Shown here piece after piece: positions 1 through 64,000 of a stretch of DNA of 64,000 nucleotides. The stretch's first letter is position 1, and every line of letters begins with the position of its first letter. The position numbers and the translations under genes were made by a program. The notes under the pieces were generated by a model. The model made no database searches. It was not told the DNA's origin and saw only the letters and a program-made list of their open reading frames with translations. Origin of the DNA: Streptomyces sp. BK340 (GTDB lineage Bacteria > Actinomycetota > Actinomycetes > Streptomycetales > Streptomycetaceae); assembly GCF_007827595.1 (NCBI RefSeq), contig NZ_VISR01000021.1:124001-188000 (forward strand). The letters are read 5' to 3'.

Positions 1-111
1 CGAGCAGTCCACAGAAAGGTGAGGATTGTTCATGATCCTGCAATGACCTGCGCGGGGGCTTGTTGTCGGCCGCGCGGAGGGCGGGACGGGGGCAGACGGC
101 GCGGGTCGCGA

Positions 112-2913
112 TCACCACGCCACGGCGTCGAACAGAGCCGCCGGGTCCGGTTCCCGGCCGTGGTTCAGGGTCTGCTCGGCCCAGATGACCTTGCCCTGCG
201 CCGCGTAGCGGGTGCCCCAGCGGTCCGCGAACTGGGAGACCAGGAACAGGCCGCGGCCGCCTTCGTCGGTGGTGGCCGCACGCCGCAGCCGGGGTGAGGT
301 GTTGCTGCCGTCCGACACCTCGCAGACCAGAGTGCTGCCCAGCAGGATCCTGACCCGCACGGGCGGAGCGCCGTACCGGATCGCGTTGGTGAGCAGCTCG
401 CTGAGGATCAGTTCCGTGCCGAACGCCGACTCCTGCAGTCCCCAGTCGTACAGGCGGCGGCTGACGTCCGTACGCACCCGGGACACGGCCTGCGTATCGG
501 AGGGCACGTCCCAGGTCGCCACCTGGGACGGGTCGAGCAGCCGGGTCCGGGCGACGAGCAGCGCCACGTCATCACCCGGTTTCTCGGGCAGCAGTGCCTC
601 CATGAGGGCGCGGCAGGTCTCCTCCGGCGTCTGGTCCGCGTGGGCGATGGTCGAGCGGAGCAGGCCCAGGCCCTCGTCGACGTCCCGGGACCGGTTCTCG
701 ATCAGGCCGTCCGTGAACAGGACCAGCCGGCTGCCCTCCGACAGGGCCAGCTCGCCGGCCTCGAAGGGGTGTCCACCCACCCCCAGGGGCGGCGACAGGG
801 GGAGGCCGGGCATGGTGACCGTGCCGTGTTCGTCGACGACGGCCGGTGCGAGGTGGCCGGCCCGGGCGACGGTGCAGCGCCCGCCGACCGGGTCGTAGAT
901 GGCGTAGAGGCAGGTGGCGCCGGTGAGCGGTGCACGGTCGTCGTCGGCGTTCGCCGTCTGGGTGTCCAGGCGGGTCACCATCTCGTCGAGACGGCTCAGC
1001 AGTTCGTCCGGGGCCAGGTCCAGGGAGGAGAAGTTCAGCACGGCGGTCCGCAGGCGTGCCATGGTCACGGCGGCGTGCAGCCCGTGCCCGACGACGTCGC
1101 CGACGGTCAGCGCCACCCGGAAGCCGGGCAGGGGGATGACGTCGAACCAGTCGCCGCCCACACCGGACTGCGCCGGCAGGTAGCGGGAGGCGATCTCCAG
1201 TGCGTCCTGGTGCGGCAGGTCCAGGGGCAGCAGGCTGCGCTGGAGCGTCACGGCCATGGCGTGCTCGCGGGCGTACCGGCGCGCGTTGTCGATCGCGACG
1301 GCCGCCCGGGCGACCAGTTCCTCGGCCACGGCGACGTCCTCCTCCTCGAACCGGGCGGAGCCGGCGCCGCGCCAGAAGTTGGCCATGCCGAGGACGGTCC
1401 CCCGGGCCCGCAGAGGGACCGTGACCAGTGAGTGGATGCCGTAGTCGAGGGCCCGTCGTGCTCCTTCCGGATCCTGGGCCCGCCAGTCCTGGGCGGTGTG
1501 CAGGTCGCGCACCAGGACGGCCTTGCCGCGCTGCAGCGCGGCCACCATCGGTGTGTCCGCCACCACGAACCGGATCAGGTCTCCCACCGGCTGCAACGGA
1601 TGTCCGGCCCGTGATTCGCTGAGCGCGGTGCGCCGCATGCGCAGTACGGCACCGGTGGGTTCCTCGCCGCGCAGCACGGAGTCGAGGACTTCCACGGTGA
1701 CGACGTCGGCCATGCGCGGGACCGCCACCTCCGCGAGCTCCTCGGCCGTACGCCGTACGTCGAGTGTGGTGCCGATCCGCGTGCCGGCCTCGTACAGGAA
1801 CGACAGCCGGCCCCGCGCCACCTCGGCCTGCCCGGACAGGGCTCTCAGCTCCGTGGTGTCCCGGAAGGTGGCCACCAGGCCCTGCGCGCCGTCGTACGGT
1901 GCGATGTGCCGCGTGTTCACCGCCAGCAGCCGGTCCCCGGCCGGCATCACCTCGTCGGAGACGGCCTCGCCCGACGCCAGCAGGCGTCTCAGGCCGGACC
2001 CCAGTCCCAGGTCCGTCACGTGCCGCTGGTCGGCGTCCTCGGGCAGGTCCAGCAGCCGGTGTGCCTCGTCGTTGGCGAGCAGCAGTCGCCCGTCGCCGCC
2101 GACGATCAGGACTCCCTCGCGCACCGCGTGCAGCACGGCGTCGTGGTGCTCGTACATCTGGGTCATCTCGGCGGGCCCGAGTCCGTGGGTCTGCCGCAGC
2201 AGCCGCCTGCTGACGAGAGCCGCACCGCCGGTCGCGAGCACGAGTGCCCCCGCCGCCGCGCCGAGCAGGAGCGGAAGCTGCTGGCTCAGCACGTGGCCCA
2301 GGGTCTCGTACTCGATGCCGGCGCTGACCATGCCGATCACGCGTCTGCTCGCATCCGTCACGGGGACGACCGCGCGCACGGCGTCGGCCGGCCGGCCGTG
2401 GAAGGTCTCCGTGAACGTCTCCCCCGCGGCGGCTCGGCCGACGCCCTGTGCTTTCGTCCCGATCAGGGCGGGGTCGGGGTCGGTGAGCCGGACCCCGTGT
2501 TCGTCCAGGACGGTGACGAAGTCGACGCCGGATCCCAGCATCGCCCGCTCCGCCGGAGCCTGCAGCCGTGCCGAGGGATCCGGTGACTGCAGCGCGAGTA
2601 CGGTGCCGGGTGCGTGCGCGAACGCCTCCGCCGCGGCCAGTGAACGGTCCTTGGCGTTGCGCTCGGCGTCGTACCGCCCCTGCACCACCAGTGCGGCCGC
2701 CGCCACCGCGACCAGCAGCAGCATGATGAGTGCCTGCAGCAGGAAGACCTGTGCGGCGAGCGTGCGGACACTCAGGGACGGCCGGAGGCGGCGTCCGTGC
2801 GACGGCCAGGGGCCGGTGCGGCCACGACGGGTACGGCGGGGCGGATCGGACGACCGCCCCGGGCCGTGCGGCGTCGCCGCTCTCCCCCGTGGCCGGCGGG
2901 AGCGTCCGCTCAT
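112..2913 (-). CDS. Membrane sensor SpoIIE-family serine phosphatase with PAS, GAF and ATPase domains
   Basis: A 933-residue signalling protein. Seen: a basic N-terminus, a membrane helix near residues 50-75, an extracytoplasmic Cache-like segment to about 210, a second helix near 213-235, a PAS-like region (about 255-360), a GAF region (about 370-560), a PP2C/SpoIIE domain (about 570-790; GGDWFDV, TVGDVVGHG, LFTDGLIENR) and a C-terminal HATPase_c domain (ELLTNAIRYG, EGGRGLFLV). The family dephosphorylates anti-anti-sigma (STAS) proteins, and the RsbW-like ATPase can phosphorylate them or bind sigma factors. The gene starts 32 bp after a second SpoIIE-type phosphatase on the same strand, so the two are probably co-transcribed. 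The two-helix Cache layout implies sensing of an outside ligand; the ligand is unknown. Confidence 0.93.
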   Translation of the reverse strand: MSGRSRRPRGRAATPHGPGRSSDPPRRTRRGRTGPWPSHGRRLRPSLSVRTLAAQVFLLQALIMLLLVAVAAAALVVQGRYDAERNAKDRSLAAAEAFAHAPGTVLALQSPDPSARLQAPAERAMLGSGVDFVTVLDEHGVRLTDPDPALIGTKAQGVGRAAAGETFTETFHGRPADAVRAVVPVTDASRRVIGMVSAGIEYETLGHVLSQQLPLLLGAAAGALVLATGGAALVSRRLLRQTHGLGPAEMTQMYEHHDAVLHAVREGVLIVGGDGRLLLANDEAHRLLDLPEDADQRHVTDLGLGSGLRRLLASGEAVSDEVMPAGDRLLAVNTRHIAPYDGAQGLVATFRDTTELRALSGQAEVARGRLSFLYEAGTRIGTTLDVRRTAEELAEVAVPRMADVVTVEVLDSVLRGEEPTGAVLRMRRTALSESRAGHPLQPVGDLIRFVVADTPMVAALQRGKAVLVRDLHTAQDWRAQDPEGARRALDYGIHSLVTVPLRARGTVLGMANFWRGAGSARFEEEDVAVAEELVARAAVAIDNARRYAREHAMAVTLQRSLLPLDLPHQDALEIASRYLPAQSGVGGDWFDVIPLPGFRVALTVGDVVGHGLHAAVTMARLRTAVLNFSSLDLAPDELLSRLDEMVTRLDTQTANADDDRAPLTGATCLYAIYDPVGGRCTVARAGHLAPAVVDEHGTVTMPGLPLSPPLGVGGHPFEAGELALSEGSRLVLFTDGLIENRSRDVDEGLGLLRSTIAHADQTPEETCRALMEALLPEKPGDDVALLVARTRLLDPSQVATWDVPSDTQAVSRVRTDVSRRLYDWGLQESAFGTELILSELLTNAIRYGAPPVRVRILLGSTLVCEVSDGSNTSPRLRRAATTDEGGRGLFLVSQFADRWGTRYAAQGKVIWAEQTLNHGREPDPAALFDAVAW

Positions 2914-2945
2914 GCCCCTTTTCTAACACTGCGGCAGCGTCCGCT

Positions 2946-4085
2946 CTAGGCGGGCGGCTCCTCGCCCGGTGGGGTCCGGCAGCGTATGGCGAGGGCCGCG
3001 ATGTCGTCGTTGAGGCGTCCGCCGCTGTAGTGGAGCAGGTCCCGGTGAAGCCGGTCCAGCAGCTCACGGGGCGGCGCCGGGCCGAGCCGACGCATCCAGT
3101 CCGGCAGGGGGAAGAACGCGCCGTCGCGGTCCCTGGTCTCCGTTACGCCGTCCGTGTAGAGAAGCAACTGGTCGCCGTCGGAGAAGTTGACGGTGTCAAC
3201 GATGTAGTGGTCGCCGATGTAGTGCTCGTCGAGGAGCGTCGCGAGGTTGAGGGGCGGCGAGGGCATGCTCGACTCGAGGACGCGGACCTCCCCGCGCTGC
3301 ACGAGCAGGGGTGGCGGGTGCCCGCAGTTGAGAATTCTGATCTGCCCACCGCCGTACGGGATCTCGGCGATGAGCGCGGTGGCGAAGTGCTCGGGCTGGT
3401 CCGGGGCGGGGGAGGCAAGGCTGTGCCGGGCGATGCTGGCTTCCAGGCGGCGGATGATGCTCCTCAGGTCGGGCTGGTCGTACGCGTTCTCCCTGAAGCA
3501 GTTGATCACCGCCGAGGCCGCTCCCACCGCCTGCAGCCCCTTGCCGCGCACGTCACCGATGAGGAGCCGGACGCCGTACGGGGTGTCGGCCGCCTCGTAG
3601 AAGTCGCCGCCGATCCGGGCCTGCTCCTGGGCCGCCAGGTACAGCGACTCGATCTCGACGTCCTGGATACGGCGCGGCAGCGGGCGGAGCAGCACTTTCT
3701 GGGCCGCGTCCGCGACGAGCCGGACCTGGAAGAGCATCTCCTCGCGTTCGAGTCGCAGATGGCTGGCGTAGGCGGCCGCCAAGGTGACCGCGATGATCGC
3801 GGCACCCGTGTACGGCGTCCCCAGGTCGGAGTAGACGAGGCTGAGCCCGATCATGACCAGCAGGCAGAACGCCCCCAGCAGGATCGTCGGCACGACGGTC
3901 CACAACGCGGCCGCGAGGGCGGGTGCTGCGGGCAGGAGGCGGCTGAAGGCGATCTCCCTCGGCGTGGCGAAGGCCAGGCCGGCGATGAGGAGCGTCAGGA
4001 TCACCGGTGACAGCATCACGGGGTCCCGTCGGCCGCCCAGCGGAGGGCGACGCTGGAGCCGTCCCGACCTGATCACAAAATGCAT
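2946..4085 (-). CDS. Membrane-anchored SpoIIE/PP2C serine phosphatase
   Basis: A 379-residue protein with about four hydrophobic helices in the first 120 residues, then a PP2C/SpoIIE catalytic domain. Visible motifs are GGDFYEA and IGDVRGKGL (metal-binding Asp residues), NCGHPPPLLV, LLLYTDGVTETRD and NDDIAALA. This is the common Streptomyces layout of a short membrane module plus a phosphatase that acts on STAS-type anti-sigma antagonists. It lacks the PAS, GAF and ATPase domains of its downstream neighbour, 32 bp away. The start is uncertain: ATG at 4085 is used here; an in-frame ATG at 4127 would add 14 residues and one at 4016 would cut into the helix region. None has a strong ribosome binding site. 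Confidence 0.9.
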   Translation of the reverse strand: MHFVIRSGRLQRRPPLGGRRDPVMLSPVILTLLIAGLAFATPREIAFSRLLPAAPALAAALWTVVPTILLGAFCLLVMIGLSLVYSDLGTPYTGAAIIAVTLAAAYASHLRLEREEMLFQVRLVADAAQKVLLRPLPRRIQDVEIESLYLAAQEQARIGGDFYEAADTPYGVRLLIGDVRGKGLQAVGAASAVINCFRENAYDQPDLRSIIRRLEASIARHSLASPAPDQPEHFATALIAEIPYGGGQIRILNCGHPPPLLVQRGEVRVLESSMPSPPLNLATLLDEHYIGDHYIVDTVNFSDGDQLLLYTDGVTETRDRDGAFFPLPDWMRRLGPAPPRELLDRLHRDLLHYSGGRLNDDIAALAIRCRTPPGEEPPA

Positions 4086-4281
4086 CTTAACGGGATGTTG
4101 CGGACAGCACGCCATGTAGAGGTGCACACGCGCGGTCGGTGATCAGCCGCTCGCAGCGGCAGGAGCCGGGGTGGCGGCGGGTACGGGGGAAAACCCCCGG
4201 AGGCCGGGTGGGGCAGCCCTCGTATCCGCCGGGTGGCTGGCAGGCTTCTTCGGGCCCTGGCCCGTCCCCAGAATTTTCGGC

Positions 4282-5355
4282 ATGACGATTTCCCCTGATG
4301 CCTCCGTGGCGACCCGGGCCGCCGACGCGTGCGCCGGCACGCCCGACCCCGGCGCCGGCAGCGACTTCGCGAGACTGTCCCAGCGCATAGGCGAAGCCGG
4401 TCTGCTGAAGCGGCGCCCCGGTTACTACACGGTACGGCTCGGTCTCGTGGTCGGACTGTTCGTCGCGGGCTGGGGAGCCTTCTTCGCGCTCGGCGACACC
4501 TGGTGGCAACTGGCCGTGGCCGCGTTCCTGGCCCTCATGTTCGGGCAGGTCGCCCTGGTGGCGCACGACCTGGCACACCGGCAGGTCTTCCGGCGGCGTC
4601 GGCACAGCGAGATCTGGGGACGGCTGTTCGGCAACCTCGGCATAGGCATGAGTTACGGCTGGTGGATGAACAAGCACACCCGCCACCATGCCAATCCCAA
4701 CCATGAGGAGCTGGACCCCGATGTCGCCCCGGACATCCTGGTGTGGTCCACCGAGCAGGCCCGCGCGAGCAGCGGCGTGGCCCGTCTCCTCGGTGGCCAC
4801 CAGGCGCTGCTGTTCTTCCCGCTGCTGACCCTGGAGGGCTTCAATCTGCACGTCGCGAGCCTGCGGGCGCTGCGTTCGCCGTCCATGCGGAACCGGCGGC
4901 TCGAGGCCGCTCTGCTCCTGCTGCACATCGCGGGTCTGCTCACCGCCCTGTTCCTGGTGCTCTCACCGGGGAAGGCGGTGGCGTTCCTCGCCGTGAACCA
5001 GTGTCTGTTCGGCGTCTACCTGGGCTGCACCTTCGCCCCCAATCACAAGGGCATGCCCACGGTCACCGGTCCGCAGAGGCTCGACTTCCTGCGCCGCCAG
5101 GTGCTGACGTCCCGCAACGTGCGTGGCGGCCGGTTCACGGACGTGATGCTGGGTGGGCTCAACTACCAGATCGAGCACCATCTCTTCCCGAGCATGCCCA
5201 CGGTCCACCTGCGGCGGGCCCAGGTGATCGTGCGGGAGTACTGCGCCGAGATCGGGGTGCCGTACCACGAGACGGGGCTGATCCGGTCCTACCGCGAAGC
5301 CCTGGCACACATGTACCGGGTGGGAGAGCCGATCCGGCGGCAGCGCAGGGCGTGA
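4282..5355 (+). CDS. Membrane fatty acid desaturase (acyl-lipid/acyl-CoA type)
   Basis: A 357-residue integral membrane di-iron desaturase. The three histidine boxes are all present: HDLAH after the first hydrophobic pair, HTRHH on the cytoplasmic loop, and QIEHH near the C-terminus (NYQIEHHLFPSMP). Four membrane segments separate them. The family introduces a cis double bond into fatty acyl chains, usually to adjust membrane fluidity, using O2 and ferredoxin-type electrons. ATG at 4282 gives the natural N-terminus; an upstream in-frame start at 4171 would add 37 poorly conserved-looking residues. No electron-transfer partner lies beside it. It is convergent with the GH18 gene, with strong stem-loops between them. 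Confidence 0.92.
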   Translation: MTISPDASVATRAADACAGTPDPGAGSDFARLSQRIGEAGLLKRRPGYYTVRLGLVVGLFVAGWGAFFALGDTWWQLAVAAFLALMFGQVALVAHDLAHRQVFRRRRHSEIWGRLFGNLGIGMSYGWWMNKHTRHHANPNHEELDPDVAPDILVWSTEQARASSGVARLLGGHQALLFFPLLTLEGFNLHVASLRALRSPSMRNRRLEAALLLLHIAGLLTALFLVLSPGKAVAFLAVNQCLFGVYLGCTFAPNHKGMPTVTGPQRLDFLRRQVLTSRNVRGGRFTDVMLGGLNYQIEHHLFPSMPTVHLRRAQVIVREYCAEIGVPYHETGLIRSYREALAHMYRVGEPIRRQRRA

Positions 5356-5370
5356 TCGCGCCGGCCCGGC

Positions 5371-5419
5371 GCCCCCAGGTCGTGCACCCGGGGGCACCGA
5401 GCCGGTCGGGGCGGCTCGG
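5371..5419. terminator. Convergent-gene terminator (two stem-loops)
   Basis: Two stems lie between the stop codons of the desaturase and the GH18 gene. The first pairs GCCCCC at 5371-5376 with GGGGGC at 5390-5395 and extends inward with one mismatch. The second is a perfect 8-bp stem, CCGAGCCG (5397-5404) with CGGCTCGG (5412-5419) and a 7-nt loop. There is no U-tract, as is usual in Streptomyces. Confidence 0.6.
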
Positions 5420-5441
5420 CCGACGCCCTGCGGTCCGGTCG

Positions 5442-6530
5442 TCAGTGGGCGTGGTGGCCCCGGGTGAACGGTTCGAAGGTGTGGCTGAACTGCCAGGTGT
5501 CCTGGGCGATTCCGGAGCAGGAGTTGGCGCCGGCGGTGCCCACGCAGCCGCCGTTGTCGCGCTGCAGGGCCCAGAAGGAGAGGGTGTCGATCCCCTTGGC
5601 CTCGGCCCACTTCTCGACCGTGGCCGCGTTCTGCGTGGTGAAGGTCTCCTCGGGGCCGTAGTCGTCGACGCCGGGCATCTCGGTGACGCCGACCATGCTC
5701 CACAGCTTCGCCGGGCTCTTCTTCGGGTGGAGGGCGGCCAGTTGGCCGTACAGACCGGCGGCGGCGCTCTCGGTGTCCGCCGCCATGTCATGGGTGGCGC
5801 CGTCGTAGTAGTCGAACGTCATGATGTTCACGACGTCCACCCGGGCGTGGTTGTCGACGGCGTTCTGCAGCAGGGCCACGCCACTGGGCGCGAGGCCGGT
5901 GGTCGTCGTCGGCAGGGTGTAGGAGAACTGCAGGCTGTGGCCGGTGCGTTCGGCCCAGCGTTCGGCCTTGGCGACGGCCTTGTTCCGGCGGTCGATGCCC
6001 GCGGTGTCGGTGATGGAGTCGGCCTCCACGTCGAGGTCGATGCGCGTGATGCCATAGGTCCTGACGAGACTCTCGTACACCGCGGCGATGGCGTCGACGC
6101 TCGTGCAGCTGTCGGCGAGTTCGGTGCCGGTGGTGTCGGCACCGTAGCCGCCGAAGGAGGGGATGACATTGCCGCCGCGGGCCTGGATCGCGGCGATGTC
6201 GCCGCCGAAGACCGACGGGGAGATCGGCTGGGTCGTGTCGCCGTTCCAGTACGTCGCACAGGAGCCCGCGGCGGGCGTCTGGAGGAAGGCCATCGTGAGG
6301 TACTTGTTGCCCGACTCCGCGGCGAGCGCCGACGGGCTCTCGCCGGTCCACGTCTCCAGGTACGGGGCCGCGACATGGGCGGGCATGGGCCGGGCGTGGT
6401 GCGGGGACGGCTGCGACGAGGCGTGTGCTCCGCCTCCCCCGAGGACAACCAGCGCGGCCGACAAGGCAGTTGCGGTCATGCCGGACAGCAGCGCATGAAC
6501 AGGACCGGTTCGTCGCATTGACGCTCCCAT
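5442..6530 (-). CDS. Secreted GH18-family chitinase-like glycoside hydrolase
   Basis: A 362-residue exported protein with a clear signal peptide (basic MRRTG then a hydrophobic core ending near AHASS). The GH18 signature is visible as RIDLDVEAD, where the D-x-D-x-E run supplies the catalytic Glu. GGYG and MTFDYYDG also match the family's beta-barrel strands. The likely role is hydrolysis of chitin or another beta-1,4-GlcNAc polymer outside the cell. There is no carbohydrate-binding module, so it is the short catalytic-only form, and substrates such as chito-oligosaccharides or glycoprotein glycans are possible. Regulation by DasR is suggested by a dre-like element inside a near-consensus promoter just upstream (6600-6628). 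Confidence 0.88.
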   Translation of the reverse strand: MGASMRRTGPVHALLSGMTATALSAALVVLGGGGAHASSQPSPHHARPMPAHVAAPYLETWTGESPSALAAESGNKYLTMAFLQTPAAGSCATYWNGDTTQPISPSVFGGDIAAIQARGGNVIPSFGGYGADTTGTELADSCTSVDAIAAVYESLVRTYGITRIDLDVEADSITDTAGIDRRNKAVAKAERWAERTGHSLQFSYTLPTTTTGLAPSGVALLQNAVDNHARVDVVNIMTFDYYDGATHDMAADTESAAAGLYGQLAALHPKKSPAKLWSMVGVTEMPGVDDYGPEETFTTQNAATVEKWAEAKGIDTLSFWALQRDNGGCVGTAGANSCSGIAQDTWQFSHTFEPFTRGHHAH

Positions 6531-6599
6531 GGCGAAGTGAGCAGGCGGGGACAGCGGGAAGACCGCGAGGACGGATGTGCGTGAGGTCGAACCGGGTCC

Positions 6600-6628
6600 A
6601 TAGTTGGACTAGACCAATTAACTGTCAA
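6600..6628 (-). promoter_or_regulatory. Promoter of the GH18 gene with embedded DasR (dre-like) operator
   Basis: Read on the minus strand, a -35 TTGACA (6623-6628) is followed after exactly 17 bp by AACTAT as the -10 (6600-6605). Within the spacer and touching the -10, the plus strand reads TGGACTAGACCA (6605-6616), 11 of 12 matches to the palindromic dre/chi box TGGTCTAGACCA known from Streptomyces chitinase promoters. Repression by DasR, relieved by GlcN-6-P, is the inference. Confidence 0.75.
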
Positions 6629-6760
6629 GGTTCTTTACAATCAACTGACCAAGCCTGCGCGGATGAACACCACGTGTGTGCCGGGCAGTTCGCTGCTGCC
6701 CGCGGCGCCGCGAGCACCGTCAGCTGCGGGACGCAGCCGAGGGAGCGGTCAGTCCTCCGC

Positions 6761-7837
6761 TTACAGGCCGGCCTTGTCGCATGCGCGGCGGAGCGCCGGG
6801 GGGCAGAGCTCCTCGATGGTGTAGAGGCGGTCCTTGATGAGCGTGCGCCGGATGTCGGCGACGGTCACCGCCTTGGGAGTGAGCAGGACGGTCGGAATGT
6901 TCTTGGTGGTGGGGCTGTCGACCGTCGTCATGGCGATGTCGCGCACGCTCTCGCCGCGCCCGAGGGCCACGGCCATGGCGGCGGCCTCCCCGGCTTCCGA
7001 CGGGAAGGGCTTGTAGACCGTCATGAGCTGCTCGCCCTTGATGATGCGCTGCACGGCTTCGAGGTCGGCGTCCTGGCCGGTGACGGGAGGGAGATCGCGC
7101 ACCTGCGCGCTCTTGAGGGCGGAGATGACACCGGCCGCCAGCGAGTCGTTGGCGGCGAGGACGCCGTCGATCCGCCCCGGGCCCATGGCGGCGATGGCGG
7201 CGGACATGTTGTTGTGGGCGGTGTCCGTGCTCCAGCCCGGTGTGTCGTACGACCGGCGGATGTTCACCTTGCCGGTGAGGACGGACAGCGCCCCCGCCCT
7301 GAACCAGGCCGCGTTCGGGTTGGTCGGATCGCCGTTCATCATGACGATGTTGCCGCCGTTCGCCTTGTCACCCATCGCCTTGAGGAGTGCCTCGGCCTGC
7401 AGCTTGCCGACCTTCGCGCCGTCGAAAGTGACGTAGCCCGAGATCGGCCCCTCGGCCAGCCGGTCGTAGGCGACGACCGGGACGCCCGCCGCGTGCGCCT
7501 GCTGGATCGAGGAGCGCAGCGCCTTGACGTCCGTGGCATCGATGATCACGACCTTGACCCCCCTCAGGACCATCGAGTTCATCTGTTGCTGCTGTCTCGT
7601 CACGTCGTTGTCCGCATTGGCGTACTCCAGGTCGCACCGGGGACACAGACTCTTCAGCCGCTTCTCGATCAGCGGCTTGTCGAAGTGCTCCCAGCGGGGC
7701 AGTGTCCGGCTCGGGAGCAGCAGCCCGACGGTGAAACCGTCCGCGCCCGTCTTGTCCTTGCCCGTGCAGGCGGCCACGGGCAGCGCCAGGAGCGGCGCCA
7801 CGAGCACCGCGACGACATGCCGGGTACGGGCTCTCAC
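6761..7837 (-). CDS. Orphan XylF-like sugar-binding lipoprotein coupled to a phosphatase
   Basis: A 358-residue substrate-binding protein of the periplasmic-binding type (ribose/xylose class). A GTG start at 7837 is chosen because AGGAGG sits 7 nt upstream and the next residues form a lipoprotein signal peptide ending LPVAAC. The GTG overlaps the TGA of the upstream SpoIIE phosphatase (GTGA), which means translational coupling. It is a paralogue of the XylF-like protein at 10552 (shared YDRLAEGPISGYV, IVMMNGD, PPVTGQDA, QTVYKPF and a C-terminal Cys pair region) but has no ATPase or permease of its own. It could feed the neighbouring transporter or act as a sensor lipoprotein. The reading frame stays open well upstream, inside the phosphatase gene, but that part is not the gene. 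Confidence 0.9.
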   Translation of the reverse strand: MRARTRHVVAVLVAPLLALPVAACTGKDKTGADGFTVGLLLPSRTLPRWEHFDKPLIEKRLKSLCPRCDLEYANADNDVTRQQQQMNSMVLRGVKVVIIDATDVKALRSSIQQAHAAGVPVVAYDRLAEGPISGYVTFDGAKVGKLQAEALLKAMGDKANGGNIVMMNGDPTNPNAAWFRAGALSVLTGKVNIRRSYDTPGWSTDTAHNNMSAAIAAMGPGRIDGVLAANDSLAAGVISALKSAQVRDLPPVTGQDADLEAVQRIIKGEQLMTVYKPFPSEAGEAAAMAVALGRGESVRDIAMTTVDSPTTKNIPTVLLTPKAVTVADIRRTLIKDRLYTIEELCPPALRRACDKAGL

Positions 7838-10362
7838 AGCGGATCCTCCTGGTCCGTCCAGAGCCCCGGGCGCGGGCGATCCGGATCGGGCGGCGGTACG
7901 ACGATCTCGCTCCACACCTGCTTGCCGCTGGCGACCGGCATCGAGCCGAACGACTCCGACATCGCCTCCACCAGCATCAGGCCGCGGCCGCCGGTCGACT
8001 CCCAGTCCACGATCACCGGCTTGGCGGGCGCGCGTGGGGAGGAGTCGCTCACACAGACCCGCACCCGGTCCCCGCGGAGCGTCAGGTCGACGCGGACCGT
8101 CCCCTGGGTGTGCACCAGGGCGTTGGTGACGAGTTCGGAGACGACCAGCAGCACCGAGTCGGCGACCTGCTCGATGTGCCAGCGGCGCAGCGTGCGCGAG
8201 GTGAAACGGCGGGCGTGCATGACGGCGTCCGGCAGCCGCCACACCGCCCAGCCGGCCCGTATCGGCCGGGTCTTCATGCCGTCGTAGCGCAGCAGCAACA
8301 GCGCCACGTCGTCCTCACGGCGGCCGACGTCACCGAGCAGTTCGTCGGCCACCCGGCCCGGGTCCGAGGGATCGGCGGCGGCGAGCGCGGCGCGGGTGCG
8401 CAGCATGCCCTCGTCCAGGGGCAGGTCGGCGGCCTCGACCAGACCGTCGGTGACCAGGGCGAGCAGCGTGCCGGGGGCCAGCGCGACCGACGTCATGGGG
8501 AACTCCGCCTCCGCGGAGATGCCCAGCGGGAGCGAGCCCTCGACCTGCACCTCCTCGGTACTGCCGTCGGGATGCCGTACCAGCGGTGCGAGATGTCCGG
8601 CGCGGACGAACAGGGTGTTGCCCTGCTCCATGTCCAGTTCGGCGTAGCAGCAGGTGGCGAACAGGTCGGTCTCCATGCCGACGAGGAGCCGGTTGGCGTG
8701 GGAGACGACCACGTCGGGCGGGTGGCCCTCCACCGCGTACGCCCTGACCGCGGTGCGCATCTGCCCCATGATCGTCGCCGCGCCCGCGCTGTGCCCCTGC
8801 ACGTCTCCGATGACCAGTGCCACCCGGTCCTCGGAGAGGGCGATGACGTCGTACCAGTCGCCGCCCACCTGCAGCCCGCGCCGGGCCGGCAGATAGCGGG
8901 CGACGGCCGTCCCGCCGGACAGCTCGGGCAGGCGCCGGGGCAGCAGACTGCGCTGCAGCATCGTGGCGAGTTCCTGCTCGGCGTCGTGTGCGTGGGCACG
9001 CTTGAGGGCCTGCCCGACCAGCGCCGCGGTGGCGGTCAGCAGGGAGCGTTCCTCGGGGGCGAACTCGTGCGGCCGGTCCCAGCCGATCAGGCACAGGCCC
9101 GCCGGCCGCCCCTTGGCGGGCAGCGGCAGGACGGCGAGACCTCCGGGACCGATGCCGTTCAGTCCGGGTTCGAGGGCGGTGCCGGCGGGCCACAGGTCCA
9201 TGCGCCCGTCCCGCAGCGCCAGCCGCAGGGTGGGCAGCGCGCTGACGGGTGCGTCGGGCCACTGCGAGCGCCACTCGCTGCGCCACGCCTCGGGCCAGGC
9301 GTCGGGCTCCGGCGGGTCGAGCACGGTGACCATGAGCCGGTCGTCCTGCAGCTCGGCGAGCGCGACCCGGTCGGCGCCGAGCGGCTCCCGGAGGGCGGTG
9401 ACCACCACCTGGCTGACGTCGGCGACCGTGGTGGCGTCGTCGAGTGCGGCGGTCAGCCACTGGATCCTGGAGACGTCGTCCGTGCTCCGGGGCAGGACCG
9501 AGGTCGCCGTCACCACACCCAGCACCTGGTCGGGCCGGTCGTCGCCGCCGGGGAGCACCCGGCAGCTCAGGCTCAGCCAGCGCATCTCACCGGTCGGGCG
9601 GCGGACCCGGAACTCCAGCACCCGGCCGCCGAGCGCGTGGGCGGACGGCTCCAGGACCGACATCAGTGCGTGCATGTCCTCCGGGAGGGTGTGTGCGAGC
9701 AGGGTGTCCGCCTTGCCGTCGAACTCGTCCGGCGTGATGCCGACCATGTCGAGGAGAGCCTCGTCCGCATCGACCAGGCCGGTGTCCGGCACCAGGGCGA
9801 ACGAGCCCACGCGCAGCTGCCGCAGCGCGGGACCCAGCGGGGCGGGCGTGGTGCCCCCGACCGACGTCTTGAGCTGGCCGGCGACCGCGTCGGCGTACCC
9901 CTCCAGGAAGCGCTGCTGCTCGGGCTCGAAGCCGTCCGGGCACATGCCCACGGCGACGAGACAGCCCAGCCGCCGGCCCTCCGCGCGCAGCGGCAGTGTG
10001 CCCAGTGACGTCTCGGCGCGCGGCGCGGTCGGGCCGCCGTCGGGGAAGGAGGCGAGTGCCGTGGGATTCAGCCACAGGGGACGGCCGGTGCGCAGGGCCT
10101 GGGCCGCGGGTGAGCCACCGGAGACGACCAGGCGCTCGGGCAGCCCGTACTCGGAAGCGGGCCGGCCGGCCGTCTCCACCAGCAGAAGCTCTTCCGACCC
10201 GGCACCGAGCACATAGACCGCTGCCAGCGCCGCTCCGGCGTACGTCAGTACGCGCGCACTCGCGGTGGCCTCGGGCACCGGCGGCGGGCCGGCGCCGGCG
10301 GGGTCGGCGTCGGTTGCCCGCAGCTGTGCGACACCGGCCCGGGCACTGCCGTCATGAGGCAT
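7834..10362 (-). CDS. Cytoplasmic SpoIIE-family phosphatase with GAF/PAS and ATPase domains
   Basis: An 842-residue signalling protein without membrane helices. In order: an N-terminal GAF-like domain (about 30-180), a PAS-like domain (about 190-300), a second GAF-like region (about 315-465), a PP2C/SpoIIE domain (about 475-690; GGDWYDVI, LVIGDVQGHS, LALVTDGLVE, REDDVALLLL) and a C-terminal HATPase_c domain (VSELVTNALVH, GGRGLMLVEAM). Such proteins control partner-switching of sigma factors. ATG at 10362 is preferred over an in-frame GTG at 10374 because GGAGG is properly spaced only for the ATG. The stop overlaps the start of a sugar-binding lipoprotein gene, so the two products are made together. 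Confidence 0.92.
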   Translation of the reverse strand: MPHDGSARAGVAQLRATDADPAGAGPPPVPEATASARVLTYAGAALAAVYVLGAGSEELLLVETAGRPASEYGLPERLVVSGGSPAAQALRTGRPLWLNPTALASFPDGGPTAPRAETSLGTLPLRAEGRRLGCLVAVGMCPDGFEPEQQRFLEGYADAVAGQLKTSVGGTTPAPLGPALRQLRVGSFALVPDTGLVDADEALLDMVGITPDEFDGKADTLLAHTLPEDMHALMSVLEPSAHALGGRVLEFRVRRPTGEMRWLSLSCRVLPGGDDRPDQVLGVVTATSVLPRSTDDVSRIQWLTAALDDATTVADVSQVVVTALREPLGADRVALAELQDDRLMVTVLDPPEPDAWPEAWRSEWRSQWPDAPVSALPTLRLALRDGRMDLWPAGTALEPGLNGIGPGGLAVLPLPAKGRPAGLCLIGWDRPHEFAPEERSLLTATAALVGQALKRAHAHDAEQELATMLQRSLLPRRLPELSGGTAVARYLPARRGLQVGGDWYDVIALSEDRVALVIGDVQGHSAGAATIMGQMRTAVRAYAVEGHPPDVVVSHANRLLVGMETDLFATCCYAELDMEQGNTLFVRAGHLAPLVRHPDGSTEEVQVEGSLPLGISAEAEFPMTSVALAPGTLLALVTDGLVEAADLPLDEGMLRTRAALAAADPSDPGRVADELLGDVGRREDDVALLLLRYDGMKTRPIRAGWAVWRLPDAVMHARRFTSRTLRRWHIEQVADSVLLVVSELVTNALVHTQGTVRVDLTLRGDRVRVCVSDSSPRAPAKPVIVDWESTGGRGLMLVEAMSESFGSMPVASGKQVWSEIVVPPPDPDRPRPGLWTDQEDPL

Positions 10363-10551
10363 GTCCGCACCCACCTCCCGTCCAGGCCGAGGTGCCGACA
10401 GGGTGTGACGAGGGCCTTAGACCAGAATCGCATATGCGGACCGACCGGACAGGTCGACGGCGTGCCGGCCGGGTTCGCGGATCACTGCGGCCGGTGTCAC
10501 ACTGACGACGTGGTCGTCCTCGCGGCCAGCCCGTTCAGAGAGGTCTCTCCG

Positions 10552-11640
10552 ATGAAGACCTTCATGGGGAACGCGGCCATGGCGATGGCCGTCGTCTCGG
10601 CGATGTTTGCCGTAGCGGCCTGCGGAACGGACGCCGGGAACGCCGCGGCCCGGGGGAACTCGCCGAAGATCGGTGTGCTGCTGCCGGACTCCACCACCGC
10701 GCGCTGGGAGACCCAGGACAGGCCGCTGCTCGAGAAGACGGTCAAGGACCTGTGCCACGACTGCGTGATCGAGCACGCCAACGCCAAGAACGACGTGGCC
10801 ATCCAGCAGGAGCAGATGGACTCGATGATCACCGAGGGGGTCGACGCCATCCTGCTCGTGCCCGTGGACGCCAAGTCGATGCGCCCCTCGGTCCAGAAGG
10901 CGCATGAGGCGGGCATCCCGGTCATCGCCTACGACCGGCTCGCCGAGGGCCCGATCTCGGGATACGTCTCCTTCGACGGGAAGGAGGTGGGCAGACTCCA
11001 GGGCCGAGCGCTGTTGCAGGGCCTGGGCGACAAGGCGCACGGCGGCCAGATCGTCATGATGAACGGCGATCTCGCCGACCCCAACGCGGTCGCGTTCAAG
11101 GAGGGCGCCCTGTCCGTGCTCAGAGGGAAGGTGAAGATCGGCAAGTCGTACGACACGCTCCAGTGGCGGCCCGAGGTGGCCAACATGAACATGAGCGGTG
11201 CCATCGCCGCACTCGGCGCCGAGAACATCCAGGGGGTCTACGCCGCCAACGACGGCCTCGCCGGCGGGAGCATCTCCGCGCTCAAGGCGAACAAGGTCCG
11301 CCCACTGCCCCCCGTCACCGGCCAGGACGCCGAACTCGCCGCCGTGCGGCGTATCGTCAAGGGTGATCAGTACCAGACGGTCTACAAGCCGTTCACCCCC
11401 GAGGCCTCCTCCGCCGCCGCCATGGCCGTGGCCGCGGCCCGCGGTGAGAGCCTCGACCGGATCGCCACGGGCAAGGTGAGGACCCGCAGCGGGACGGAGG
11501 TGCCGGCCGTCATGCTCACCCCCGTGTCCGTGATCGCCTCCAACATCAAGAGCACCCTGGTGAAGGACGGCGTGTACTCGGTCCGGCAGATCTGCACCCC
11601 CCGGCTCGCGGCCGCCTGCAAGAAGGCCGGGCTCACCTGA
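10552..11640 (+). CDS. Xylose-type ABC transporter substrate-binding lipoprotein (XylF-like)
   Basis: A 362-residue lipoprotein; the signal peptide ends FAVAAC, the likely lipidated Cys. The body is a periplasmic-binding-protein fold of the ribose/xylose type, with IGVLLPDSTTARWE at the first strand and VTGQDAE near the hinge. It heads a three-gene operon with a single-domain ATPase (49 bp downstream) and a permease, matching Streptomyces xylFGH in order and sizes. The specific sugar is inferred, not shown. The ATG at 10552 is preceded by AGAGAGG; a longer in-frame reading back to 10354 overlaps the divergent gene's start and is not believed. The 189 bp between it and the divergent phosphatase gene contains the small palindrome CGCATATGCG. 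Confidence 0.9.
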   Translation: MKTFMGNAAMAMAVVSAMFAVAACGTDAGNAAARGNSPKIGVLLPDSTTARWETQDRPLLEKTVKDLCHDCVIEHANAKNDVAIQQEQMDSMITEGVDAILLVPVDAKSMRPSVQKAHEAGIPVIAYDRLAEGPISGYVSFDGKEVGRLQGRALLQGLGDKAHGGQIVMMNGDLADPNAVAFKEGALSVLRGKVKIGKSYDTLQWRPEVANMNMSGAIAALGAENIQGVYAANDGLAGGSISALKANKVRPLPPVTGQDAELAAVRRIVKGDQYQTVYKPFTPEASSAAAMAVAAARGESLDRIATGKVRTRSGTEVPAVMLTPVSVIASNIKSTLVKDGVYSVRQICTPRLAAACKKAGLT

Positions 11641-11689
11641 CAGCGCGGTTCCCCGACCGCGACCGTGCCCCGGGAAGGAGATGGTTCTC

Positions 11690-12463
11690 GTGCCGGCTCC
11701 CCCCTTGCTGGCGCTCCACGGCGTGTGCAAGCGCTTCGGTGTCGTGGATGTCCTGACCGACATCGAGCTGGAGATCCACGCCGGCCAGGTGCTCGCTCTC
11801 ATGGGCGACAACGGGGCCGGCAAGTCCACCCTGGTCAAAGTGATCTCCGGCGTCGCCCCCGCGGACAAGGGCACCATCGAGTGGGAGGGCCGCCCCGTCC
11901 ACATCAGACGCCCCCATGACGCCCGCGCCCTGGGCATCGCCACCGTCTACCAGGACCTGGCGCTGTGCGGGAACCTCGACGTCGTCGGCAATCTCTTCCT
12001 CGGCCGGGAGATCCGCAGGTTCGGGTTCCTCGACGAGGTGGAGATGGAGCGCCGCAGCAGACACCTGCTGGAACGGCTGACCCGGGGCATCCCCGATCTG
12101 CGCGGCCCCGTCGTCTCCCTGTCCAGCGGCCAGCGGCAGACCGTCGCCATCGCGCGCTCCCTCCTCGGTGAACCGCGGGTCCTGCTGCTGGACGAACCGA
12201 CCGCCGCGCTGGGGATCGAGCAGACCGCCGAGGTCCTGGACCTCGTGGACCGGCTGCGCGACCGCGGTCTGGGCGTGCTGCTCATCAGCCACAACCTGGG
12301 AGACGTCAAAGCCCTCGCGGACCGGGCCGCCGTGCTGCGGCTGGGGCGCAACAACGGGTTCTACGACGTGAACACCGCTTCTCAGGAACAGATCATCTCC
12401 TCCATCACCGGTGCCACGGAGAACGTGCCCCGCCGGATGGCTCACCAGGAGTCGGGGTGGTGA
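11690..12463 (+). CDS. Sugar ABC transporter ATP-binding protein (XylG-like, single domain)
   Basis: A 257-residue ATPase with Walker A GDNGAGKST, signature LSSGQRQ, Walker B VLLLDEPT and the H-loop SHN. Most ribose/xylose-class ATPases are fused doubles of about 500 residues; this one is a single domain, as in Streptomyces XylG. The GTG at 11690 is chosen because AAGGAG lies 9 nt upstream; the ATG at 11681 directly abuts that site. The next gene begins 14 bp beyond the stop, so they are one operon. Confidence 0.9.
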   Translation: MPAPPLLALHGVCKRFGVVDVLTDIELEIHAGQVLALMGDNGAGKSTLVKVISGVAPADKGTIEWEGRPVHIRRPHDARALGIATVYQDLALCGNLDVVGNLFLGREIRRFGFLDEVEMERRSRHLLERLTRGIPDLRGPVVSLSSGQRQTVAIARSLLGEPRVLLLDEPTAALGIEQTAEVLDLVDRLRDRGLGVLLISHNLGDVKALADRAAVLRLGRNNGFYDVNTASQEQIISSITGATENVPRRMAHQESGW

Positions 12464-12477
12464 AAGGGATGCACGAC

Positions 12478-13740
12478 ATGGCGGACCACACGCGAACCGA
12501 ATCCTCCGCACCCACCGCCGAGGCCCCCCGGCCGCACCCCATGCGGGCGGTCACCCGGGCCATGGAGCGCGGGGCCGCCGTCGTCGGTCACAAGCTGCGC
12601 GCCGGCGAACTGGGCTCGCTCCCCGTCATCCTGGTCCTGGTCCTGGTCTGGATCATCTTCCAGTCCCTCAACCAGAACTTCCTCTCCCCCCGGAACCTGT
12701 CCAATCTCAGCGTGGACATCGTGGGTACGGGTCTGATCGCGGTCGGCATCGTCTTCGTGCTGCTCCTCGGTGAACTCGACCTGTCGGTGGGCTCGATCAG
12801 CGGCCTCGCGGCGGCGGTGTTCGCCGTCCTGAACGTGAACCGGGGCATGCCGGAATGGCTGGCGCTCATCGTCGCGCTGCTCTCCGGAACCGTGGCGGGG
12901 ACCATCCAGGGCTTCTCCTTCGCCAAGGTCCGGGTCCCGGCGTTCGTCGTCACCCTCGCCGGGCTGCTGACCTGGAACGGCGTCATGCTCGCCGTCCTCG
13001 GGACGAGCGGCACCGTCAACCTCGACGAGAACGGGCTCGTCGCCAAGCTGACCAGCTACTACTTCACCAACGACGCCGCCGCCTACGGCCTGGCGGCCCT
13101 CGGCACGGCCATGGTCCTCCTCGGGTTCCACCTGGACCGACGGCGCCGCAGGGCCGTCGGCATGCCGTACCGCTCCGTCCGGAGCATCGCGGCACGTACG
13201 GCGGTACTGGCGGTGATCACCTTCGCCGCCGCGTACGTGCTCAACCAGTTCCAGGGTCTGCCGCTCGCCCTGCTGATCTTCCTCGTGGTGGTGGCCGGCC
13301 TCGACGTCCTGCTCCGGCGCACGCACTACGGACGGCAGGTCTACGCCCTGGGAGGCGGGGTCGAAGCGGCCCGCCGGGCCAGTCTCAGTGTGCTGCGGGT
13401 ACAGACCGCGGTGCTCGCGATATCGGGCACCATGGCCGCGCTGGGCGGCCTGTTCCTGGCCTCCCGCATCACCTCGGTGAGCCAGGGTTCGGGCTCGGGG
13501 GTACTGCTGCTCAACGCCATCGCGGCCGCCGTGATCGGCGGCACCAGCCTGTTCGGGGGGCGCGGTACGACGTGGTCCGCGGTGCTCGGCATCCTGGTCA
13601 TCCAGTCGATCGCGTCGGGCATGGCGCTCACCGACACGCCCACCGCCGCGCAGCTCGTGATCACGGGCGGGGTGCTGTTCGCCGCGGTGGTCATCGACTC
13701 GCTGTCGCGCCGCTCGCAGGAGGCACACGGCCGGGCATGA
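12478..13740 (+). CDS. Sugar ABC transporter permease (XylH-like)
   Basis: A 420-residue BPD_transp_2-type permease with about ten membrane helices and a cytoplasmic N-terminal tail of about 45 residues. The family hallmarks are LLLGELDLSVGSI early on and AVIGGTSLFGGRGT near the C-terminus. It completes a XylFGH-type importer. ATG at 12478 fits a GAAAGGG site 9 nt upstream; GTG at 12457 overlaps the ATPase stop and ATG at 12469 lies between. The interior contains a basic loop (LDRRRRRAVG), a normal feature of the longer actinobacterial XylH proteins. Confidence 0.9.
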   Translation: MADHTRTESSAPTAEAPRPHPMRAVTRAMERGAAVVGHKLRAGELGSLPVILVLVLVWIIFQSLNQNFLSPRNLSNLSVDIVGTGLIAVGIVFVLLLGELDLSVGSISGLAAAVFAVLNVNRGMPEWLALIVALLSGTVAGTIQGFSFAKVRVPAFVVTLAGLLTWNGVMLAVLGTSGTVNLDENGLVAKLTSYYFTNDAAAYGLAALGTAMVLLGFHLDRRRRRAVGMPYRSVRSIAARTAVLAVITFAAAYVLNQFQGLPLALLIFLVVVAGLDVLLRRTHYGRQVYALGGGVEAARRASLSVLRVQTAVLAISGTMAALGGLFLASRITSVSQGSGSGVLLLNAIAAAVIGGTSLFGGRGTTWSAVLGILVIQSIASGMALTDTPTAAQLVITGGVLFAAVVIDSLSRRSQEAHGRA

Positions 13741-13755
13741 CGCGAGCTGCGCCGA

Positions 13756-13783
13756 ACGGTCAGCGCCTTCGGTGCCGGACCGT
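13756..13783. terminator. Probable terminator between convergent genes
   Basis: ACGGTC (13756-13761) pairs with GACCGT (13778-13783), and inside it GCGCC pairs with GGTGC around a TTC loop, giving a compact composite hairpin in the 42-bp gap between the XylH-like and APC permease genes. Confidence 0.45.
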
Positions 13784-15429
13784 CAGAGGACGGTTTCCTC
13801 CTCCGGGACGACGACCTGGTCGACCATGTGCTGGATCTTCTCGGTCGGCAGGGCGACCGCCAGGGCCCAGTAGTAGACGAGGAGGCTGAACGCAGCGACT
13901 ACGCCGATGTCCCACCAGAGCGGGAACCAGGGGTGCTTGAGGGGCCCGAAGTCGCTGAGGAAAACGATGAGGCCCATGCCGACGAGGTAGACGGGCAGCC
14001 ACTGTGCTGCGCGCAGGTCGAGCTGGGGCGTGATCGGGTTCATCTTGAACACGCGGTTGGCGATCAGGATGACGTAGCCGATGAGGATGGCGACGCCGAG
14101 CTTCCAGTCGGTGTCCCACCCGGACCACAGGATCAGCAGGTTGGCCACGACGAAGGCCAGCGGCGACATCCAGCTGCCGCCGGGCAGCCGGTAGGGGCGG
14201 TGGGCGTCGGGCAGCCGGTTGCGGAACACGCCGAAGGACAGCGGGGCACCGGCGTACATGAGCACGCTGGCGCTGGTGATCAGCCCGACCAGGGAGCGCC
14301 AACTCGGGAAGGGCAGGAAGCAGATGCAGCCGATGACGAACGCGGTGATCAGGCCGACCCACGGGACGCCGCGCCGGTTGGTGGCCTCGAACGCGGTGGG
14401 CACGTAGCCGTTGCGGCTGAGGCCGTACGAGACCCGGGAGGAGCCGGTGATGTAGATCAGACCGGTACCGGCCGGTGAGATCACGGCGTCCAGGTAGAGG
14501 ATCGTCGCCAGCCAGCCGAGGCCGATGAGCGTGGCGACCTGGGCGAATGGTCCGCTCAGCGCGGTGAACGCGGAGGTGGCCCAGTGGCTGCCGATCTGGG
14601 ACGCGGGCAGGGCCGCGAGGAAGCTCACCTGCAGCAGGATGTAGATGATGATGCCGAGGACGATGGATCCGATCACGGCGCGCGGGATGTCGCGCTTGGG
14701 GTTGGAGCTCTCGCCGGCGAGTTGGTCGGCCTGCTCGAAGCCGAGCAGGGCGAAGATGATGCCGCTGGTGGAGACGGCGGACAGGATGCCCTTGGCCCCG
14801 TAGGGGTTGAATCCGTCGGCCGCGGTGAAGTTGCCGGTGTGGAACTGGGCGACGGCCAGCACGAAGATCGTCACCAGCGGGACGCCGACCTTCCACCATG
14901 TGGCCGCGCTGTTGGTGCGGGCCAGCAGACGGATGCTCAGGAAGTTGACGGCCGTGATGACCGCCATCAGAGCGACAGCGACGGCGATGCCGGCCGGGGT
15001 CAGGACGTGCTCGCCGCCCTGGATCTTCTCCCAGCCGCTCGCCCAGGAGTAGTGCTGGGCGTAGGTGATCATCGCCAGCACCTCGATGGGCGCCACGGTG
15101 GCCGCCTGCAGCCAGGAGAACCAGCCGAAAGAGGCCCCGGCGGCGCCGCCGAAGGCGTAGTGCGGGAAGCGGGCGGTGCCGCCGGAGACCGGATACATGC
15201 CGCCGAGTTCGGCGTGCACCAGCGCCAGGATCAGGATGGCGAGGCCGCCGATGGCCCAGGAGATGATCGCCGCGGGGCCGGCCGCCGCCAGTGCCGTCTG
15301 AGCACCGAACAGCCACCCGGATCCGATGATCGACCCCTCCGAGGCCCAGATGAGCCCGATGAAGCCGATCTCGCGCCGCAGCCCGGGGTGGTGGGTTCCT
15401 GAGGCAGGTGCCGTTTCCGATGTGGCCAT
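13783..15429 (-). CDS. APC-family amino acid permease
   Basis: A 548-residue transporter with about twelve membrane helices. The opening REIGFIGLIWASEGSIIGSGWLFGA is the typical first-helix motif of the APC superfamily and GMYPVSGGTARFPHYAFG follows in helix 3. Such carriers move amino acids or polyamines by cation symport or exchange. ATG at 15429 is chosen, with GAGGGG about 9 nt upstream; a GTG at 15438 would add three residues. It stands alone and no enzyme beside it hints at its substrate. A polyamine substrate is possible given the catabolic cluster 4 kb away, but that is conjecture. Confidence 0.9.
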   Translation of the reverse strand: MATSETAPASGTHHPGLRREIGFIGLIWASEGSIIGSGWLFGAQTALAAAGPAAIISWAIGGLAILILALVHAELGGMYPVSGGTARFPHYAFGGAAGASFGWFSWLQAATVAPIEVLAMITYAQHYSWASGWEKIQGGEHVLTPAGIAVAVALMAVITAVNFLSIRLLARTNSAATWWKVGVPLVTIFVLAVAQFHTGNFTAADGFNPYGAKGILSAVSTSGIIFALLGFEQADQLAGESSNPKRDIPRAVIGSIVLGIIIYILLQVSFLAALPASQIGSHWATSAFTALSGPFAQVATLIGLGWLATILYLDAVISPAGTGLIYITGSSRVSYGLSRNGYVPTAFEATNRRGVPWVGLITAFVIGCICFLPFPSWRSLVGLITSASVLMYAGAPLSFGVFRNRLPDAHRPYRLPGGSWMSPLAFVVANLLILWSGWDTDWKLGVAILIGYVILIANRVFKMNPITPQLDLRAAQWLPVYLVGMGLIVFLSDFGPLKHPWFPLWWDIGVVAAFSLLVYYWALAVALPTEKIQHMVDQVVVPEEETVL

Positions 15430-15536
15430 GCCCCACACCCCCTCAGTAGGTGATGCTCACCACCATCGTGCCACGGTGTGGCCCCACCGGCGGTTGGGTG
15501 CGACGCCGAGGACTTGGCGGTGCGGCGGGCGTCAGA

Positions 15537-16493
15537 TCACTGCCCTGCGGTGGCCCTCCGCTGTGCCTGGTCGAACTCGGACAGGGGGTCGCCGCCGGCC
15601 TGCCAGGGCCACCCGGTGACGGCGCCGCCGATGGCCTCGAACACCGGACGGGCCTCGTGGCGCCGGTCGGCGGCCATCAGCGCGTAGGCGAGGACGTTGA
15701 GGTCGGCCAGCGTCTTGGCATGGCGCAGGAACCCCGGCTGCACCCAGGTCACGGCCACGCGGTCGAGTGCCTGGGCGGCCATCGCCTGGGACCAGTGGTT
15801 CCGCGCCACCAGTGCTTCGAATCCGCCCCGGCCGAGGACGGACTGGTACTGCAGGACCTGGGCGGTGAGTTCCGTGACCGCGCAGGGCGCGTTGGCCGGC
15901 ATGCGGGCGCACAGGGCGTCCACGAAGTCCAGGACCTGGATGCGGGAGCCCGCTTCCTCGGGGGTGAGATAGCCGAGCATGCTCAGGTAGGCCTCGCGGT
16001 TCCAGCGGTCACGCGCGAGTACCTCGTTCCACACGCCGAACACCTGGGACTGCTCCCAGCGTTGCAGGCGGGCCAGCCCCAGCAGCACCACCCAGGGAGT
16101 GGGGTCCTCGGGGACGATGTCGGCGGCACGGAGACAGGCGTCCGTGGCGTCACCGGTGTCCTCCGGGCGCCCCTGCGAGCGTGCGCGTGCCAGCTGGGTC
16201 CACGCGTGCAGCACGAGCGCGCTCGCGTTGCGCGGCTCGCGCGTGGCCCAGGACCGCGGCAGATGCGAGTCGGCCAGGAAGTCCGCCAGGGTGCTCAGGC
16301 GGTGCGTCCGGCGGTCCCAGTCACCCGGTTCCTGGTCCAGGAGCCGGGTGATCTGCGCCGCGCACAGGTCCGTCGTCGCGATCGTTCCGGTCCTCGTGGT
16401 CGCCAGCAGGGACTTCAGCAGCCTGCCCAGGTCCTGGTCGTCGAGTTCCGGGGCGAGGCGTACCCGCTTGCGGCGACTTGAAAGAAAAGCCAT
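15537..16493 (-). CDS. Uncharacterised TPR-like helical repeat protein
   Basis: A 318-residue soluble protein I cannot assign to a named family with confidence. The composition is helix-rich with repeating Leu/Ala/Trp patterns (about residues 85-290) like tetratricopeptide repeats, for example TPWVVLLGLARLQRW and NREAYLSMLGYL. It starts with a basic MAFLSSRRKRVRLAPELDDQ. No signal peptide or membrane helix is visible. DUF4034-type proteins have a similar size and look. It is separate from the APC gene (about 107 bp gap) and likely transcribed alone. Confidence 0.75.
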   Translation of the reverse strand: MAFLSSRRKRVRLAPELDDQDLGRLLKSLLATTRTGTIATTDLCAAQITRLLDQEPGDWDRRTHRLSTLADFLADSHLPRSWATREPRNASALVLHAWTQLARARSQGRPEDTGDATDACLRAADIVPEDPTPWVVLLGLARLQRWEQSQVFGVWNEVLARDRWNREAYLSMLGYLTPEEAGSRIQVLDFVDALCARMPANAPCAVTELTAQVLQYQSVLGRGGFEALVARNHWSQAMAAQALDRVAVTWVQPGFLRHAKTLADLNVLAYALMAADRRHEARPVFEAIGGAVTGWPWQAGGDPLSEFDQAQRRATAGQ

Positions 16494-16585
16494 GTCGGGA
16501 GGCTAGAGGCGGCCAGGAATAACGCAAGGTTTCAGCCAAGATCGTTATGGATTACACGAATCACCAGGGTCATCGCGTACCTGGC

Positions 16586-17344
16586 TCAGGCGGTCAGTTC
16601 CGTCTGGGCGGCCGGCGCTGAGACGAGGGGATGGCGGATGTACCACTCGGTGGAGAGGAGCCGCTTCCGAGCCTCCCGGGGAAGACCGGCGACGAGGCCG
16701 GGTACGGCTCCGCGTTCCACCTCGGTGCGATGAGCCAGTACGGCGGCGACCTTCTGCTCCGTCCAGGGGCCGACGTCGACGGTCGCGGTGACCTGTTCGT
16801 CCGGAACGCTGTAGACGGCCTTGTGCACGCCGACCGCGTCCCTCAGCGCCGGCACGGCCGAGTCCGGGTGCGTGGCCAGGTAGAGGGCACACGGTTGCCA
16901 GGGGGCACCCGCATCGGGGTAGAGCCGGTCGAGCCCGGCCGCCTGGGCCGCGAGCACGGCCACCCGGTGAGTGTGCACGTGGTCCGGATGGCCCGTCAGC
17001 CCGCCGTACGCGTCGTGGGTGACCATGATCGCCGGGCGGAACTCCCGGATGTGGGCCACCAACCGCTCCACCGCCTCGTCCAGCGGAGCGTCGCAGAACC
17101 GCGCACGCCCCGGGGCCGATCGAGGCACCCGCGCATCGGCGTAGCCGAGCATCCGTGGCGCGTCGGCCCCGAGGATGCGCAGCGCGTCGGCCAACTCCGT
17201 GGCGCGCGGGGTGCCGGCCGCCCAGGTCGATGTGACAACTCCGACGCGGGCACCCGCAGCCGCGTGACGGGCGAGCACTCCCCCCGCGAACAGCGACTCG
17301 TCATCCGGATGAGCGAAGACCGCGAGCAGGCTCGGCACGGGCAT
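16586..17344 (-). CDS. PIG-L family N-acetylglucosamine deacetylase
   Basis: A 252-residue zinc hydrolase of the LmbE/PIG-L family. The zinc-binding AHPDDE motif is at residues 8-13 and the second metal-ligand region reads HPDHVHTH. Relatives remove N-acetyl groups from GlcNAc conjugates (MshB in mycothiol synthesis, antibiotic tailoring enzymes, mycothiol S-conjugate amidase). The start at 17344 is chosen because AAGGCGG lies 6-7 nt upstream and the chain then begins directly with the first beta strand; 17410 would add 22 unconserved residues. It follows two small overlapping genes by about 60 bp. Confidence 0.88.
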   Translation of the reverse strand: MPVPSLLAVFAHPDDESLFAGGVLARHAAAGARVGVVTSTWAAGTPRATELADALRILGADAPRMLGYADARVPRSAPGRARFCDAPLDEAVERLVAHIREFRPAIMVTHDAYGGLTGHPDHVHTHRVAVLAAQAAGLDRLYPDAGAPWQPCALYLATHPDSAVPALRDAVGVHKAVYSVPDEQVTATVDVGPWTEQKVAAVLAHRTEVERGAVPGLVAGLPREARKRLLSTEWYIRHPLVSAPAAQTELTA

Positions 17345-17406
17345 GGGGGGGCCGCCTTCCGGGGAGGGGGCTGGATCATAGACCGGGGGGCGGGGTCTGC
17401 CTGTGG

Positions 17407-17721
17407 TCAACTGGCGGGATGCCGCAACTCAGTCCCGTCGTAAGCCATTTGCAGGGGCCGCCACCACCCCGATAACGCCGATCCCTCCGTCGCGGCGGGA
17501 CCGCCCGAACTCGCCGCGACCGCGTGCCCCCGCTCCCAAGCCATCAGCAGCCGCTCTCCGCCGTCCGCGCCCTCGGCGAGCCGGATGACGACCTTCTCGT
17601 CGCTGCCGTACAGCCCGACCCAGTCGCGCCAGGTGCGGCGGGCGGTCGCACCGTCGGCCCACTCCCCCGTGACCGCCGGGCCGCCGGCCACGAACTGGAG
17701 GTGGACCAGGTGCGTCGTCAC
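17407..17721 (-). CDS. Small conserved-looking protein of unknown function
   Basis: A 104-residue soluble protein without a family I recognise. The first half reads like a compact beta/alpha domain (HLVHLQFVAGGP, TWRDWVGLYGS, VVIRLAEG). The GTG start at 17721 overlaps the TGA of the next gene upstream (GTGA), indicating coupled translation, which also fixes the start. The frame is open further upstream but that part has no coding look. Confidence 0.6.
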   Translation of the reverse strand: MTTHLVHLQFVAGGPAVTGEWADGATARRTWRDWVGLYGSDEKVVIRLAEGADGGERLLMAWERGHAVAASSGGPAATEGSALSGWWRPLQMAYDGTELRHPAS

Positions 17722-17948
17722 GGCAGCGGCTCCAGGGCGCGAGCCCGGCGGCGCAGCTCCACCCGCGCCGCCGGGGTTCCGGCCGGGCCGGACCAGTAGG
17801 GGTGCCACAACAGCCGCCCGGACAGTGCCAGCAAGCGGCGGCGCAGGGCGGTGGGGTGCACCGGGTGCGGCGCGGCGAGTGCTGCGTATGTGCGGTGCCA
17901 GTCCGCCTGGAGCCGCAGGAGGTCGGGCGGGAAGGGAACGTGCTCCAT
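17718..17948 (-). CDS. Small basic protein of unknown function
   Basis: A 76-residue protein rich in Arg, Pro and Trp, starting MEHVPFPPDLLRLQADWHRT. It overlaps the following 104-residue gene by 4 bp, so the two form a two-gene unit; partners encoded this tightly often interact. No motif is recognised. The frame remains open upstream to 18935, but that stretch lies over other features and is rejected. Confidence 0.55.
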   Translation of the reverse strand: MEHVPFPPDLLRLQADWHRTYAALAAPHPVHPTALRRRLLALSGRLLWHPYWSGPAGTPAARVELRRRARALEPLP

Positions 17949-18250
17949 GCCTTCGATTAGGCCACATGTTCGATTTCTGAGCCAAGCCGACACGTGTCTG
18001 CGCTGCTGCGACTGAGCGCTTCCGCCGAGCAGGCGCCCAGCCCGTCCGTCACCGTCAGTGCGGCCAAGAGCGCCGCCGGATGCGCCTGCCAGCACTGAAC
18101 TGCCGATCGGCCGTGGTCGATTCCGGCATCGGTCGGGCGGGCCTCGGCGACGAAGGCCGTCCGGGCCAGGCCCCTTCCGGGAGCTGATCACCAGAGCGTA
18201 ATCTGCATGCCGCGCACAGGATCTGCACGCCACGGTCGGGGGGAGACCGC
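17949..18250. other. 302-bp gap, probably gene debris
   Basis: No convincing gene. On the minus strand a stretch around 18000-18090 translates to a short protein-like run (WQAHPAALLAALTVTDG) in a frame without a credible start, which looks like the remains of a gene. It lies next to a truncated hydrolase, so this area may have suffered deletions. Confidence 0.4.
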
Positions 18251-18532
18251 ATGCAGCACCGTTCGACGCCACTCGCCAGGAGTCTGGGTGCGGCGGCCCT
18301 GCTGTCGGCAGCCGTCGCATGGGGCACGGCCTCGATCCAGGAATACGCCGACGGCCCACGCCCGGACGTTCTCCTGCCGCTGGCCCTGGCGGCGGTGTTC
18401 GTCGTGGGCTGGCTGCCGGCCGCTCGGTCGGCGCCCCTCGTGAAGCCGCTGCCGACGACTGCTCCTCCCCGGGATACGGTCCCCGGCAAGCGCGCACGAG
18501 CCGCCGGCGGTGAACGTCCTGCCCGCCGGTGA
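18251..18532 (+). CDS. Small membrane protein of unknown function
   Basis: A 93-residue protein with two hydrophobic segments (about 11-28 and 41-57) separated by a short acidic loop and followed by a Pro/Arg-rich tail. GGGGGAG precedes the ATG by about 6 nt. The end overlaps the start of an alpha/beta hydrolase remnant in another frame, so the natural C-terminus may have been replaced by whatever joined these sequences. The family is not recognised. Confidence 0.5.
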   Translation: MQHRSTPLARSLGAAALLSAAVAWGTASIQEYADGPRPDVLLPLALAAVFVVGWLPAARSAPLVKPLPTTAPPRDTVPGKRARAAGGERPARR

Positions 18533-19034
18533 TCCGGCGCGCGGCTTCTTCGCGGAGCTGGCCGCGCTCCACGCCGAGGGCGGTGGCCCGGCGGCGGGCC
18601 GCCGGTTCGCGCAGACGGTGCGCGGCGAGGGGACGTATCGCTGGCCGGACGACCTGTGGCAGCGGTTCCTCAGCAACCAGGACCATCTCTTCGGATCCGA
18701 GTGGCCGGGCTTCGTCGCCTTCCAGCCCGACGAGGCCGCGCTGGGGGCGGCGCCCTTCCCGATCGTGCTCGGCGCCGGTGCCGAGGACCGCGGGCTGTAC
18801 TACGCGCGGCCCTCCGTCGAGATCGCCCGTCGGATCGGGTCGCCCTGGACCGAGTTTCCCGGCATCCACATGGAGTTCCTCCGCGGCCTGGTGGCGTTCG
18901 CCGCCGCGCTGCGGACGCTGGCGACCGGGATGCACACCGGCGGGGGCCGGGTGCCGGAGCTGTGGGAGGTCAGTCCACCGGCACCGAGTCCGGCAGGCCC
19001 AGCGCCGCGGACACCTGGCGCCAGATGGCCGTGA
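18510..19034 (+). pseudogene. Alpha/beta hydrolase remnant (N-terminal half missing)
   Basis: The 174-codon frame matches only the C-terminal part of an alpha/beta-fold hydrolase: a cap-like segment (RWPDDLWQRFLSNQDHLFG), the strand and acid loop PIVLGAGAEDRGLYY, and the region with the general-base His (FPGIHMEFLRGLVAF). The oxyanion-hole and nucleophile-elbow (GxSxG) half is absent. The reading frame continues past a natural-looking end near PELWE into the antisense of the TetR gene, so the stop is also not original. It is read as a deletion remnant rather than a working gene. Confidence 0.65.
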
Positions 19035-19581
19035 GGGCGCCGTCCAGGGTGACCGTCGGGTCGCGGAGCATGAGGCGGATGCCGTAGCCGTCGCTCAGGG
19101 ACAGGACGAGTGTGCTGAGGCCGTCCACGTCGGTCGGTGTGAACTCGCCGGACTCGATGCCGCGTCGTACCGCGTCGGCCACCCAGGTGTGCAGCTGCGC
19201 GTACAGGTCGACGGCGAAGGTCCGGGTGGTCTCGTCACGCAGGGCCCGGGCCCACAGTTCCTGCCACAGCCGCCAGTCCTGGCGCAGTTCGGGATCGGTC
19301 GGCAGCAGGCTGCGCAGGGTGCGGGCCAGGATGACGGCCGCCGGAGCCGTGTCCGCGTCGCGGTCGACGTCGAGGGCGGTGTTGGCGAAGGAGTGGGTCA
19401 TCGCCTCGGTGAACAGCTTCTCGCGCGTGTCGAAGTGGTAGTGCAACAGCGCCGTGGACACACCGGCGCGCTCGGCGACCATGCGCATGCGGATCTTCTC
19501 GAAGCCGATCTCCGCGATGACCTCGCACGCCGCGGTCAGGATGCGCTCGCGTGTGTCTGCCGTGCGCACCTTCGTGGACAC
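18970..19581 (-). CDS. TetR-family regulator of the acyl-CoA / amine catabolic cluster (inferred)
   Basis: A 203-residue TetR protein. The N-terminal helix-turn-helix is clear (TRERILTAACEVIAEIGFE, MVAERAGVSTALLHYHF), followed by a helical ligand-binding domain. GTG at 19581 is chosen with GAGGGG 9 nt upstream; an ATG at 19632 overlaps the preceding gene's TGA and would add 17 residues. It closes a leftward operon of acyl-CoA enzymes. It is the obvious candidate to bind the paired palindromes at 27345-27417 that control both arms of the cluster. The ligand is perhaps an acyl-CoA or the amine-derived acid. Confidence 0.88.
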   Translation of the reverse strand: MSTKVRTADTRERILTAACEVIAEIGFEKIRMRMVAERAGVSTALLHYHFDTREKLFTEAMTHSFANTALDVDRDADTAPAAVILARTLRSLLPTDPELRQDWRLWQELWARALRDETTRTFAVDLYAQLHTWVADAVRRGIESGEFTPTDVDGLSTLVLSLSDGYGIRLMLRDPTVTLDGALTAIWRQVSAALGLPDSVPVD

Positions 19582-19628
19582 CCTGCGGCTCCCCTCGTTC
19601 GGTGGTCGTACGCCGTGACCATTTTCCC

Positions 19629-20528
19629 TCATCGCGGCCTCGCCGGTGCCGCGGCCTCACGTCGGTGTTCTTCGTACACGTGGAAGCCCCGGCCGGACTT
19701 CCGTCCCAGCAGACCGGCCTCCACCATCCGGGAGAGCAGCGGTGGGGGTGAGTACTGCGGCTCGCGGAACTCGGCGTACAGGGATTCGGCGATGGCGCGG
19801 GTGGTGTCCAGGCCGATCAGGTCCGTCAGGGCGAGCGGGCCGAGCGGGTGCGCGCAGCCCAGGACCATCCCGCGGTCGATGTCCTCGGCCGTCGCGCTGC
19901 CCGACTCCAGCATGCGGACGGCCGCGAGGAGGTACGGGACGAGCAGCGCGTTGACGATGAATCCGGCCTTGTCCCGGGTCCGGACGACCTCCTTGCCGAG
20001 CCTGCCGGTCACGAAGTCCTCGGCCCGTGCCGTGGTGGTGGGCGAGGTCAGCAGCGACGGGACGAGTTCGACGAGCCGCAGGACCGGTACGGGGTTGAAG
20101 AAGTGCACGCCGACCACGCGGTCGGGGCGGGTGGTCGCGGTGGCGAGCCGGATGACCGGGATGGACGAGGTGTTGGTCGCGAGGATGGTGTGGTCACCGG
20201 TGATCACGGAGTCGAGGCGGGTGAAGACGTCGAGTTTGAGGCTCTCGTCCTCCGGCACCGCCTCGATCACCAGGTCGTGGTCGTGCAGGGCTTCGATCTG
20301 GTCGACCACGGTGATCAGGCCCGTGGCGGCCTCGCGTCGTGCGGCGTCGAGCCTGCCGTGTGCGACGGCCCGGTCGAGCGAGCGGGTGATGCGCAGCAGG
20401 CCCGCACGGGCCGCCTGCGTGTCGCGTTCCACGATCGTCACCGGCACGTCGGCGCGGGCGCAGACCTCCGCAATGCCGGCGCCCATCAGGCCGCAGCCGA
20501 CGACCCCCACTCGCTCGATCCCGGTCAT
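19629..20528 (-). CDS. 3-hydroxyacyl-CoA (3-hydroxybutyryl-CoA) dehydrogenase
   Basis: A 299-residue NAD-dependent dehydrogenase. The Rossmann motif GCGLMGAGIAE sits at residues 11-21; the signature HFFNPVPVLRLVELVP and the Glu/Asn/Ser-bearing segments of the active site follow. It oxidises (S)-3-hydroxyacyl-CoA to 3-ketoacyl-CoA. The length is that of the short, stand-alone FadB2/PaaH type. It lies 36 bp after an acyl-CoA dehydrogenase in the operon; no enoyl-CoA hydratase or thiolase is present in the window, so the pathway would need enzymes encoded elsewhere. Confidence 0.92.
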   Translation of the reverse strand: MTGIERVGVVGCGLMGAGIAEVCARADVPVTIVERDTQAARAGLLRITRSLDRAVAHGRLDAARREAATGLITVVDQIEALHDHDLVIEAVPEDESLKLDVFTRLDSVITGDHTILATNTSSIPVIRLATATTRPDRVVGVHFFNPVPVLRLVELVPSLLTSPTTTARAEDFVTGRLGKEVVRTRDKAGFIVNALLVPYLLAAVRMLESGSATAEDIDRGMVLGCAHPLGPLALTDLIGLDTTRAIAESLYAEFREPQYSPPPLLSRMVEAGLLGRKSGRGFHVYEEHRREAAAPARPR

Positions 20529-20564
20529 CCGTCTTCCTCTCCGATCTGTTGTGACGTACGGGTG

Positions 20565-21737
20565 TCAGGCGACGGGCAGGTCCAGAACCCCCGTGCCGCG
20601 CCGGATGAGTTCGTTGGCGATGATCAGCCGCTGGATCTCGGAGGTGCCCTCCCAGATGCGGTCCACGCGCAGCTCGCGGTAGAGCCGCTCGACGGCGTAC
20701 GAGCGGTCGTACCCGCGGCCGCCGTGGATCTGCAGGCAGCGGTCGATCACCCGGCCCGACGCCTCGCTCGCCGCGAGCTTGGCGATGGCCGCCTTGGCGT
20801 GCAGCGTCTTGCGGTCCTCGGCCGAGGCCTGGTCGATCTCCCAGGCGACCTGGTGGGTGTAGGCGCGGTTGACGGCGATGTCCACGGCGCAGTCGGCGAG
20901 CATGCCCTGGATCAGCTGGTACGACGCGATCGGCGCCCCGAACTGCTCCCGCTCCACCGCCCAGTCACGGGACAGCTCCAGCGCCCGCTCGGCCGCGCCC
21001 GTCGTGCGGGCAGCGATCATCAGCCGCTCCTCGGTGAACCAGGAGCGGGTGATGTCGTACCCCTCGCCGATACCGCCGAGCAGGGCGTCCTCGCACACCT
21101 GGACGTCGCTGAAGGTGAACTCGGGGTGCTCGTAGACGAAGGTGTGCATGAAGCGCGGCACCCTCGTCATCTCGATGCCGGGGGTGTCCTTGTCGACGAG
21201 GAACAGGGTGGGCGCGCGGTCCGGGCCCACCGCGGCGAGCACGATCATGAAGTCGGCGTGGTCGCCGACGGTCACGAACCACTTCTCGCCGTTCAGCACC
21301 CAGCCGTGGTCGTTCTTCGTGGCCGTGGTGGCCAGGTTCTGCGGGTCCGAGCCCGCGCCGGGCTCGGTGACGGCGTAGCAGTCGCGCCGCTCGCCCCTGA
21401 TCACCGGGACGAGGAAGCGCTCGCGCTGCTCCGGGGTGCAGAACCTCAGGGCGTTGGCGGGTCGCCACACCATGTCCCACAGGGCGCCGGTGAGCCGGCC
21501 CAGTTCCTCCTGCACGGTGACCTGCTCGGCGATGGTGAGTCCGGCGCCGCCCCACTCGGCCGGCATGTTCACGGCCTGGAGTCCGGCGTCGAGGACCGCG
21601 TCACGGATCTTGGCGTGGGCGCTCGCGGGGAGGCCGTTGTCCTCCTCGCACTGGAGCTCGTAGGCGGCGATGACGTCGGTGAGGGCGCGCGCGTCGGCCT
21701 TCAGCTGTGCCTGGCGCGGGGTGAGGCGGAAGTCCAT
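20565..21737 (-). CDS. Acyl-CoA dehydrogenase (copy 1)
   Basis: A 390-residue FAD enzyme of the acyl-CoA dehydrogenase family: N-terminal helical domain (MDFRLTPRQAQLKADARAL), middle beta domain with the flavin-contact strand YAVTEPGAGSDPQN and KWFVTVGDHADF, and C-terminal helical domain ending IWEGTSEIQRLIIANELI, the usual closing motif. It forms the alpha,beta double bond of an acyl-CoA. It is a tandem paralogue of the next gene and shares a 120-bp stretch that is identical at the DNA level. Confidence 0.93.
   Translation of the reverse strand: MDFRLTPRQAQLKADARALTDVIAAYELQCEEDNGLPASAHAKIRDAVLDAGLQAVNMPAEWGGAGLTIAEQVTVQEELGRLTGALWDMVWRPANALRFCTPEQRERFLVPVIRGERRDCYAVTEPGAGSDPQNLATTATKNDHGWVLNGEKWFVTVGDHADFMIVLAAVGPDRAPTLFLVDKDTPGIEMTRVPRFMHTFVYEHPEFTFSDVQVCEDALLGGIGEGYDITRSWFTEERLMIAARTTGAAERALELSRDWAVEREQFGAPIASYQLIQGMLADCAVDIAVNRAYTHQVAWEIDQASAEDRKTLHAKAAIAKLAASEASGRVIDRCLQIHGGRGYDRSYAVERLYRELRVDRIWEGTSEIQRLIIANELIRRGTGVLDLPVA
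20838..20957. repeat. 120-bp identical tract shared by the two acyl-CoA dehydrogenase genes (copy A)
   Basis: Every base from 20838 to 20957 equals the base at the same offset from 22047. The tract encodes the helix that carries QFGAPIASYQLIQGML and AVNRAYTHQVAWE. The flanking sequence diverges sharply on both sides, including third codon positions. Confidence 0.95.
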
Positions 21738-21776
21738 GGAAGTCCTCGCTGTGGGGTGATCGGGGGTGGGCGGGTT

Positions 21777-22949
21777 TCAGTGCGTGGGCAGGGCCAGGGC
21801 GCGGGTGCCGCGCTTGATCAGCTCGTTGGCGATGATCAGTCGCTGGATCTCGGAGGTGCCCTCCCAGATCCGGTCGACGCGCAGCTCCCGGTACATGCGC
21901 TCGACGGGGTAGGTACGGTCGTAGCCGCGGCCGCCGAAGATCTGCAGACAGCGGTCGGCGACCCGGCCGGCGGCCTCGCTCGCGGCGAGCTTGGCGGTGG
22001 AGGCCTTCGCGTGCAGCGTCTTGCGGTCGGTGCCGGGCTGGTCGGCCTCCCAGGCGACCTGGTGGGTGTAGGCGCGGTTGACGGCGATGTCCACGGCGCA
22101 GTCGGCGAGCATGCCCTGGATCAGCTGGTACGACGCGATCGGCGCCCCGAACTGCTCCCGCTCCACAGCCCGGTCGCGGGCGAGCCGCAGGGCCCGCTCG
22201 GCTGCGCCGACGGTGCGTGCCGCGATCATCAGGCGTTCGTCGGTGAACCACTCCTTGGTCAGCTCGTAGCCGTTGCCGACGCCGCCGAGGACGTCCTCGT
22301 CGGCCACGAAGACGTCGGTGAAGGTGAATTCGGGGTGTCCGTTGACCGCGGAGTGCATGAAGTGCGGGACCCTGGTCATCTCGACTCCGGGCGCGGCCTT
22401 GTCCACGAAGAACAGCGTGGGCTGCCGCTCGGGGCCGGCGTCCGCCTGCACCAGCAGGAAGTCGGCGATGTCGCCGCAGGTGACGAACCACTTCTCCCCG
22501 TTGAGCAGCCAGCCGCCGTCGGTGCGGGTGGCCGTGGAGGTGCCGGAGGACGGGTCGGATCCCGCGCCCGGCTCGGTGACGGCGAACGCGTCGAACTTCT
22601 CCGCGCGGATCACCGGCAGCAGGTACTTCTCGCGCTGCCGCTCGTCGCCGTACGCCAGGACGTTGGCGGGCCGCCAGGGGATGTCCCAGAGGCAGTTGGT
22701 GACCTTGCCGAACTCCTCCTCGACGATGACCTGGTCGAGCAGGCTGAGGCCGGCGCCGCCCCACTCGGCGGGCATGTTGATGGCGTAGACGCCGGCGTCC
22801 CTGGCGGCGCGGGTCAGTTCGGTGACGAGCTCTTGCGGCAGGGGTCCGCCGGCCTGCTCGGACTGGTCCTCGTAGCGCATGAGCAGGCGCGCGTACTCGG
22901 CGGCGCGGCGTTTCAGGTCTGCCTGTTCGGGGGTGTAGCGCATGTCCAT
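21777..22949 (-). CDS. Acyl-CoA dehydrogenase (copy 2)
   Basis: A 390-residue paralogue of the neighbouring enzyme, same length and domain order (FAVTEPGAGSDPSS, KWFVTCGDIADF, IWEGTSEIQRLIIANELI). The gap between copies is about 39 bp. The two may act on different acyl-CoAs or form a heteromeric enzyme; heteromeric acyl-CoA dehydrogenases are known in actinobacterial sterol catabolism. Most of the coding sequence differs at synonymous sites, but 22047-22166 is identical to 20838-20957. Confidence 0.93.
   Translation of the reverse strand: MDMRYTPEQADLKRRAAEYARLLMRYEDQSEQAGGPLPQELVTELTRAARDAGVYAINMPAEWGGAGLSLLDQVIVEEEFGKVTNCLWDIPWRPANVLAYGDERQREKYLLPVIRAEKFDAFAVTEPGAGSDPSSGTSTATRTDGGWLLNGEKWFVTCGDIADFLLVQADAGPERQPTLFFVDKAAPGVEMTRVPHFMHSAVNGHPEFTFTDVFVADEDVLGGVGNGYELTKEWFTDERLMIAARTVGAAERALRLARDRAVEREQFGAPIASYQLIQGMLADCAVDIAVNRAYTHQVAWEADQPGTDRKTLHAKASTAKLAASEAAGRVADRCLQIFGGRGYDRTYPVERMYRELRVDRIWEGTSEIQRLIIANELIKRGTRALALPTH
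22047..22166. repeat. 120-bp identical tract shared by the two acyl-CoA dehydrogenase genes (copy B)
   Basis: Second copy of the tract at 20838-20957, in the same orientation 1209 bp away. Confidence 0.95.
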
Positions 22950-23054
22950 GGGTGCCTCTTCGGTCGGCGGGACGGCGTGCGGGACGGGTGGGGCTGTGGC
23001 GGGTCGTACGGTGGCGGTGGGGCGGTGGGCCGGTGGCGCTGGGCCGGTGCCCGG

Positions 23055-25109
23055 TCAGGCGAGTACGGCTCGGGAGTCCAGGGCGAGGACTCCGTGCGGG
23101 CCGACGAGCAGGGGGTTGACCTCGATCTCGGCGATCTCCGGGTGCGCGGCGGCGAACGTCGTGATCGTCTCGACGGCGGCCGCGGCCGCCTCGACGTCGA
23201 CGGGCGGGCGGCCGCGCACCCCGTCGAGCAGGGCGGCGGTGCGCAGTCCGCGCAGCAGGCTCAGGGCACGGTCCGCGGGTACGGGGGCCAGGGTGAAGGC
23301 GACGTCGTGCAGAGCCTCGGCCAGCACTCCGCCCAGGCCGACCATGGCGACCGGGCCGAAGCGCGGGTCCCGGTTGACGCCGACGATCAGCTCGACACCG
23401 TCGGTCAGGTCCGCCATGGCCTCCACGGAATAGGAGGAGGCGCCGAGCCGGGCGTGCATCTCGCGGAAGGCGGCGAGCAGTTCGCCGGGTCCGGCCAGCC
23501 CCAGTGCCACGCCGCCCGCGTCGGACTTGTGCAGCAGGTGGAGGGCCTTGAGGACGTAGGGGCCGGTGAACTCCTCGGTCACGCACAGCAGTTCGGCCTC
23601 GTCGTGGATCTCCCGGGCGGCGGGGAAGGCGAGCCCGGCCGCTTCGAGGGCTCGCCGGGTCTGCAGATAGCCGCTCTCGCGCAGGGGTGACGCCGGAGGC
23701 GGAAGGGGCGTGATGCCGGTGCGGAGCGCGCGGGGTGCCGTCGCGGCGAGGGCGCGGGCGGCGTCCTCGGTGGCGGCGAAGACCGGGACACCGGCCCTGC
23801 TGAGGGTGCGGCAGCTGGGCGAGCCGGGGTACATCGACTGCACCACCAGGGGTTTCGCGGTGGCGCGGTACCGGGCGGCGATGAGACGCGCGGCCGCCCG
23901 TTCGCCGTCCGCGAGCACGGTGCCTCCGCCGCCGAGTCCGCCGTCGGAGGCCGCGTAGCCGCCGAAGTAGCCGGTCATCAGGACTGCGTCGACCTCCTCG
24001 GCCGCCAGCAGCGCGGCGACGGTCTCCGCGTACGAGCCGGGGTCCTGCTCCCCCATTCCTGCGAGGTCCACCGGGTTGGCGACGGCCGACTGCGCCCAGA
24101 GCGCCTCCCGGAGCTGTTGCCGCGTCGGCTCCTGAAGTTCGGGCACGGTCAGGCCGGCCGTCTCGACGGCGTCGGCGGCCACCACCCCGTGGCCGCCGCC
24201 GTCCGTGAGCACGGCGACCCGGCGGCCGGCCGACCGGCGGGCGCCCTGCAACGCGGTGAGGACGACGGTGAGTTCACGGGGTGTGGCGACCAGTTCCACA
24301 CCGGCGTCGCGGCAGGCCGCGGTCACGACGTCGGCGGATGTGGTCAGCGCGCCGGTGTGCGACTGGGCGCTGCGTGCGGAGGCGTCGCCGCGACCGGCGG
24401 TGAGCAGCACCACGGGCTTCCCGGCGTCGGCGGCCGCCTCGGCGAAGGCGCGTCCGTCGGCGAAGTCCTCCGCGTAGACCGCGATGGCGTTCGTACCCTC
24501 GTGCCGGGCACAGTCGGCGAGCAGGTCGACGAGGGTGACGTCGGCCTGGTTGCCGAGCGAGACGAAGCGGGAGAAGCCGAGGCCGTGCGGGCCGAAGCGG
24601 AGCTGGAGTTCGAGGGCGAGGTTGCCGCTCTGGCTGAGCAGCGCGATGCCACCGGGTGTGAAGGTGTCGGAGGCCAGGAAGAGGTCGGTGGTGTTGTCGG
24701 CCAGGCCCAGGCAGTTGGGGCCGATCATCACGGCTCCGGCGGCGCGTACGCGTTCGGCGACGGCACGCTGGCGGCTGCGTCCCGCCTCGCCGGTCTCGGC
24801 GAACCCGGCAGTGATCGCGACGATCGCCCGGGCTCCGCACCGCAGCGCCTCGTCGACGGCGTCCTCGAAGCCGGCGGCGGGCACGGAGACCACCGCCAGG
24901 TCGACGGGCTCGCCGATCGCGCTCAGGCTGGGGGCGGCGGTACGGCCGAGCACCGTGCCGCCGCGGCGGTTGACCAGGTGGACGGGGCGGCGGCCGTTCG
25001 CGCGGACGGCCTGGGCGGCGATGGCATGGCCGTACTTGGCCGGGTCGTCGCTGGCTCCGACGACGGCGACGGAGACGGGGTCGAAGAGGGCCGACAGGTC
25101 ACGTCCCAT
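23055..25109 (-). CDS. ADP-forming acyl-CoA synthetase (fused alpha-beta, acetyl-CoA synthetase type)
   Basis: A 684-residue NDP-forming acyl-CoA synthetase. In order: a CoA-binding Rossmann domain (VSVAVVGASDDPAKYGHA), a succinyl-CoA-ligase-like domain with GPNCLGL and LSQSGNLALELQ, the phospho-His-type segment AQSHTGAL, and a C-terminal ATP-grasp domain (about 475-684; YVLKALHLLHKSDAGGVALG). It activates a carboxylic acid to its CoA thioester with ATP going to ADP. Within this operon it would prime an acid made by the aldehyde dehydrogenase arm for the acyl-CoA dehydrogenases. The stop-to-start gap to the next upstream gene is a single base. Confidence 0.92.
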   Translation of the reverse strand: MGRDLSALFDPVSVAVVGASDDPAKYGHAIAAQAVRANGRRPVHLVNRRGGTVLGRTAAPSLSAIGEPVDLAVVSVPAAGFEDAVDEALRCGARAIVAITAGFAETGEAGRSRQRAVAERVRAAGAVMIGPNCLGLADNTTDLFLASDTFTPGGIALLSQSGNLALELQLRFGPHGLGFSRFVSLGNQADVTLVDLLADCARHEGTNAIAVYAEDFADGRAFAEAAADAGKPVVLLTAGRGDASARSAQSHTGALTTSADVVTAACRDAGVELVATPRELTVVLTALQGARRSAGRRVAVLTDGGGHGVVAADAVETAGLTVPELQEPTRQQLREALWAQSAVANPVDLAGMGEQDPGSYAETVAALLAAEEVDAVLMTGYFGGYAASDGGLGGGGTVLADGERAAARLIAARYRATAKPLVVQSMYPGSPSCRTLSRAGVPVFAATEDAARALAATAPRALRTGITPLPPPASPLRESGYLQTRRALEAAGLAFPAAREIHDEAELLCVTEEFTGPYVLKALHLLHKSDAGGVALGLAGPGELLAAFREMHARLGASSYSVEAMADLTDGVELIVGVNRDPRFGPVAMVGLGGVLAEALHDVAFTLAPVPADRALSLLRGLRTAALLDGVRGRPPVDVEAAAAAVETITTFAAAHPEIAEIEVNPLLVGPHGVLALDSRAVLA

Positions 25110-25110
25110 G

Positions 25111-25302
25111 TCACTTCACCAGCCGCAGGGCGGAGTTGGGGCAGGCGGAGACGGCTGCCAGAGCGGCGTCCTCGCCGCCCTGCGGGACCTCCTGCGCGCG
25201 CACCTGCGCGTAGCCCCACTCGTCGAGGTCGATCTGCTCGGGCGCGGGTTCCTGGCAGAGGCCGTAGCCCTGGCAGCGGGTTGAGTCCAGCAGGAGCTTC
25301 AT
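25111..25302 (-). CDS. 3Fe-4S-type single-cluster ferredoxin
   Basis: A 63-residue ferredoxin. Cysteines occur as C-x5-C near the start (CQGYGLC) and a final CP near the end (SACPNSAL): three ligands, the pattern of 3Fe-4S ferredoxins that normally serve cytochromes P450. No P450 is nearby. The neighbours are an acyl-CoA synthetase (1 bp downstream) and a NuoF-like flavoprotein (upstream, 160-bp gap), so it may pass electrons between that flavoprotein, the acyl-CoA dehydrogenases and the Rieske oxygenase of the divergent arm. Confidence 0.92.
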   Translation of the reverse strand: MKLLLDSTRCQGYGLCQEPAPEQIDLDEWGYAQVRAQEVPQGGEDAALAAVSACPNSALRLVK

Positions 25303-25462
25303 GGTGCGGTCCTTTCGGTGCGGCGGGGTGCGGGTGCGTTGCGGGGGCGGGGGGTGCTTGCGGGTCAGGAAGCCGGATTCGGGCTCGGGTCCGGACGCGG
25401 CACCGCGGGCCGACCCGGGCTCAGCCGACCCGGTGGGCGGGAGTCAGGAGGCCGGATGTGGC

Positions 25463-26716
25463 TCAGGGCACCGGCACCGTGAACCGGCGCCCGTCCTCGG
25501 GTGTGGCGGTTTCGCAGGCGGCGCAGCGGGAGCGGCGGTGGGCTTCGACGTGTTCGGGGAAGTGGGCGAGCAGGGTGGCGACGACGCGGGCCGCGGCGTC
25601 GAGCAGCCCGCAGGCACCGCGGCCGGGCAGCTGACGCGACCAGCGGTGCAGCTTGCCGGCCGAGTCGTCGTCCGACCGGCCACGAGCGACGTCCGTGAGG
25701 GTGCGGGCCATCGCCCCCGTGCCGGCGACGCAGACCCCGCACTGCCGGGCGCTCTGCGCCGCGAGGTAGGCGGTTGCCTCGTTGGCGACGGCGACGGGGC
25801 AGTCCTCGGGGTGCAGGAAGTGCAGCGCCCCGCAGCCGAGGGCCCCGCCGGCCGCGCGCAGGCGGTCGTGGTCGAGGGGCAGGTCCGTCCAGCCGGGGCC
25901 GTGCAGGCCGCCGAAGAGGCCGCCCAGCAGGACCGCCTCGGCTCTGCCGTGCCGGCACAGGTCGGCGAGCACCTTCAGGTGCGTCCCGGCGGGCACCTCG
26001 GCCAGCGCGGACGCACCGCTGCCACCCGAGAGGGTCACCAGATGGGATCCGGCGACGGCGTCCGCGGCCTCGGGGCGCGAGTGGATCAGCGCGATGCGGG
26101 CCAGTGTCTCCACGTTGGCGACGAGGGTGGGCGCGCCACCGACACCGCTCTCGAAGGGGCGCGGGGGTTTCGCCGTGGGCAGCGCCGGACCACCGTCGAT
26201 GCGCCGTACGACCGCGGTCTCCTCCCCCGCGACGTAGGTGTGCTCCGTGCGGACGACATCGATGCGCGGCGTGGGGGGACACTCGGCGAGTGCCTGGCGC
26301 ACGGCCTGCTCGGCGGGGGCGTCGGAGAGGTACACGCAGCCGCGCTCGGCACCGGTCATGGCCGCGACCAGGCGGATGCCGTCCAGGACCAGGTGCGGCC
26401 GGTGCCGCAGCAGCCAGCGGTCCTTCACCGAGCCCGGCTCGCCCTCCTCGCCGTTGGCGACGACGACGGGCGGGCCCGGTGCGTCCCGGACTGCCTGGAT
26501 CTTGACCGCGGCGGGGAAGCCGGCCCCGCCACGGCCGCGCAGCCCGACGGCGGCGATCCGGTCGAGCAACCGGCCGGGCGAGGTGAGCGGCGCGTAGCCG
26601 CCCGCGGCCAGGTACCGGGCGCCGTCCTCGCCGCCGCCGGACAGCCAGGCGCCGGACAGCAGCGGGGCGAGGAGGCCGGGCCGGCCGTCGGGAAGGAGGG
26701 AGAAGACGCCGGTCAT
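25463..26716 (-). CDS. NuoF-like NADH:acceptor oxidoreductase flavin/Fe-S protein
   Basis: A 417-residue protein of the complex I 51-kDa (NuoF) type. The FMN/NADH region is visible as GLRGRGGAGFPAAVK and NGEEGEPGSVKDRWLL. The C-terminal iron-sulfur region has QCGVC followed by GRGACG, giving Cys ligands for a 4Fe-4S cluster, and a further CAAC near the end. It is not part of a nuo operon. Orphan NuoF-like proteins beside ferredoxins and acyl-CoA dehydrogenases are recurrent in actinobacteria, presumably as NAD(P)H-ferredoxin reductases. The start overlaps the stop of the small upstream gene (ATGA). Confidence 0.88.
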   Translation of the reverse strand: MTGVFSLLPDGRPGLLAPLLSGAWLSGGGEDGARYLAAGGYAPLTSPGRLLDRIAAVGLRGRGGAGFPAAVKIQAVRDAPGPPVVVANGEEGEPGSVKDRWLLRHRPHLVLDGIRLVAAMTGAERGCVYLSDAPAEQAVRQALAECPPTPRIDVVRTEHTYVAGEETAVVRRIDGGPALPTAKPPRPFESGVGGAPTLVANVETLARIALIHSRPEAADAVAGSHLVTLSGGSGASALAEVPAGTHLKVLADLCRHGRAEAVLLGGLFGGLHGPGWTDLPLDHDRLRAAGGALGCGALHFLHPEDCPVAVANEATAYLAAQSARQCGVCVAGTGAMARTLTDVARGRSDDDSAGKLHRWSRQLPGRGACGLLDAAARVVATLLAHFPEHVEAHRRSRCAACETATPEDGRRFTVPVP

Positions 26717-27141
26717 GCGGTGCTCCTGGGGTCGGGGTGGCCGGCGGGGCCGATGTCGTCGCGGGCCCTCAGCCGCACCAGCGCCCTTTCCAGGTCACGT
26801 CGCTGCGTGGCCGTACGTACGTATCCGGCCCCGGGCAGGCCGATCAGCATGCGGTGGTGGTCGAGGACGACCTCGCCGGCCACCAGTGCCGGCCCCGGGT
26901 CGGCGGGGGCGGCTCCTGCCGCGGCCTCGACGACCAGGTCGGTCACCTCTCGCAGATAGCGGAGCCAGCCGGCTTGCGTGCCGCGCAGCACCAGCCGCTC
27001 GACCCGGTGCCGCTCGGCGGCGACCTTGGCCGCCGACGGGCGGTCGTCCGCGGGGGCTCGCAGGGCGGCCACCGCGGCGGGCAGTTCCTGTTCGGGCTCC
27101 GGCGTGAGACCGAGCCAGACGAGACTTCGGCGAGCGCTCAT
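26713..27141 (-). CDS. Small partner protein of the NuoF-like subunit, function unknown
   Basis: A 142-residue protein, first gene of the leftward operon. ATG at 27141 has GGAGG 6 nt upstream. It overlaps the NuoF-like gene by 4 bp. The chain is helical and basic (VERLVLRGTQAGWLRYLREV, TQRRDLERALVRLR) and has no Cys motif, so it is not the 24-kDa NuoE partner. It may be an assembly or structural partner of the oxidoreductase. Confidence 0.7.
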   Translation of the reverse strand: MSARRSLVWLGLTPEPEQELPAAVAALRAPADDRPSAAKVAAERHRVERLVLRGTQAGWLRYLREVTDLVVEAAAGAAPADPGPALVAGEVVLDHHRMLIGLPGAGYVRTATQRRDLERALVRLRARDDIGPAGHPDPRSTA

Positions 27142-27344
27142 GCGTGCCTCCGGGGGCGCACCGTCTCCGGGTGGTCCGGAGCCGGGGTGGCGCGGCGACG
27201 GCGTGGACGGGGAGCTCCGGCACCGCGAGGAGAGGGGTGGGGAGCTGTGCGGGTGTCCGGCCGGGACCGGGCACGGCGTGGACGGTGACAGGGGGTGTCC
27301 GGACCGGTTCGAGGTGCCCGGTCGTCCGTCTACCACGACACTAA
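27142..27344. other. Non-coding leader of the leftward operon
   Basis: About 200 bp between the first leftward gene and the operators. Apart from the ribosome binding site just before 27141 I see no gene or strong hairpin in it. Confidence 0.4.
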
Positions 27345-27417
27345 CTAACTAATTAGTCAGCCCACAAGTCTTGACTTGATCTGGCCGTCGCCGCACTCTG
27401 ACTAACCAATTAGTCAG
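27345..27417. promoter_or_regulatory. Paired palindromic operators in the divergent control region
   Basis: Site 1 (27345-27360) is CTAACTAATTAGTCAG, a 16-bp palindrome with one mismatched pair and a perfect core ACTAATTAGT. Site 2 (27398-27417) has perfect 8-bp arms CTGACTAA and TTAGTCAG around CCAA. The right half, TTAGTCAG, is the same in both, and their centres are 55 bp apart. A TTGACT that could serve as a rightward -35 lies between them (27371-27376). The layout fits TetR-type control of both transcription directions. Confidence 0.75.
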
Positions 27418-27444
27418 CCGGATCCCGGCAGGTCCGGCCGCTTC

Positions 27445-27480
27445 ACGTGACGTCGTACGTGACGCCGTACGTGACGCCCT
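27445..27480. repeat. Three tandem 12-bp repeats before the Rieske gene
   Basis: ACGTGACGTCGT, ACGTGACGCCGT and ACGTGACGCCCT follow one another without gaps. They lie in the presumed 5' untranslated leader, 68 bp before the Rieske gene start. Confidence 0.85.
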
Positions 27481-27547
27481 GCCTGCCGCCCGTTCCGGGC
27501 ACAGCCTCACCGCCCATCGCCGCCGTCGCGGCGCGGAGGAGGACCCC

Positions 27548-28726
27548 ATGCACCCCTCGACCACCCGGGCAGCCGACGCCGTCTCCGCTGCCCCGCCGGA
27601 GCCGCCCCCCGAGCACCCCGGGGAAGCCCTGCCGGCCCGCTACTACACGGATCCGGCCCTGGCCGAGGCCGAGACCGAGCGCATCTTCGCCAGGTCCTGG
27701 CAGCTCGTCTGCCACGAGTCCGACCTCCCCGGACCGGGCGCGCGCCTCACCGCCACCGCCGCCGGCCGGGAGGTGCTGGTCGTCCGCACCGAGGACGGCG
27801 GTCTCGCCGCCCACCTCAACGTCTGCCGGCACCGCGGCACCCGCCTGGTCACCGCCCCGGAGCCATCCGGCAAGGCCATCCGCTGCCCGTACCACGGGTG
27901 GACCTACAAACTGGACGGGCGGCTCGTGGGTGCCCCCGAGGCGCGCCGGATCCCCTGCCTGGACAAGCCCCGGCTCGGACTGCACCCGGTCAATGTGGAG
28001 TCCTTCCTCGGGTTCGTCTTCGTCAACCTCGACATGGAGGCGACCCCGCTCGCGGAGAGCTGCGCCGGGCTCGCCGAGGCCGTCGGCCGCTACGCCGACC
28101 CCGGCCTGATCCCCGTCGGCAGGCACCGCATCCACGACCTGGCGGGCGGCGAGGAGCAGAACGCCAACTGGAAGGTGATCGTCGACAACTACCTCGAGGG
28201 CTACCACGTACCCGTGGCCCACCCCGCGCTCATGCGGCTGCTGGACTACCAGGCGTACACGGTGGACGTGCAGGAGAACTACGTCCTGTTCGAGTCCCCG
28301 CTGCGCGACAAGCCCTCCTCGAACTGGACCGAGCGGCTCTACCAGCGGCTCGCGACGCCGATGCCGGGGCTGACCGAGGCGGACCGGCGCGTGTGGCGGT
28401 ACGCCGTGATCTATCCGAACACGCTCATCGACTTCTACCCTGACCACGTGCTCGCGTGGACCGCCCTGCCCACCGCCCAGGACCGGGCGGCGATTCCCGG
28501 CGGCTTCTACACACGGCACGGGGAGAGCGTCCGCACCCGGCTGGCCCGGCGGCTGAACATCCACATCGGCTGGGTCACCAACGACGAGGACGCCGAGCTG
28601 GTGGAACGCGTGCAGGCCGGCCTGCGCACGCCCGGCTTCGAGCCGGGGCCGCTGTCGCAGCGCGAGGCCGCCGTCGGCTGGTTCGCCCGCCGGGTCCGGG
28701 ACGACCTGGAGGGGGACACCCCGTGA
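27548..28726 (+). CDS. Rieske non-heme iron oxygenase, quaternary-amine or aromatic type
   Basis: A 392-residue oxygenase alpha subunit. The Rieske 2Fe-2S motif is C93-x-H95 and C113-x2-H116 (CRHRG, CPYHGW). The mononuclear iron site lies in NWKVIVDNYLEGYHVPVAHP, with H220 and H225 as ligands; a carboxylate ligand should lie further on. This E-x2-YH-x4-H context resembles choline monooxygenase, glycine-betaine demethylase (GbcA) and carnitine oxygenase (CntA) more than classic naphthalene-type enzymes, which fits the neighbouring polyamine-type transporter and amine oxidase. No FNR-type reductase gene is adjacent. ATG at 27548 has GGAGGA upstream. It is the first gene of the rightward operon. 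Confidence 0.9.
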   Translation: MHPSTTRAADAVSAAPPEPPPEHPGEALPARYYTDPALAEAETERIFARSWQLVCHESDLPGPGARLTATAAGREVLVVRTEDGGLAAHLNVCRHRGTRLVTAPEPSGKAIRCPYHGWTYKLDGRLVGAPEARRIPCLDKPRLGLHPVNVESFLGFVFVNLDMEATPLAESCAGLAEAVGRYADPGLIPVGRHRIHDLAGGEEQNANWKVIVDNYLEGYHVPVAHPALMRLLDYQAYTVDVQENYVLFESPLRDKPSSNWTERLYQRLATPMPGLTEADRRVWRYAVIYPNTLIDFYPDHVLAWTALPTAQDRAAIPGGFYTRHGESVRTRLARRLNIHIGWVTNDEDAELVERVQAGLRTPGFEPGPLSQREAAVGWFARRVRDDLEGDTP

Positions 28727-28894
28727 CGTGCTCCCGCGCGCTGTACGCCGTACGCCTCCCGTCGGGGTTACCCCGCGTCCGCTGACGCACGCACCCTCCC
28801 CAGACCGGTCCTCCCTACGGAGTCAGGGCCTCCGTGAGCCGACCAGCCGGTCCCGCCCTGGAGTTGTGCCGTTCCTCGACGGAGAGGACGTTCC

Positions 28895-30019
28895 ATGTCC
28901 CCCGAGGTACCACCGCCGACCCGACGCGCCGTGCTGCGGGCGGGAGCCTGCGGCCTGCTGGGCGCCGCGGCCGGCGGCTGCGGGTTCATGCCCGCCAGAA
29001 CGCCCGACGCCCGACAGCTCGCCCCGGTCCGGGCGCGCGTCGACGGCGATCTCATCTACTTCAACTGGGCCGACTTCGTCGACCCGTCCTTGTTCAGGGG
29101 ATTCGAGAAGGAGTACGGCGTCAAGGTCATCCAGTCGAACTTCGACTCGATGGAAGGCATGGTCGCCAAGCTCAACGCCGGCAACCGCTACGACATCGTC
29201 TTCCCCACGGCCAAATGGGCCCAGCGCCTGGTCCGCGGCGGCCGGCTGCGCCGGATCGACCACTCCCAGCTCACCAACGCGCACGCCATATTCGGTGCTT
29301 ACGCGTACTTCGCGGACCCCTGGTACGACCCCGGCTCCGCACACACGGTCCCCTTCACCGCGTACAAGACCGGCATCGGCTGGCGCCGTGACAAGATCGG
29401 CGACCTGACCGGGTCCTGGAAGGACCTGTGGAGCGACAGGGCCAGGGGCAAGGTCTTCCTGCTGGACGACCGCGACGAGGTCCTCGGCATGGGCGCCCTC
29501 GAACTCGGCCTCGGCGTCAGCACCGGGGACCCCGGCGACCTCGACCGCATCACCTCCCTGCTGAGCACGCTTCGCCCGCGGCTGCGCGGCTTCTCCAGCG
29601 ACAGCTACAACAACCTCCTCAACGGCAACGCGGTCATGACCCAGGCCTGGAGCGGTGACATGGCCGCCATGCTCAACCAGGCAAAGGACCCCTCCGTGTT
29701 CGGCTTCGAGGCTCCGCGGGAGGGCACGCCGATCAACTCCGACTGCTACGCCATCCCCTGGAACGCCCCGCATCCCGGCACCGCGATGCTGTTCATCGAC
29801 TACATGCTCCGGCCGGAGAACGTGAAGAAGAACATCGAGTACATCGGCTACCCGATGCCGGTGGCCGGCTCCGAGAGGACCTACGCCGAGCTGGTCAAAC
29901 CGTTCCCCCAGTGCCTCGTCACCGAGGACGACCTGAAGGCGGACCTGTTCTTCCGCAACGGCGGCCGCGCGGCGGAGGACGCCCGCGACACCGCCTGGAC
30001 CCATGTGAAGGCGGGCTGA
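28895..30019 (+). CDS. Polyamine-type ABC transporter substrate-binding lipoprotein (PotD/PotF-like)
   Basis: A 374-residue binding protein. The N-terminus has a twin-arginine pair (residues 10-11, TRRAVLRAG) and a lipobox AAGGC with Cys29, so it is likely a Tat-exported lipoprotein. The mature part starts with DLIYFNWADFVDPSLF, the typical PotD/PotF opening in which aromatic and acidic residues cage the amine. GYPMPV near the C-terminus is also typical. It binds putrescine, spermidine or a related cationic amine. It follows the Rieske gene after 168 bp of non-coding sequence, so it may have its own promoter, and is 3 bp from the permease gene. Confidence 0.92.
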   Translation: MSPEVPPPTRRAVLRAGACGLLGAAAGGCGFMPARTPDARQLAPVRARVDGDLIYFNWADFVDPSLFRGFEKEYGVKVIQSNFDSMEGMVAKLNAGNRYDIVFPTAKWAQRLVRGGRLRRIDHSQLTNAHAIFGAYAYFADPWYDPGSAHTVPFTAYKTGIGWRRDKIGDLTGSWKDLWSDRARGKVFLLDDRDEVLGMGALELGLGVSTGDPGDLDRITSLLSTLRPRLRGFSSDSYNNLLNGNAVMTQAWSGDMAAMLNQAKDPSVFGFEAPREGTPINSDCYAIPWNAPHPGTAMLFIDYMLRPENVKKNIEYIGYPMPVAGSERTYAELVKPFPQCLVTEDDLKADLFFRNGGRAAEDARDTAWTHVKAG

Positions 30020-30022
30020 GCC

Positions 30023-30913
30023 ATGGCACTGCTCCGCCCCTCGCGCACCCGCCGCCGGGACACCACCGGAAACCGGATGTGGGTCTGGTTCATGCTGCCC
30101 GGCACCCTCTGGATGACCGGATTCCTGATCGCCTCGCTGGTCCTGGTCGCGGTCCTCGCGGTCGGTACCACCGACGATCTCGGCAACCCGCGCTTCGGCT
30201 TCGACCTGGCCGGCGTACGTGCCCTCGCCGACCCCGCCTACACCGAGGTCCTGGCCCGCTCGCTCGGCTACGCCCTGCTGACCTGCGCGATCTGCCTGCT
30301 GATCGCCTACCCGGTGGCGTACACCATCGCCCTGCACGGCGGACGGTACAAACACGCGCTGATCGCCGCGATCGTGGTGCCGTTCTTCGCCAACTACCTG
30401 GTGCGGATGTACGGCTGGTCGGTGGTGCTCTCCGACGACGGGCCCGTGCTGCGCGCCCTGCGCGCGGTGGGGCTCGCCGACGGCAGCACGAAGATCCTCA
30501 ACACCGGCGTCGGCGTGGTCGCGGGACTTGTCTACGGCTTCGTCGTCTTCATGATCATCCCGTTGTACGCGGCCCTGGAGCGGCTCGATGTCTCCCTCGT
30601 CGAGGCCGGCCGCGACCTGTACGCCGGCCCGGTCCGCACCTTCCTCTACGTCACCCTGCCCGCCACGAGGCAGGGCGCGGCGGCCGGACTCGTCCTGGTC
30701 TTCCTGCCCGCCATGGGCGACTTCGTCAGCGCACAGCTCATGGGAGGACCGGACCAGATCATGATCGGCAACCTCATCCAGGACAAGTTCTTCCAGGGCC
30801 AGAACTGGCCGCTGGGCTCCGCGCTCACCATGCTGCTGATGCTGGTCCTGCTGATCGGGATGTTCGGCTACCTGCGGCGCACCCGCAAGGACGAGGCGGA
30901 GGCCCGCCGATGA
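30023..30913 (+). CDS. Polyamine-type ABC transporter permease (PotB-like)
   Basis: A 296-residue permease with six membrane helices and the cytoplasmic EAA loop (VSLVEAGRDLYAGPVRTFLYVTLP). It pairs with the next gene to form the transport channel. Its stop overlaps the start of that gene (ATGA), so translation is coupled and subunits would be made in equal amounts. Confidence 0.92.
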   Translation: MALLRPSRTRRRDTTGNRMWVWFMLPGTLWMTGFLIASLVLVAVLAVGTTDDLGNPRFGFDLAGVRALADPAYTEVLARSLGYALLTCAICLLIAYPVAYTIALHGGRYKHALIAAIVVPFFANYLVRMYGWSVVLSDDGPVLRALRAVGLADGSTKILNTGVGVVAGLVYGFVVFMIIPLYAALERLDVSLVEAGRDLYAGPVRTFLYVTLPATRQGAAAGLVLVFLPAMGDFVSAQLMGGPDQIMIGNLIQDKFFQGQNWPLGSALTMLLMLVLLIGMFGYLRRTRKDEAEARR

Positions 30914-31791
30914 CGCTGCTCGAGGTGCCCTCCACCACCGCCCCGGCCCGCCCGGCCGGCCGTGCCCGCAAGCGGCGCGGCCGCGCCGACCGCAGGCCCC
31001 GCATCCTCATCGCCGTCACCGGGCTCTTCTTCGCGCTGCTCTACCTGCCCATCGCCGTCGTGGCCCTGTTCTCGTTCAACTCCAAGAAGTCCCTGACCGT
31101 GTTCGGCGGGTTCAGCCTGCGCTGGTACCGGGCCTTCGTCCACGACGACGTCCTCATCTCGTCGTTGGGCACCAGCCTGCGGATCTCCCTGGTGGCGATG
31201 GCCGGTTCGGTCGTCCTCGGTGTGGCGCTGGCACTCGGCCTGGTCCGCTGCCGCACCCGGCTCGGTTCGCTGGCCGGACTGATCATGCTGGTGCCGCTGA
31301 TCACGCCGGAGATCGTGACGGGCGTGGCGTCCATGCTGCTGTTCAAGGGCCTGGGCGTGGCCCTGTCCACCGGCACGGTGATGCTCGCCGAGATCACCTT
31401 CTCGATCTCCTACGTCACGGTCATCCTCCGGTCCCGGGTCGCCGCGCTGAACCCGGAGGTGGAGGAGGCCGCGATGGACCTCGGCGCCACCCGGTGGCAG
31501 GCGGTACGCCTGGTGACCCTGCCGGCCCTGCTCCCCGCCGTACTGGCCAGCGCCGTGCTGATCTTCGCGCTCGTCTTCGACGACTTCGTCCTCGCCTACT
31601 TCACCACCGGCGTCGACCCCCAGCCGCTGTCGGTGCGCATCTACTCGGCGATCCGCTTCGGGGTGCAGCCCACGATCAACGCGGTCGGCACGCTGATGCT
31701 GGCGGGATCCATCGCCCTGATCGCCCTGGCCCTGTTCATCCCGCGCCTCTTCGGCCGCCGCGGCGGCCTCGACATCCTCTCCGGAGAGTGA
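30910..31791 (+). CDS. Polyamine-type ABC transporter permease (PotC-like)
   Basis: A 293-residue permease with a basic cytoplasmic N-terminal tail and six helices; the EAA loop reads VEEAAMDLGATRWQAVRLVTLP. The start is fixed by the 4-bp overlap with the PotB-like gene. A longer open reading of the same frame from 29911 runs antisense-like through other genes and is not part of it. The ATPase gene starts 3 bp after its stop. Confidence 0.92.
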   Translation: MTLLEVPSTTAPARPAGRARKRRGRADRRPRILIAVTGLFFALLYLPIAVVALFSFNSKKSLTVFGGFSLRWYRAFVHDDVLISSLGTSLRISLVAMAGSVVLGVALALGLVRCRTRLGSLAGLIMLVPLITPEIVTGVASMLLFKGLGVALSTGTVMLAEITFSISYVTVILRSRVAALNPEVEEAAMDLGATRWQAVRLVTLPALLPAVLASAVLIFALVFDDFVLAYFTTGVDPQPLSVRIYSAIRFGVQPTINAVGTLMLAGSIALIALALFIPRLFGRRGGLDILSGE

Positions 31792-31794
31792 TCC

Positions 31795-32865
31795 ATGGAC
31801 GCGACCCCCGCCGTCCGGCTCGACGGCGTCTCCAAGCAGTACGCCGACTCCTACGCCGTCCACCGGCTCGACCTGGACATCGAGTCCGGCCACTTCTTCT
31901 CCCTGCTGGGCCCCTCCGGCTGCGGCAAGACCACCTCCCTGCGCATGATCGGCGGGTTCAGCGACCCCACCGAGGGCTCGGTGCTGCTCGCCGGTGAGGA
32001 CGTGACCGCGCTGCCGCCGAACCGGCGCAACGTCAACACGGTCTTCCAGAGTTACGCGCTGTTCGACCACCTCAGCGTCGCCGACAACGTGGCCTTCGGG
32101 CTGAAACGCAAGGGCGTCGCCAAGGCCGAGATGCGGCAGCGGGTCGGCGAGATGCTGGATCTGGTCCAGCTCGCCGGGCTGGCCGACCGCAGACCCCGTA
32201 CCCTCTCCGGCGGCCAGCGGCAGCGCGTCGCGCTCGCCCGCGCGCTCGTCAACCGTCCCGCCGTCCTGCTCCTCGACGAGCCGCTGGCCGCCCTCGATCT
32301 GAAGCTGCGCCGGCAGATGCAGGTCGAGCTGAAGCAGATCCAGCGCGAGGTCGGCATCACCTTCGTCTTCGTCACGCACGACCAGGACGAGGCGCTGACC
32401 ATGTCCGACCGGATCGCGGTCATGAACGAGGGCCGCATCGAGCAGTGCGGCACCCCCGAGGACGTCTACGAGCACCCCGCCACCCGCTTCGTCGCCTCCT
32501 TCATGGGCACCTCCAACCTGATGACCGGCACCTACCGGGGCGGTGAGGTCGCCCTGGAGCAGGGGCCCGCCCTGCCGGTCGGCGCCCGGAGCGGCATAGC
32601 GGACGGCACCGCCGTCAGCGTGTCCGTGCGCCCGGAGAAGATCTGGCTGTCGGACTTCGAACCGGGCATGTCGATGCTGACCGGCGTCATCCGCGAAACC
32701 GTGTACAGCGGCCCCACCACGACCTATCTGATCGAACTCGCCCCGGGCGTCACGCTGTCCGTGCTGGAGCAGAACACGGCCCGCGCGCGCATGGAGGACC
32801 GCTGGAGCGGCGGCGAGACGGTGGAGTTCGGCTGGCGGCCCGAACACTGCCTGGTCCTGGCCTGA
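31795..32865 (+). CDS. Polyamine-type ABC transporter ATP-binding protein (PotA-like)
   Basis: A 356-residue ATPase with Walker A GPSGCGKTT, Q-loop, signature LSGGQRQRVALARAL, Walker B VLLLDEPLAALD and H-loop VTHDQDEA. The C-terminal about 110 residues form a TOBE domain (VSVRPEKIWL) typical of PotA and MalK. It drives the PotBC-like permease. The position between transporter and catabolic enzymes, all in one direction with short gaps, links uptake to degradation. Confidence 0.93.
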   Translation: MDATPAVRLDGVSKQYADSYAVHRLDLDIESGHFFSLLGPSGCGKTTSLRMIGGFSDPTEGSVLLAGEDVTALPPNRRNVNTVFQSYALFDHLSVADNVAFGLKRKGVAKAEMRQRVGEMLDLVQLAGLADRRPRTLSGGQRQRVALARALVNRPAVLLLDEPLAALDLKLRRQMQVELKQIQREVGITFVFVTHDQDEALTMSDRIAVMNEGRIEQCGTPEDVYEHPATRFVASFMGTSNLMTGTYRGGEVALEQGPALPVGARSGIADGTAVSVSVRPEKIWLSDFEPGMSMLTGVIRETVYSGPTTTYLIELAPGVTLSVLEQNTARARMEDRWSGGETVEFGWRPEHCLVLA

Positions 32866-32898
32866 TCCCCGCCCGCCCCACTCACGAAAGCGAAGCTG

Positions 32899-34212
32899 AT
32901 GCATCACGACGTGATCGTGCTCGGCGCGGGTCTGGCCGGGCTCGCCGCCGCCCGGGACCTGGCGGCCGCCGGCACCGACGTGCTCGTCCTGGAGGCCCGG
33001 GACCGCGTCGGCGGCCGGGTCGAGCAGACCCGCACGCCCGACGGCCGTACCGTCCAGCTGGGCGGCGAAGTGGTCGGCCGCGCCCACACCGCCTATCTGC
33101 AACTCGCCGGGGAACTGGGCCTGGAGCTGGTCGCCAGCTACGTCGCCGAACCCGGCCGTATCACCCGTTCCACACCCGAGGGTCTCTCGGCCGGCGAACC
33201 GCCGCACTGGTTCGGGCCCGGCGACATGACCCGGCACGAGCAGCTCGGCAAGGAGTTCGCCGAACTCGCCGCCACGGTCGACCCCGCAGACCCCTGGTCC
33301 CACCCGGACGCGATCGCCCTGGACCGGCTGTCCGTGGCCGACTGGCTGCGCTCCCGCCACGCCGCACCCGCGGTGGTGCGGCTGTGGGACCTGGGCCAAC
33401 TGGCCCTGGCGGGAGGATCGTACGAGCGCATCTCGCTGCTGGCCGCGCTCCGCAAGAGCGCGGCGGTCCCCGGTACGGGCGACTACGACTACGACAACTG
33501 GGAGGGGCTGCGACTGGCGGCAGGGTCGGCCACCCTCGCCGAGGTCCTGGGCCGCGAGCTGGGGCCGCGCATACGCCTCGGCTCGCCCGTCGCCGCGCTG
33601 GACATACGCCCCGGCCACTGCACGGTACGCCTGGTCACCGGCGAAGTCCTCACCGCGGCGGCCGTGGTGAGTGCCCTGCCGGTGGGACCGCTGCGGTCGG
33701 TCGCGGTCACCGGGGTGAGTGACGCCCGCCTGGCCTCGCTGCACCGGCAACGACAGGCGACGGCCGCGAAGTTCGCCGCCGTGTACGACCGTCCCTTCTG
33801 GCGCGCCGACGGGCTCAACGGCCTGTCCGAGGCCGAGGGGGTTCTGGGCAGCACCTGGCCGCAGAACGAGGGCGTGCTGTCGGCGCTGGTCCCGCCCGAG
33901 CGCTACGGCGTCCTGCTCGGCACCCCGCCCCATCTGCGCACGCCCGAACTGCTCGCCGAGATGGCCGTGATGTTCGGCGAGGAGGCGCTGCGGCCGACCG
34001 CCTGCCATCTGCGGCTGTGGGGCACCGACCCGTGGACGCAGGGCTACGTCACCCAGTGGCCGCCGGGCGAGGTCATGGCGGTCGGCCCGCTGCACGGCAC
34101 CCACGAGCCGCCGTTCTACGTCTGCGGCTCCGACCAGTGGGTCGCCGGGTACATGGAGGGCGCCGTCCGCACCGGGCGCGCCGCCGCCGAGGAGGTGCTG
34201 CGCCGTGGCTGA
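32899..34212 (+). CDS. Flavin-dependent monoamine/polyamine oxidase
   Basis: A 437-residue FAD enzyme of the monoamine oxidase family. The dinucleotide-binding motif VIVLGAGLAGLAAARDL is at the N-terminus, with EARDRVGGRVE as the second family signature and a C-terminal FAD contact (YVCGSDQWVAGYMEGAVRTG). It would oxidise an amine to an imine that hydrolyses to an aldehyde, with release of H2O2 and ammonia or a smaller amine. Putrescine oxidase is the nearest well-known bacterial type. Its end overlaps the start of the aldehyde dehydrogenase gene by 8 bp, which suggests direct hand-over of the aldehyde. Confidence 0.92.
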   Translation: MHHDVIVLGAGLAGLAAARDLAAAGTDVLVLEARDRVGGRVEQTRTPDGRTVQLGGEVVGRAHTAYLQLAGELGLELVASYVAEPGRITRSTPEGLSAGEPPHWFGPGDMTRHEQLGKEFAELAATVDPADPWSHPDAIALDRLSVADWLRSRHAAPAVVRLWDLGQLALAGGSYERISLLAALRKSAAVPGTGDYDYDNWEGLRLAAGSATLAEVLGRELGPRIRLGSPVAALDIRPGHCTVRLVTGEVLTAAAVVSALPVGPLRSVAVTGVSDARLASLHRQRQATAAKFAAVYDRPFWRADGLNGLSEAEGVLGSTWPQNEGVLSALVPPERYGVLLGTPPHLRTPELLAEMAVMFGEEALRPTACHLRLWGTDPWTQGYVTQWPPGEVMAVGPLHGTHEPPFYVCGSDQWVAGYMEGAVRTGRAAAEEVLRRG

Positions 34213-35626
34213 CCACATCCGTCTCAACCACGTCGACGGCAAGGAGGTATCGGCCGCCTCCGGTGCCACCGTGCCGCTGGTCGAGCCGGCCACCGGACTC
34301 CTCCACGGCACGGCACCGCTCTCCGGCCGCGTGGACGTGGACCTGGCCTGCCGGGCGGCCGAGCGGGCCCTGCCCGGCTGGTCGGCCACGACTCCGGCAC
34401 AGCGGCAGACCGCGCTGCTGCGCATCGCCGACGCCCTGGAGCGGGAGGCGGACGCGCTGGCGGACGCCGAGGTGACCGACACCGGCAAACCGCGCGCGCT
34501 CTTCCTGGCGGACGAACTGCCCGCGGTCCTGGACGTGTTGCGGTACTTCGCCGGGGCCGCCCGGAACCTGCCGGGCGCCGCCGCGGCCGAGTACACGCCG
34601 GGCCGTACCTCCGTCCTGCGGCGCGAACCGGTCGGCGTCTGCGCGCAGATCACCCCGTGGAACTACCCGCTGATGATGGCCGTCTGGAAGGTCGCCCCCG
34701 CGCTGGCCGCCGGCAACACCGTCGTCCTGAAACCGTCCGACACCACGCCGTCGTCGGCCACGCTCCTCGCCCGGCTGGCCGCCGAGCATCTGCCGCCCGG
34801 AGTGCTCAACGTGGTGTGCGGCGACCGCGACACCGGGCGCGCCCTCGTGGCCCACCCGGACGTGCGGCTCGTCGCCGTCACCGGCAGCGTCCGCGCCGGA
34901 CAGGAGATCGCCGCGGCGGCGGCCGCCGACCTCAAGCGGCTGCACCTCGAACTCGGAGGCAACGCTCCGGTGTTGGTCCACGACGACGCCGATCTCGACG
35001 ACGCGGTCGCGCAGTTGTCATCGCTGGCCTTCTACAACGCGGGGCAGGACTGCACTGCCGCCACCCGGATCCTCGTCCACCGCCGTGTGTACGAGATCTT
35101 CCTGGACGCCTTCGCCGACCGGGCCGCGCGGCTGCTGCCCGGCGGCCCGGGCGACGCGCGCGCCGACTTCGGCCCGCTCGCGAACGCCGCCCAGCTCGCC
35201 TCCGTGCGCGGCCTGCTGGAGCGGCTCCCGGACCACGCCGAGGTGGTCACCGGTGGCGGTGCCCTCGACCGTCCGGGCTACTTCCATGAGGCCACGGTGG
35301 TCGCCGGGGCCCGGCAGGAGGACGAGATCGTGCGCAGCGAGGTGTTCGGCCCGGTCGTCACCGTGCAGCCGTTCAGTGAGGAGTCCGAGGCTTTCCGTAT
35401 GGCGAACGCCGTTCCCCAGGGACTGGCCGCGAGTGTCTGGACCCGCGACCACGACCGGGCGATGCGGGCGAGCCGGGCACTGCACACCGGCATCGTCTGG
35501 GTCAACACCCATGGCACGACAGTCTCGGAGATGCCACACGGCGGTGTGCGCCACTCCGGTTACGGCAGCGACCTCTCTCTGACCGGCCTGCTCGACTACA
35601 CACAGGTCAAGCACGTCATGTTGTGA
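34205..35626 (+). CDS. Aldehyde dehydrogenase (aminobutyraldehyde / betaine-aldehyde type)
   Basis: A 473-residue NAD(P)-dependent dehydrogenase. Visible: ITPWNYPLMMAVWKVAPALAA, LELGGNAPVLV with the catalytic Glu, and the Cys in YNAGQDCTAATR. The GQDCT form is common in gamma-aminobutyraldehyde and betaine-aldehyde dehydrogenases. It would turn the amine-oxidase product into an omega-amino acid such as 4-aminobutyrate. GTG at 34205 overlaps the oxidase gene by 8 bp. It is the last gene of the rightward operon. Confidence 0.92.
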   Translation: MADHIRLNHVDGKEVSAASGATVPLVEPATGLLHGTAPLSGRVDVDLACRAAERALPGWSATTPAQRQTALLRIADALEREADALADAEVTDTGKPRALFLADELPAVLDVLRYFAGAARNLPGAAAAEYTPGRTSVLRREPVGVCAQITPWNYPLMMAVWKVAPALAAGNTVVLKPSDTTPSSATLLARLAAEHLPPGVLNVVCGDRDTGRALVAHPDVRLVAVTGSVRAGQEIAAAAAADLKRLHLELGGNAPVLVHDDADLDDAVAQLSSLAFYNAGQDCTAATRILVHRRVYEIFLDAFADRAARLLPGGPGDARADFGPLANAAQLASVRGLLERLPDHAEVVTGGGALDRPGYFHEATVVAGARQEDEIVRSEVFGPVVTVQPFSEESEAFRMANAVPQGLAASVWTRDHDRAMRASRALHTGIVWVNTHGTTVSEMPHGGVRHSGYGSDLSLTGLLDYTQVKHVML

Positions 35627-35782
35627 GGGTGGACAGGTGCCTGCCGAACGCCTCAGTTTCCTACCGGAGGCATCAGGATTCCCACACGACTGTGGCCGGA
35701 TTGCGCATCTGACGGGTGTTCGAACATCGCGATACTCAGGGCTGGGCAATCCGCCCCAAACTCCCGCCTTCGGAGGCCACTG

Positions 35783-35983
35783 ATGCCCCAGACCAGTGTT
35801 CAGACCGCGGCAGTGCTCGAAGCCTGGCTGTCCGGTGCCGAGAGCGCCTACGGCCAGCTCAACCCAGCCGGGCCGCTGTACGTCGGCGGCGCCGCCGCCG
35901 AGGCCGCGCTCACCGACCCGAGCGACTCCCTGTACGGCTTCTGTTCCAGCCCGAGCGGGTCGCACGGCAGCTGGTGCTGCTGA
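35783..35983 (+). CDS. Class II lanthipeptide precursor peptide (lanA)
   Basis: A 66-residue peptide directly before a LanM synthetase gene. GGAGG lies 6 nt before the ATG. The first about 50 residues form an acidic, Ala-rich leader with a double-glycine at 35-36 (YVGGAAAE). The tail from residue 54 is CSSPSGSHGSWCC: three Cys (54, 65, 66) and five Ser (55, 56, 58, 60, 63), enough for up to three lanthionine rings. If cleavage occurs after GG36, the core would be 30 residues and also hold Thr44, Ser47 and Ser49. I do not recognise this core from a known lanthipeptide. The closing WCC with adjacent Cys is unusual. Confidence 0.85.
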   Translation: MPQTSVQTAAVLEAWLSGAESAYGQLNPAGPLYVGGAAAEAALTDPSDSLYGFCSSPSGSHGSWCC

Positions 35984-36010
35984 TCGTCCACGGTGCCTTC
36001 GGGCCCCGGC

Positions 36011-36043
36011 CGGGGAACCGCGCGCTGCTCGCGCGGTTCCCCG
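36011..36043 (+). terminator. Intercistronic hairpin between precursor and synthetase
   Basis: A perfect 14-bp stem (36011-36024 with 36030-36043; arm CGGGGAACCGCGCG) and a 5-nt loop CTGCT. It lies 27 bp after the precursor stop and 36 bp before the LanM start. It can work as a partial terminator or 3' stabiliser so that precursor is made in excess of enzyme, as in other lantibiotic operons. Confidence 0.8.
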
Positions 36044-36078
36044 CGTCTCGTTCGGTCGACTGGAAGAGAGGGTGGAAG

Positions 36079-38901
36079 GTGAGCGGATCGGCGCCGGACG
36101 GCGTGGACGAGTCCGAGTGGTTCGCCGGGCCTGTACGGAGCATGGCTCGGCCGTGGCGGGACGAGTTGGCAGGGCGTCTGGCGGCCGTGACCGCGCTGGA
36201 CCGCAACGAGCGGGACGTGGTGCTGGAGGCGGGTCACACCGCCCTGGTCAGGTCGTTGCACGCCAAACTCTCCCGCCTCCTCCTGGTCGAACTCCACGCG
36301 CTGCGCCTGGCCGGCGGCGCCGGTCCGGACGCCGGGGGCACGGCCGACACGAGGACGTGGGCCGCGTTCGTCGAGCAGGCCGGTGCGGAGGGCTATCTCG
36401 ACAAGCTGGCCGACCGGTACCCGTGTGCCGGCCGGCGGGTCGCCTCGGTGGCACGGATGTCGGTCGCGGCCGCGGCCGGGTTCGCGCAGCGGCTCGCCGC
36501 GGACCGGGCACTGCTGCACCCGCTGCTCGGGGGTCCGGCTGGGCCGATGCACGCCGTGACGTTCGGGGCGGGCGACAGCCACCGGGGCGGTCTGACGGTG
36601 AGCCGGGTCGACTTCGCCGGCGGCAGCGTCATGTACAAACCCCGGCCGTCCGAGGCGGACGTGGCTCTGGGCGCGCTGTTGACGGAGCTGTTCTCCGACT
36701 TCCCCGGCGCCCCGGCACCGGACGAACGGATCCGCGTGCCAGGGACGCTGGCGCGCGAGGGCTACGGCTGGGCCGAGTTCGTCCACCACCGGTACTGCGC
36801 GGACGACGCCGAACTCGCCTCTTTCTACCGCAACATGGGGCACTGGCTGGCCGTGCTGCGTTTCACCGGCGGCACCGACATGCATGCCGAGAACATGATC
36901 GCCGCAGGTCCGGTACCGGTGATCGTGGACGCCGAGACGCTCTTCGACTCCCCCGCGCCCTTCCCGCCCAGTGGCCGGGGTGACGCGGTGGACGTGGCAG
37001 CGGCGGCCATCCGCCGGACGGTGCTGCGCACCGGGCTGCTGCCCGTGCGCGGCACCGGGTTCGCGCTCGGCGGCGTGGACATCTCCGGGGTGGGGGCGCT
37101 GCCCGGCCAGCAGCCGCTGATCCCGAACCCGGTGATCGCGGACGGCGGCACCGCGGCGGCCCGCTTCCAGGTGGACCTGGTGGCGATGCCCACCGCCGGA
37201 AATCACCCGAGCCCGACCCCCGTGCTGAGCACGTACTGGGACCGGATCCTGGCCGGCTTCCGCGAGATGACCGCGCACCTGCTCCGGCCCGGCGCGGATC
37301 CGTACCGTCTGCTGGCCCGCTTCGAAGGCGCCCGGGCACGCCGGATCCTGCGACCGACCCAGGCGTACGTCGACATCGGCCGCATGCTGTGGCATCCGGC
37401 GTCGTTGCACGACGAGGCCTCGGCCGTCGAGCGGGCCCGGGACATCCTGCTGCGCAACGCCGAGGTGCTGCCCGGTGCGCCGACCGAGCACACGGCCGTC
37501 GACGGCGAGATCGCGGACCTCCTGGCCGGCGACGTGCCGATGTTCGGCTTCACCGTGGACGAGGCCGCCGTACGGAACACGGTCGAGGACTGGCGCACCG
37601 CCGACTTCGCGCTGGAGGAGTCGGTGATCCAGGACGCGCTGGTGGGCGCGTACCTGAACGAGCGGTCGCTGCCGGCGCGGGTGCAGGCCGCCGCCCATGA
37701 GCCGCACGCCCGTGACCGGGAGCGGCGCCGCCGGGAGCAGGCCGCGCGGATGGTGCGGCGGCTGTGCGACGGGGCGGTGCGCGGTGAGGACGGTACGGCG
37801 ACCTGGATCAGCCCGGTCTTCACCCCTGCCGGATGGTCCATCAGGGTGCTGCCCGCCGACCTGTACACCGGGCAGGGCGGGGTGGTGCTGACGCTCGCGG
37901 AGTACGCGGCCGAGGTACGGGCCGGGCGGGCGGACGAGGTGCCCGGCGTCACCGAGACGTTCGACGGCGCGCTGCGCGTGCTGATGAGTACCGAGGACCG
38001 GACCCCCACCCCGTCGGCCGGGGCGTTCAGCGGCGCCGCGTCGCAGGTGTGGACGTGGCTGGCGTTGCACCGGGTGCTGGGTGAGAGCCGGCTGCTGGAG
38101 CGGGCCGCCGCGAGGGCGGTGCTGCTGGAGGGCCGTCTGGTCGAGGACGACGTCGAGGTGGATCTCCTCAACGGGGCGGCCGGTGGCATCGTCCCGCTGC
38201 TCAACCTGGCCGCGGCGACCGGGCAGGACCGCTGGCTCGCCGCGGCGGCGCACATCGGCCGCCGGCTGACGGGGCTGGCCACGGTCGACGCGAGCGGTGC
38301 CCGCTGGACGACCCGGCTCAACCCGGAGGGCATCGGCGGCTTCGCCCACGGAGCGACCGGCATCGGCTGGGCGCTGTCCCGGCTCGCCCTGAGCGAAGCC
38401 GGTTCCGCGGCCGAGCGCCACGACTGGGCCCGCCTGGCCGAACTGGCCTTCGCCTACCAGGAGTCCCTCTACCAGCCGAGCCACGGCAACTGGCTCGACG
38501 TCCGCATCGGCGCCGAGGAGGACTTCTTCACCAGCTGGTGCCACGGCAGCGCGGGCATCGGGACCGGCATGCTCGACCTGCACCGGCGCACCGGCGATCC
38601 GGCCCACCTCGACATGGCCCGCCGGGCCGCACAGGCCTGTGCGGCGGAGGGCTTCGGCTGGAGCCACACGCTGTGCCACGGCGATCTCGGCCTCTGGCAG
38701 TTCCTCACGTCCATGAACGTCGGCGACCCCGCCGACCTGGACGGCGAGATACTCACCAGCCTCGAACAACGCGGCCCGGTCGGCGGCCTGGCCCGCGAGG
38801 CGTTCTCCCCGAGCCTCATGTCGGGCCTCGCAGGAGTCGTCCACACGCTCCTGCGGATGCACGGGTCGGCATCCTTGCCGGATCCCCTGGTCCTCGACTG
38901 A
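36079..38901 (+). CDS. Class II lanthionine synthetase LanM
   Basis: A 940-residue bifunctional enzyme that dehydrates Ser/Thr in the precursor and then closes thioether rings. The N-terminal dehydratase (kinase-like, DUF4135) shows MYKPRP near residue 185, GGTDMHAEN near 265 and VDAETLF near 284, matching the Lys, Asp/His/Asn and Asp/Glu of the phosphorylation and elimination site. The C-terminal LanC-like cyclase (from about 600) has the zinc ligands in WCHGSAG (near 820) and LCHGDLG (near 865). GTG at 36079 follows GAGAGG by 7 nt; the frame is open to 35716 but that part overlaps the precursor gene in another frame. No transporter, leader peptidase or immunity gene follows. Confidence 0.95.
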   Translation: MSGSAPDGVDESEWFAGPVRSMARPWRDELAGRLAAVTALDRNERDVVLEAGHTALVRSLHAKLSRLLLVELHALRLAGGAGPDAGGTADTRTWAAFVEQAGAEGYLDKLADRYPCAGRRVASVARMSVAAAAGFAQRLAADRALLHPLLGGPAGPMHAVTFGAGDSHRGGLTVSRVDFAGGSVMYKPRPSEADVALGALLTELFSDFPGAPAPDERIRVPGTLAREGYGWAEFVHHRYCADDAELASFYRNMGHWLAVLRFTGGTDMHAENMIAAGPVPVIVDAETLFDSPAPFPPSGRGDAVDVAAAAIRRTVLRTGLLPVRGTGFALGGVDISGVGALPGQQPLIPNPVIADGGTAAARFQVDLVAMPTAGNHPSPTPVLSTYWDRILAGFREMTAHLLRPGADPYRLLARFEGARARRILRPTQAYVDIGRMLWHPASLHDEASAVERARDILLRNAEVLPGAPTEHTAVDGEIADLLAGDVPMFGFTVDEAAVRNTVEDWRTADFALEESVIQDALVGAYLNERSLPARVQAAAHEPHARDRERRRREQAARMVRRLCDGAVRGEDGTATWISPVFTPAGWSIRVLPADLYTGQGGVVLTLAEYAAEVRAGRADEVPGVTETFDGALRVLMSTEDRTPTPSAGAFSGAASQVWTWLALHRVLGESRLLERAAARAVLLEGRLVEDDVEVDLLNGAAGGIVPLLNLAAATGQDRWLAAAAHIGRRLTGLATVDASGARWTTRLNPEGIGGFAHGATGIGWALSRLALSEAGSAAERHDWARLAELAFAYQESLYQPSHGNWLDVRIGAEEDFFTSWCHGSAGIGTGMLDLHRRTGDPAHLDMARRAAQACAAEGFGWSHTLCHGDLGLWQFLTSMNVGDPADLDGEILTSLEQRGPVGGLAREAFSPSLMSGLAGVVHTLLRMHGSASLPDPLVLD

Positions 38902-38928
38902 TCCAGGCGGGTCAATCGAGGACCAGGG
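38885..38928. terminator. Bidirectional terminator formed by the ends of two genes
   Basis: A 17-bp stem with one mismatch (38885-38901 and 38912-38928) and a 10-nt loop. The arms contain the last codons and the stop codons of both convergent genes, which is why LanM and its neighbour both end in LVLD. Confidence 0.85.
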
Positions 38929-39925
38929 CCAGCGCCTCCTTCAGGTTGTGCTCGGCGATGTCCGCCATCGCCGCCCGGTGGGGGAAGTCCCCGTCGAGCA
39001 GCCGCAGCGGACCCGTCGTGAGGGAGAGACGCCGGGCGAGCGTGTAGAGCGCGAGGCGGTTCTCGTCCAGGCCGTCCACCGCCAGTGGCCGGTAGGCGTC
39101 GTGCAGGCGGATCCGCAGGAAGACGTGCTCCCACTCGACGTCGAAGTACATCGAGCCCTCGATGTCGATCGCCACGGGGTACCCGGCCGCGTCGACCAGC
39201 ACGTGGTCGGGCCCGAGTTCGCCGTGCAGGACCGCGTACTCGGCGCGGGGCCGCACAGCCGCCGCGAGATCCGCCAGCCGCTCCTCCAGCCGGCCGCGGG
39301 CCTCGGCGATCCGCGGATCGCGCGACGCGGCCTCGGCGAGGTCCCGCAGCGCGCGGTCCAGGACGACGTCCTCGCACGACGTCCCCTGTGACGTGCCGCC
39401 GCCGTCGACCACGGCCACCTTGCCGTACGTGGACGCCCGGTGCCGCCCCATCGCCTCCAGCGCCTCTCCGAGCCGCTCCATGACGGGGGCGGCGGCGCTC
39501 GGGTCCCGGGCGAGCAGGTGCTCCAGACTCTCGCCCGGGATGTCCTCGACGATCGCGAGTTCGGCGGGACCGTGGGTGCCCTCGCGGTCGACGAGACGGA
39601 CGGCCGGGACGCGGACGCCGAGCGCGTCCAGCCGGGCGTGGGCGGCCTCGAAGAGGTCGAGCCCGAGGCCGGGCGAGAACGGGTCGGTGAGGTCGTCGTC
39701 GCCCTCGGCCGCCGGCCAGTGGTTCTCGGCGTCGTGCCAGAGGTAGGCGATCGCCGTCGTCGCGTCGTCCAGCACCAGGCGGTACACGCCCTTCCTGCTG
39801 CCGCCCGCGACCCGCTCGACCGCCTCCAGCCGCCGCCCGCCGCCCAGCGCGGCCCGGGCCGCCCCCGCCAACTGCTCCCGCGCCACTGCCCTGCCTGCCA
39901 CGTCCCGCACCCGCCCCTCCGTCAC
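38912..39925 (-). CDS. Phosphotransferase-fold (APH-like) protein
   Basis: A 337-residue protein of the aminoglycoside phosphotransferase/choline kinase fold. The catalytic loop reads LHGELGPDHVLVD (the His-Gly-Asp-type loop with Glu and Asp in place of the usual HGDLxxxN) and the following metal loop is AIDIEGSMYFD. The N-lobe has GGSRKGVYRLVLD. The altered loop (D replaced by E, N by D/H) means that catalysis is doubtful or the substrate is unusual. It is convergent with LanM and could be a self-protection or tailoring enzyme, or simply unrelated. The start is uncertain: GTG at 39925 is used; other in-frame GTGs at 39910 and 39901 are near a GAGGGG. Confidence 0.82.
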   Translation of the reverse strand: MTEGRVRDVAGRAVAREQLAGAARAALGGGRRLEAVERVAGGSRKGVYRLVLDDATTAIAYLWHDAENHWPAAEGDDDLTDPFSPGLGLDLFEAAHARLDALGVRVPAVRLVDREGTHGPAELAIVEDIPGESLEHLLARDPSAAAPVMERLGEALEAMGRHRASTYGKVAVVDGGGTSQGTSCEDVVLDRALRDLAEAASRDPRIAEARGRLEERLADLAAAVRPRAEYAVLHGELGPDHVLVDAAGYPVAIDIEGSMYFDVEWEHVFLRIRLHDAYRPLAVDGLDENRLALYTLARRLSLTTGPLRLLDGDFPHRAAMADIAEHNLKEALALVLD

Positions 39926-40131
39926 GGCAACTCGTGCACCCTATGGGGGACGTCGGCGTGGAATCGAGTGAAATCAGCAGGCAGAAGACTGGTGTCAGCG
40001 GCCCGGTCCGGTGGTAGGCGCTGATTCTTGGGACATGCTTTACACGACACGTGCAACTGAGGCCCGGGTCCACACTGTCTGACAGGGAGTCGGGCCCGTC
40101 AGGGCCGAAGATCGAGAGAGTGGGGCGGGGC

Positions 40132-41121
40132 GTGGGACGGCGCAAGGGCAGCATAGGGATCGCACTGGTCACGGGTGCGATGCTGGTGGGCGTGACTGCC
40201 TGCGGCGGTGGGAGCGGCAGCGACAAGGCCGGTGGGGGCGACGCGAAGGCGCCGGGCAAGCCGAGCGCCAGCTCCTCTCCGTCGCCGACGAAGCCCGCGG
40301 GCCCGCCGATGCTGCTGGAGACGATCACCCCGCAGACGGGCAGCACGGTCGGTGTGGCCATGCCGATCTCGGTGGTCTTCACCAACCCGGTGGCGGCGAA
40401 GGCACGGGCTTCGGTCGAGAAGCACATGAAGGTGAGCGCCTCGCAGCCGGTGGCCGGCGCCTGGCACTGGTTCGGCGACAGGCGCGCGGACTGGCGCCCG
40501 AAGAACTACTGGCCCTCCGGTACGACGGTGAAGATCGACGCCGACATGAAGGGCGTCAGCAACGGCAACGGGCGCTACGGCGTGCGCGCCTACACGCACA
40601 CCTTCAAGGTCGGCGACGACGTGCGCGCGGACGTCTCGGTGACCGGCCACACCATGAAGGTGAGCCGCAACGGCAAGGCGGTGCGCACCTTGTCGATCAA
40701 CGCGGGCAGCCCTCAGTACCCGACGTGGAACGGCACCATGGCCGTCATCGACAAGCAGGAGAAGGTCCACATGACCTCCTGCAGCGTCGGCATCAGCTGC
40801 GACAAGGGCAGCCCCAACTACTACGACCTGACGCTGCCCTGGGACGTCCACCTGACCCAGTCCGGCACCTACGTGCACTTCTCGACGGGTGACCCCAACC
40901 CCGGCAGCGGCAGCGCCCGTGGCTCGCACGGCTGCGTCCACCTGTCCATGTCGGACGCCAAGTGGTTCTACGGCCAGGTCAAGCAGGGCGACCCCGTCAC
41001 GATCACCGGCTCGACGCGTGCCAAGGCTTCGCCCGACAACGGCTACGCCGACTTCAACCTCGGATGGGACCAGTGGCTCGCGGGCAGCGCGTCCGGGGAG
41101 GGTTCGACCGCGACCCTGTGA
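40132..41121 (+). CDS. L,D-transpeptidase lipoprotein with Ig-like domain
   Basis: A 329-residue cell-wall enzyme. A lipoprotein signal peptide ends LVGVTACGGG. After a Ser/Pro-rich linker comes an Ig-like domain (about 60-170) and the YkuD catalytic domain (about 180-305), with the active-site motif SHGCVH carrying the nucleophilic Cys. These enzymes make 3-3 cross-links in peptidoglycan or attach proteins and are typical of actinobacteria (LppS/LdtMt2 group). GTG at 40132 is the likeliest start; GTG at 40120 and 40051 are also in frame. Confidence 0.92.
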   Translation: MGRRKGSIGIALVTGAMLVGVTACGGGSGSDKAGGGDAKAPGKPSASSSPSPTKPAGPPMLLETITPQTGSTVGVAMPISVVFTNPVAAKARASVEKHMKVSASQPVAGAWHWFGDRRADWRPKNYWPSGTTVKIDADMKGVSNGNGRYGVRAYTHTFKVGDDVRADVSVTGHTMKVSRNGKAVRTLSINAGSPQYPTWNGTMAVIDKQEKVHMTSCSVGISCDKGSPNYYDLTLPWDVHLTQSGTYVHFSTGDPNPGSGSARGSHGCVHLSMSDAKWFYGQVKQGDPVTITGSTRAKASPDNGYADFNLGWDQWLAGSASGEGSTATL

Positions 41122-41128
41122 CGCACTG

Positions 41129-41176
41129 CGATGGCGTCGCGGTAGGCACTCGATGATGCCGACCGCGACGCCATCG
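41129..41176. terminator. Long bidirectional terminator
   Basis: A 15-bp perfect stem (41129-41143 with 41162-41176), extended after one mismatch by four more pairs (GGCA with TGCC), around a short loop CTCGATGA. It lies between the convergent L,D-transpeptidase and DUF6434 genes. Confidence 0.85.
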
Positions 41177-41239
41177 GCGTGCGTGCCCTTCGGGCCGGGC
41201 GGAGACGTCCGGGTCCGTCCCCGCCCGATGTGGGTGCCG

Positions 41240-41833
41240 TCAGCCGCCGCCGGCGGTTTTGGGGAGTGCGCGGTGGGCGTACCAGGCCTCGAGAGCCTGG
41301 GCCCGGGTGCCTGCGGGGTTCTCGCGGTGCCAGGCACTGGTGAAGCGGTTGAACTCGAACTGCCCCTCGATCTCGCGGGGCCGGGCCGCGTCCGGGCGGG
41401 TGGCGTGCCAGTGGGCGACCGCGTCCGCCAGGGTCCTGCCGGGATTCCCGGCGATGAAGTCGCGCATGAAGGCGTCGAAGTGGAAGCCGGGGCCGATCGC
41501 CTCGATGAAGTACCTCCGCAGGATCTGGCTGCACCGCTGGCCGGCCGGGATCACGGTGCCGCCGTCGACGGGCTCCGCCAACTGCGCGGTCGCCGGGCGG
41601 CGGCGGGCCGGGGCGGCCGGCAGCGGCAGGCCGTCCAGCGCCGCGGCGAGGCGGGCGGTGACCGCCGCCTTGCCGCCGTGCCGCGCGACGCCCATCGTGC
41701 GGGCCAGGCCGGTGAGCTCGTCCAGCGTCCAGTACCAGCGCAGCAGCTCGGCACCGGTGAGGGCGGCCGTCAGAGGCGGCCTGGACTCGACAGATGTCGC
41801 ACTGGTGTTCTGGTTCTCGTTCATGGCCGTCAT
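41240..41833 (-). CDS. SAP-like / DUF6434 protein
   Basis: A 197-residue protein with two parts. The first (about 20-75) has a SAP-like helix-extended loop-helix (LLRWYWTLDELTGLARTMGV, GGKAAVTARLAAALDGL), a motif often used for DNA binding. The second (about 90-190) matches what I know as DUF6434 (PAGQRCSQILRRYFIEAIGPGFHFDAFMRDFI cut short here: key parts are CSQILRRYF and FNRFTSAWHRENP). The function is unknown; similar proteins are widespread as single genes. An alternative start is ATG at 41824. Confidence 0.78.
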   Translation of the reverse strand: MTAMNENQNTSATSVESRPPLTAALTGAELLRWYWTLDELTGLARTMGVARHGGKAAVTARLAAALDGLPLPAAPARRRPATAQLAEPVDGGTVIPAGQRCSQILRRYFIEAIGPGFHFDAFMRDFIAGNPGRTLADAVAHWHATRPDAARPREIEGQFEFNRFTSAWHRENPAGTRAQALEAWYAHRALPKTAGGG

Positions 41834-41855
41834 TCTGCCGGACCGCGTCCCGTGC

Positions 41856-42800
41856 TCAGCCGTGCTGTCCGATGCCGTCCACCACCTGGATGTCCTGCAG
41901 ACTCCTGGTCTCGTAGTACCAGTTGGCCTGCTTCCACTCGCCGTGCACCTTCCTCGGACTGCTCCCCTTGGTACGCAGGCCCAGGTAGTCGTACGTCTTG
42001 CGGTCGAAGAGGAACGTCCACTCCGTCTTGGGGTACGAGACGCCGACTGCGCTCCGGCCGGCCACGTCCACCGCGTCGTAGTCCAGGCGGATCCGGGGCA
42101 GCTTCGCCAGCGCTTCGAAGGCGGCGGCCTGCAGGCCGGGCGGCATCACACGCGGCCCCATGAGCAGCATGCATCCTTCGAAGAATGCGTACCTGTCGTT
42201 GTCGGGCGAGCCCGGCCGGCCCATCCTGAACCGGGCGAGGAGCTTGTCGGGGTCCGTCGGCATGGCCTTGAGCTTGGAGTAGACGGTGGGCGGCCAGCGC
42301 ACCTCGTGCTCGCCGAGCGGCGGATCGTGGTGGATCTTCCCGTGCTCCTCCCGCAGGGAGGGCTTGGAACCGTCCACCGACATCCAGCTCTCGTCGGTCC
42401 ACGTCCTGGTCCTCCCGCCCTTGACCGGCGTCCGCAGGATGTAGGTCCTGTAGTAGAAGTACTGGTCGTCGCGCGGCACGGGCAGATCGCTCCCCGCGGC
42501 GCGTGACCTGTCAGCGGCCTTCCGCAGCACTTCCGTCGCGCTGATCGCGCCCAGACGGGGCTTGTGGTCGTCCCCGGCATCGCGGGAAACCACGACGGTC
42601 GCACCCACTGCCGCCGCGGTCACGCCGACGAGCGCGGTACGGAACACGAGTCGCCGGCTCAGCACACCCCCACGGGACGCGCCGCCGCGGGACTCCTCGG
42701 CCATCGCGGCTCCGAGGCGGGCCCGGGCGGCGACTCGGGCGTCGTCGGACAGCCCGTGCTCGTCGGCTTCCCATCCGCGCACCATCGTCAGTTCATCCAT
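41856..42800 (-). CDS. CU044_5270 family membrane protein, partner of an ECF sigma factor
   Basis: A 314-residue protein: a cytoplasmic N-terminal stretch of about 55 residues, one membrane helix (VFRTALVGVTAAAVGATVVV), and an outer domain of about 230 residues. This is the CU044_5270 family, which is regularly encoded right behind ECF sigma factors. Here ATG at 42800 overlaps the sigma gene's end by 8 bp and has AAGGAG upstream, so the pair is translationally coupled. An anti-sigma or sensor role is likely from topology and context but has not been read from any known anti-sigma motif: no zinc finger HxxxCxxC is visible. Confidence 0.85.
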   Translation of the reverse strand: MDELTMVRGWEADEHGLSDDARVAARARLGAAMAEESRGGASRGGVLSRRLVFRTALVGVTAAAVGATVVVSRDAGDDHKPRLGAISATEVLRKAADRSRAAGSDLPVPRDDQYFYYRTYILRTPVKGGRTRTWTDESWMSVDGSKPSLREEHGKIHHDPPLGEHEVRWPPTVYSKLKAMPTDPDKLLARFRMGRPGSPDNDRYAFFEGCMLLMGPRVMPPGLQAAAFEALAKLPRIRLDYDAVDVAGRSAVGVSYPKTEWTFLFDRKTYDYLGLRTKGSSPRKVHGEWKQANWYYETRSLQDIQVVDGIGQHG

Positions 42801-43440
42801 GATCCGTCTCCTTCTGAGGCGCGGTCGAGGTGGTGAGATCCGGTGTCCCCAGTGCCCGCCGCAGCTTGGTGCGGGCCCTGTGCAGGCGGGAGCGCACGGT
42901 GCCGACGGGTACACCCAGGGCCTGCGCGGCCTCCGCGTAGTCGAGTTCTCCCCAGGCGATCATCAGCAGCACGTCCCGGTGGCGGGCGGGCAGTCCGGCG
43001 AGAGCGGCGGCCAGAGTGCCGTGCGTCCCGCCGCCGCTGAGCTTCTCGGTGATCCCGTCCTCGGGACCTTCGAGATCCCGGTCCGCGGACAGCGAGGCCA
43101 TGCGCGACAGTGCCCGCAGCCGGCGCGCCTCGTCCCTGCGGTGACGGCCGATCAGGTTGGTGGCTATCCCGTACAGCCACGGTCGGGCGTGCGCGTGCGA
43201 CAGGTCGTAGCGCCGACGACGCTGGAACGCGATCACGAACGTCTCCGCCATCAGGTCGTCGGCGGTGTCGGAGCCCAGACGTCGGGCGACGTAGCGGTGG
43301 ATGTCGTCGGCGTAGCGGTCGAAGATCAGGGCGAACGCCTCGGGCGTCCGCCAGGACCGTTCGATCACCGAGCCGTCGGAGTCCGCGACCGCTTCCGTTG
43401 CCGTGGTGAGTGCGGCAGCGGTGCCCGGCAGGAGCGTCAC
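42793..43440 (-). CDS. ECF-type RNA polymerase sigma factor
   Basis: A 215-residue sigma-70 family protein. Region 2 is about 30-100 (FDRYADDIHRYVARRLG, DDLMAETFVIAFQRR) and region 4 about 140-195 (LPARHRDVLLMIAWGELDYAEAAQALGVPVGTVRSRLHRA). GTG at 43440 has GAGGTGA 5-6 nt upstream. It is coupled with the CU044_5270 gene that follows. Confidence 0.92.
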   Translation of the reverse strand: MTLLPGTAAALTTATEAVADSDGSVIERSWRTPEAFALIFDRYADDIHRYVARRLGSDTADDLMAETFVIAFQRRRRYDLSHAHARPWLYGIATNLIGRHRRDEARRLRALSRMASLSADRDLEGPEDGITEKLSGGGTHGTLAAALAGLPARHRDVLLMIAWGELDYAEAAQALGVPVGTVRSRLHRARTKLRRALGTPDLTTSTAPQKETDHG

Positions 43441-43556
43441 GCCTCACCTCTGTGGTTCATTTCGTATCCCTCGAGAGCCGTGTTGTGGTCACCTCCTGTT
43501 CGCCGATTCCGTTTCCCGAGTTCCACCCCGCAGCGTGACCTGCCTCACATGCCGCG

Positions 43557-45281
43557 TCAGCCCTCGTTGGGCATCACCCTGGTCACCTTGCCCCGGGTGT
43601 CCGCCTGGAGGTAGCCGGTCTGGCTGTAGGCGTTGGTGAGGTAGACGGACATTCCGGCGGGGTCGCCGAAGGCGTTGCCCGGCAGGATCACCGTCAGGTA
43701 GCGGGTCGTGACGTGATCGACCTTCAGTTTCCGCTCGGCTTCGGCCAGCAGGGCCGGGACCTTGTCCCAGTCGAAGTCGTCCAGGCTGACGGGCTTCTCC
43801 CCATCGCTGAGCGTGTCGCTGATGATGCCCTTCTCGACGCCCTGACCGGGGCGATAGGTGTACGAGTCCTTCTTGGTGTCGCTGCCGTTCACCATCAGGT
43901 CGGCGGAGACGTAGTCCGGATACACGACGAAGGCCCCGAACCGGGTCCGTCCGGTCTGCTGCTTGAACGCGCTGATGGCGGTGCGGATGCCGGCCGGGGT
44001 CAGCAAGTTCCCCTTCGCACTCTCCGTGGCGCCGGTCGACTCCTTCGCCGACGGCGTGACGTCCGTGGCGGTCGAGCCCCCGCCCGACGGCGACTTGGGC
44101 GACTTGCCGGTGGAGTTGCCGGACGCGGTGGAACCGGATGCCTTGGAGTCTCCGTCGGGCAGCCCCGCCCAGACGAGAACCCCGGCGAGCACCACTCCGG
44201 CGACCGGCAGGCCCACCACCTTCCAGCGCCTGCCACGGTCCGGCCGCACCGGGACGGTGGCCGACGCAGGACGCGCGTCCTGCGGGCCCTGGGACGCCGT
44301 CGGGGCCCCGGGAGCGCCGTACGGCCCCCCGGACATCGCGGGCGCGGGACCGAAGCCCGTGGGTGCCGTGGCGGGCCCGGGAACGTACGGCGCCGACGGG
44401 GGGTGCAGCTGGTAGGACGTGGGCGACTCGGGCTCGCGAGCGACGTCGCCCAGCATCCGGTCGAGTTGCTCGGCATCGGGCCTCGCCGCGGGGTCCCGCA
44501 CGAGGACCCGCGTCAGGGCGTCCTGCAGCGGACCGGCCTTGACCGGCGGGGGGATCTCCTCGCTGAGGACGGCCGCCAGAGTGGCCAGTGTCGTGCCGCG
44601 GCGCAGCGGGTGGTGGCCCTCCACGGCCGTGTAGAGCATCATCGCCAGCGACCACAGGTCCGAGGCGGGACCACCGTCCTTGCCGGAGACGCGTTCGGGC
44701 GCCATGTAGTCGGGGGTTCCGATGACCGACCCGGTGGCCGTGAGCGAGGTCGCCTCGCGGATCGCCGCGATACCGAAGTCCGTCAGCACCGGACGGCCGT
44801 CGGGACGCAGCAGGACGTTGGCCGGCTTCACGTCGCGGTGCTGGATGCCCACCTGGTGCGCGGCGCGCAGCGCGGCCAGCACCTCACGCCCGATCCGTGC
44901 CGCCTCCTGGGGGGACATCGGTCCGCGGGCCAGCCGGTCGGCCAGGGAGCCGCCGGTGACGAGTTCCATGACGATCCAGGGGTAGGTACCCGGACCTCCG
45001 TCGACCACATGATGGATGGTCACCACATTGGGGTGATCGATACGGGCCAGTGCGCGTGCTTCCCGCAGGACCCGCTCGCGCAGCATCCCGGCGGCCTGCG
45101 GATCGTACTCGGCGAGGTCGGGATCGGGCGGCCGAACCTCCTTGACGGCCACGCTCCGATGCAGCACCAGGTCCGTCGCGCGCCAGACCATGCCCATACC
45201 GCCACCGCCGAGCCGTGCTTCCAGCTCGAACCGCCCGTCGACAACCCGTCTACCGCTGTTGTCGCTTCCCTCACCGTTCAT
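43557..45281 (-). CDS. Membrane serine/threonine protein kinase (PknB/Hanks type)
   Basis: A 574-residue kinase. The catalytic domain occupies about 15-275: GGGGMGMVWRATD glycine loop, VAVKEV lysine, HRDVKPANVLL catalytic loop, TDFGIA metal loop and APERVSG. A Pro/Ala/Gly-rich juxtamembrane stretch, a single helix (VVGLPVAGVVLAGVLVWAGL) and a Ser/Thr-rich linker lead to an outer domain of about 150 residues without PASTA repeats. The outer part must sense something else. ATG at 45281; the frame is open upstream but that region is intergenic. Confidence 0.93.
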   Translation of the reverse strand: MNGEGSDNSGRRVVDGRFELEARLGGGGMGMVWRATDLVLHRSVAVKEVRPPDPDLAEYDPQAAGMLRERVLREARALARIDHPNVVTIHHVVDGGPGTYPWIVMELVTGGSLADRLARGPMSPQEAARIGREVLAALRAAHQVGIQHRDVKPANVLLRPDGRPVLTDFGIAAIREATSLTATGSVIGTPDYMAPERVSGKDGGPASDLWSLAMMLYTAVEGHHPLRRGTTLATLAAVLSEEIPPPVKAGPLQDALTRVLVRDPAARPDAEQLDRMLGDVAREPESPTSYQLHPPSAPYVPGPATAPTGFGPAPAMSGGPYGAPGAPTASQGPQDARPASATVPVRPDRGRRWKVVGLPVAGVVLAGVLVWAGLPDGDSKASGSTASGNSTGKSPKSPSGGGSTATDVTPSAKESTGATESAKGNLLTPAGIRTAISAFKQQTGRTRFGAFVVYPDYVSADLMVNGSDTKKDSYTYRPGQGVEKGIISDTLSDGEKPVSLDDFDWDKVPALLAEAERKLKVDHVTTRYLTVILPGNAFGDPAGMSVYLTNAYSQTGYLQADTRGKVTRVMPNEG

Positions 45282-45492
45282 GCGCGCGAGCTTAGCGGGG
45301 GCCGGGATGCCTCCTTCGCCGCAGGGGGCCGGTACCCGATGCCTGTGCGGCCTGCGTTTCGACGACGCCCGGCATGCTCGTGTGAGCCCTGTGTGCGCCC
45401 CGCGTCGTGCGACAAGAATGCGCCATGCCTGTGAGCGGGTGACCGGTTCACGGCCCCGCTGCTCAACTACCCAGAAAGGCAGGTCGGCTGCG

Positions 45493-46215
45493 ATGCTGTT
45501 GCGACTGCCCAGCTCCGTGTCCGAGACGCGGGAGTGTCTGGCCGAGGGGGCCGTGCCGATCGGCGGGGCGACGCTGGTGTGGGCCGACTGGCAGCGGGAC
45601 GGGTTCCCCGAACTGGCCATGTCGCTGCGCAGCCTCCCGGAGGCCAACGTCGTCGGACGCGGGACGCTGGGCGCCGCCGTGGTGCTGAACCGGATCGACG
45701 ACCGGGTCCCGGACGTCATACGCCTGGCCGCCGCCTCGGTGGGGACCGGCGCCGTACGCCGGACGGCGACGGTCGGCGGCAACCTCGTGGGCAGCACGCT
45801 GCGTTGCCTGCTGCCGGCGGCGCTCGTCCTGGACGCGCGGGCGTCGGTGCTGGGAGCCGAGGGTGTTCAGGAGATCGACCTGGCCGAGGCGACGGCCAAG
45901 CGGCCGCTGCTGCTGAGCATCCACTGGCGTGAGCCCGTCGCCACCGCCTATCGCAAACTGCCGGCCGAAGCCGGCGGAGCGCCGCCGCTCGTCGTCGCCG
46001 CGGCACTGCACACCGACGCCGGTGGGCAGCAGCTCCTCCGTGTCGCCGTGCGCGACGGGTACGACGTGGTCTGCGGCAGCGCCACGGGCGACAACGGCAG
46101 CGAGGAGGCGATGGGCGCGCTGCGGTGGACAGCGCTGGGTGATCTCCCGTCCGTCGCATGGGACATCATCGGCGAACAGGCGGCGGAGCTGCTGCGGCCC
46201 GCCGCCGGTCACTGA
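45493..46215 (+). CDS. Orphan FAD-binding subunit of molybdopterin dehydrogenase type (CoxM/XdhB-like)
   Basis: A 240-residue protein like the medium FAD subunit of xanthine or CO dehydrogenases. RTATVGGNLVGSTLRC corresponds to the ATxGGN FAD-binding motif, and the C-terminal half resembles the CO_deh_flav_C domain. Normally it forms a complex with a molybdopterin large subunit and a 2Fe-2S small subunit, but neither is nearby. It overlaps the convergent TetR gene by 7 bp at the 3' end. It may act with remotely encoded partners or have taken another role. Confidence 0.85.
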   Translation: MLLRLPSSVSETRECLAEGAVPIGGATLVWADWQRDGFPELAMSLRSLPEANVVGRGTLGAAVVLNRIDDRVPDVIRLAAASVGTGAVRRTATVGGNLVGSTLRCLLPAALVLDARASVLGAEGVQEIDLAEATAKRPLLLSIHWREPVATAYRKLPAEAGGAPPLVVAAALHTDAGGQQLLRVAVRDGYDVVCGSATGDNGSEEAMGALRWTALGDLPSVAWDIIGEQAAELLRPAAGH

Positions 46216-46787
46216 GCGGGCGGACAGCCCCGCGCGAGCAGCAGGAGGGCGTCGACCAGGTCCTCGGCGGGGCTGCCGGTGGCCAGACGCCGTAGTTGCA
46301 GCCCCATGACCACGGCGACCGTGGTGGCTGCGAGGCGTTCCGCGTCCGGCACACCCAGCGCGGTGAGGATCTGGGTGGCGAGCCGGTCGTAGGCGCGGAA
46401 CGCCTCCGCCGCGGCCTCGCGCAGCCGCTCGTCGCGCCCGGCCTGGATGTACAGCTCGAACGGCGCGAGGTGGGCGCTGTCCAGTGCCGTGCCGCACGCG
46501 ACCTGCCCGGCCAGGGACGCCGCGTCCTCGACTGCGATGCCCTCCGTCTGGCACTGGTCGGCCAGCTCGGTGAAGTACCGGGCCTCCTCGCGCACGAAGT
46601 GCAGCAGGCTCTCCCGCAGCAGATCGTGCTGGGTGTCGAAGTGGTACGTGACCGAGCCGAGTGACACTCCGGCTTCCTTGGCGATCCGCCGGTTGGTGAC
46701 CGCCGCGACCCCGCCTTCGCCGATGATCTGCAGGACGGCTGTGATGATGCGCTGGCGCGTCGTGGCGGCGGGAGCGTCGTTCGGCAT
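46209..46787 (-). CDS. TetR-family regulator of the divergent SDR gene
   Basis: A 192-residue TetR repressor. The HTH is seen as RIITAVLQIIGEGGVAAVTN and RRIAKEAGVSLGSVTYHFDT. It is divergent from an SDR gene, and the space between them carries a perfect 18-bp palindrome that overlaps the SDR promoter, so local repression is very likely. ATG at 46787 is preferred; ATG at 46796 adds three residues. Confidence 0.9.
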   Translation of the reverse strand: MPNDAPAATTRQRIITAVLQIIGEGGVAAVTNRRIAKEAGVSLGSVTYHFDTQHDLLRESLLHFVREEARYFTELADQCQTEGIAVEDAASLAGQVACGTALDSAHLAPFELYIQAGRDERLREAAAEAFRAYDRLATQILTALGVPDAERLAATTVAVVMGLQLRRLATGSPAEDLVDALLLLARGCPPAQ

Positions 46788-46815
46788 GCCCCGCATTCTT
46801 CCATCCGCGTCCGGG

Positions 46816-46844
46816 TGGACAGCCCCTCACACCCTCTCTATTGT
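46816..46844 (+). promoter_or_regulatory. Promoter of the SDR gene
   Basis: TGGACA (46816-46821), 17 bp, TATTGT (46839-46844): a good sigma-70 type match. The TetR operator starts within the -10 element and covers the expected start site. Confidence 0.65.
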
Positions 46845-46859
46845 TCGTTCGAACGAACA
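46842..46859. promoter_or_regulatory. Perfect 18-bp palindromic TetR operator
   Basis: TGTTCGTTCGAACGAACA, two identical 9-bp half sites in inverted orientation, located between the divergent TetR and SDR genes, 16 bp before the SDR start codon. Confidence 0.88.
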
Positions 46860-46875
46860 GTACGGGAGGATAGTC

Positions 46876-47667
46876 GTGCACATTGCTGGGGCAACTGTTC
46901 TGCTGACCGGGGTCACGGGCGGCATCGGCGGCGCGATCGCCGCGGAGATGTCCGCCCGCGGCGCGGACCTCATACTCACCGGCCGACGGCGCGAGGCACT
47001 GGAGCCACTCGCCGACCGCTACGGGGCGCGCACGATCCTGGCCGATCTCGGTGACCCCGACGATCTGGTGCGCCTCGCCGATGAGGCCGCCGGGACCGAC
47101 ATCCTCATCGCCAACGCCGCCCTGCCCTCCAGCGGCGACGTGCTCGACTACACGCCGGAGCAGATCGACCGGGCGCTCGCGGTGAACCTGCGCGCACCCG
47201 CGATGCTCGCGCGGTTGCTCGCCCCCGCCATGGTGACCGCCGGACGCGGGCACATCTGCTTCGTCGGGTCACTGTCGGGAATGGCGGCCACCAAGTCGTC
47301 GTCCATGTACACCGCGACGAAGTTCGGGCTCCGCGGCTTCTCGCTGGCCTTCCGTCAGGATCTGCACGGCACGGGCGTCGGTGTCTCCATCGTCCAGCCG
47401 GGATTCGTACGCGAGCTGGGGATGTTCGCGAACACCGGTTCGGCGACGCCCGGCGGGGTGCGGACCGTCGCGCCGGAGCAGGTCGTCAAGGGTGTGACCC
47501 GCGCGATCGAGCGCGATGTCGCCGAAGTCAACGTGGCGCCGCTCGAGTTGAAGTTCCTCACCAAGATCGCCTCCCAGTTCCCGGGCTTCGCGGAGCGCGT
47601 GCAGCGGCTGGCCGGGGCGGAGCAGACGGTCGAGACGATCGTGGCGTCCCAGAAGTCGAGCCGGTGA
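46876..47667 (+). CDS. Short-chain dehydrogenase/reductase (SDR)
   Basis: A 263-residue NAD(P)-dependent oxidoreductase. TGVTGGIGGAIA is the glycine-rich cofactor motif, NAALP follows, and the catalytic Ser-Tyr-Lys set is in FVGSLSGMAATKSSSMYTATKFGL. The substrate is unknown. GTG at 46876 has GGGAGGA 5 nt upstream. Control is by the adjacent TetR through the palindrome at 46842-46859. Inducible SDR genes of this kind often serve detoxification. Confidence 0.9.
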   Translation: MHIAGATVLLTGVTGGIGGAIAAEMSARGADLILTGRRREALEPLADRYGARTILADLGDPDDLVRLADEAAGTDILIANAALPSSGDVLDYTPEQIDRALAVNLRAPAMLARLLAPAMVTAGRGHICFVGSLSGMAATKSSSMYTATKFGLRGFSLAFRQDLHGTGVGVSIVQPGFVRELGMFANTGSATPGGVRTVAPEQVVKGVTRAIERDVAEVNVAPLELKFLTKIASQFPGFAERVQRLAGAEQTVETIVASQKSSR

Positions 47668-47689
47668 GCGTCCGGGGGGTGCCGCGCGC

Positions 47690-50002
47690 TCAGGTCGCGG
47701 GTGCGATCGTGACCTTGACGTGTTTCATCAGCGGCTGGTCGCTCTGTGTGCTGTAGTCGCCGAGCGCGCACAGCACGTTCATCTCCGGCATGTAGCCGGC
47801 CGCACAGCCACGGGGGATGTCGTAGGGGATGGCGAGGTATCCGTCGAGGTGACGGTGGCTGCCGTCCTTGGCGGTGCTGGTGATGTCCACCGGGTCGAAC
47901 TCGAAGATGCCGCGCTCCCGCATGTCGTCCTCGTTCATGAAGACGAGTGTGCGCAGGTTCTTGACACCCCGGTAGCGGTCGTTTTCGGAGTAGATGGTCG
48001 TGTTCCACTGGTCGTGGGAGCGCATGGTGCCCAGGGCCAGGGTGCCCGGAGCGGGGACGACGTCGGGCAGCGGGGCGGCGGAGAACTCGGCGCGCCCCGA
48101 AGGGGTGAGGAAGACCAGTTCGCGGGCGGGCTGCTTGATGCGGAAGCCGAGCGGCAGGCGCACGCGCCGGTTGCAGTCCTCGAACCCGTCGAGCACCCGG
48201 GCCATGGTGTCGCGGATGCGGTCGTAGTCCTCGACGTACCACTCCCAGGGGGTGTCGCTGTCGGGGAGGGCGGCGCGGGCCATTCCCGCGATGACGGCGG
48301 GCTCGGACAGCAGGTGCTTCGAGGCGGGGCGCTTCATGCCGACCGAGAGGTGGACCATGCTCATCGAGTCCTCGACCGAGGTGGCCTGGAGGCCGCCGCG
48401 CTGCTGGTCCTTCTCGGTGCGGCCCAGGCACGGCAGGATCAGCGCCTGCCGGCCGTGGACCAGGTGGCTGCGGTTCAGCTTGGTGCTCACCTGGACCGTG
48501 AGGTCGCAGGAGCGCAGCGCCTCGTAGGTGTACGGGGTGTCGGGCGCGGCGAGGGCGAAGTTGCCGCCCATGCCGACGAACACCTTCACGTCGCCGCGGT
48601 GCATGGCCTGGATGGTGCCGACCGTGTCCAGGCCGTGCTCGCGGGGCGGGTCGATCCCGCAGATCCCGGCCAGCCGGTCCAGGAACTCCTCGCTGGGCCG
48701 GTGGTCGATACCGCAGGTCCGGTTGCCCTGGACGTTGCTGTGCCCGCGCACCGGTGACGGTCCCGCACCCTCGCGGCCCAGGTTGCCGCGCAGCAGCAGG
48801 AGGTTGACGATCTCCCGGACGGTGTCGACGCCGTGCTCGTGCTGACTGACGCCGAGGCACCAGCTGAAGATGGAGCGGTCGGCGTCGCGGTACACGCGCG
48901 CGGCCTTGAGGATCTCGTCCCGGCCGAGACCGGACTGGTGCTCGATCTCCGCCCAGGGGGTGGCCTCGCACAGGTCCCGGTACTCGTCGAAGTAGGCCGT
49001 GTACCGCTCGACGAACTCCCGGTCCACCGCCTTGGGATCGGTCCTGGCCTGCTCCAGGACCGCTTTGGCCATGCCGCGCAGCAGCGCCATGTCGCCGCCG
49101 ACTCGCGGCTGCAGGTTCAGGGTGCTGGTCCGGGTCGTCTTGAAGAGGGCCATGTCCGTGAAGTCGTGCGGCACGATGGTGCGCGTGGCGGCCGCCTCGA
49201 CCAGCGGATTGACATGCACGATCTGGGCACCGCGGCGGTACGCCTCGGCGAGGGCGGTGAGCATCCTGGGCGCGTTGGAGGCCGCGTTGACGCCCATGAT
49301 GAACAGGGCGTCGGTGCTCTCCCAGTCCTTGAGGTCGACGGTCCCCTTGCCGGTGCCCAGGGACGCCTGCAGCGCGCGGCCGCTGGCCTCGTGGCACATG
49401 TTGGAGCAGTCGGGCAGGTTGTTCGTGCCCAGTTCGCGCGCCATCAGCTGGTAGAGGAAGGTGGCCTCGTTGCCGAGCCGGCCGGAGGTGTAGAACGACG
49501 CCTGGTTCGGGTCGTCCAGCTCGCGCAGGGCGCGGCCGGCCAGCTCGAAGGCGTCGTGCCAGCGGATCGGGACGTAGTGGTCCGACTCGGGGTCGTAGAC
49601 CATCGGCTCGGTCAGCCGGCCCTGGTCCTCCAGGTCGAAGTCGCTCCAGCCGGACAGCTCCGTGACCGAGTGCGCGGCGAAGAAGTCGCGGCCGACCCGC
49701 TTGCCGGTCATCTCCCAGGTGACGTGCTTGATGCCGTTCTCGCAGATGTCCAGGTGGAGCCCTTTGGTGTCGTCGGGCCACGCACACCCCGGGCAGTCGA
49801 ACCCGTCGCCCTCGTGGTTCATCCGCATGATCGCCCGCGGCCCGTCCAACAGGGCACCCTCGCGCATCAGCACCTGGCTCACGCTCTTGGCTGCGCCCCA
49901 GCCGGCGGCCGGGTGGTGGTACGGGTGGAACTCCGGCTCCTCCTTGGGCACCGGGCCCACCCGGGGCTCCCGGCGCTTCTGGTCGTGCTCGGAGATCGCC
50001 AC
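47690..50002 (-). CDS. FdhF/YdeP-family molybdopterin oxidoreductase
   Basis: A 770-residue enzyme of the formate dehydrogenase/DMSO reductase superfamily. DCPGCAWPD near residue 70 is the mark of the YdeP subgroup, where the usual N-terminal 4Fe-4S ligand set is reduced. Then come the molybdopterin domains (YTSGRLGNEATFLYQL, GVNAASNAPRM, RGHSNVQGNRTCGID) and a C-terminal dinucleotide-binding beta-barrel. The true substrate of YdeP-type enzymes is not established; the E. coli relative is linked to acid resistance. GTG at 50002 fits GGTGAG upstream; ATG at 50092 would start inside the inverted repeat region. No FdhD or other molybdenum gene is near. Confidence 0.9.
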   Translation of the reverse strand: MAISEHDQKRREPRVGPVPKEEPEFHPYHHPAAGWGAAKSVSQVLMREGALLDGPRAIMRMNHEGDGFDCPGCAWPDDTKGLHLDICENGIKHVTWEMTGKRVGRDFFAAHSVTELSGWSDFDLEDQGRLTEPMVYDPESDHYVPIRWHDAFELAGRALRELDDPNQASFYTSGRLGNEATFLYQLMARELGTNNLPDCSNMCHEASGRALQASLGTGKGTVDLKDWESTDALFIMGVNAASNAPRMLTALAEAYRRGAQIVHVNPLVEAAATRTIVPHDFTDMALFKTTRTSTLNLQPRVGGDMALLRGMAKAVLEQARTDPKAVDREFVERYTAYFDEYRDLCEATPWAEIEHQSGLGRDEILKAARVYRDADRSIFSWCLGVSQHEHGVDTVREIVNLLLLRGNLGREGAGPSPVRGHSNVQGNRTCGIDHRPSEEFLDRLAGICGIDPPREHGLDTVGTIQAMHRGDVKVFVGMGGNFALAAPDTPYTYEALRSCDLTVQVSTKLNRSHLVHGRQALILPCLGRTEKDQQRGGLQATSVEDSMSMVHLSVGMKRPASKHLLSEPAVIAGMARAALPDSDTPWEWYVEDYDRIRDTMARVLDGFEDCNRRVRLPLGFRIKQPARELVFLTPSGRAEFSAAPLPDVVPAPGTLALGTMRSHDQWNTTIYSENDRYRGVKNLRTLVFMNEDDMRERGIFEFDPVDITSTAKDGSHRHLDGYLAIPYDIPRGCAAGYMPEMNVLCALGDYSTQSDQPLMKHVKVTIAPAT

Positions 50003-50091
50003 GGCTCTCACCCCTTCGGCACCCGCAGGCCGGCGGTCGTCGCTCCTCCCCAGGCTATGCCGGGGGATCTTCCGAAGCACCTCGACTAACA

Positions 50092-50117
50092 TGACCGAAA
50101 ATCCATATTTTCGGTCA
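50092..50117. promoter_or_regulatory. Perfect 11-bp inverted repeat between divergent genes
   Basis: TGACCGAAAAT, four bases, ATTTTCGGTCA. This AT-rich element stands out in the GC-rich intergenic space between the YdeP-type and Gre-like genes, 35 bp before the latter's start. It has the look of an operator. Confidence 0.7.
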
Positions 50118-50151
50118 GTTCATTCCTCTCCCCCACGCCCGAGGAGCACAC

Positions 50152-50616
50152 ATGACCAGCGAGCCCGAGCCGATCAGTGAGGCGGCCCGTCAGGCGCTCG
50201 AAAGGGAACTCGCCGACGTCCGCAGCGAACGCGATTCGGTCGCGGCGACCCTGCGGGACAGTGACACGGTCGGCGACCTCGCGGACGGGGCCGACGAGTT
50301 GCGGCGCGCCGGTGACCTGGACCGCCTGGACGCCCGGATCGACGAGATCACCACGCGACTGCGGCAGGCGGCCGACGCGGGCCCGCCTCCCGCCGATGTG
50401 GTCGGGGTCGGCAGCACGGTCACCGTGCGCTTCGAGGACGGCACTGAGGACACGTTCCAGATCGGCGCGCTGGCGGACGTGCTGGACCCCGCGCTGATCA
50501 CGGCCGACAGTCCGCTCGGGCACGCGCTGCTCGGCCACCGGGCCGGAGACTCGGTGAGCTACCGCGCGCCCGAGGGACAGCTGACCGCGGTGGTGGTGTC
50601 CCTCGGCGGAGGCTGA
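50152..50616 (+). CDS. GreA/GreB-like transcription elongation factor family protein
   Basis: A 154-residue protein: N-terminal coiled coil (about 8-75; Glu/Arg/Ala heptads, LERELADVRSERDSVAATL) and C-terminal FKBP-like domain (about 80-150; GVGSTVTVRFEDGTEDTF, SPLGHALLGHRAGDSV). GreA rescues stalled RNA polymerase by inserting acidic residues of the coiled-coil tip into the active site. The tip here reads LRDSDTVGDLADGADEL, which keeps acidic residues. Streptomyces often have such accessory Gre-like proteins beside the main GreA. GAGGAG precedes the ATG. Confidence 0.9.
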   Translation: MTSEPEPISEAARQALERELADVRSERDSVAATLRDSDTVGDLADGADELRRAGDLDRLDARIDEITTRLRQAADAGPPPADVVGVGSTVTVRFEDGTEDTFQIGALADVLDPALITADSPLGHALLGHRAGDSVSYRAPEGQLTAVVVSLGGG

Positions 50617-50620
50617 TCCG

Positions 50621-50637
50621 GAGCCCGGTCCGGGCTC
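50621..50637. terminator. Short terminator between convergent genes
   Basis: GAGCCC (50621-50626) and GGGCTC (50632-50637) with a 5-nt loop, between the Gre-like gene and the peroxidase gene; the stop of the peroxidase lies within the right arm. Confidence 0.55.
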
Positions 50638-51604
50638 AGCGGGGAGCGGCGGGCGGGTCGTCGAGGAAGGTGACGGTCGGCACGTGGAACAGGCATCCGG
50701 TCATCGCGGTCGAGTAGTCGAGGATGCGGTCGTGCGCTGCCCGGCCGTCGCCGAGGAACATGTGCCTCAGCATCTGTTCGGTGACGTCCGGCGTACGTGC
50801 GTAGCCGATGAAGTACGTGCCGAACTCGCCCTTGCCGAGGTTGCCGAACGGCATGTTCTCGCGGATGATCCTGCGCTCGTCGCCGTGTTCGTCGGTGATG
50901 GTGTTGAGCGCCACGTGGGAGTCGGCGGGCTTGATGTCGTCGGGGAGTTCGACGTTGGCGAGCTTCGTCCGCCCGATGACCTTCTCCTGTTCGTCCGAGG
51001 ACAGGGAGTTCCACGCCGTCATGTCGTGCAGGTACTTCTGCACGATCACATAGCTGCCCCCGGCGAAGTCTGGGTCCTCGTCGCCGACGAACACCTCGTC
51101 GGCCGCGACCGCCCCTTCGGCGTTCTCGCTTCCGTCGACGAACCCGAGCAGGTCGCGCTCGTCGAAGTACTTGAAGGCCTGGACCTCGTCCACCACCGTG
51201 ACCGCGCCGCTCAGCCGCTCCAGGATCAGCCGGGCGAGTTCGAAGCACAGGTCCATGCGGCGGGCTCGCACATGGAAGAGGAGATCCCCCGGGGTGGCCG
51301 GGGCGCGGTGGCGGGCGCCGCGCAGTTCCACGAACGGATGCAGGTCCTGTGGGCGCGGTCCGCCGAAGAGCCGGTCCCAGGCCTCCGATCCGATGCCGAC
51401 GACACAGGTGAGCCGGTCGTCGGGTGCGCGGAAGGCGACCGAGCGGCGCAGGCCGGAGACGTCCTGCAGCAGATCGCGGACGGTCTCCTCGTGGCCCGGC
51501 GCGATCGTGGCCACGAGGAAGACGGTGGCTCTGGCGGGCTCGACGACCACGGCCTGTGACTCGGGCACGAACCGGCCTCCTCCTGAGTTGGCTGCTCGTC
51601 CCAT
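50636..51604 (-). CDS. Dyp-type heme peroxidase
   Basis: A 322-residue peroxidase of the dye-decolorizing family (YfeX-like group). The GxxDG motif with the catalytic Asp is GFVDGSEN; RIIRENMPFG and the following Gly-rich strand belong to the heme pocket. No Tat signal is present, so it is probably cytoplasmic or carried into an encapsulin, though no encapsulin gene is adjacent. ATG at 51604 has GGAG 8 nt upstream. Confidence 0.9.
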   Translation of the reverse strand: MGRAANSGGGRFVPESQAVVVEPARATVFLVATIAPGHEETVRDLLQDVSGLRRSVAFRAPDDRLTCVVGIGSEAWDRLFGGPRPQDLHPFVELRGARHRAPATPGDLLFHVRARRMDLCFELARLILERLSGAVTVVDEVQAFKYFDERDLLGFVDGSENAEGAVAADEVFVGDEDPDFAGGSYVIVQKYLHDMTAWNSLSSDEQEKVIGRTKLANVELPDDIKPADSHVALNTITDEHGDERRIIRENMPFGNLGKGEFGTYFIGYARTPDVTEQMLRHMFLGDGRAAHDRILDYSTAMTGCLFHVPTVTFLDDPPAAPR

Positions 51605-51636
51605 CCTGCTGTCTCCGGCGTGAAAGCGCGAGGAAT

Positions 51637-52269
51637 TCAGCCGGTGACGAGTCCCGTGACGAGGTTGATGGCGGTGGCGAGAATGCTGGTGCCGAAGACG
51701 TACGACAGGAGGGTGTGCCGCAGCACGATCGCGCGGATGGCCGTGCTCGAGACGGAGGTGTCGGAGACCTGGTAGGTCATGCCGAGGTTGTAGCTGAAGT
51801 AGAAGAAGTCTCGGTACGCGGGCCGCTGGTCGGAGTTGAAGTCGATCCCACTGTCGGCGGTGCAGTAGAGGTAGGCGTAGCGGGTGGCGTACATCAGGTG
51901 CAGTGCGGCCCAGGCCATGAACACCCCCAAGAGCGCGAGCGCGGCACCGACATGGCCGGTGTCGGAGGCACCGAGCAGGAGCAGCAGCACGATCGCGACC
52001 AGTCCGCACGAAGCGACCGCCACGACCGCGAGTTCCTCGCCGAGGGGCCGGAAGTCCTCACGCCGGGCGTTGCGGTGGGTGGCCGCGGCGTCCATGGGCC
52101 ACAGCACCGCCCAGCCCGCCACGACGAAGACCAGCTCCGTCACGGCGATCGCGGCCAGCGCACCCAGCAGCGCCCTGGCCGTCAGCCCGACGACCGCGCC
52201 GGCCGCGGCCCCGAGCGCCACCGAACCGGCCAGCCGGGGCACGGCGTCCAGCGGCAACCAGCTGCTCAT
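51637..52269 (-). CDS. DUF1345 membrane protein
   Basis: A 210-residue protein with five hydrophobic segments. The family signature [17 protein letters not shown] is present near the C-terminus. DUF1345 proteins have no established function. It lies 32 bp upstream of the peroxidase gene in the same direction and may be co-transcribed with it. Confidence 0.88.
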
Positions 52270-52386
52270 GCGCCACCAGGGTAGTTCCGTCGCCGTCGGT
52301 CGGCCCGTCGGAGTGCCTCGCCCCGGGCAGGCGCGCGGCCGCATGCCGGCCTCGCACCGGGCCGGAGCGCTGGGTATACACCGAAT

Positions 52387-54174
52387 ATGCCGGGTTTGCG
52401 CCGACTTCCCCTTCCCGGGCGCGGGCACGGCCGGCGGAGCCCGGTCGCCGGCGCGGGGCGTGCGCTCTCCCCGCGCGGCGCGCTGACCCTGCACGAGGCG
52501 GACGGAGCGTTCCTGTTCGCGGTGCGGGCCGCCCTGGCCATGGGCCTGGTCGCCGTGCCGATCGTGGCGGCGGGACGGCCCGATCTCGCGGTCTACGCCA
52601 TGCTGGGGTCCTTCACCACCACGTTCGGCCGCAATCTGCCCTACGCCCGGCGCGCCCGGGTCCTCGCGGTGGTGGCCGTGGCCATGACGGCGTGCGTGGG
52701 CTTCGGGTCGGCCCTCGCGGCCTGGTCCCGCCCCGGGGAGTCGGAGACCGGTGCCGCCGTGGTGGCGGTGGCGACGGCCCTGGTCGCGGGCGCGGCCAAA
52801 TACGTCTGCGACGCCACCCGGCTCGGCGGGCTCGGCGCGGTGCTGCTCCTGTTCTCGTTCGCGGTGGCGGCCAACGCCTCCCCCACGTGGGCCGACGTGC
52901 TCCCCCGCACGGCGCTGGCGGCGGCGGGCTCCGCGCTGGCGTGGCTGCTGGCGGTCTCCGGCCGGTTCGTGCATCCCGAACGGCCGCAGCGCCTGGCGGT
53001 GGCCGTGGCCCTGCGCCGGCTCGCCGAGGTCCTGGAGGCCTCCGCATCGGGGGACGTACCGCGGCGGACCCGGCACGGGGCCACGGTCGCCGTCCTTCAG
53101 GCGTACCAGTGCCTTGGCTCTCCGCCGCCGGCCCGGACTCGTGGCACCGGGTCCGGCACCGACGCGGTCTTCCTGCGCCTGACCGACCTGTCCTGGGCCC
53201 TGCTGGTCGGCTCCGCCCGGTGTGCGCCCGGCGCCCCCGCCACGACGGCCGTGCACCTGCGCCGGCAGGCCGCCCTCCTCACCGACCGGCGCCGCCGGAC
53301 CCCCGCTGTGCTGCGGGAGCTGCCGTTCCTTCCCGCGGCGTCTTCGTCGCCGCAGGCCCGGCACGGCGGGGCCGGACGCACGACGGGGTCGGCCGCGGCA
53401 CGGCACGACGCCGCCGCGCTGCGTGCAACTGAGCTGCTCATCGGGCGCCCGGGTGGTCCCGACCACCTCGCCGTCCTGGCCGTTCCGGCGTTGCGGATGG
53501 CCCTCGGCACGGGCGTGGCGGGTCTGTCGGCCGTCCTGCTGCACCTGGAGCACGGCTACTGGGCGGCCATCTCGGCCGCCGCCGTCCTGCATTCGGTCAA
53601 CCTGCGTACGACGGCCCAGCGTGCCGTGCAGCGCACCCTGGGCACGTTCGTCGGGCTGCTGATCGCGCTCGGTGTGCTGGCCGCACATCCGGAGCCCATG
53701 GCGCTCGCTCTGGTGATCGTGACCCTGGAGTTCCTGCTGGAGTTCCTGGTGGTCCGCAACTACGGCCTGGGCGTCGTCTTCCTGACGCCGATGGCGCTGC
53801 TGCTGAGCGACCTGGCGGCGCCCGCACCGGCCGGTGAGCTGGTCCTCGACCGGGTGCTGGGCAGCGTCCTGGGGATCGGCACGGGGCTGCTGTGCGCGCT
53901 GCTGGTGGTGCACGACCGCGCCGCGGTACGGGTGGAGCGTGCGCTGGCCGCGTGCGTGGCGGCCGCCGACCGGGCCGAACGGTCGCTGGGCCACGCCGCC
54001 GGACCGCCCGCCTCGCTCGTCCAGGTGCGTCTCGCGGTGGCGGTGGTGGAGCTGCGCGACGCGGACGACGCCGCCGCCGGTGAGCTGTGGCCGGCCGGGA
54101 TCGACCCCGCCGAACTCGCGGCCGCGGAGAAACGCGCCTACGTTCTGCTCGAACGGCTGCATCACCAGCACTAG
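52387..54174 (+). CDS. FUSC-family membrane protein (aromatic acid exporter-like)
   Basis: A 595-residue protein with two blocks of membrane helices (about 45-180 and 370-500) separated by soluble helical regions, the layout of FUSC/AaeB proteins. The second block contains [16 protein letters not shown], which matches the conserved FUSC helix. The family exports aromatic acids or similar toxic compounds. The ATG at 52387 lacks a clear Shine-Dalgarno site, so the true start may be somewhat downstream. It is divergent from the DUF1345 gene. Confidence 0.88.
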
Positions 54175-54312
54175 GGCGCTGCGCCGGCCGCGCCGTCGGG
54201 CATCGTGCAACCGACGGGAAATGGCGGGCGGGATGGGATTTTCCTCCACTGTCCTCGGGCTCGGGCGGACACCCGGACTGCCTCCCCTGACTCATCGATC
54301 ACCGTGCACGGC

Positions 54313-54678
54313 ATGACCCGTTCCCTCGCCCGCCGCGTCGCCGCCGAGGCTGTCGGGACCGGGCTGCTCGTGGTCGTCCTCGGCCTGCAGCGCACCGGCC
54401 GCGCCCGGCTGGTGCCGGCAGCGGTGGCCGCCTGCATCGGGTCCGCCTACTGGTTCACGTCCTCGACCGCCTTCGCCAACCCCGCGATGACCATCGGCCG
54501 CGTCGTCACCGACACCGCCGCCGGGATCGCACCCGCCTCCGCGGTCCCGTTCGTCGTGGCCCCACTGCTCGGGACCGTGCTCGGACTGGGCGCCGCCACG
54601 GCGTTGTTCGGGCCGTCCACCCGCACGGGAGACGACGCCGTCGCCCCGGCCGGACGGTCCGAGCCCGCCCCGCTGTGA
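54313..54678 (+). pseudogene. Half-length aquaporin (MIP family), probably a deletion derivative
   Basis: A 121-residue frame that matches only the second half of an actinobacterial aquaporin: a helix equivalent to TM4 (EAVGTGLLVVVLGLQRTGR), TM5 (VPAAVAACIGSAYWF), the second NPA half-helix FANPAMTIGR and TM6. The first three helices and the first NPA box are missing. The residual part is well kept without stops, so expression is possible. A single-NPA half protein cannot form a normal MIP pore on its own. ATG at 54313 is the likely start. Confidence 0.72.
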
Positions 54679-54839
54679 CGCGCCCGCTATGCGGGCGACC
54701 GGGCATGGCGCCTGACATGACGTCATAGGCGCGTTCCGCCCGCCGTGTTGCACCGTACGTGACACCCCGATCACGGAACTGCGAGACTGGCCGCGTCGAC
54801 GGCCCCCGGGCGCGGGCAGCGAAGAGGTGAGGAGTCGGA

Positions 54840-55787
54840 GTGGTCGTACAGCACCGTGCTCTGCCGGCGGTTCCGGCACCCGCCGACGTGTGGCTGCTGG
54901 TGCGGCAGCGGCCGGCCGTGCTGCGCCGGTCCACCCACGAACTGGCGGCAGCGCTGGCCGACTCCCACGGCCCTCGCTTCGCGGTCTGGCACACCGACGA
55001 GCTGCTCTTCGGTGTCCAGGGCGGACACCTGGTGCTGCGTACGCTGGGCGGCGCCGACCTGCCCGCCCCTGAGGTGGTGTGCGTACGCCAGGTCGCCGGC
55101 CCCATGCACAGCGACCGCGAGGTGACCTTGTTACGGCACCTGGAGCGCATGGGCAGCACCCTGGTGAACACGGTCACCGCCCACCTCAAGTGCCGCAACA
55201 AGGTGTGGCAGTTGCAGGAACTCGCCCTGGCCGGGCTGCCGGTGCCCGACACCCTCTCCTACGCCACCGCTCCGCTCGAAGGCGTCGTGCGCAGCCCCCG
55301 CCTGAGGACGCCGTGCGTGGTCAAGTCCGTCAACGGCGCAAAGGGCGGGCAGGTCTTCCTCGCTCCCGACCCGCACCTGCTTCGCGAGGTGGCCGGCAGT
55401 CTCACCCGGGAGGCGCCGTTCCTCTTCCAGGAGCATGTGGCGCACTCGCACGGCCGTTCCCTGCGCGTGATCGTGGTCGACGGGGAACCGGTGGGCGCCG
55501 TACTGCACACCTCCAGCGACGGCACCCTCGCCTCCAACATCGCCAAGGGCGGCTCCGCCACCCTGTGCGCGGGCCGCTATCCGCAGGCGGAGAAGCTGGC
55601 GGTGCGCGCGGTCCGTGCCCTGGGCCTGGACATCGCCGGGGTGGACCTGCTGTTCACCTCCGATGACGCCTACTCGATCTGCGAGGTGAACGCCGTACCG
55701 GGCTGGCGCCCGGAGATGACCGCGATCACCCCTGCCATCGCAGCCTGCATCGCCGACCGCCTGTCCGCCCGCGGAAGTGCGGGCTGA
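54840..55787 (+). CDS. RimK-like ATP-grasp ligase with a TTA codon
   Basis: A 315-residue ATP-grasp enzyme. KCRNKVWQLQELALAGLPVPDT opens the ATP-grasp core (written with its key parts NKVWQL and GLPVP), VKSVNGAKGGQVFL is the lysine/glycine loop, LFQEHVAHSHGRSLRVIVVD and ICEVNAVPGWR carry the metal ligands. RimK relatives join an amino acid, often Glu, to a carboxyl terminus or a side chain. Codon 98 (55131-55133) is TTA, so translation should depend on the bldA tRNA and be limited to later growth. GTG at 54840 has GGTGAGGAG upstream. It has no operon partner. Confidence 0.88.
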   Translation: MVVQHRALPAVPAPADVWLLVRQRPAVLRRSTHELAAALADSHGPRFAVWHTDELLFGVQGGHLVLRTLGGADLPAPEVVCVRQVAGPMHSDREVTLLRHLERMGSTLVNTVTAHLKCRNKVWQLQELALAGLPVPDTLSYATAPLEGVVRSPRLRTPCVVKSVNGAKGGQVFLAPDPHLLREVAGSLTREAPFLFQEHVAHSHGRSLRVIVVDGEPVGAVLHTSSDGTLASNIAKGGSATLCAGRYPQAEKLAVRAVRALGLDIAGVDLLFTSDDAYSICEVNAVPGWRPEMTAITPAIAACIADRLSARGSAG

Positions 55788-55822
55788 TCCTCGAGCCGGG
55801 CACCCAGCTCGAGGATCAGCCC
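55781..55822. terminator. 16-bp perfect bidirectional terminator
   Basis: Perfect arms at 55781-55796 and 55807-55822 (GGGCTGATCCTCGAGC and its complement) with a 10-nt loop. It contains the stop codon of the RimK-like gene and separates it from the convergent acyl-CoA ligase gene. Confidence 0.88.
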
Positions 55823-55849
55823 CTGGGCCGGTCGGTTCACATGGCGGGC

Positions 55850-57343
55850 TCAGTGCACCGGAGCCGAGATCTCCCGCTTCAGGATCTTGCCGCTCGGGCC
55901 CATGGGCAGAGCGTCCACCAGCCACACCTGGCGGGGATACTTGTAGGCCGCCACCCGGTCCCGCACGTACTCCTGGAGTTCCTCGGGGCTCGCCTCGGCT
56001 CCCGGGCGCAGGACGACCGCGGCCGCGATCTCCTCGCCGAGCCGCTCGTCGGGCACGCCGAGGACGGCGGCGAGGGCGACGGCGGGGTGCTCGTGCAGGA
56101 CCTCCTCGATCTCGCGCGGGTAGACGTTGTAGCCGCCGCGGATGATGAGGTCCTTCTTGCGGTCGACGATGTACAGGTAGCCGTCCTCGTCCTGCCGTGC
56201 CAGGTCGCCGGTGCGCAGCCAGCCGTCGGGTATCGCGGCGGCGGTCTCCTCGGGGCGGTTCCAGTAACCCTTCATCAGGTTCGGTCCGCGCACCGCGAGT
56301 TCGCCGACCTCGCCCGGGATGACGTCCCGGCCCTCGTCGTCCACCAGCCGCACCTCGACGTCCTGGATGGGGGTCCCGATCGATCCGGCCTTGCGCGGAC
56401 GGTCGGGGTGGTTGAAGGAGACGACGGGGCTGGTCTCGGACATGCCGAAGCCCTCCAGCACCATGCAGCCGAAGCGCCGCTCGAAGCCGTGCAGGATCTC
56501 CACCGGCAGGGACGCACCGCCCGAGATGCACAGGCGCAGGGTGGACACGTCGGCCTCGTCGGCACCGGGGTGCTGGAGCAGCGCCGCGTACATGGTGGGC
56601 ACGCCCTCGAAGACGGTCGCGCGGTGACGGGCGATGGCGTCGAGCACGGTCTGCGGATCGAACCGGGGTACGAGGACGAGCGCGGCGCCGCTGTGTACGG
56701 CGACGTTCATCGTGCAGGTCTGCCCGAAGATGTGGAACAGCGGCAGACAGCCCACGACGACGTCGTCGGTGGTCATCTGCTGCACGTTGACCACGTTGAC
56801 CTCGGTGTTGTGGCGAAGTCCCGCGTGGGTGAGCGCCGCGCCCTTGGGACGGCCGGTGGTGCCGGAGGTGTAGAGCAGCACGGCGATGTCGTCGCCGGCG
56901 ACGGTGGCGATCTCGTACTGCGGCTCCAGCCTCGCCAGCTCGGCGGCGAAGGCGGCGGGTTCGACCGGCATGTGGCGCACGGAGGCCGCGGCCGCGCCCT
57001 GGGCGCCCTCACCGGGTGCCTGGTGCCACTCGAAGAGCAGCACGGCTCCGGAGTCACGCAGGTGGTACTCGGTCTCCCGGGTCTTGAGCAGCGGGTTCAT
57101 CGGTACGACGATGCCGCCGGCGCGCAGGATGCCGTAGTACAGGACGACGAACTCGGGCACGTTCGGCAGCATCAGCGCGACCCGGTCGCCGGGGCGCAGT
57201 CCCTCGGTGCGCAGCAGGGCGGCGGCCCGGGCACTCAGCCGGTCCAGCTCGGCGTAGGTGGTGGTCCCCGTCCCCAGCCGCAGGGCGGCGCTCTCGGGAT
57301 GCCGGCCCGCCGTCTCCGCCAGGAATTCCGCCAGATTGGCCAT
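55850..57343 (-). CDS. Long-chain fatty acid-CoA ligase (AMP-forming)
   Basis: A 497-residue adenylate-forming enzyme. The AMP-binding motif is YTSGTTGRPKGAALTH, followed by YGxSET-type GFGMSETSP and the hinge TGDLARQDEDGYLYIVDRKKD (key part DRKKDLII). The C-terminal Lys lies in PMGPSGKILKREI. It activates a fatty or aromatic acid to its CoA thioester. ATG at 57343 has GAGGAGG upstream. It is divergent from a PucR-type regulator, probably its controller. Confidence 0.92.
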   Translation of the reverse strand: MANLAEFLAETAGRHPESAALRLGTGTTTYAELDRLSARAAALLRTEGLRPGDRVALMLPNVPEFVVLYYGILRAGGIVVPMNPLLKTRETEYHLRDSGAVLLFEWHQAPGEGAQGAAAASVRHMPVEPAAFAAELARLEPQYEIATVAGDDIAVLLYTSGTTGRPKGAALTHAGLRHNTEVNVVNVQQMTTDDVVVGCLPLFHIFGQTCTMNVAVHSGAALVLVPRFDPQTVLDAIARHRATVFEGVPTMYAALLQHPGADEADVSTLRLCISGGASLPVEILHGFERRFGCMVLEGFGMSETSPVVSFNHPDRPRKAGSIGTPIQDVEVRLVDDEGRDVIPGEVGELAVRGPNLMKGYWNRPEETAAAIPDGWLRTGDLARQDEDGYLYIVDRKKDLIIRGGYNVYPREIEEVLHEHPAVALAAVLGVPDERLGEEIAAAVVLRPGAEASPEELQEYVRDRVAAYKYPRQVWLVDALPMGPSGKILKREISAPVH

Positions 57344-57491
57344 GATGCCTCCTCGCACGCATGCGCGCCGGGTCCCCGCCGGCGCTCACGGCATCGTGGC
57401 GTCCAGGTCCGGGAGCGTCCATGGCCGGGCGGACAGCTCAGCCGGCCGGAGTTTGTCCCGGGGAACAAAGAGCACCCCGTACGCTGCAGGG

Positions 57492-58676
57492 ATGAGCCTC
57501 TCGGACGTGAGTGCCGCCCTGCTGGGACGGCTGCCGGAACTGGGTGAGCGGATGGCGCGGCGCATCCGCGCCGAGGTCGAGTCCTACGCCGACGAGTCGC
57601 TGATCCCCTTCGCCTCGCTGCGGGAGTCCTGCACGGCCAACGCGGACCAGTTGCTGGGGCGTTTCGCGCTCGACGCGGAACCCGATGTGCGGCCCGCGGA
57701 GCAGACCGGCCGGCTCCGCGCCGAGCAGGGAGTGCCGCTCGCGGACACGCTGCACGCCTATCGGATCGGGTTCGGGTACCTCTGGTCACAGATGGTCGAC
57801 GAGGCGCAGCGGCATCCGGATGTCACGGACGCCCAGCTGGTGGCGGGCTCTTCGGACATCTGGGCGCAGTTCGGCCGTTACGCGGAGGCTGTCGCGGCGG
57901 CCTACCGGGAGGCCAGTGCCGAGTTGGCGCTGCAGCGCGAGGCGCGCCGATCGGCGCTGGTCGAGGCCCTGTTCACGGGCGCGCTCGCGGACCGGACCAC
58001 ACTCTGGGAGACGGCACGGCAACTCGGTCTGCCGGAGCGGGGACCCTACGCGGTCGTGGCCGCCTCCGTGCCGGATCCGGGCGGGGAACCGCTGCCCGGT
58101 ATCGAGGGGGCCCTGCGCCAGACCGGTGTGCAGTCGGCGTGGCGGCTGCTGCCGGGCGAGCAGATCGGGCTGCTCTCACTGGCTCATCCCGACGCCGAGA
58201 CGGTGAGCCGCAGGGCGCTGCGGCACCATCAGGCACGGGTGGGGGTCAGCCCCCGGTTCGACTCGCTGAGCGACACACCGCAGGCGCTGCGCTTCGCCCG
58301 GCTGGCGCTGGCCGGGCTGCCGGGCGACGGGCCGGGCGTGGCCCGCTTCGACGACAGTCCGCTCGCCATGCTGGTGGCCGCCGCGCCTGCCGAGGCGGCA
58401 CGCCTGGTCGAGGTCGTCCTGGGCCCGGTCCTGGAGCTGCCGGCGCCTGAGCGGGCACGCCTCCTGGAGACGCTCGGCCACTGGTTCACGGCGGGAGGCG
58501 TCGCCGCCGAGACGGCGAACCGGCTCTTCATCCACCCGAACACGGTGCGCTATCGACTCCGGCGGATAGAGAAGCTGACGGGCCGTTCGCTCTCCGATCC
58601 CGCCGCCCTGGTCGACCTGGGCACCGCCCTGCACGCGCTGCGGCTCGTTCCACGGTCGGGCGGCAGCCGCCACTGA
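57492..58676 (+). CDS. PucR-family transcriptional regulator
   Basis: A 394-residue regulator. The C-terminal PucR-type HTH is clear: LLETLGHWFTAGGVAAETAN, LFIHPNTVRYRLRRIEKLTG. The middle holds a GGDEF-like (non-cyclase) domain and the N-terminal about 170 residues are helical (RsbRD-like N-terminal region). Such proteins are often autoregulated activators of neighbouring catabolic genes; here the divergent acyl-CoA ligase 148 bp away is the candidate target. ATG at 57492. Confidence 0.9.
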   Translation: MSLSDVSAALLGRLPELGERMARRIRAEVESYADESLIPFASLRESCTANADQLLGRFALDAEPDVRPAEQTGRLRAEQGVPLADTLHAYRIGFGYLWSQMVDEAQRHPDVTDAQLVAGSSDIWAQFGRYAEAVAAAYREASAELALQREARRSALVEALFTGALADRTTLWETARQLGLPERGPYAVVAASVPDPGGEPLPGIEGALRQTGVQSAWRLLPGEQIGLLSLAHPDAETVSRRALRHHQARVGVSPRFDSLSDTPQALRFARLALAGLPGDGPGVARFDDSPLAMLVAAAPAEAARLVEVVLGPVLELPAPERARLLETLGHWFTAGGVAAETANRLFIHPNTVRYRLRRIEKLTGRSLSDPAALVDLGTALHALRLVPRSGGSRH

Positions 58677-58812
58677 AAGTGCCGGAAGAGCGCGTTCGGT
58701 CACGGCGCCACAATTCAGCCGCTCGAAAATTTCGGAGCCCTAAATGGGATTTTTCCGGAATTTCGGGGCACTCGCACAGGTGGAAACTTCCGAGACCGAC
58801 AGGAGGCACATC

Positions 58813-58968
58813 ATGGTCATCCTCGGCATCATCCTGCTCATTGTCGGCTTCCTCACCGGCATTTCGATCCTGTGGACCATCGGCATCATCCTGGTGGTGA
58901 TCGGCGCGGTCCTGTGGATCATGGGCTCCATGGGTCATGCACTCGCAGGCCGCCGGCATTACTGGTGA
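58813..58968 (+). CDS. DUF6131 small membrane protein
   Basis: A 51-residue, very hydrophobic protein (MVILGIILLIVGFLTG, ILVVIGAVLWIMGSMG) with a basic tail ending GRRHYW. It is one of the short double-helix membrane proteins common in Streptomyces, matching what I know as DUF6131. AGGAGG is 6 nt before the ATG at 58813, which decides the start over the in-frame ATG at 58744. The upstream 130 bp are comparatively AT-rich and should contain its promoter. Confidence 0.8.
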   Translation: MVILGIILLIVGFLTGISILWTIGIILVVIGAVLWIMGSMGHALAGRRHYW

Positions 58969-58999
58969 GCGCAGACACTCCCCACTCGATCGAACGTGG

Positions 59000-59404
59000 T
59001 CATTCCTGGAGTTCCAGGAGCGACTTGAGCGTGGACAGTTCCGTGTCGACCAGGGCGATCTGCTCGTCGAAGAACTGGTCGCTGAAGCCCGGCGGCTGAT
59101 AGAAGGTGATCATGAATTCGGCTCCGTCGCCGTTGGGGACGACGCGGGCGGGGACCCGCCGGGACGCGGTGTCGTCCAGAAAGTCGTGGTCCAGGATGCC
59201 GAACTCGGCGTCGGCGCGCAGGCGGAGCCGGGCCGGACCCACCGGGGTCGACATGGCCCACCAGTCGGGGTCCTCCGTGGGCTAGATCGACTTGACGTTG
59301 ACGACGGCCCACTTCGACCAGTTCGCCGGGTCGGCCAGGAAGGCGAAGACGTCGGCCACGGGCCGGTCGATGCTCACGGTCCTGGTGCGGGAACGGGCGA
59401 TCAT
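59000..59404 (-). pseudogene. SRPBCC/START-like protein gene broken by an amber codon
   Basis: Read from ATG at 59404 (overlapping the MarR stop, ATGA) the frame gives a good SRPBCC protein start (VSIDRPVADVFAFLADPANW) and is interrupted at codon 41 by TAG (59282-59284). After the stop the same frame continues without a break as PTEDPDWWAMSTPVGPARLR and on to a natural end at 59000, 134 codons in all. The expected residue at codon 41 is probably Glu (GAG to TAG, one base). An internal ATG at 59254 could give an 84-residue fragment. Either a real inactivation or a sequencing error. Confidence 0.85.
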
Positions 59405-59865
59405 GACGACTCCTCCATGGTGTCGTGCGGTGGGGCGGGGTGGGGTTCGCCCACGAGCCTGCGGATCCAGCTCTCCAGCTGGTCACGCTGCGGGGGCTCG
59501 AGCGAGCCGAAGAAGTAGGCGTCGTTCCGGTCGGCGAGGCCGGCCAGCACGGGGACCAGCGCACGGCCTTCGTCGGTGAGGACGAGCAGCACGGTCCGCC
59601 GGGAGGCCGGATCGGGCTCGCGGCGGATCAGTCCCTTGGCGACCAGGCGGTCCACGAGCCGCGAGACGGCCCCGGGATCGATGGCCATGTGCTGTGCCAC
59701 CGCCTTGGTGGTGGCGTGACCGTGGGACACGCTCGCCATCACCCCCCACTGGGAGACGGTGACGCCGTGCCGCCCGATCTCGGCTTCGAAGCGGGCGTGG
59801 ACCTCGTCCGAGAGCCGTCGCAGCCAGTAGCCGAGGTGGTCGTGCAGTCCGCGTGTCGCAGTCAC
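59401..59865 (-). CDS. MarR-family regulator
   Basis: A 154-residue winged-helix regulator (SQWGVMASVSHGHATTKAVAQHMAID, GAVSRLVDRLVAKGLIRREPDP with the wing ASRRTVLLVLTDEGRAL; key features given in parts). The GTG start at 59865 is followed at the other end by a 4-bp overlap with the SRPBCC gene. Two related palindromes lie 14-40 bp upstream (59879-59905), suggesting autoregulation of the two-gene unit. Confidence 0.9.
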   Translation of the reverse strand: MTATRGLHDHLGYWLRRLSDEVHARFEAEIGRHGVTVSQWGVMASVSHGHATTKAVAQHMAIDPGAVSRLVDRLVAKGLIRREPDPASRRTVLLVLTDEGRALVPVLAGLADRNDAYFFGSLEPPQRDQLESWIRRLVGEPHPAPPHDTMEESS

Positions 59866-59878
59866 ACGTCCATCGTGA

Positions 59879-59905
59879 TTGTCTAGGCAATCGTTGTCAA
59901 GACAA
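59879..59905. promoter_or_regulatory. Two MarR-type operator palindromes
   Basis: TTGTCTAGGCAA (59879-59890) and TTGTCAAGACAA (59894-59905). The second is a perfect 5-2-5 palindrome and the first has one mismatch. Centres are 15 bp apart, about one and a half turns, just before the MarR start codon. Confidence 0.7.
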
Positions 59906-60007
59906 TCGTCAGCTTGCGCGACGCCCCTGTCAGTCAGGGCCGTGTGGGGGCTCGCCCACCGGGGCGGCGGGAGTCAGCGTCCGGCGGCAGAAGGACGGCG
60001 TCCGGCG

Positions 60008-60295
60008 CTAGAGGCGCACCGACATCTCCACCGTCACGTCGTCGCCCTCGGCGAGGCCCTGCGGCTTGCGCACGGCGTTCTTGAGCGGCAGCAGGTAGGA
60101 GCCGTCCTTCGGGAAGAGCGACGTCGTGAAGGTCACCTCGCCGATGCGCGCCTCGACCGGAATCACGCCCCAGCCGTACGTGGCCGCAGCGGCCACCTCG
60201 CGGATGTCGGCGGACTCCTCGTCCGGCACGGCGACGAAGTAGTAGGGCGACGGCCCACGCCATTCGATCACGTGACCGGCGAAGGTGAGGTCCAT
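60008..60295 (-). CDS. DUF1905 domain protein
   Basis: A 95-residue protein with the DUF1905 pattern: DLTFAGHVIEWRGPSPYYFV, WGVIPVEARIG, TSLFPKDGSYLLPLKNAVRK. It is a small beta-barrel family of unknown function. ATG at 60295 is chosen; the frame is open to 60361 but the added residues do not match. Not coupled to any neighbour. Confidence 0.85.
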   Translation of the reverse strand: MDLTFAGHVIEWRGPSPYYFVAVPDEESADIREVAAAATYGWGVIPVEARIGEVTFTTSLFPKDGSYLLPLKNAVRKPQGLAEGDDVTVEMSVRL

Positions 60296-60362
60296 GAAGG
60301 CGGTCCCGTTTCTCGCGGTGGGGAGGTCGTGCTCAGCGTACCTGCGCCGCCCCGGCCCCAAC

Positions 60363-60402
60363 GTCCCTCGAAATCAGGTCCCTTGAAACGTCCCTTGAAA
60401 TC
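60363..60402. repeat. Three short direct repeats upstream of the DUF1905 gene
   Basis: GTCCCTCGAAATC (60363-60375), GTCCCTTGAAAC (60378-60389) and GTCCCTTGAAATC (60390-60402). The copies begin 15 and 12 bp apart. They sit 70-110 bp before the DUF1905 start, between it and the end of the sigma-fusion gene. Confidence 0.7.
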
Positions 60403-60484
60403 GGCTCGGCCGGGCCGTGGGGAAGGGCACCTGCCGGTACGGCGTCGCATCGTGCCCGGAACACCCCTCCCTTTCCGCCCGGCG

Positions 60485-62116
60485 TCAGAGCTTGGCGCCG
60501 AAGTCCTGGGTCCACCAGGGACCACCGGAACCCTTGTGGACGCCCACGCCGATCTCCTTGAACGAGCAGTTGAGGATGTTGGCACGGTGGCCGGGGCTGT
60601 TCATCCAGGAGTCCATCACGGACTGCGGGGTCTGCTGGCCCATCGCGATGTTCTCCCCGTACGTGGACCAGCGGTAGCCCGCGGCGGTGATGCGCTGACC
60701 GGGGTCGGCGCCGTCCGGATTGGTGTGGTCGAAGAAGTTGCGGGCGGCCATGTCGTCGGAGTGGGCCTGCGCGGCCTTCTCCAGTTGCGCGTTCTCGGTG
60801 AGCGGTCCGCAACCGGCGGCCGCGCGCTCCTTGTTCACCAGCGCGACCACCTGCGCCACATCGCCCGCGGGTGCGGACTGCGCCTGCGGTGTGCTGGGCG
60901 CGGTCCGCGGGGGCCGGGTGGACTGCCGCGGAGTCGGCGTGGCCTTCTTCGTCGGGTGAGTCTTCTTGGAACTGCTCGCCTTCTTCGAGGCCGACGGGGA
61001 CGGCGACGGGGAGGCCGGCTTCGAGGTCTCGACGACGCGGGGTGCCGAGAGGTCCACCACGGGATCGCCGGCGACCCGCGCGGCGGTCGCCCCCTCGTTG
61101 CCCGACCCGGAGTCCGTCCCGAAGTACCAGAAGCCACCGCCCGCGACGCAGGCCGCCACGACGGCGCCGCCGACGGCCCGGCGTCGGACGCGCCGGCGCC
61201 GGCGGACCTCGCCCCGGGAAGCCGACCGGCCACGCGCGGCGCGGCGGCCTTCCGCCGGGCCCGCTGCGGCGTGGTCCGCCGCCCCGTCCAGCCGGGACGC
61301 CGAGCCGGCCAGGGCCATCCCGCCCGCGGTGTGCCCCATCTTCGCCAGCAGCACGGTCGACACCGCGACCAGGCCCAGACCGGCCAACAGGCCCTCGGCG
61401 GGCATCAGACCGGTCCACAGTCCTGAGCAGTGCACGCAGCCGCGGGCGTGCCTGGCTATTCGCTTGCGCCACAGTGCGGAGGGCCGGCCGTCCCAGGAGG
61501 CCAGCACACCCTGCAGCTCCGTGCACGGCGGCTGTGCGTCCAGCGCCCGCACCACCACGCGGGCCGCCTCCAACTGCGCCTTCATCCGCTGTACGCGGAC
61601 CGCGGTGTGCTGGGGCGACAGCTCCAGGGCTGCCGCGACCTCGCCGCGGGTCAGCTCACCGGCGCACTCCAGCCACCACAGCGACAGCAGTCCCCGGTCG
61701 TCCGGCTCCAGCCAGCGGGTGGCGCGCGCGGTCTCCTGGCGCTGCCCGGACAGCTGCAGCTGAACCATCGTCAGATCCACGAAGTCCGCGCCCGGATCCG
61801 CGAGTTCCTCGGCCTCCTCGACGGCGCCCGCAGCGAACTGCCGGTCCTGCCAGTGCGTCCGGACCTGGTTCATCGCGATGGCCACGAGCCAGGAGCGGAA
61901 GCTCTCGGGAGTACGCAGACCGCCCAGCGCGTCGAGGGCCCGGAGCATGGTCTCCTGCACCACGTCGTCGACGTCGACCGAACCGTTCAAAGCACGCCCC
62001 ACGATGTTGTAGACCAGCGGGAGGTACGCGCTGACCAGGGCGTCCTGGGCCGCCGCGTCACCCGCCCGGGCAGCGGTCACCAGGGCTGCCGACGCCACCG
62101 TGTGCTCTGTACTCAT
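60485..62116 (-). CDS. Membrane-tethered ECF sigma factor fused to anti-sigma zinc motif and CAP domain
   Basis: A 543-residue fusion. Residues 15-90 are sigma region 2 (YLPLVYNIVGRAL, DVDDVVQETMLRAL) and about 135-192 region 4 (LLSLWWLECAGELTRGEVAA). HARGCVHC at 223-230 is the H-x3-C-x2-C of zinc-binding anti-sigma (ZAS) domains. A hydrophobic stretch (242-258), an Arg-rich run (291-313), a clear membrane helix (314-331), a Ser/Pro/Thr/Lys-rich linker (340-415) and a CAP/SCP domain (418-543; AHSDDMAARNFFDHTNPDG, YGENIAMG, WMNSPGHRANILN) follow. The sigma part would be held at the membrane and released on a signal read by the outer domain. ATG at 62116 follows AGGGAAG. Confidence 0.92.
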   Translation of the reverse strand: MSTEHTVASAALVTAARAGDAAAQDALVSAYLPLVYNIVGRALNGSVDVDDVVQETMLRALDALGGLRTPESFRSWLVAIAMNQVRTHWQDRQFAAGAVEEAEELADPGADFVDLTMVQLQLSGQRQETARATRWLEPDDRGLLSLWWLECAGELTRGEVAAALELSPQHTAVRVQRMKAQLEAARVVVRALDAQPPCTELQGVLASWDGRPSALWRKRIARHARGCVHCSGLWTGLMPAEGLLAGLGLVAVSTVLLAKMGHTAGGMALAGSASRLDGAADHAAAGPAEGRRAARGRSASRGEVRRRRRVRRRAVGGAVVAACVAGGGFWYFGTDSGSGNEGATAARVAGDPVVDLSAPRVVETSKPASPSPSPSASKKASSSKKTHPTKKATPTPRQSTRPPRTAPSTPQAQSAPAGDVAQVVALVNKERAAAGCGPLTENAQLEKAAQAHSDDMAARNFFDHTNPDGADPGQRITAAGYRWSTYGENIAMGQQTPQSVMDSWMNSPGHRANILNCSFKEIGVGVHKGSGGPWWTQDFGAKL

Positions 62117-62289
62117 CAATCGCTTCCCTGTCCTCGAATGCCGAACGGTGCTGTCCGATACCTGGGAGACCGCCCGGTGAGCCCCCGATAACAGTTCTTC
62201 GGAGATTCGTTCGACGAGAGGTTGGCCGCATCGGCCCGTCGACCGCAATGGGAGAGATCACACACGGCACGGACCATGCGGTTCCGGCC

Positions 62290-63075
62290 TCAGGCCCGAG
62301 CCCCGCCGTCGACGCGAAGGACCGTACCGGACACGAAGGAGGAGCGGTCGCTGAGGAGCCAGGCGGCGGCCTGGGCGATCTCGTCGGGGTCGGCGACGCG
62401 GCGCAGCGGGGTCTGAGCCCTGATCCGGTCGAGGACTCCGGGCGATTCGGCCTCCCAGGTGCGGATCATCTCGGTCAGCGTGCCGCCGGGCGCGATGGCG
62501 TTGACCCGGATGCCCTCCGGGCCGTACGTGACCGCGGCCGACTCGGTGAGGCTGTTGACGGCCCGCTTCATCGCGCCGTAGACAGGCAGTTCGGGGTTGC
62601 CGCGCAGGCTGCCGATGGACGAGTTGTTGACGATGGCCCCGGTTCCGGCCGCGGCCCGGATGGCGGCGACCTCGGCGGCCATGGCCACCCAGACGCTCTT
62701 GAGGTTCACGGAGAAGACGTGGTCGAAGTCGGCCTCCGGGAACTGGTCCATGGGGCCGGGGCGCTGGAGGGTCGCGCCGTTGTTGAAGGCGATGTCGAGG
62801 CGGCCGTACCGGTCCACGACGCGGTCCACGGCCGCGCGCACACCGGCCGCGTCGGCCAGATCGCACAGCACGTAGTCCGCGCTGCCGCCCGCCGCCCGGA
62901 CTTCCTCGGTCACCGCCTGGAGCTGTGTCTCCGTCCGGGCCGCGAGCATCACCTCGGCGCCCTCCCGGGCGAACAGGCGGGCCGCGGCGGCGCCGATGCC
63001 TCGCCCGGCACCGGTGATGAAGGCGACCTTGCCGGCCAGCAGACCCGGGGCAGTGGTGGTGGATGTGTCGTTCAT
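62290..63075 (-). CDS. Short-chain dehydrogenase/reductase (classical SDR)
   Basis: A 261-residue oxidoreductase with TGAGRGIGAAAARLF, NNGA, the catalytic Ser of NNSSIGSL, YGAMK (Tyr/Lys) and a C-terminal DGGARA, all typical of the classical FabG-like SDRs. It is divergent from an MmyB-type regulator with an extraordinary 21-bp inverted repeat between them. Such regulator/SDR pairs are very common in Streptomyces. Confidence 0.92.
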   Translation of the reverse strand: MNDTSTTTAPGLLAGKVAFITGAGRGIGAAAARLFAREGAEVMLAARTETQLQAVTEEVRAAGGSADYVLCDLADAAGVRAAVDRVVDRYGRLDIAFNNGATLQRPGPMDQFPEADFDHVFSVNLKSVWVAMAAEVAAIRAAAGTGAIVNNSSIGSLRGNPELPVYGAMKRAVNSLTESAAVTYGPEGIRVNAIAPGGTLTEMIRTWEAESPGVLDRIRAQTPLRRVADPDEIAQAAAWLLSDRSSFVSGTVLRVDGGARA

Positions 63076-63092
63076 GGCAGCGAGCCTGCGTC

Positions 63093-63145
63093 GGTCCGGG
63101 CAGCCGATCCAGGCACCGGCGGTACCTGGATCGGCTGCCCGGACC
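63093..63145. promoter_or_regulatory. Perfect 21-bp inverted repeat between SDR and regulator genes
   Basis: Arms at 63093-63113 and 63125-63145 are exact reverse complements, with an 11-bp centre. The element fills most of the 87 bp between the divergent start codons and so must include or overlap both promoters. It is likely the operator of the MmyB-type regulator. Confidence 0.8.
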
Positions 63146-63162
63146 CCGCGCACACTGAGGAC

Positions 63163-64000
63163 GTGGACAGACGAGAACTGGCGGCCTTCCTGCGCAGCAG
63201 GCGCGAGCGGATCACTCCCGCCGAGGCGGGGCTGCCCACCGGGCCGCGCCGCCGCACCCCGGGGCTGCGCCGTGAGGAGGTGGCGCAGTTGGCGTTCATC
63301 TCGACCGAGTACTACACGCGGCTCGAACAGGCGCGAGGCCCGCGTCCCTCGCGCGAGGTGCTGGCCGGACTGACCCGGGCGCTGCGTCTGTCGGACGCGG
63401 AGCGCGTCCACCTCCACCACCTCGCCGGTGCGCCGCCGGGCCCGCCGCCCGGGCCCCCGCGCGAGGTGCGCCAGAGCGTCCTCGACCTGCTGCACCGGCT
63501 GCCGCAGGCCGCCGCGATCGTGACGTCGGCGGCCTTCGAGGTGCTCGCCTGGAACGATCTGGCGGCCGCTCTCATGGAGGACTTCTCCGCCCTGCCCCGA
63601 CGCGAGCGCAACCTGGTGCGCCGGGCCTTCCTCGGACCGAGCCCCCATGGGCGGCGGTTGTACGGGGTGTCCGACGCCGACGCGTTCGCCCGTGCCTCGG
63701 CCCGGCGCCTGCGCGCAGCCGCCGCCCGCTACCCCGACGACCCCGAGCTGACCGGCCTGATCGAAGAACTGCTCGGCGGGAGCGAGGAGTTCGCCCGGCT
63801 GTGGGCCTCCCACGACGTGACCGCCGAGCCCACACTGTGCAAGACGTTCCAGCACCCGGTGGTCGGCCCGGTGACCGTCAACTGCGACGTTCTCCACATC
63901 ACCGACCGGGACCAGCAGGTCGTCATCTACACCGCAGCCCCCGGCTCGCCCTCCGAGGGGGCGCTGCGGCTGCTGTCGGTCATCGGCACCCAGCGCATGG
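63163..64000 (+). CDS. MmyB-type helix-turn-helix regulator (3' end beyond window)
   Basis: An open frame of 279 codons from GTG 63163 to the window edge. The N-terminal XRE-type HTH reads GLRREEVAQLAFISTEYYTR LEQARG (in parts GLRREEVAQLA and STEYYTRLEQ), and the C-terminal MmyB-like ligand-binding domain starts near residue 105 (LPQAAAIVTSAAFEVLAWN). The family consists of regulators divergent from an SDR gene, as here, with fatty acid-like ligands suggested for some members. Only the last few residues should be missing. Confidence 0.9.
   Translation, partial: MDRRELAAFLRSRRERITPAEAGLPTGPRRRTPGLRREEVAQLAFISTEYYTRLEQARGPRPSREVLAGLTRALRLSDAERVHLHHLAGAPPGPPPGPPREVRQSVLDLLHRLPQAAAIVTSAAFEVLAWNDLAAALMEDFSALPRRERNLVRRAFLGPSPHGRRLYGVSDADAFARASARRLRAAAARYPDDPELTGLIEELLGGSEEFARLWASHDVTAEPTLCKTFQHPVVGPVTVNCDVLHITDRDQQVVIYTAAPGSPSEGALRLLSVIGTQRM

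Follow-up and report, generated by a model that had tools for sequence, protein, structure and literature searches.

The window, a stretch of 64,000 nucleotides from Streptomyces sp. BK340, contains a small precursor gene and, 95 nt beyond its stop codon, the gene for a LanM synthetase (Table 1). The precursor ORF is preceded by a CGGAGG ribosome-binding site. Its Gly-Gly lies at residues 35 and 36, at the end of an NPAGPLYVGG block (residues 27 to 36), and its cysteines are at positions 54, 65, and 66, with CC at the C-terminal end. An earlier reading of the same DNA from the sequence only had described a 66-residue precursor with a strong RBS, GG at residues 35 and 36, and a 13-residue tail ending in a Cys-Cys pair, followed 95 bp downstream by a complete LanM with intact motifs. 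The ORF, the CGGAGG site, and the translation confirmed the former, and the domain matches, TIGR03897, and the residue alignments confirmed the latter.

Table 1. Features of the precursor-LanM locus, with positions in the window
Feature	Position	Strand	Details and basis
Putative upstream control region, conserved in group A	35682..35782	+	Start of DNA homology; column conservation
Element TGTGGCCGGATT	35691-35702		Within the upstream region
Element TCTGACG	35708-35714		Followed by a 17 nt spacer
Element ATACTC	35732-35737		Followed by CtGGGCaATCCg and then CGGAGG
DUF6229 lanthipeptide precursor	35783..35983	+	66 aa; PF19740 match, translation, alignments
Conserved tail CSSPSGSHGSWCC, residues 54-66, probable ring-bearing core	35942..35980	+	dN/dS; family tail pattern
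G+C-rich hairpin between precursor and LanM	36011..36043	+	14-bp perfect stem; fold z -2.1
LanM, class II lanthipeptide synthetase	36079..38901	+	940 aa, GTG start; domain and profile matches

The LanM protein contains the DUF4135 (1.8e-90) and LANC_like (4.1e-39) domains and scored 497.5 bits against TIGR03897, for which the cut-off is 304. Its catalytic and zinc residues were located by alignment to LicM2 and CylM, and we take their roles to be those in CylM. The dehydratase residues D166/H168, D267/H269/N272, D284, and R425/T427 were invariant in 51 of 51 aligned sequences, and the zinc ligands C821, C866, and H867 in 48 of 48. With such an enzyme next to a peptide bearing Ser, Thr, and Cys, the locus is, as judged from sequence, a genuine class II lanthipeptide locus. 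The PF19740 match, the precursor homologues in other Streptomyces genomes, the constrained core, and the recurrence of LanM as neighbor, all described below, place it far beyond chance. LanM-like proteins with nonbiosynthetic roles do exist, and the LanM protein could be a regulator or act on another substrate, leaving the peptide unmodified, like the Clostridium LanM-like Agr effector CA_C0082. We consider this hardly credible, because CA_C0082 lacks conserved catalytic residues and the zinc motif according to an excerpt of PMC10301443, whereas both sets are invariant here, and because the LanM gene is strictly paired with a constrained Cys/Ser-rich peptide.

The precursor matched Pfam DUF6229 (PF19740) with an E value of 4.1e-21 and 75.1 bits against a curated cut-off of 25, and the same cut-off was passed by all eight of the other family members scanned. 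The literature identifies DUF6229 proteins as precursors of class II lanthipeptides (PMC9576775; PMC11451712); the leader is thus, by sequence, that of an already published family, and the claim in the sequence-only reading that the peptide fits no described family did not hold. In group A, to which the window belongs, the dN/dS value was 0.005 for NPAGPLYVGG versus 0.34 for residues 1 to 25, all dN/dS values given here being plain averages over sequence pairs rather than tree-based estimates. A PDB sequence search with the precursor returned five matches that were chance-like (best E=1.2), and no second precursor was found in the same loci by the family profile at E<0.1.

Strong purifying selection acts on the group-A core, as indicated by a dN/dS of 0.06 for its 13 residues across 35 sequences; the group-B tails were far less constrained (0.35). 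Among 54 family tails, which derive from 48 distinct precursor sequences, [ST][GA]S-x4-CC formed the end of every one. The stricter pattern [ST]GSxx[ST][YWF]CC, picked post hoc once a resemblance had been noticed, ended 48 tails including that of the window, and 6 deviated. This stricter pattern is also the C-terminal end of epidermin, gallidermin, and mutacin 1140, the epidermin tail being TGSFNSYCC (PMC10006061). The tail had previously been regarded as an unmatched core, but it resembles the epidermin/mutacin tail, in a short stretch and as noticed post hoc. The shared pattern suggests that Ser60-Cys65 and Ser63-Cys66 would form interlocked rings, as in epidermin. In the proposed route, LanM would bind the DUF6229-type leader and dehydrate the Ser residues of the tail, and the thioether rings would involve Cys54, Cys65, and Cys66. 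Ser58 would perhaps stay as Dha, and Cys54 would take part in the first ring, perhaps in the reverse direction. The calculated [M+H]+ of the 66-mer without tag or modification is 6591.98, and three, four, or five dehydrations would bring it to 6537.95, 6519.94, or 6501.93; for the AspN fragment of residues 48-66, the value with three dehydrations is 1925.70.

A different topology is plausible, if on balance doubtful: Ser/Thr58 and Ser60 could close both C-terminal rings, either nested (58-66/60-65) or crossed, and the likeness at Ser63 would then be convergent composition. The looser pattern is kept in all 54 tails, whereas position 63 is Ile or Arg in 5 of them (Wenjunlia, Kutzneria, and the three group-C sequences), so that a ring 63-66 cannot be universal. 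Against this topology, Ser or Thr occupies position 63 in the other 49, and the stricter pattern arose in shuffled cores with CC fixed with a chance of only 0.1 to 0.2%, a figure that applies to a pattern chosen post hoc. The interlocked arrangement is the prediction that we retain.

The epidermin group is made by class I enzymes, LanB and LanC, and its clusters include the flavoprotein decarboxylase LanD. In contrast, the modifying enzyme of the window unit is LanM, a CTPGC-type segment is absent, and no decarboxylase was found among the recurrent neighbors. Five flavoprotein-domain matches were obtained in the window's genome, none of them on the contig of the window (C21). The Gallidermin profile (PF02052) did not match the window precursor up to E=1; it matched one of eight relatives (L074), at the tail, with 11 bits versus a cut-off of 21.

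Within its own family, the peptide is closest in kind to the rhodanocins and other DUF6229 class II lanthipeptides of Dyella and Lysobacter, with which it shares the PF19740 leader, three ring cysteines, and a possible Gly-Gly that was not cut by the C39 protease LahT150 in a published relative (PMC9576775); DUF6229 occurrence outside Actinomycetota is taken from the literature alone. A DUF6229 member was modified by its own LanM in E. coli and acquired three rings (PMC9576775). In rhodanocin, known here by its published description, a 23-residue AspN fragment has ring cysteines at positions 8, 11, and 23 and the rings Thr6-Cys11, Cys8-Ser14, and Thr12-Cys23 (PMC9576775), a spacing that differs from Cys 54/65/66 with a terminal Cys-Cys. 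What is new relative to the published DUF6229 lanthipeptides is, at the level of sequence, the core and the packaging, not the leader. LanII-56 of Streptomyces sp. NRRL S-350 is likewise a Streptomyces class II peptide, with three dehydrations and three rings in a GluC digest (PMC9576775, Table 1); compared here by its description, it may or may not belong to the same family. Excerpts of PMC6509333 and PMC7268733 contained neither a ring pairing nor a mention of the precursor family. The tail appears to be undescribed, judging from a search of open-access literature that covered main texts.

Removal of the leader was considered in light of its Gly-Gly. In a conventional GG-leader lantibiotic, a PCAT/LanT from another locus of the genome would cleave after Gly36 and export the peptide. 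LY[VI]GG is present in 53 of 54 family members and the window's genome encodes two C39 domain proteins, both on other contigs, which would favor such a route; however, C39 domains occurred in 17 of 24 carrier genomes versus 16 of 24 noncarriers, thereby indicating no association with the unit. C39/PCAT maturation by association was rejected on this comparison, and LanT/C39 was neither a recurrent neighbor nor associated at the genome level. In addition, 7 of the 24 carriers had no detectable C39 domain, one of them (G290) being a single-contig assembly, VGE replaces VGG in the Kutzneria precursor, and LahT150 failed on the published relative (PMC9576775). We accordingly give the conventional route little credence. 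Because of the LahT150 result and the seven carriers, the Gly-Gly at residues 35 and 36 is probably not a C39 site.

Leader removal and export would instead depend on host proteins encoded elsewhere. Class III and IV lanthipeptides use LanKC or LanL synthetases, which distinguishes them from the window unit with its class II LanM. Actinobacterial members of those classes depend on unclustered proteases (AplP-like, SflL, and MicP2 for lipolanthines); their loci likewise contain no protease, M1 enzymes are encoded at other sites in the genome, and one of the unclustered M1 proteases cuts after acidic residues and at Ala-Ala, according to an excerpt of PMC10885120. The leading candidate protease is thus an AplP-like M1 metallopeptidase, which would cut in the Ala-Ala/acidic stretch after Gly36. 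The window's genome gave 12 M1 peptidase matches, the best of which was 56% identical to the M1 peptidase downstream of the Kutzneria unit; the most promising candidate lies at C14:148132-149418. The leading candidate exporter is an ABC transporter of the kind kept beside LanM in distant relatives: homologous transporters adjoin LanM in all three group-C loci and in Kutzneria, and the window's genome has full-length homologues at other sites, with up to 42% identity, among its ABC transporters being a homologue at C1:242635-244437. With 12 M1 and 125 ABC transporter matches in the genome, mere presence is weak evidence.

Precursor homologues were found at E<=2e-9 in 24 of 392 Streptomyces genomes. 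In all 50 fetched loci, gathered nonexhaustively via two short peptide patterns, the precursor gene was followed directly 3' by LanM. The sequence-only reading would have been refuted by a lack of the small gene next to close LanM homologues, and the genomes did not refute it: a close LanM was found in 14 of 295 genomes searched, a set that need not cover every precursor-positive genome, and all 14 were among the 24 with a precursor. Neighbor families other than LanM recurred in 8 of 51 loci at most, and no recurrent protease, exporter, or immunity gene was found in the window's group across these loci by a crude gene caller (codon G+C bias), so that small or low-bias genes were possibly missed. 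The profiles and this survey agree with the earlier description of a class II, LanM-dependent locus without a local C39/LanT. DNA homology to the other loci had a median start of 35690 and a median end at the LanM stop. The left flanks of 48 loci fell into 34 contexts and the right flanks of 48 into 35, three of the 51 loci being dropped per side for too little flank. Given these homology limits, the many contexts, and the lack of a recurrent neighbor, the pair is seen from its sequence surroundings to stand alone, without a dedicated protease or exporter.

In a separate tblastn search, PCAT/ABC open frames of the window's genome had a match in 5 of 51 loci (L084, L071, L049, L035, and the window); the match in the window and in L035 was the ATPase of an upstream transport operon. 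A further open frame matched three others.

Column conservation upstream of the precursor gene was computed over 34 regions in an alignment that omitted locus L061, the TGGCC pattern there being written post hoc, and the conserved region is probably the unit's own promoter. Between the two genes, 24 of the 49 regions that could be assessed had a fold z score under -2, two of 51 having been excluded as too short, and the hairpin is a possible attenuator.

The history of the pair was examined with trees of N-terminal LanM fragments and of rpoB, which had 7 of 21 splits in common. Six of 12 well-supported LanM splits conflicted with a well-supported rpoB split, and the remaining six showed no such conflict. 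The pair could be old and vertically inherited, with neighbors shuffled by fast Streptomyces chromosome rearrangement; the common splits, the six splits free of conflict, and the common flanks of some close pairs are consistent with this. We regard it as unlikely, given the six conflicting splits, the presence of the unit in so few genomes, contexts that differed even at >80% LanM identity, and the near-identical tails in Amycolatopsis, where one of two loci has the window's tail and the other a single Ser-to-Thr change. Some horizontal transfer of the pair is likely on these comparisons, and inheritance of the unit would be uncoupled, at least in part, from its neighborhood. Flank turnover over time is able to mimic mobility.

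Altogether, we favor with good confidence a class II lanthipeptide unit of two genes that stands alone, with its own control region, a host-encoded protease and exporter, and partly independent spread; the interpretation in the sequence-only reading was partly supported. Conservation of the core would favor a specific target or a signaling role over an antibiotic arms race. A bolder proposal, speculative and distinctly unlikely as a whole, is that a horizontally moving unit has independently evolved an epidermin-like C-terminal bicycle and that its near-invariant product, having no dedicated export or immunity, is a signal, morphogen, or metal/redox-active peptide and not an antibiotic. These loci add to the DUF6229 lanthipeptides already in the literature a coherent actinomycete family whose probable ring-bearing tail is of another kind. 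They suggest that a class II lanthipeptide may be maintained by nothing more than a precursor gene and a synthetase gene, across many chromosomal contexts, whereas distant relatives retain an exporter. They also raise the questions of whether one interlocked ring motif arose convergently from LanM and from LanB/LanC enzymes and by which route unclustered class II precursors mature. A clean empty site for the 3.2-kb unit was not found; the relative G001 lacks about 24.8 kb, starting at the end of an aldehyde dehydrogenase gene.

The gene pair that the sequence-only reading had proposed was borne out, with 95 nt between the precursor and LanM genes (see table). Most of the window LanM could be aligned with the solved LicM2, and its dehydratase part with that of CylM. 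Among 51 LanMs compared, the equivalents of the CylM active-site residues, positioned by alignment, were invariant throughout; the zinc ligands were likewise invariant in all 48 sequences long enough to include them. We take the residues matched to the CylM active site to have the same catalytic roles in the window LanM. Judged from these features, this is a real class II lanthipeptide locus whose chemistry is predicted.

Features of the unit, its flanks and the transporters beside its distant relatives (window coordinates unless a locus is named)
Feature	Position	Strand	Basis or remark
Precursor gene	35783-35983		DUF6229 match, Pfam profile, 4.1e-21
LanM gene	36079-38901		LanM subfamily model, 497.5 bits (cut-off, 304); DUF4135 and LANC_like domains
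TGTGGCCGGATT block	35691-35702		Upstream of promoter-like pair; conserved in group A
Solute-binding protein, flavin amine oxidase, aminobutyraldehyde dehydrogenase	within 28895-35626		Upstream operon; by profile
Permeases, ATPase	within 28895-35626		Upstream operon; by eye
Phosphotransferase-like gene, convergent	38912-39925	-	APH family, 1e-9
ABC transporter homologue, group C	L137:12982-14895	-	
ABC transporter homologue, group C	L087:13228-15141	-	
ABC transporter homologue, group C	L088:13239-15139	-	Apparently in two pieces

The same reading had found no described kin for the peptide, which is true at most of the core because precursors with this leader are in print. All eight relatives scanned passed the Pfam DUF6229 cut-off. 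In PMC9576775, a Dyella DUF6229 precursor produced in E. coli acquired four dehydrations and three rings, its possible double-Gly motif was not cleaved by LahT150, and the name rhodanocins was proposed. Among Lysobacter class II precursors, which were clustered into six families, 21 of 27 unique ones carry DUF6229 (PMC11451712). The leader family is thus already known, and the core family is apparently undescribed.

A strong precursor homologue (E<=2e-9) was present in 24 of 392 Streptomyces genomes, and in a phylum sample of 396 genomes only the window's own genome passed the Pfam cut-off. Scanning of GTDB contigs yielded 50 loci; of these, 45 were in Streptomyces and five in other genera (Amycolatopsis, two; Kitasatospora, Wenjunlia and Kutzneria, one each); relatives were also found on two Embleya megaplasmids. 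LanM adjoined the precursor in 50 of 50 loci, a count that includes two loci with LanM running off the contig end (L044 and L050) and one with LanM fragmented (L078). Conversely, a close LanM (E<=1e-120) occurred in 14 of 295 Streptomyces genomes, all 14 of them precursor-positive.

The isolation of this pair and its epidermin-like tail are the most surprising parts of the analysis, and neither was in the sequence-only reading. When 20 kb of the window was compared with 52 loci by BLASTN, homology began at a median position of 35690 and ended, by median, at 38901, where LanM stops; 44 loci had no separate homologous stretch. At four loci (L035, L036, L037 and L040) the match extended into the upstream aldehyde dehydrogenase gene. 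By crude gene calls, any one neighbor family was shared by at most 8 of 51 loci, and 34 and 35 contexts were counted among 48 left and 48 right flanks, respectively. We read the pair, which stands alone in the window's precursor group (group A), as a portable two-gene unit. An old unit combined with chromosomal rearrangement remains a rival to portability. Trees of a LanM fragment and rpoB from the same 24 genomes shared 7 of 21 splits; six of the 12 well-supported LanM splits contradicted a well-supported rpoB split, and six did not.

Several flanks were examined individually. Just upstream of the unit, window 28895-35626 has the appearance of a polyamine uptake and degradation operon. The APH-like gene ends about 10 nt past the LanM stop; such a gene flanks the unit at two of 51 loci. 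In a relative without the unit (G001), the aldehyde dehydrogenase gene end is joined to a match of window 60477 onward, a difference of about 24.8 kb at the unit site (window 35633-60476). Units resembling group B, a further precursor group, lie directly upstream of a common gene row at L080 (about 13.9-20.2 kb), L075 and L079; beside the L080 unit this row is, by eye, a ribosomal protein cluster, an unusual setting for a specialized metabolite.

Pair-averaged dN/dS in 35 group-A sequences was 0.34 for residues 1-25 and 0.005 for NPAGPLYVGG; residues 37-53 and the tail (54-66) had values of 0.09 and 0.06, respectively, and the tail of 12 group-B sequences was under weaker constraint (0.35). 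The exact tail CSSPSGSHGSWCC occurred in 24 of 54 sequences, including one of the two Amycolatopsis loci, and 13 others had one or two changes. All 54 ended in [ST][GA]S-x4-CC, and 48 fitted the stricter [ST]GSxx[ST][YWF]CC, which was chosen after seeing the tails and arose in 0.1-0.2% of trials with shuffled cores in which CC was fixed. In mutacin 1140, the rings pair residues 16 with 21 and 19 with 22. By analogy with the epidermin/mutacin 1140 tail, the window peptide would form rings 60-65 and 63-66. Epidermin has the sequence IASKFICTPGCAKTGSFNSYCC (PMC10006061); in mutacin 1140, Thr14 becomes Dhb, and the ring residues derive from Ser16, Ser19, Cys21 and Cys22, the last as AviCys (PMC5864910). 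Counted against an epidermin-like arrangement are the five of 54 sequences that lack Ser/Thr at 63 (Ile in Wenjunlia, Arg in Kutzneria and three sequences of the distant group C) and the Kitasatospora tail, in which Ala replaces Gly59. A profile search with Pfam Gallidermin found no match in the window precursor; among eight relatives, it aligned with the tail of one group-B precursor at E=0.56, under the cut-off.

Because the group-A core is near-invariant and a recurrent immunity gene is absent, these sequences favor a conserved role, e.g., signaling or morphogenesis, over an antibiotic. A possible alternative is an antibiotic to which the host itself encodes tolerance, and constraint is weaker in group B.

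Homologous ABC transporter genes adjoin LanM in group C (L137 and, in Embleya, L087 and L088), where they are convergent to it, and in Kutzneria (L084), where the gene is on the same strand and its ABC domain was found by profile. Identity to the L137 transporter over matched stretches ranged from 50% (Kutzneria) to 85%. Among the neighbor families of 51 loci, no ABC transporter was a recurrent neighbor in groups A and B. Full-length homologues, up to 42% identical, are encoded elsewhere in the window's genome and are candidate exporters among its 125 ABC matches. In the Kutzneria row (L084:12784-19901), the unit is followed by genes for the ABC transporter, for an AMP-binding/carrier protein that also has a hexapeptide match, and for an M1 peptidase; this is possibly a fuller cluster, ancestral or derived.

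C39 domains were about equally frequent in carriers (17 of 24) and non-carriers (16 of 24), so the leader Gly-Gly has no link to C39 proteases. The window's genome has two C39 peptidase proteins away from the unit (L135 and L136, on contigs C12 and C11), and next to one of their genes is encoded a 71-aa peptide that, by eye, carries a Gly-Gly leader (L135:10404-10619). An unclustered M1 peptidase is a candidate for leader removal. The Kutzneria M1 gene, a single case, lies 5.8 kb past LanM, with the transporter and carrier protein genes between, and its best match among 12 M1 matches in the window's genome is 56% identical. Unclustered M1 proteases serve class III/IV lanthipeptides and lipolanthines, and one cleaves after acidic residues and at Ala-Ala (PMC10885120); in the window peptide, Gly36 is followed by AAAEAALTDPSD. 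M1 specificity is not to be assumed, because an AplP-like enzyme was inactive on an unrelated class III precursor (PMC8960859).

About 100 bp upstream of the precursor is kept in 34 group-A loci and contains TCTGACG-N17-ATACTC plus the TGTGGCCGGATT block, possibly a regulator site. A loose version of the block, written after the fact, matched the upstream sequence of 30 of 51 loci, compared with 29 of 2,040 random stretches. Between the precursor and LanM genes lies a G+C-rich hairpin. Over 49 loci the fold had a mean z of -2.0 relative to shuffles, and at 24 of these loci it was stabler by more than 2 s.d.; a stable intergenic hairpin is a tendency and not a rule.
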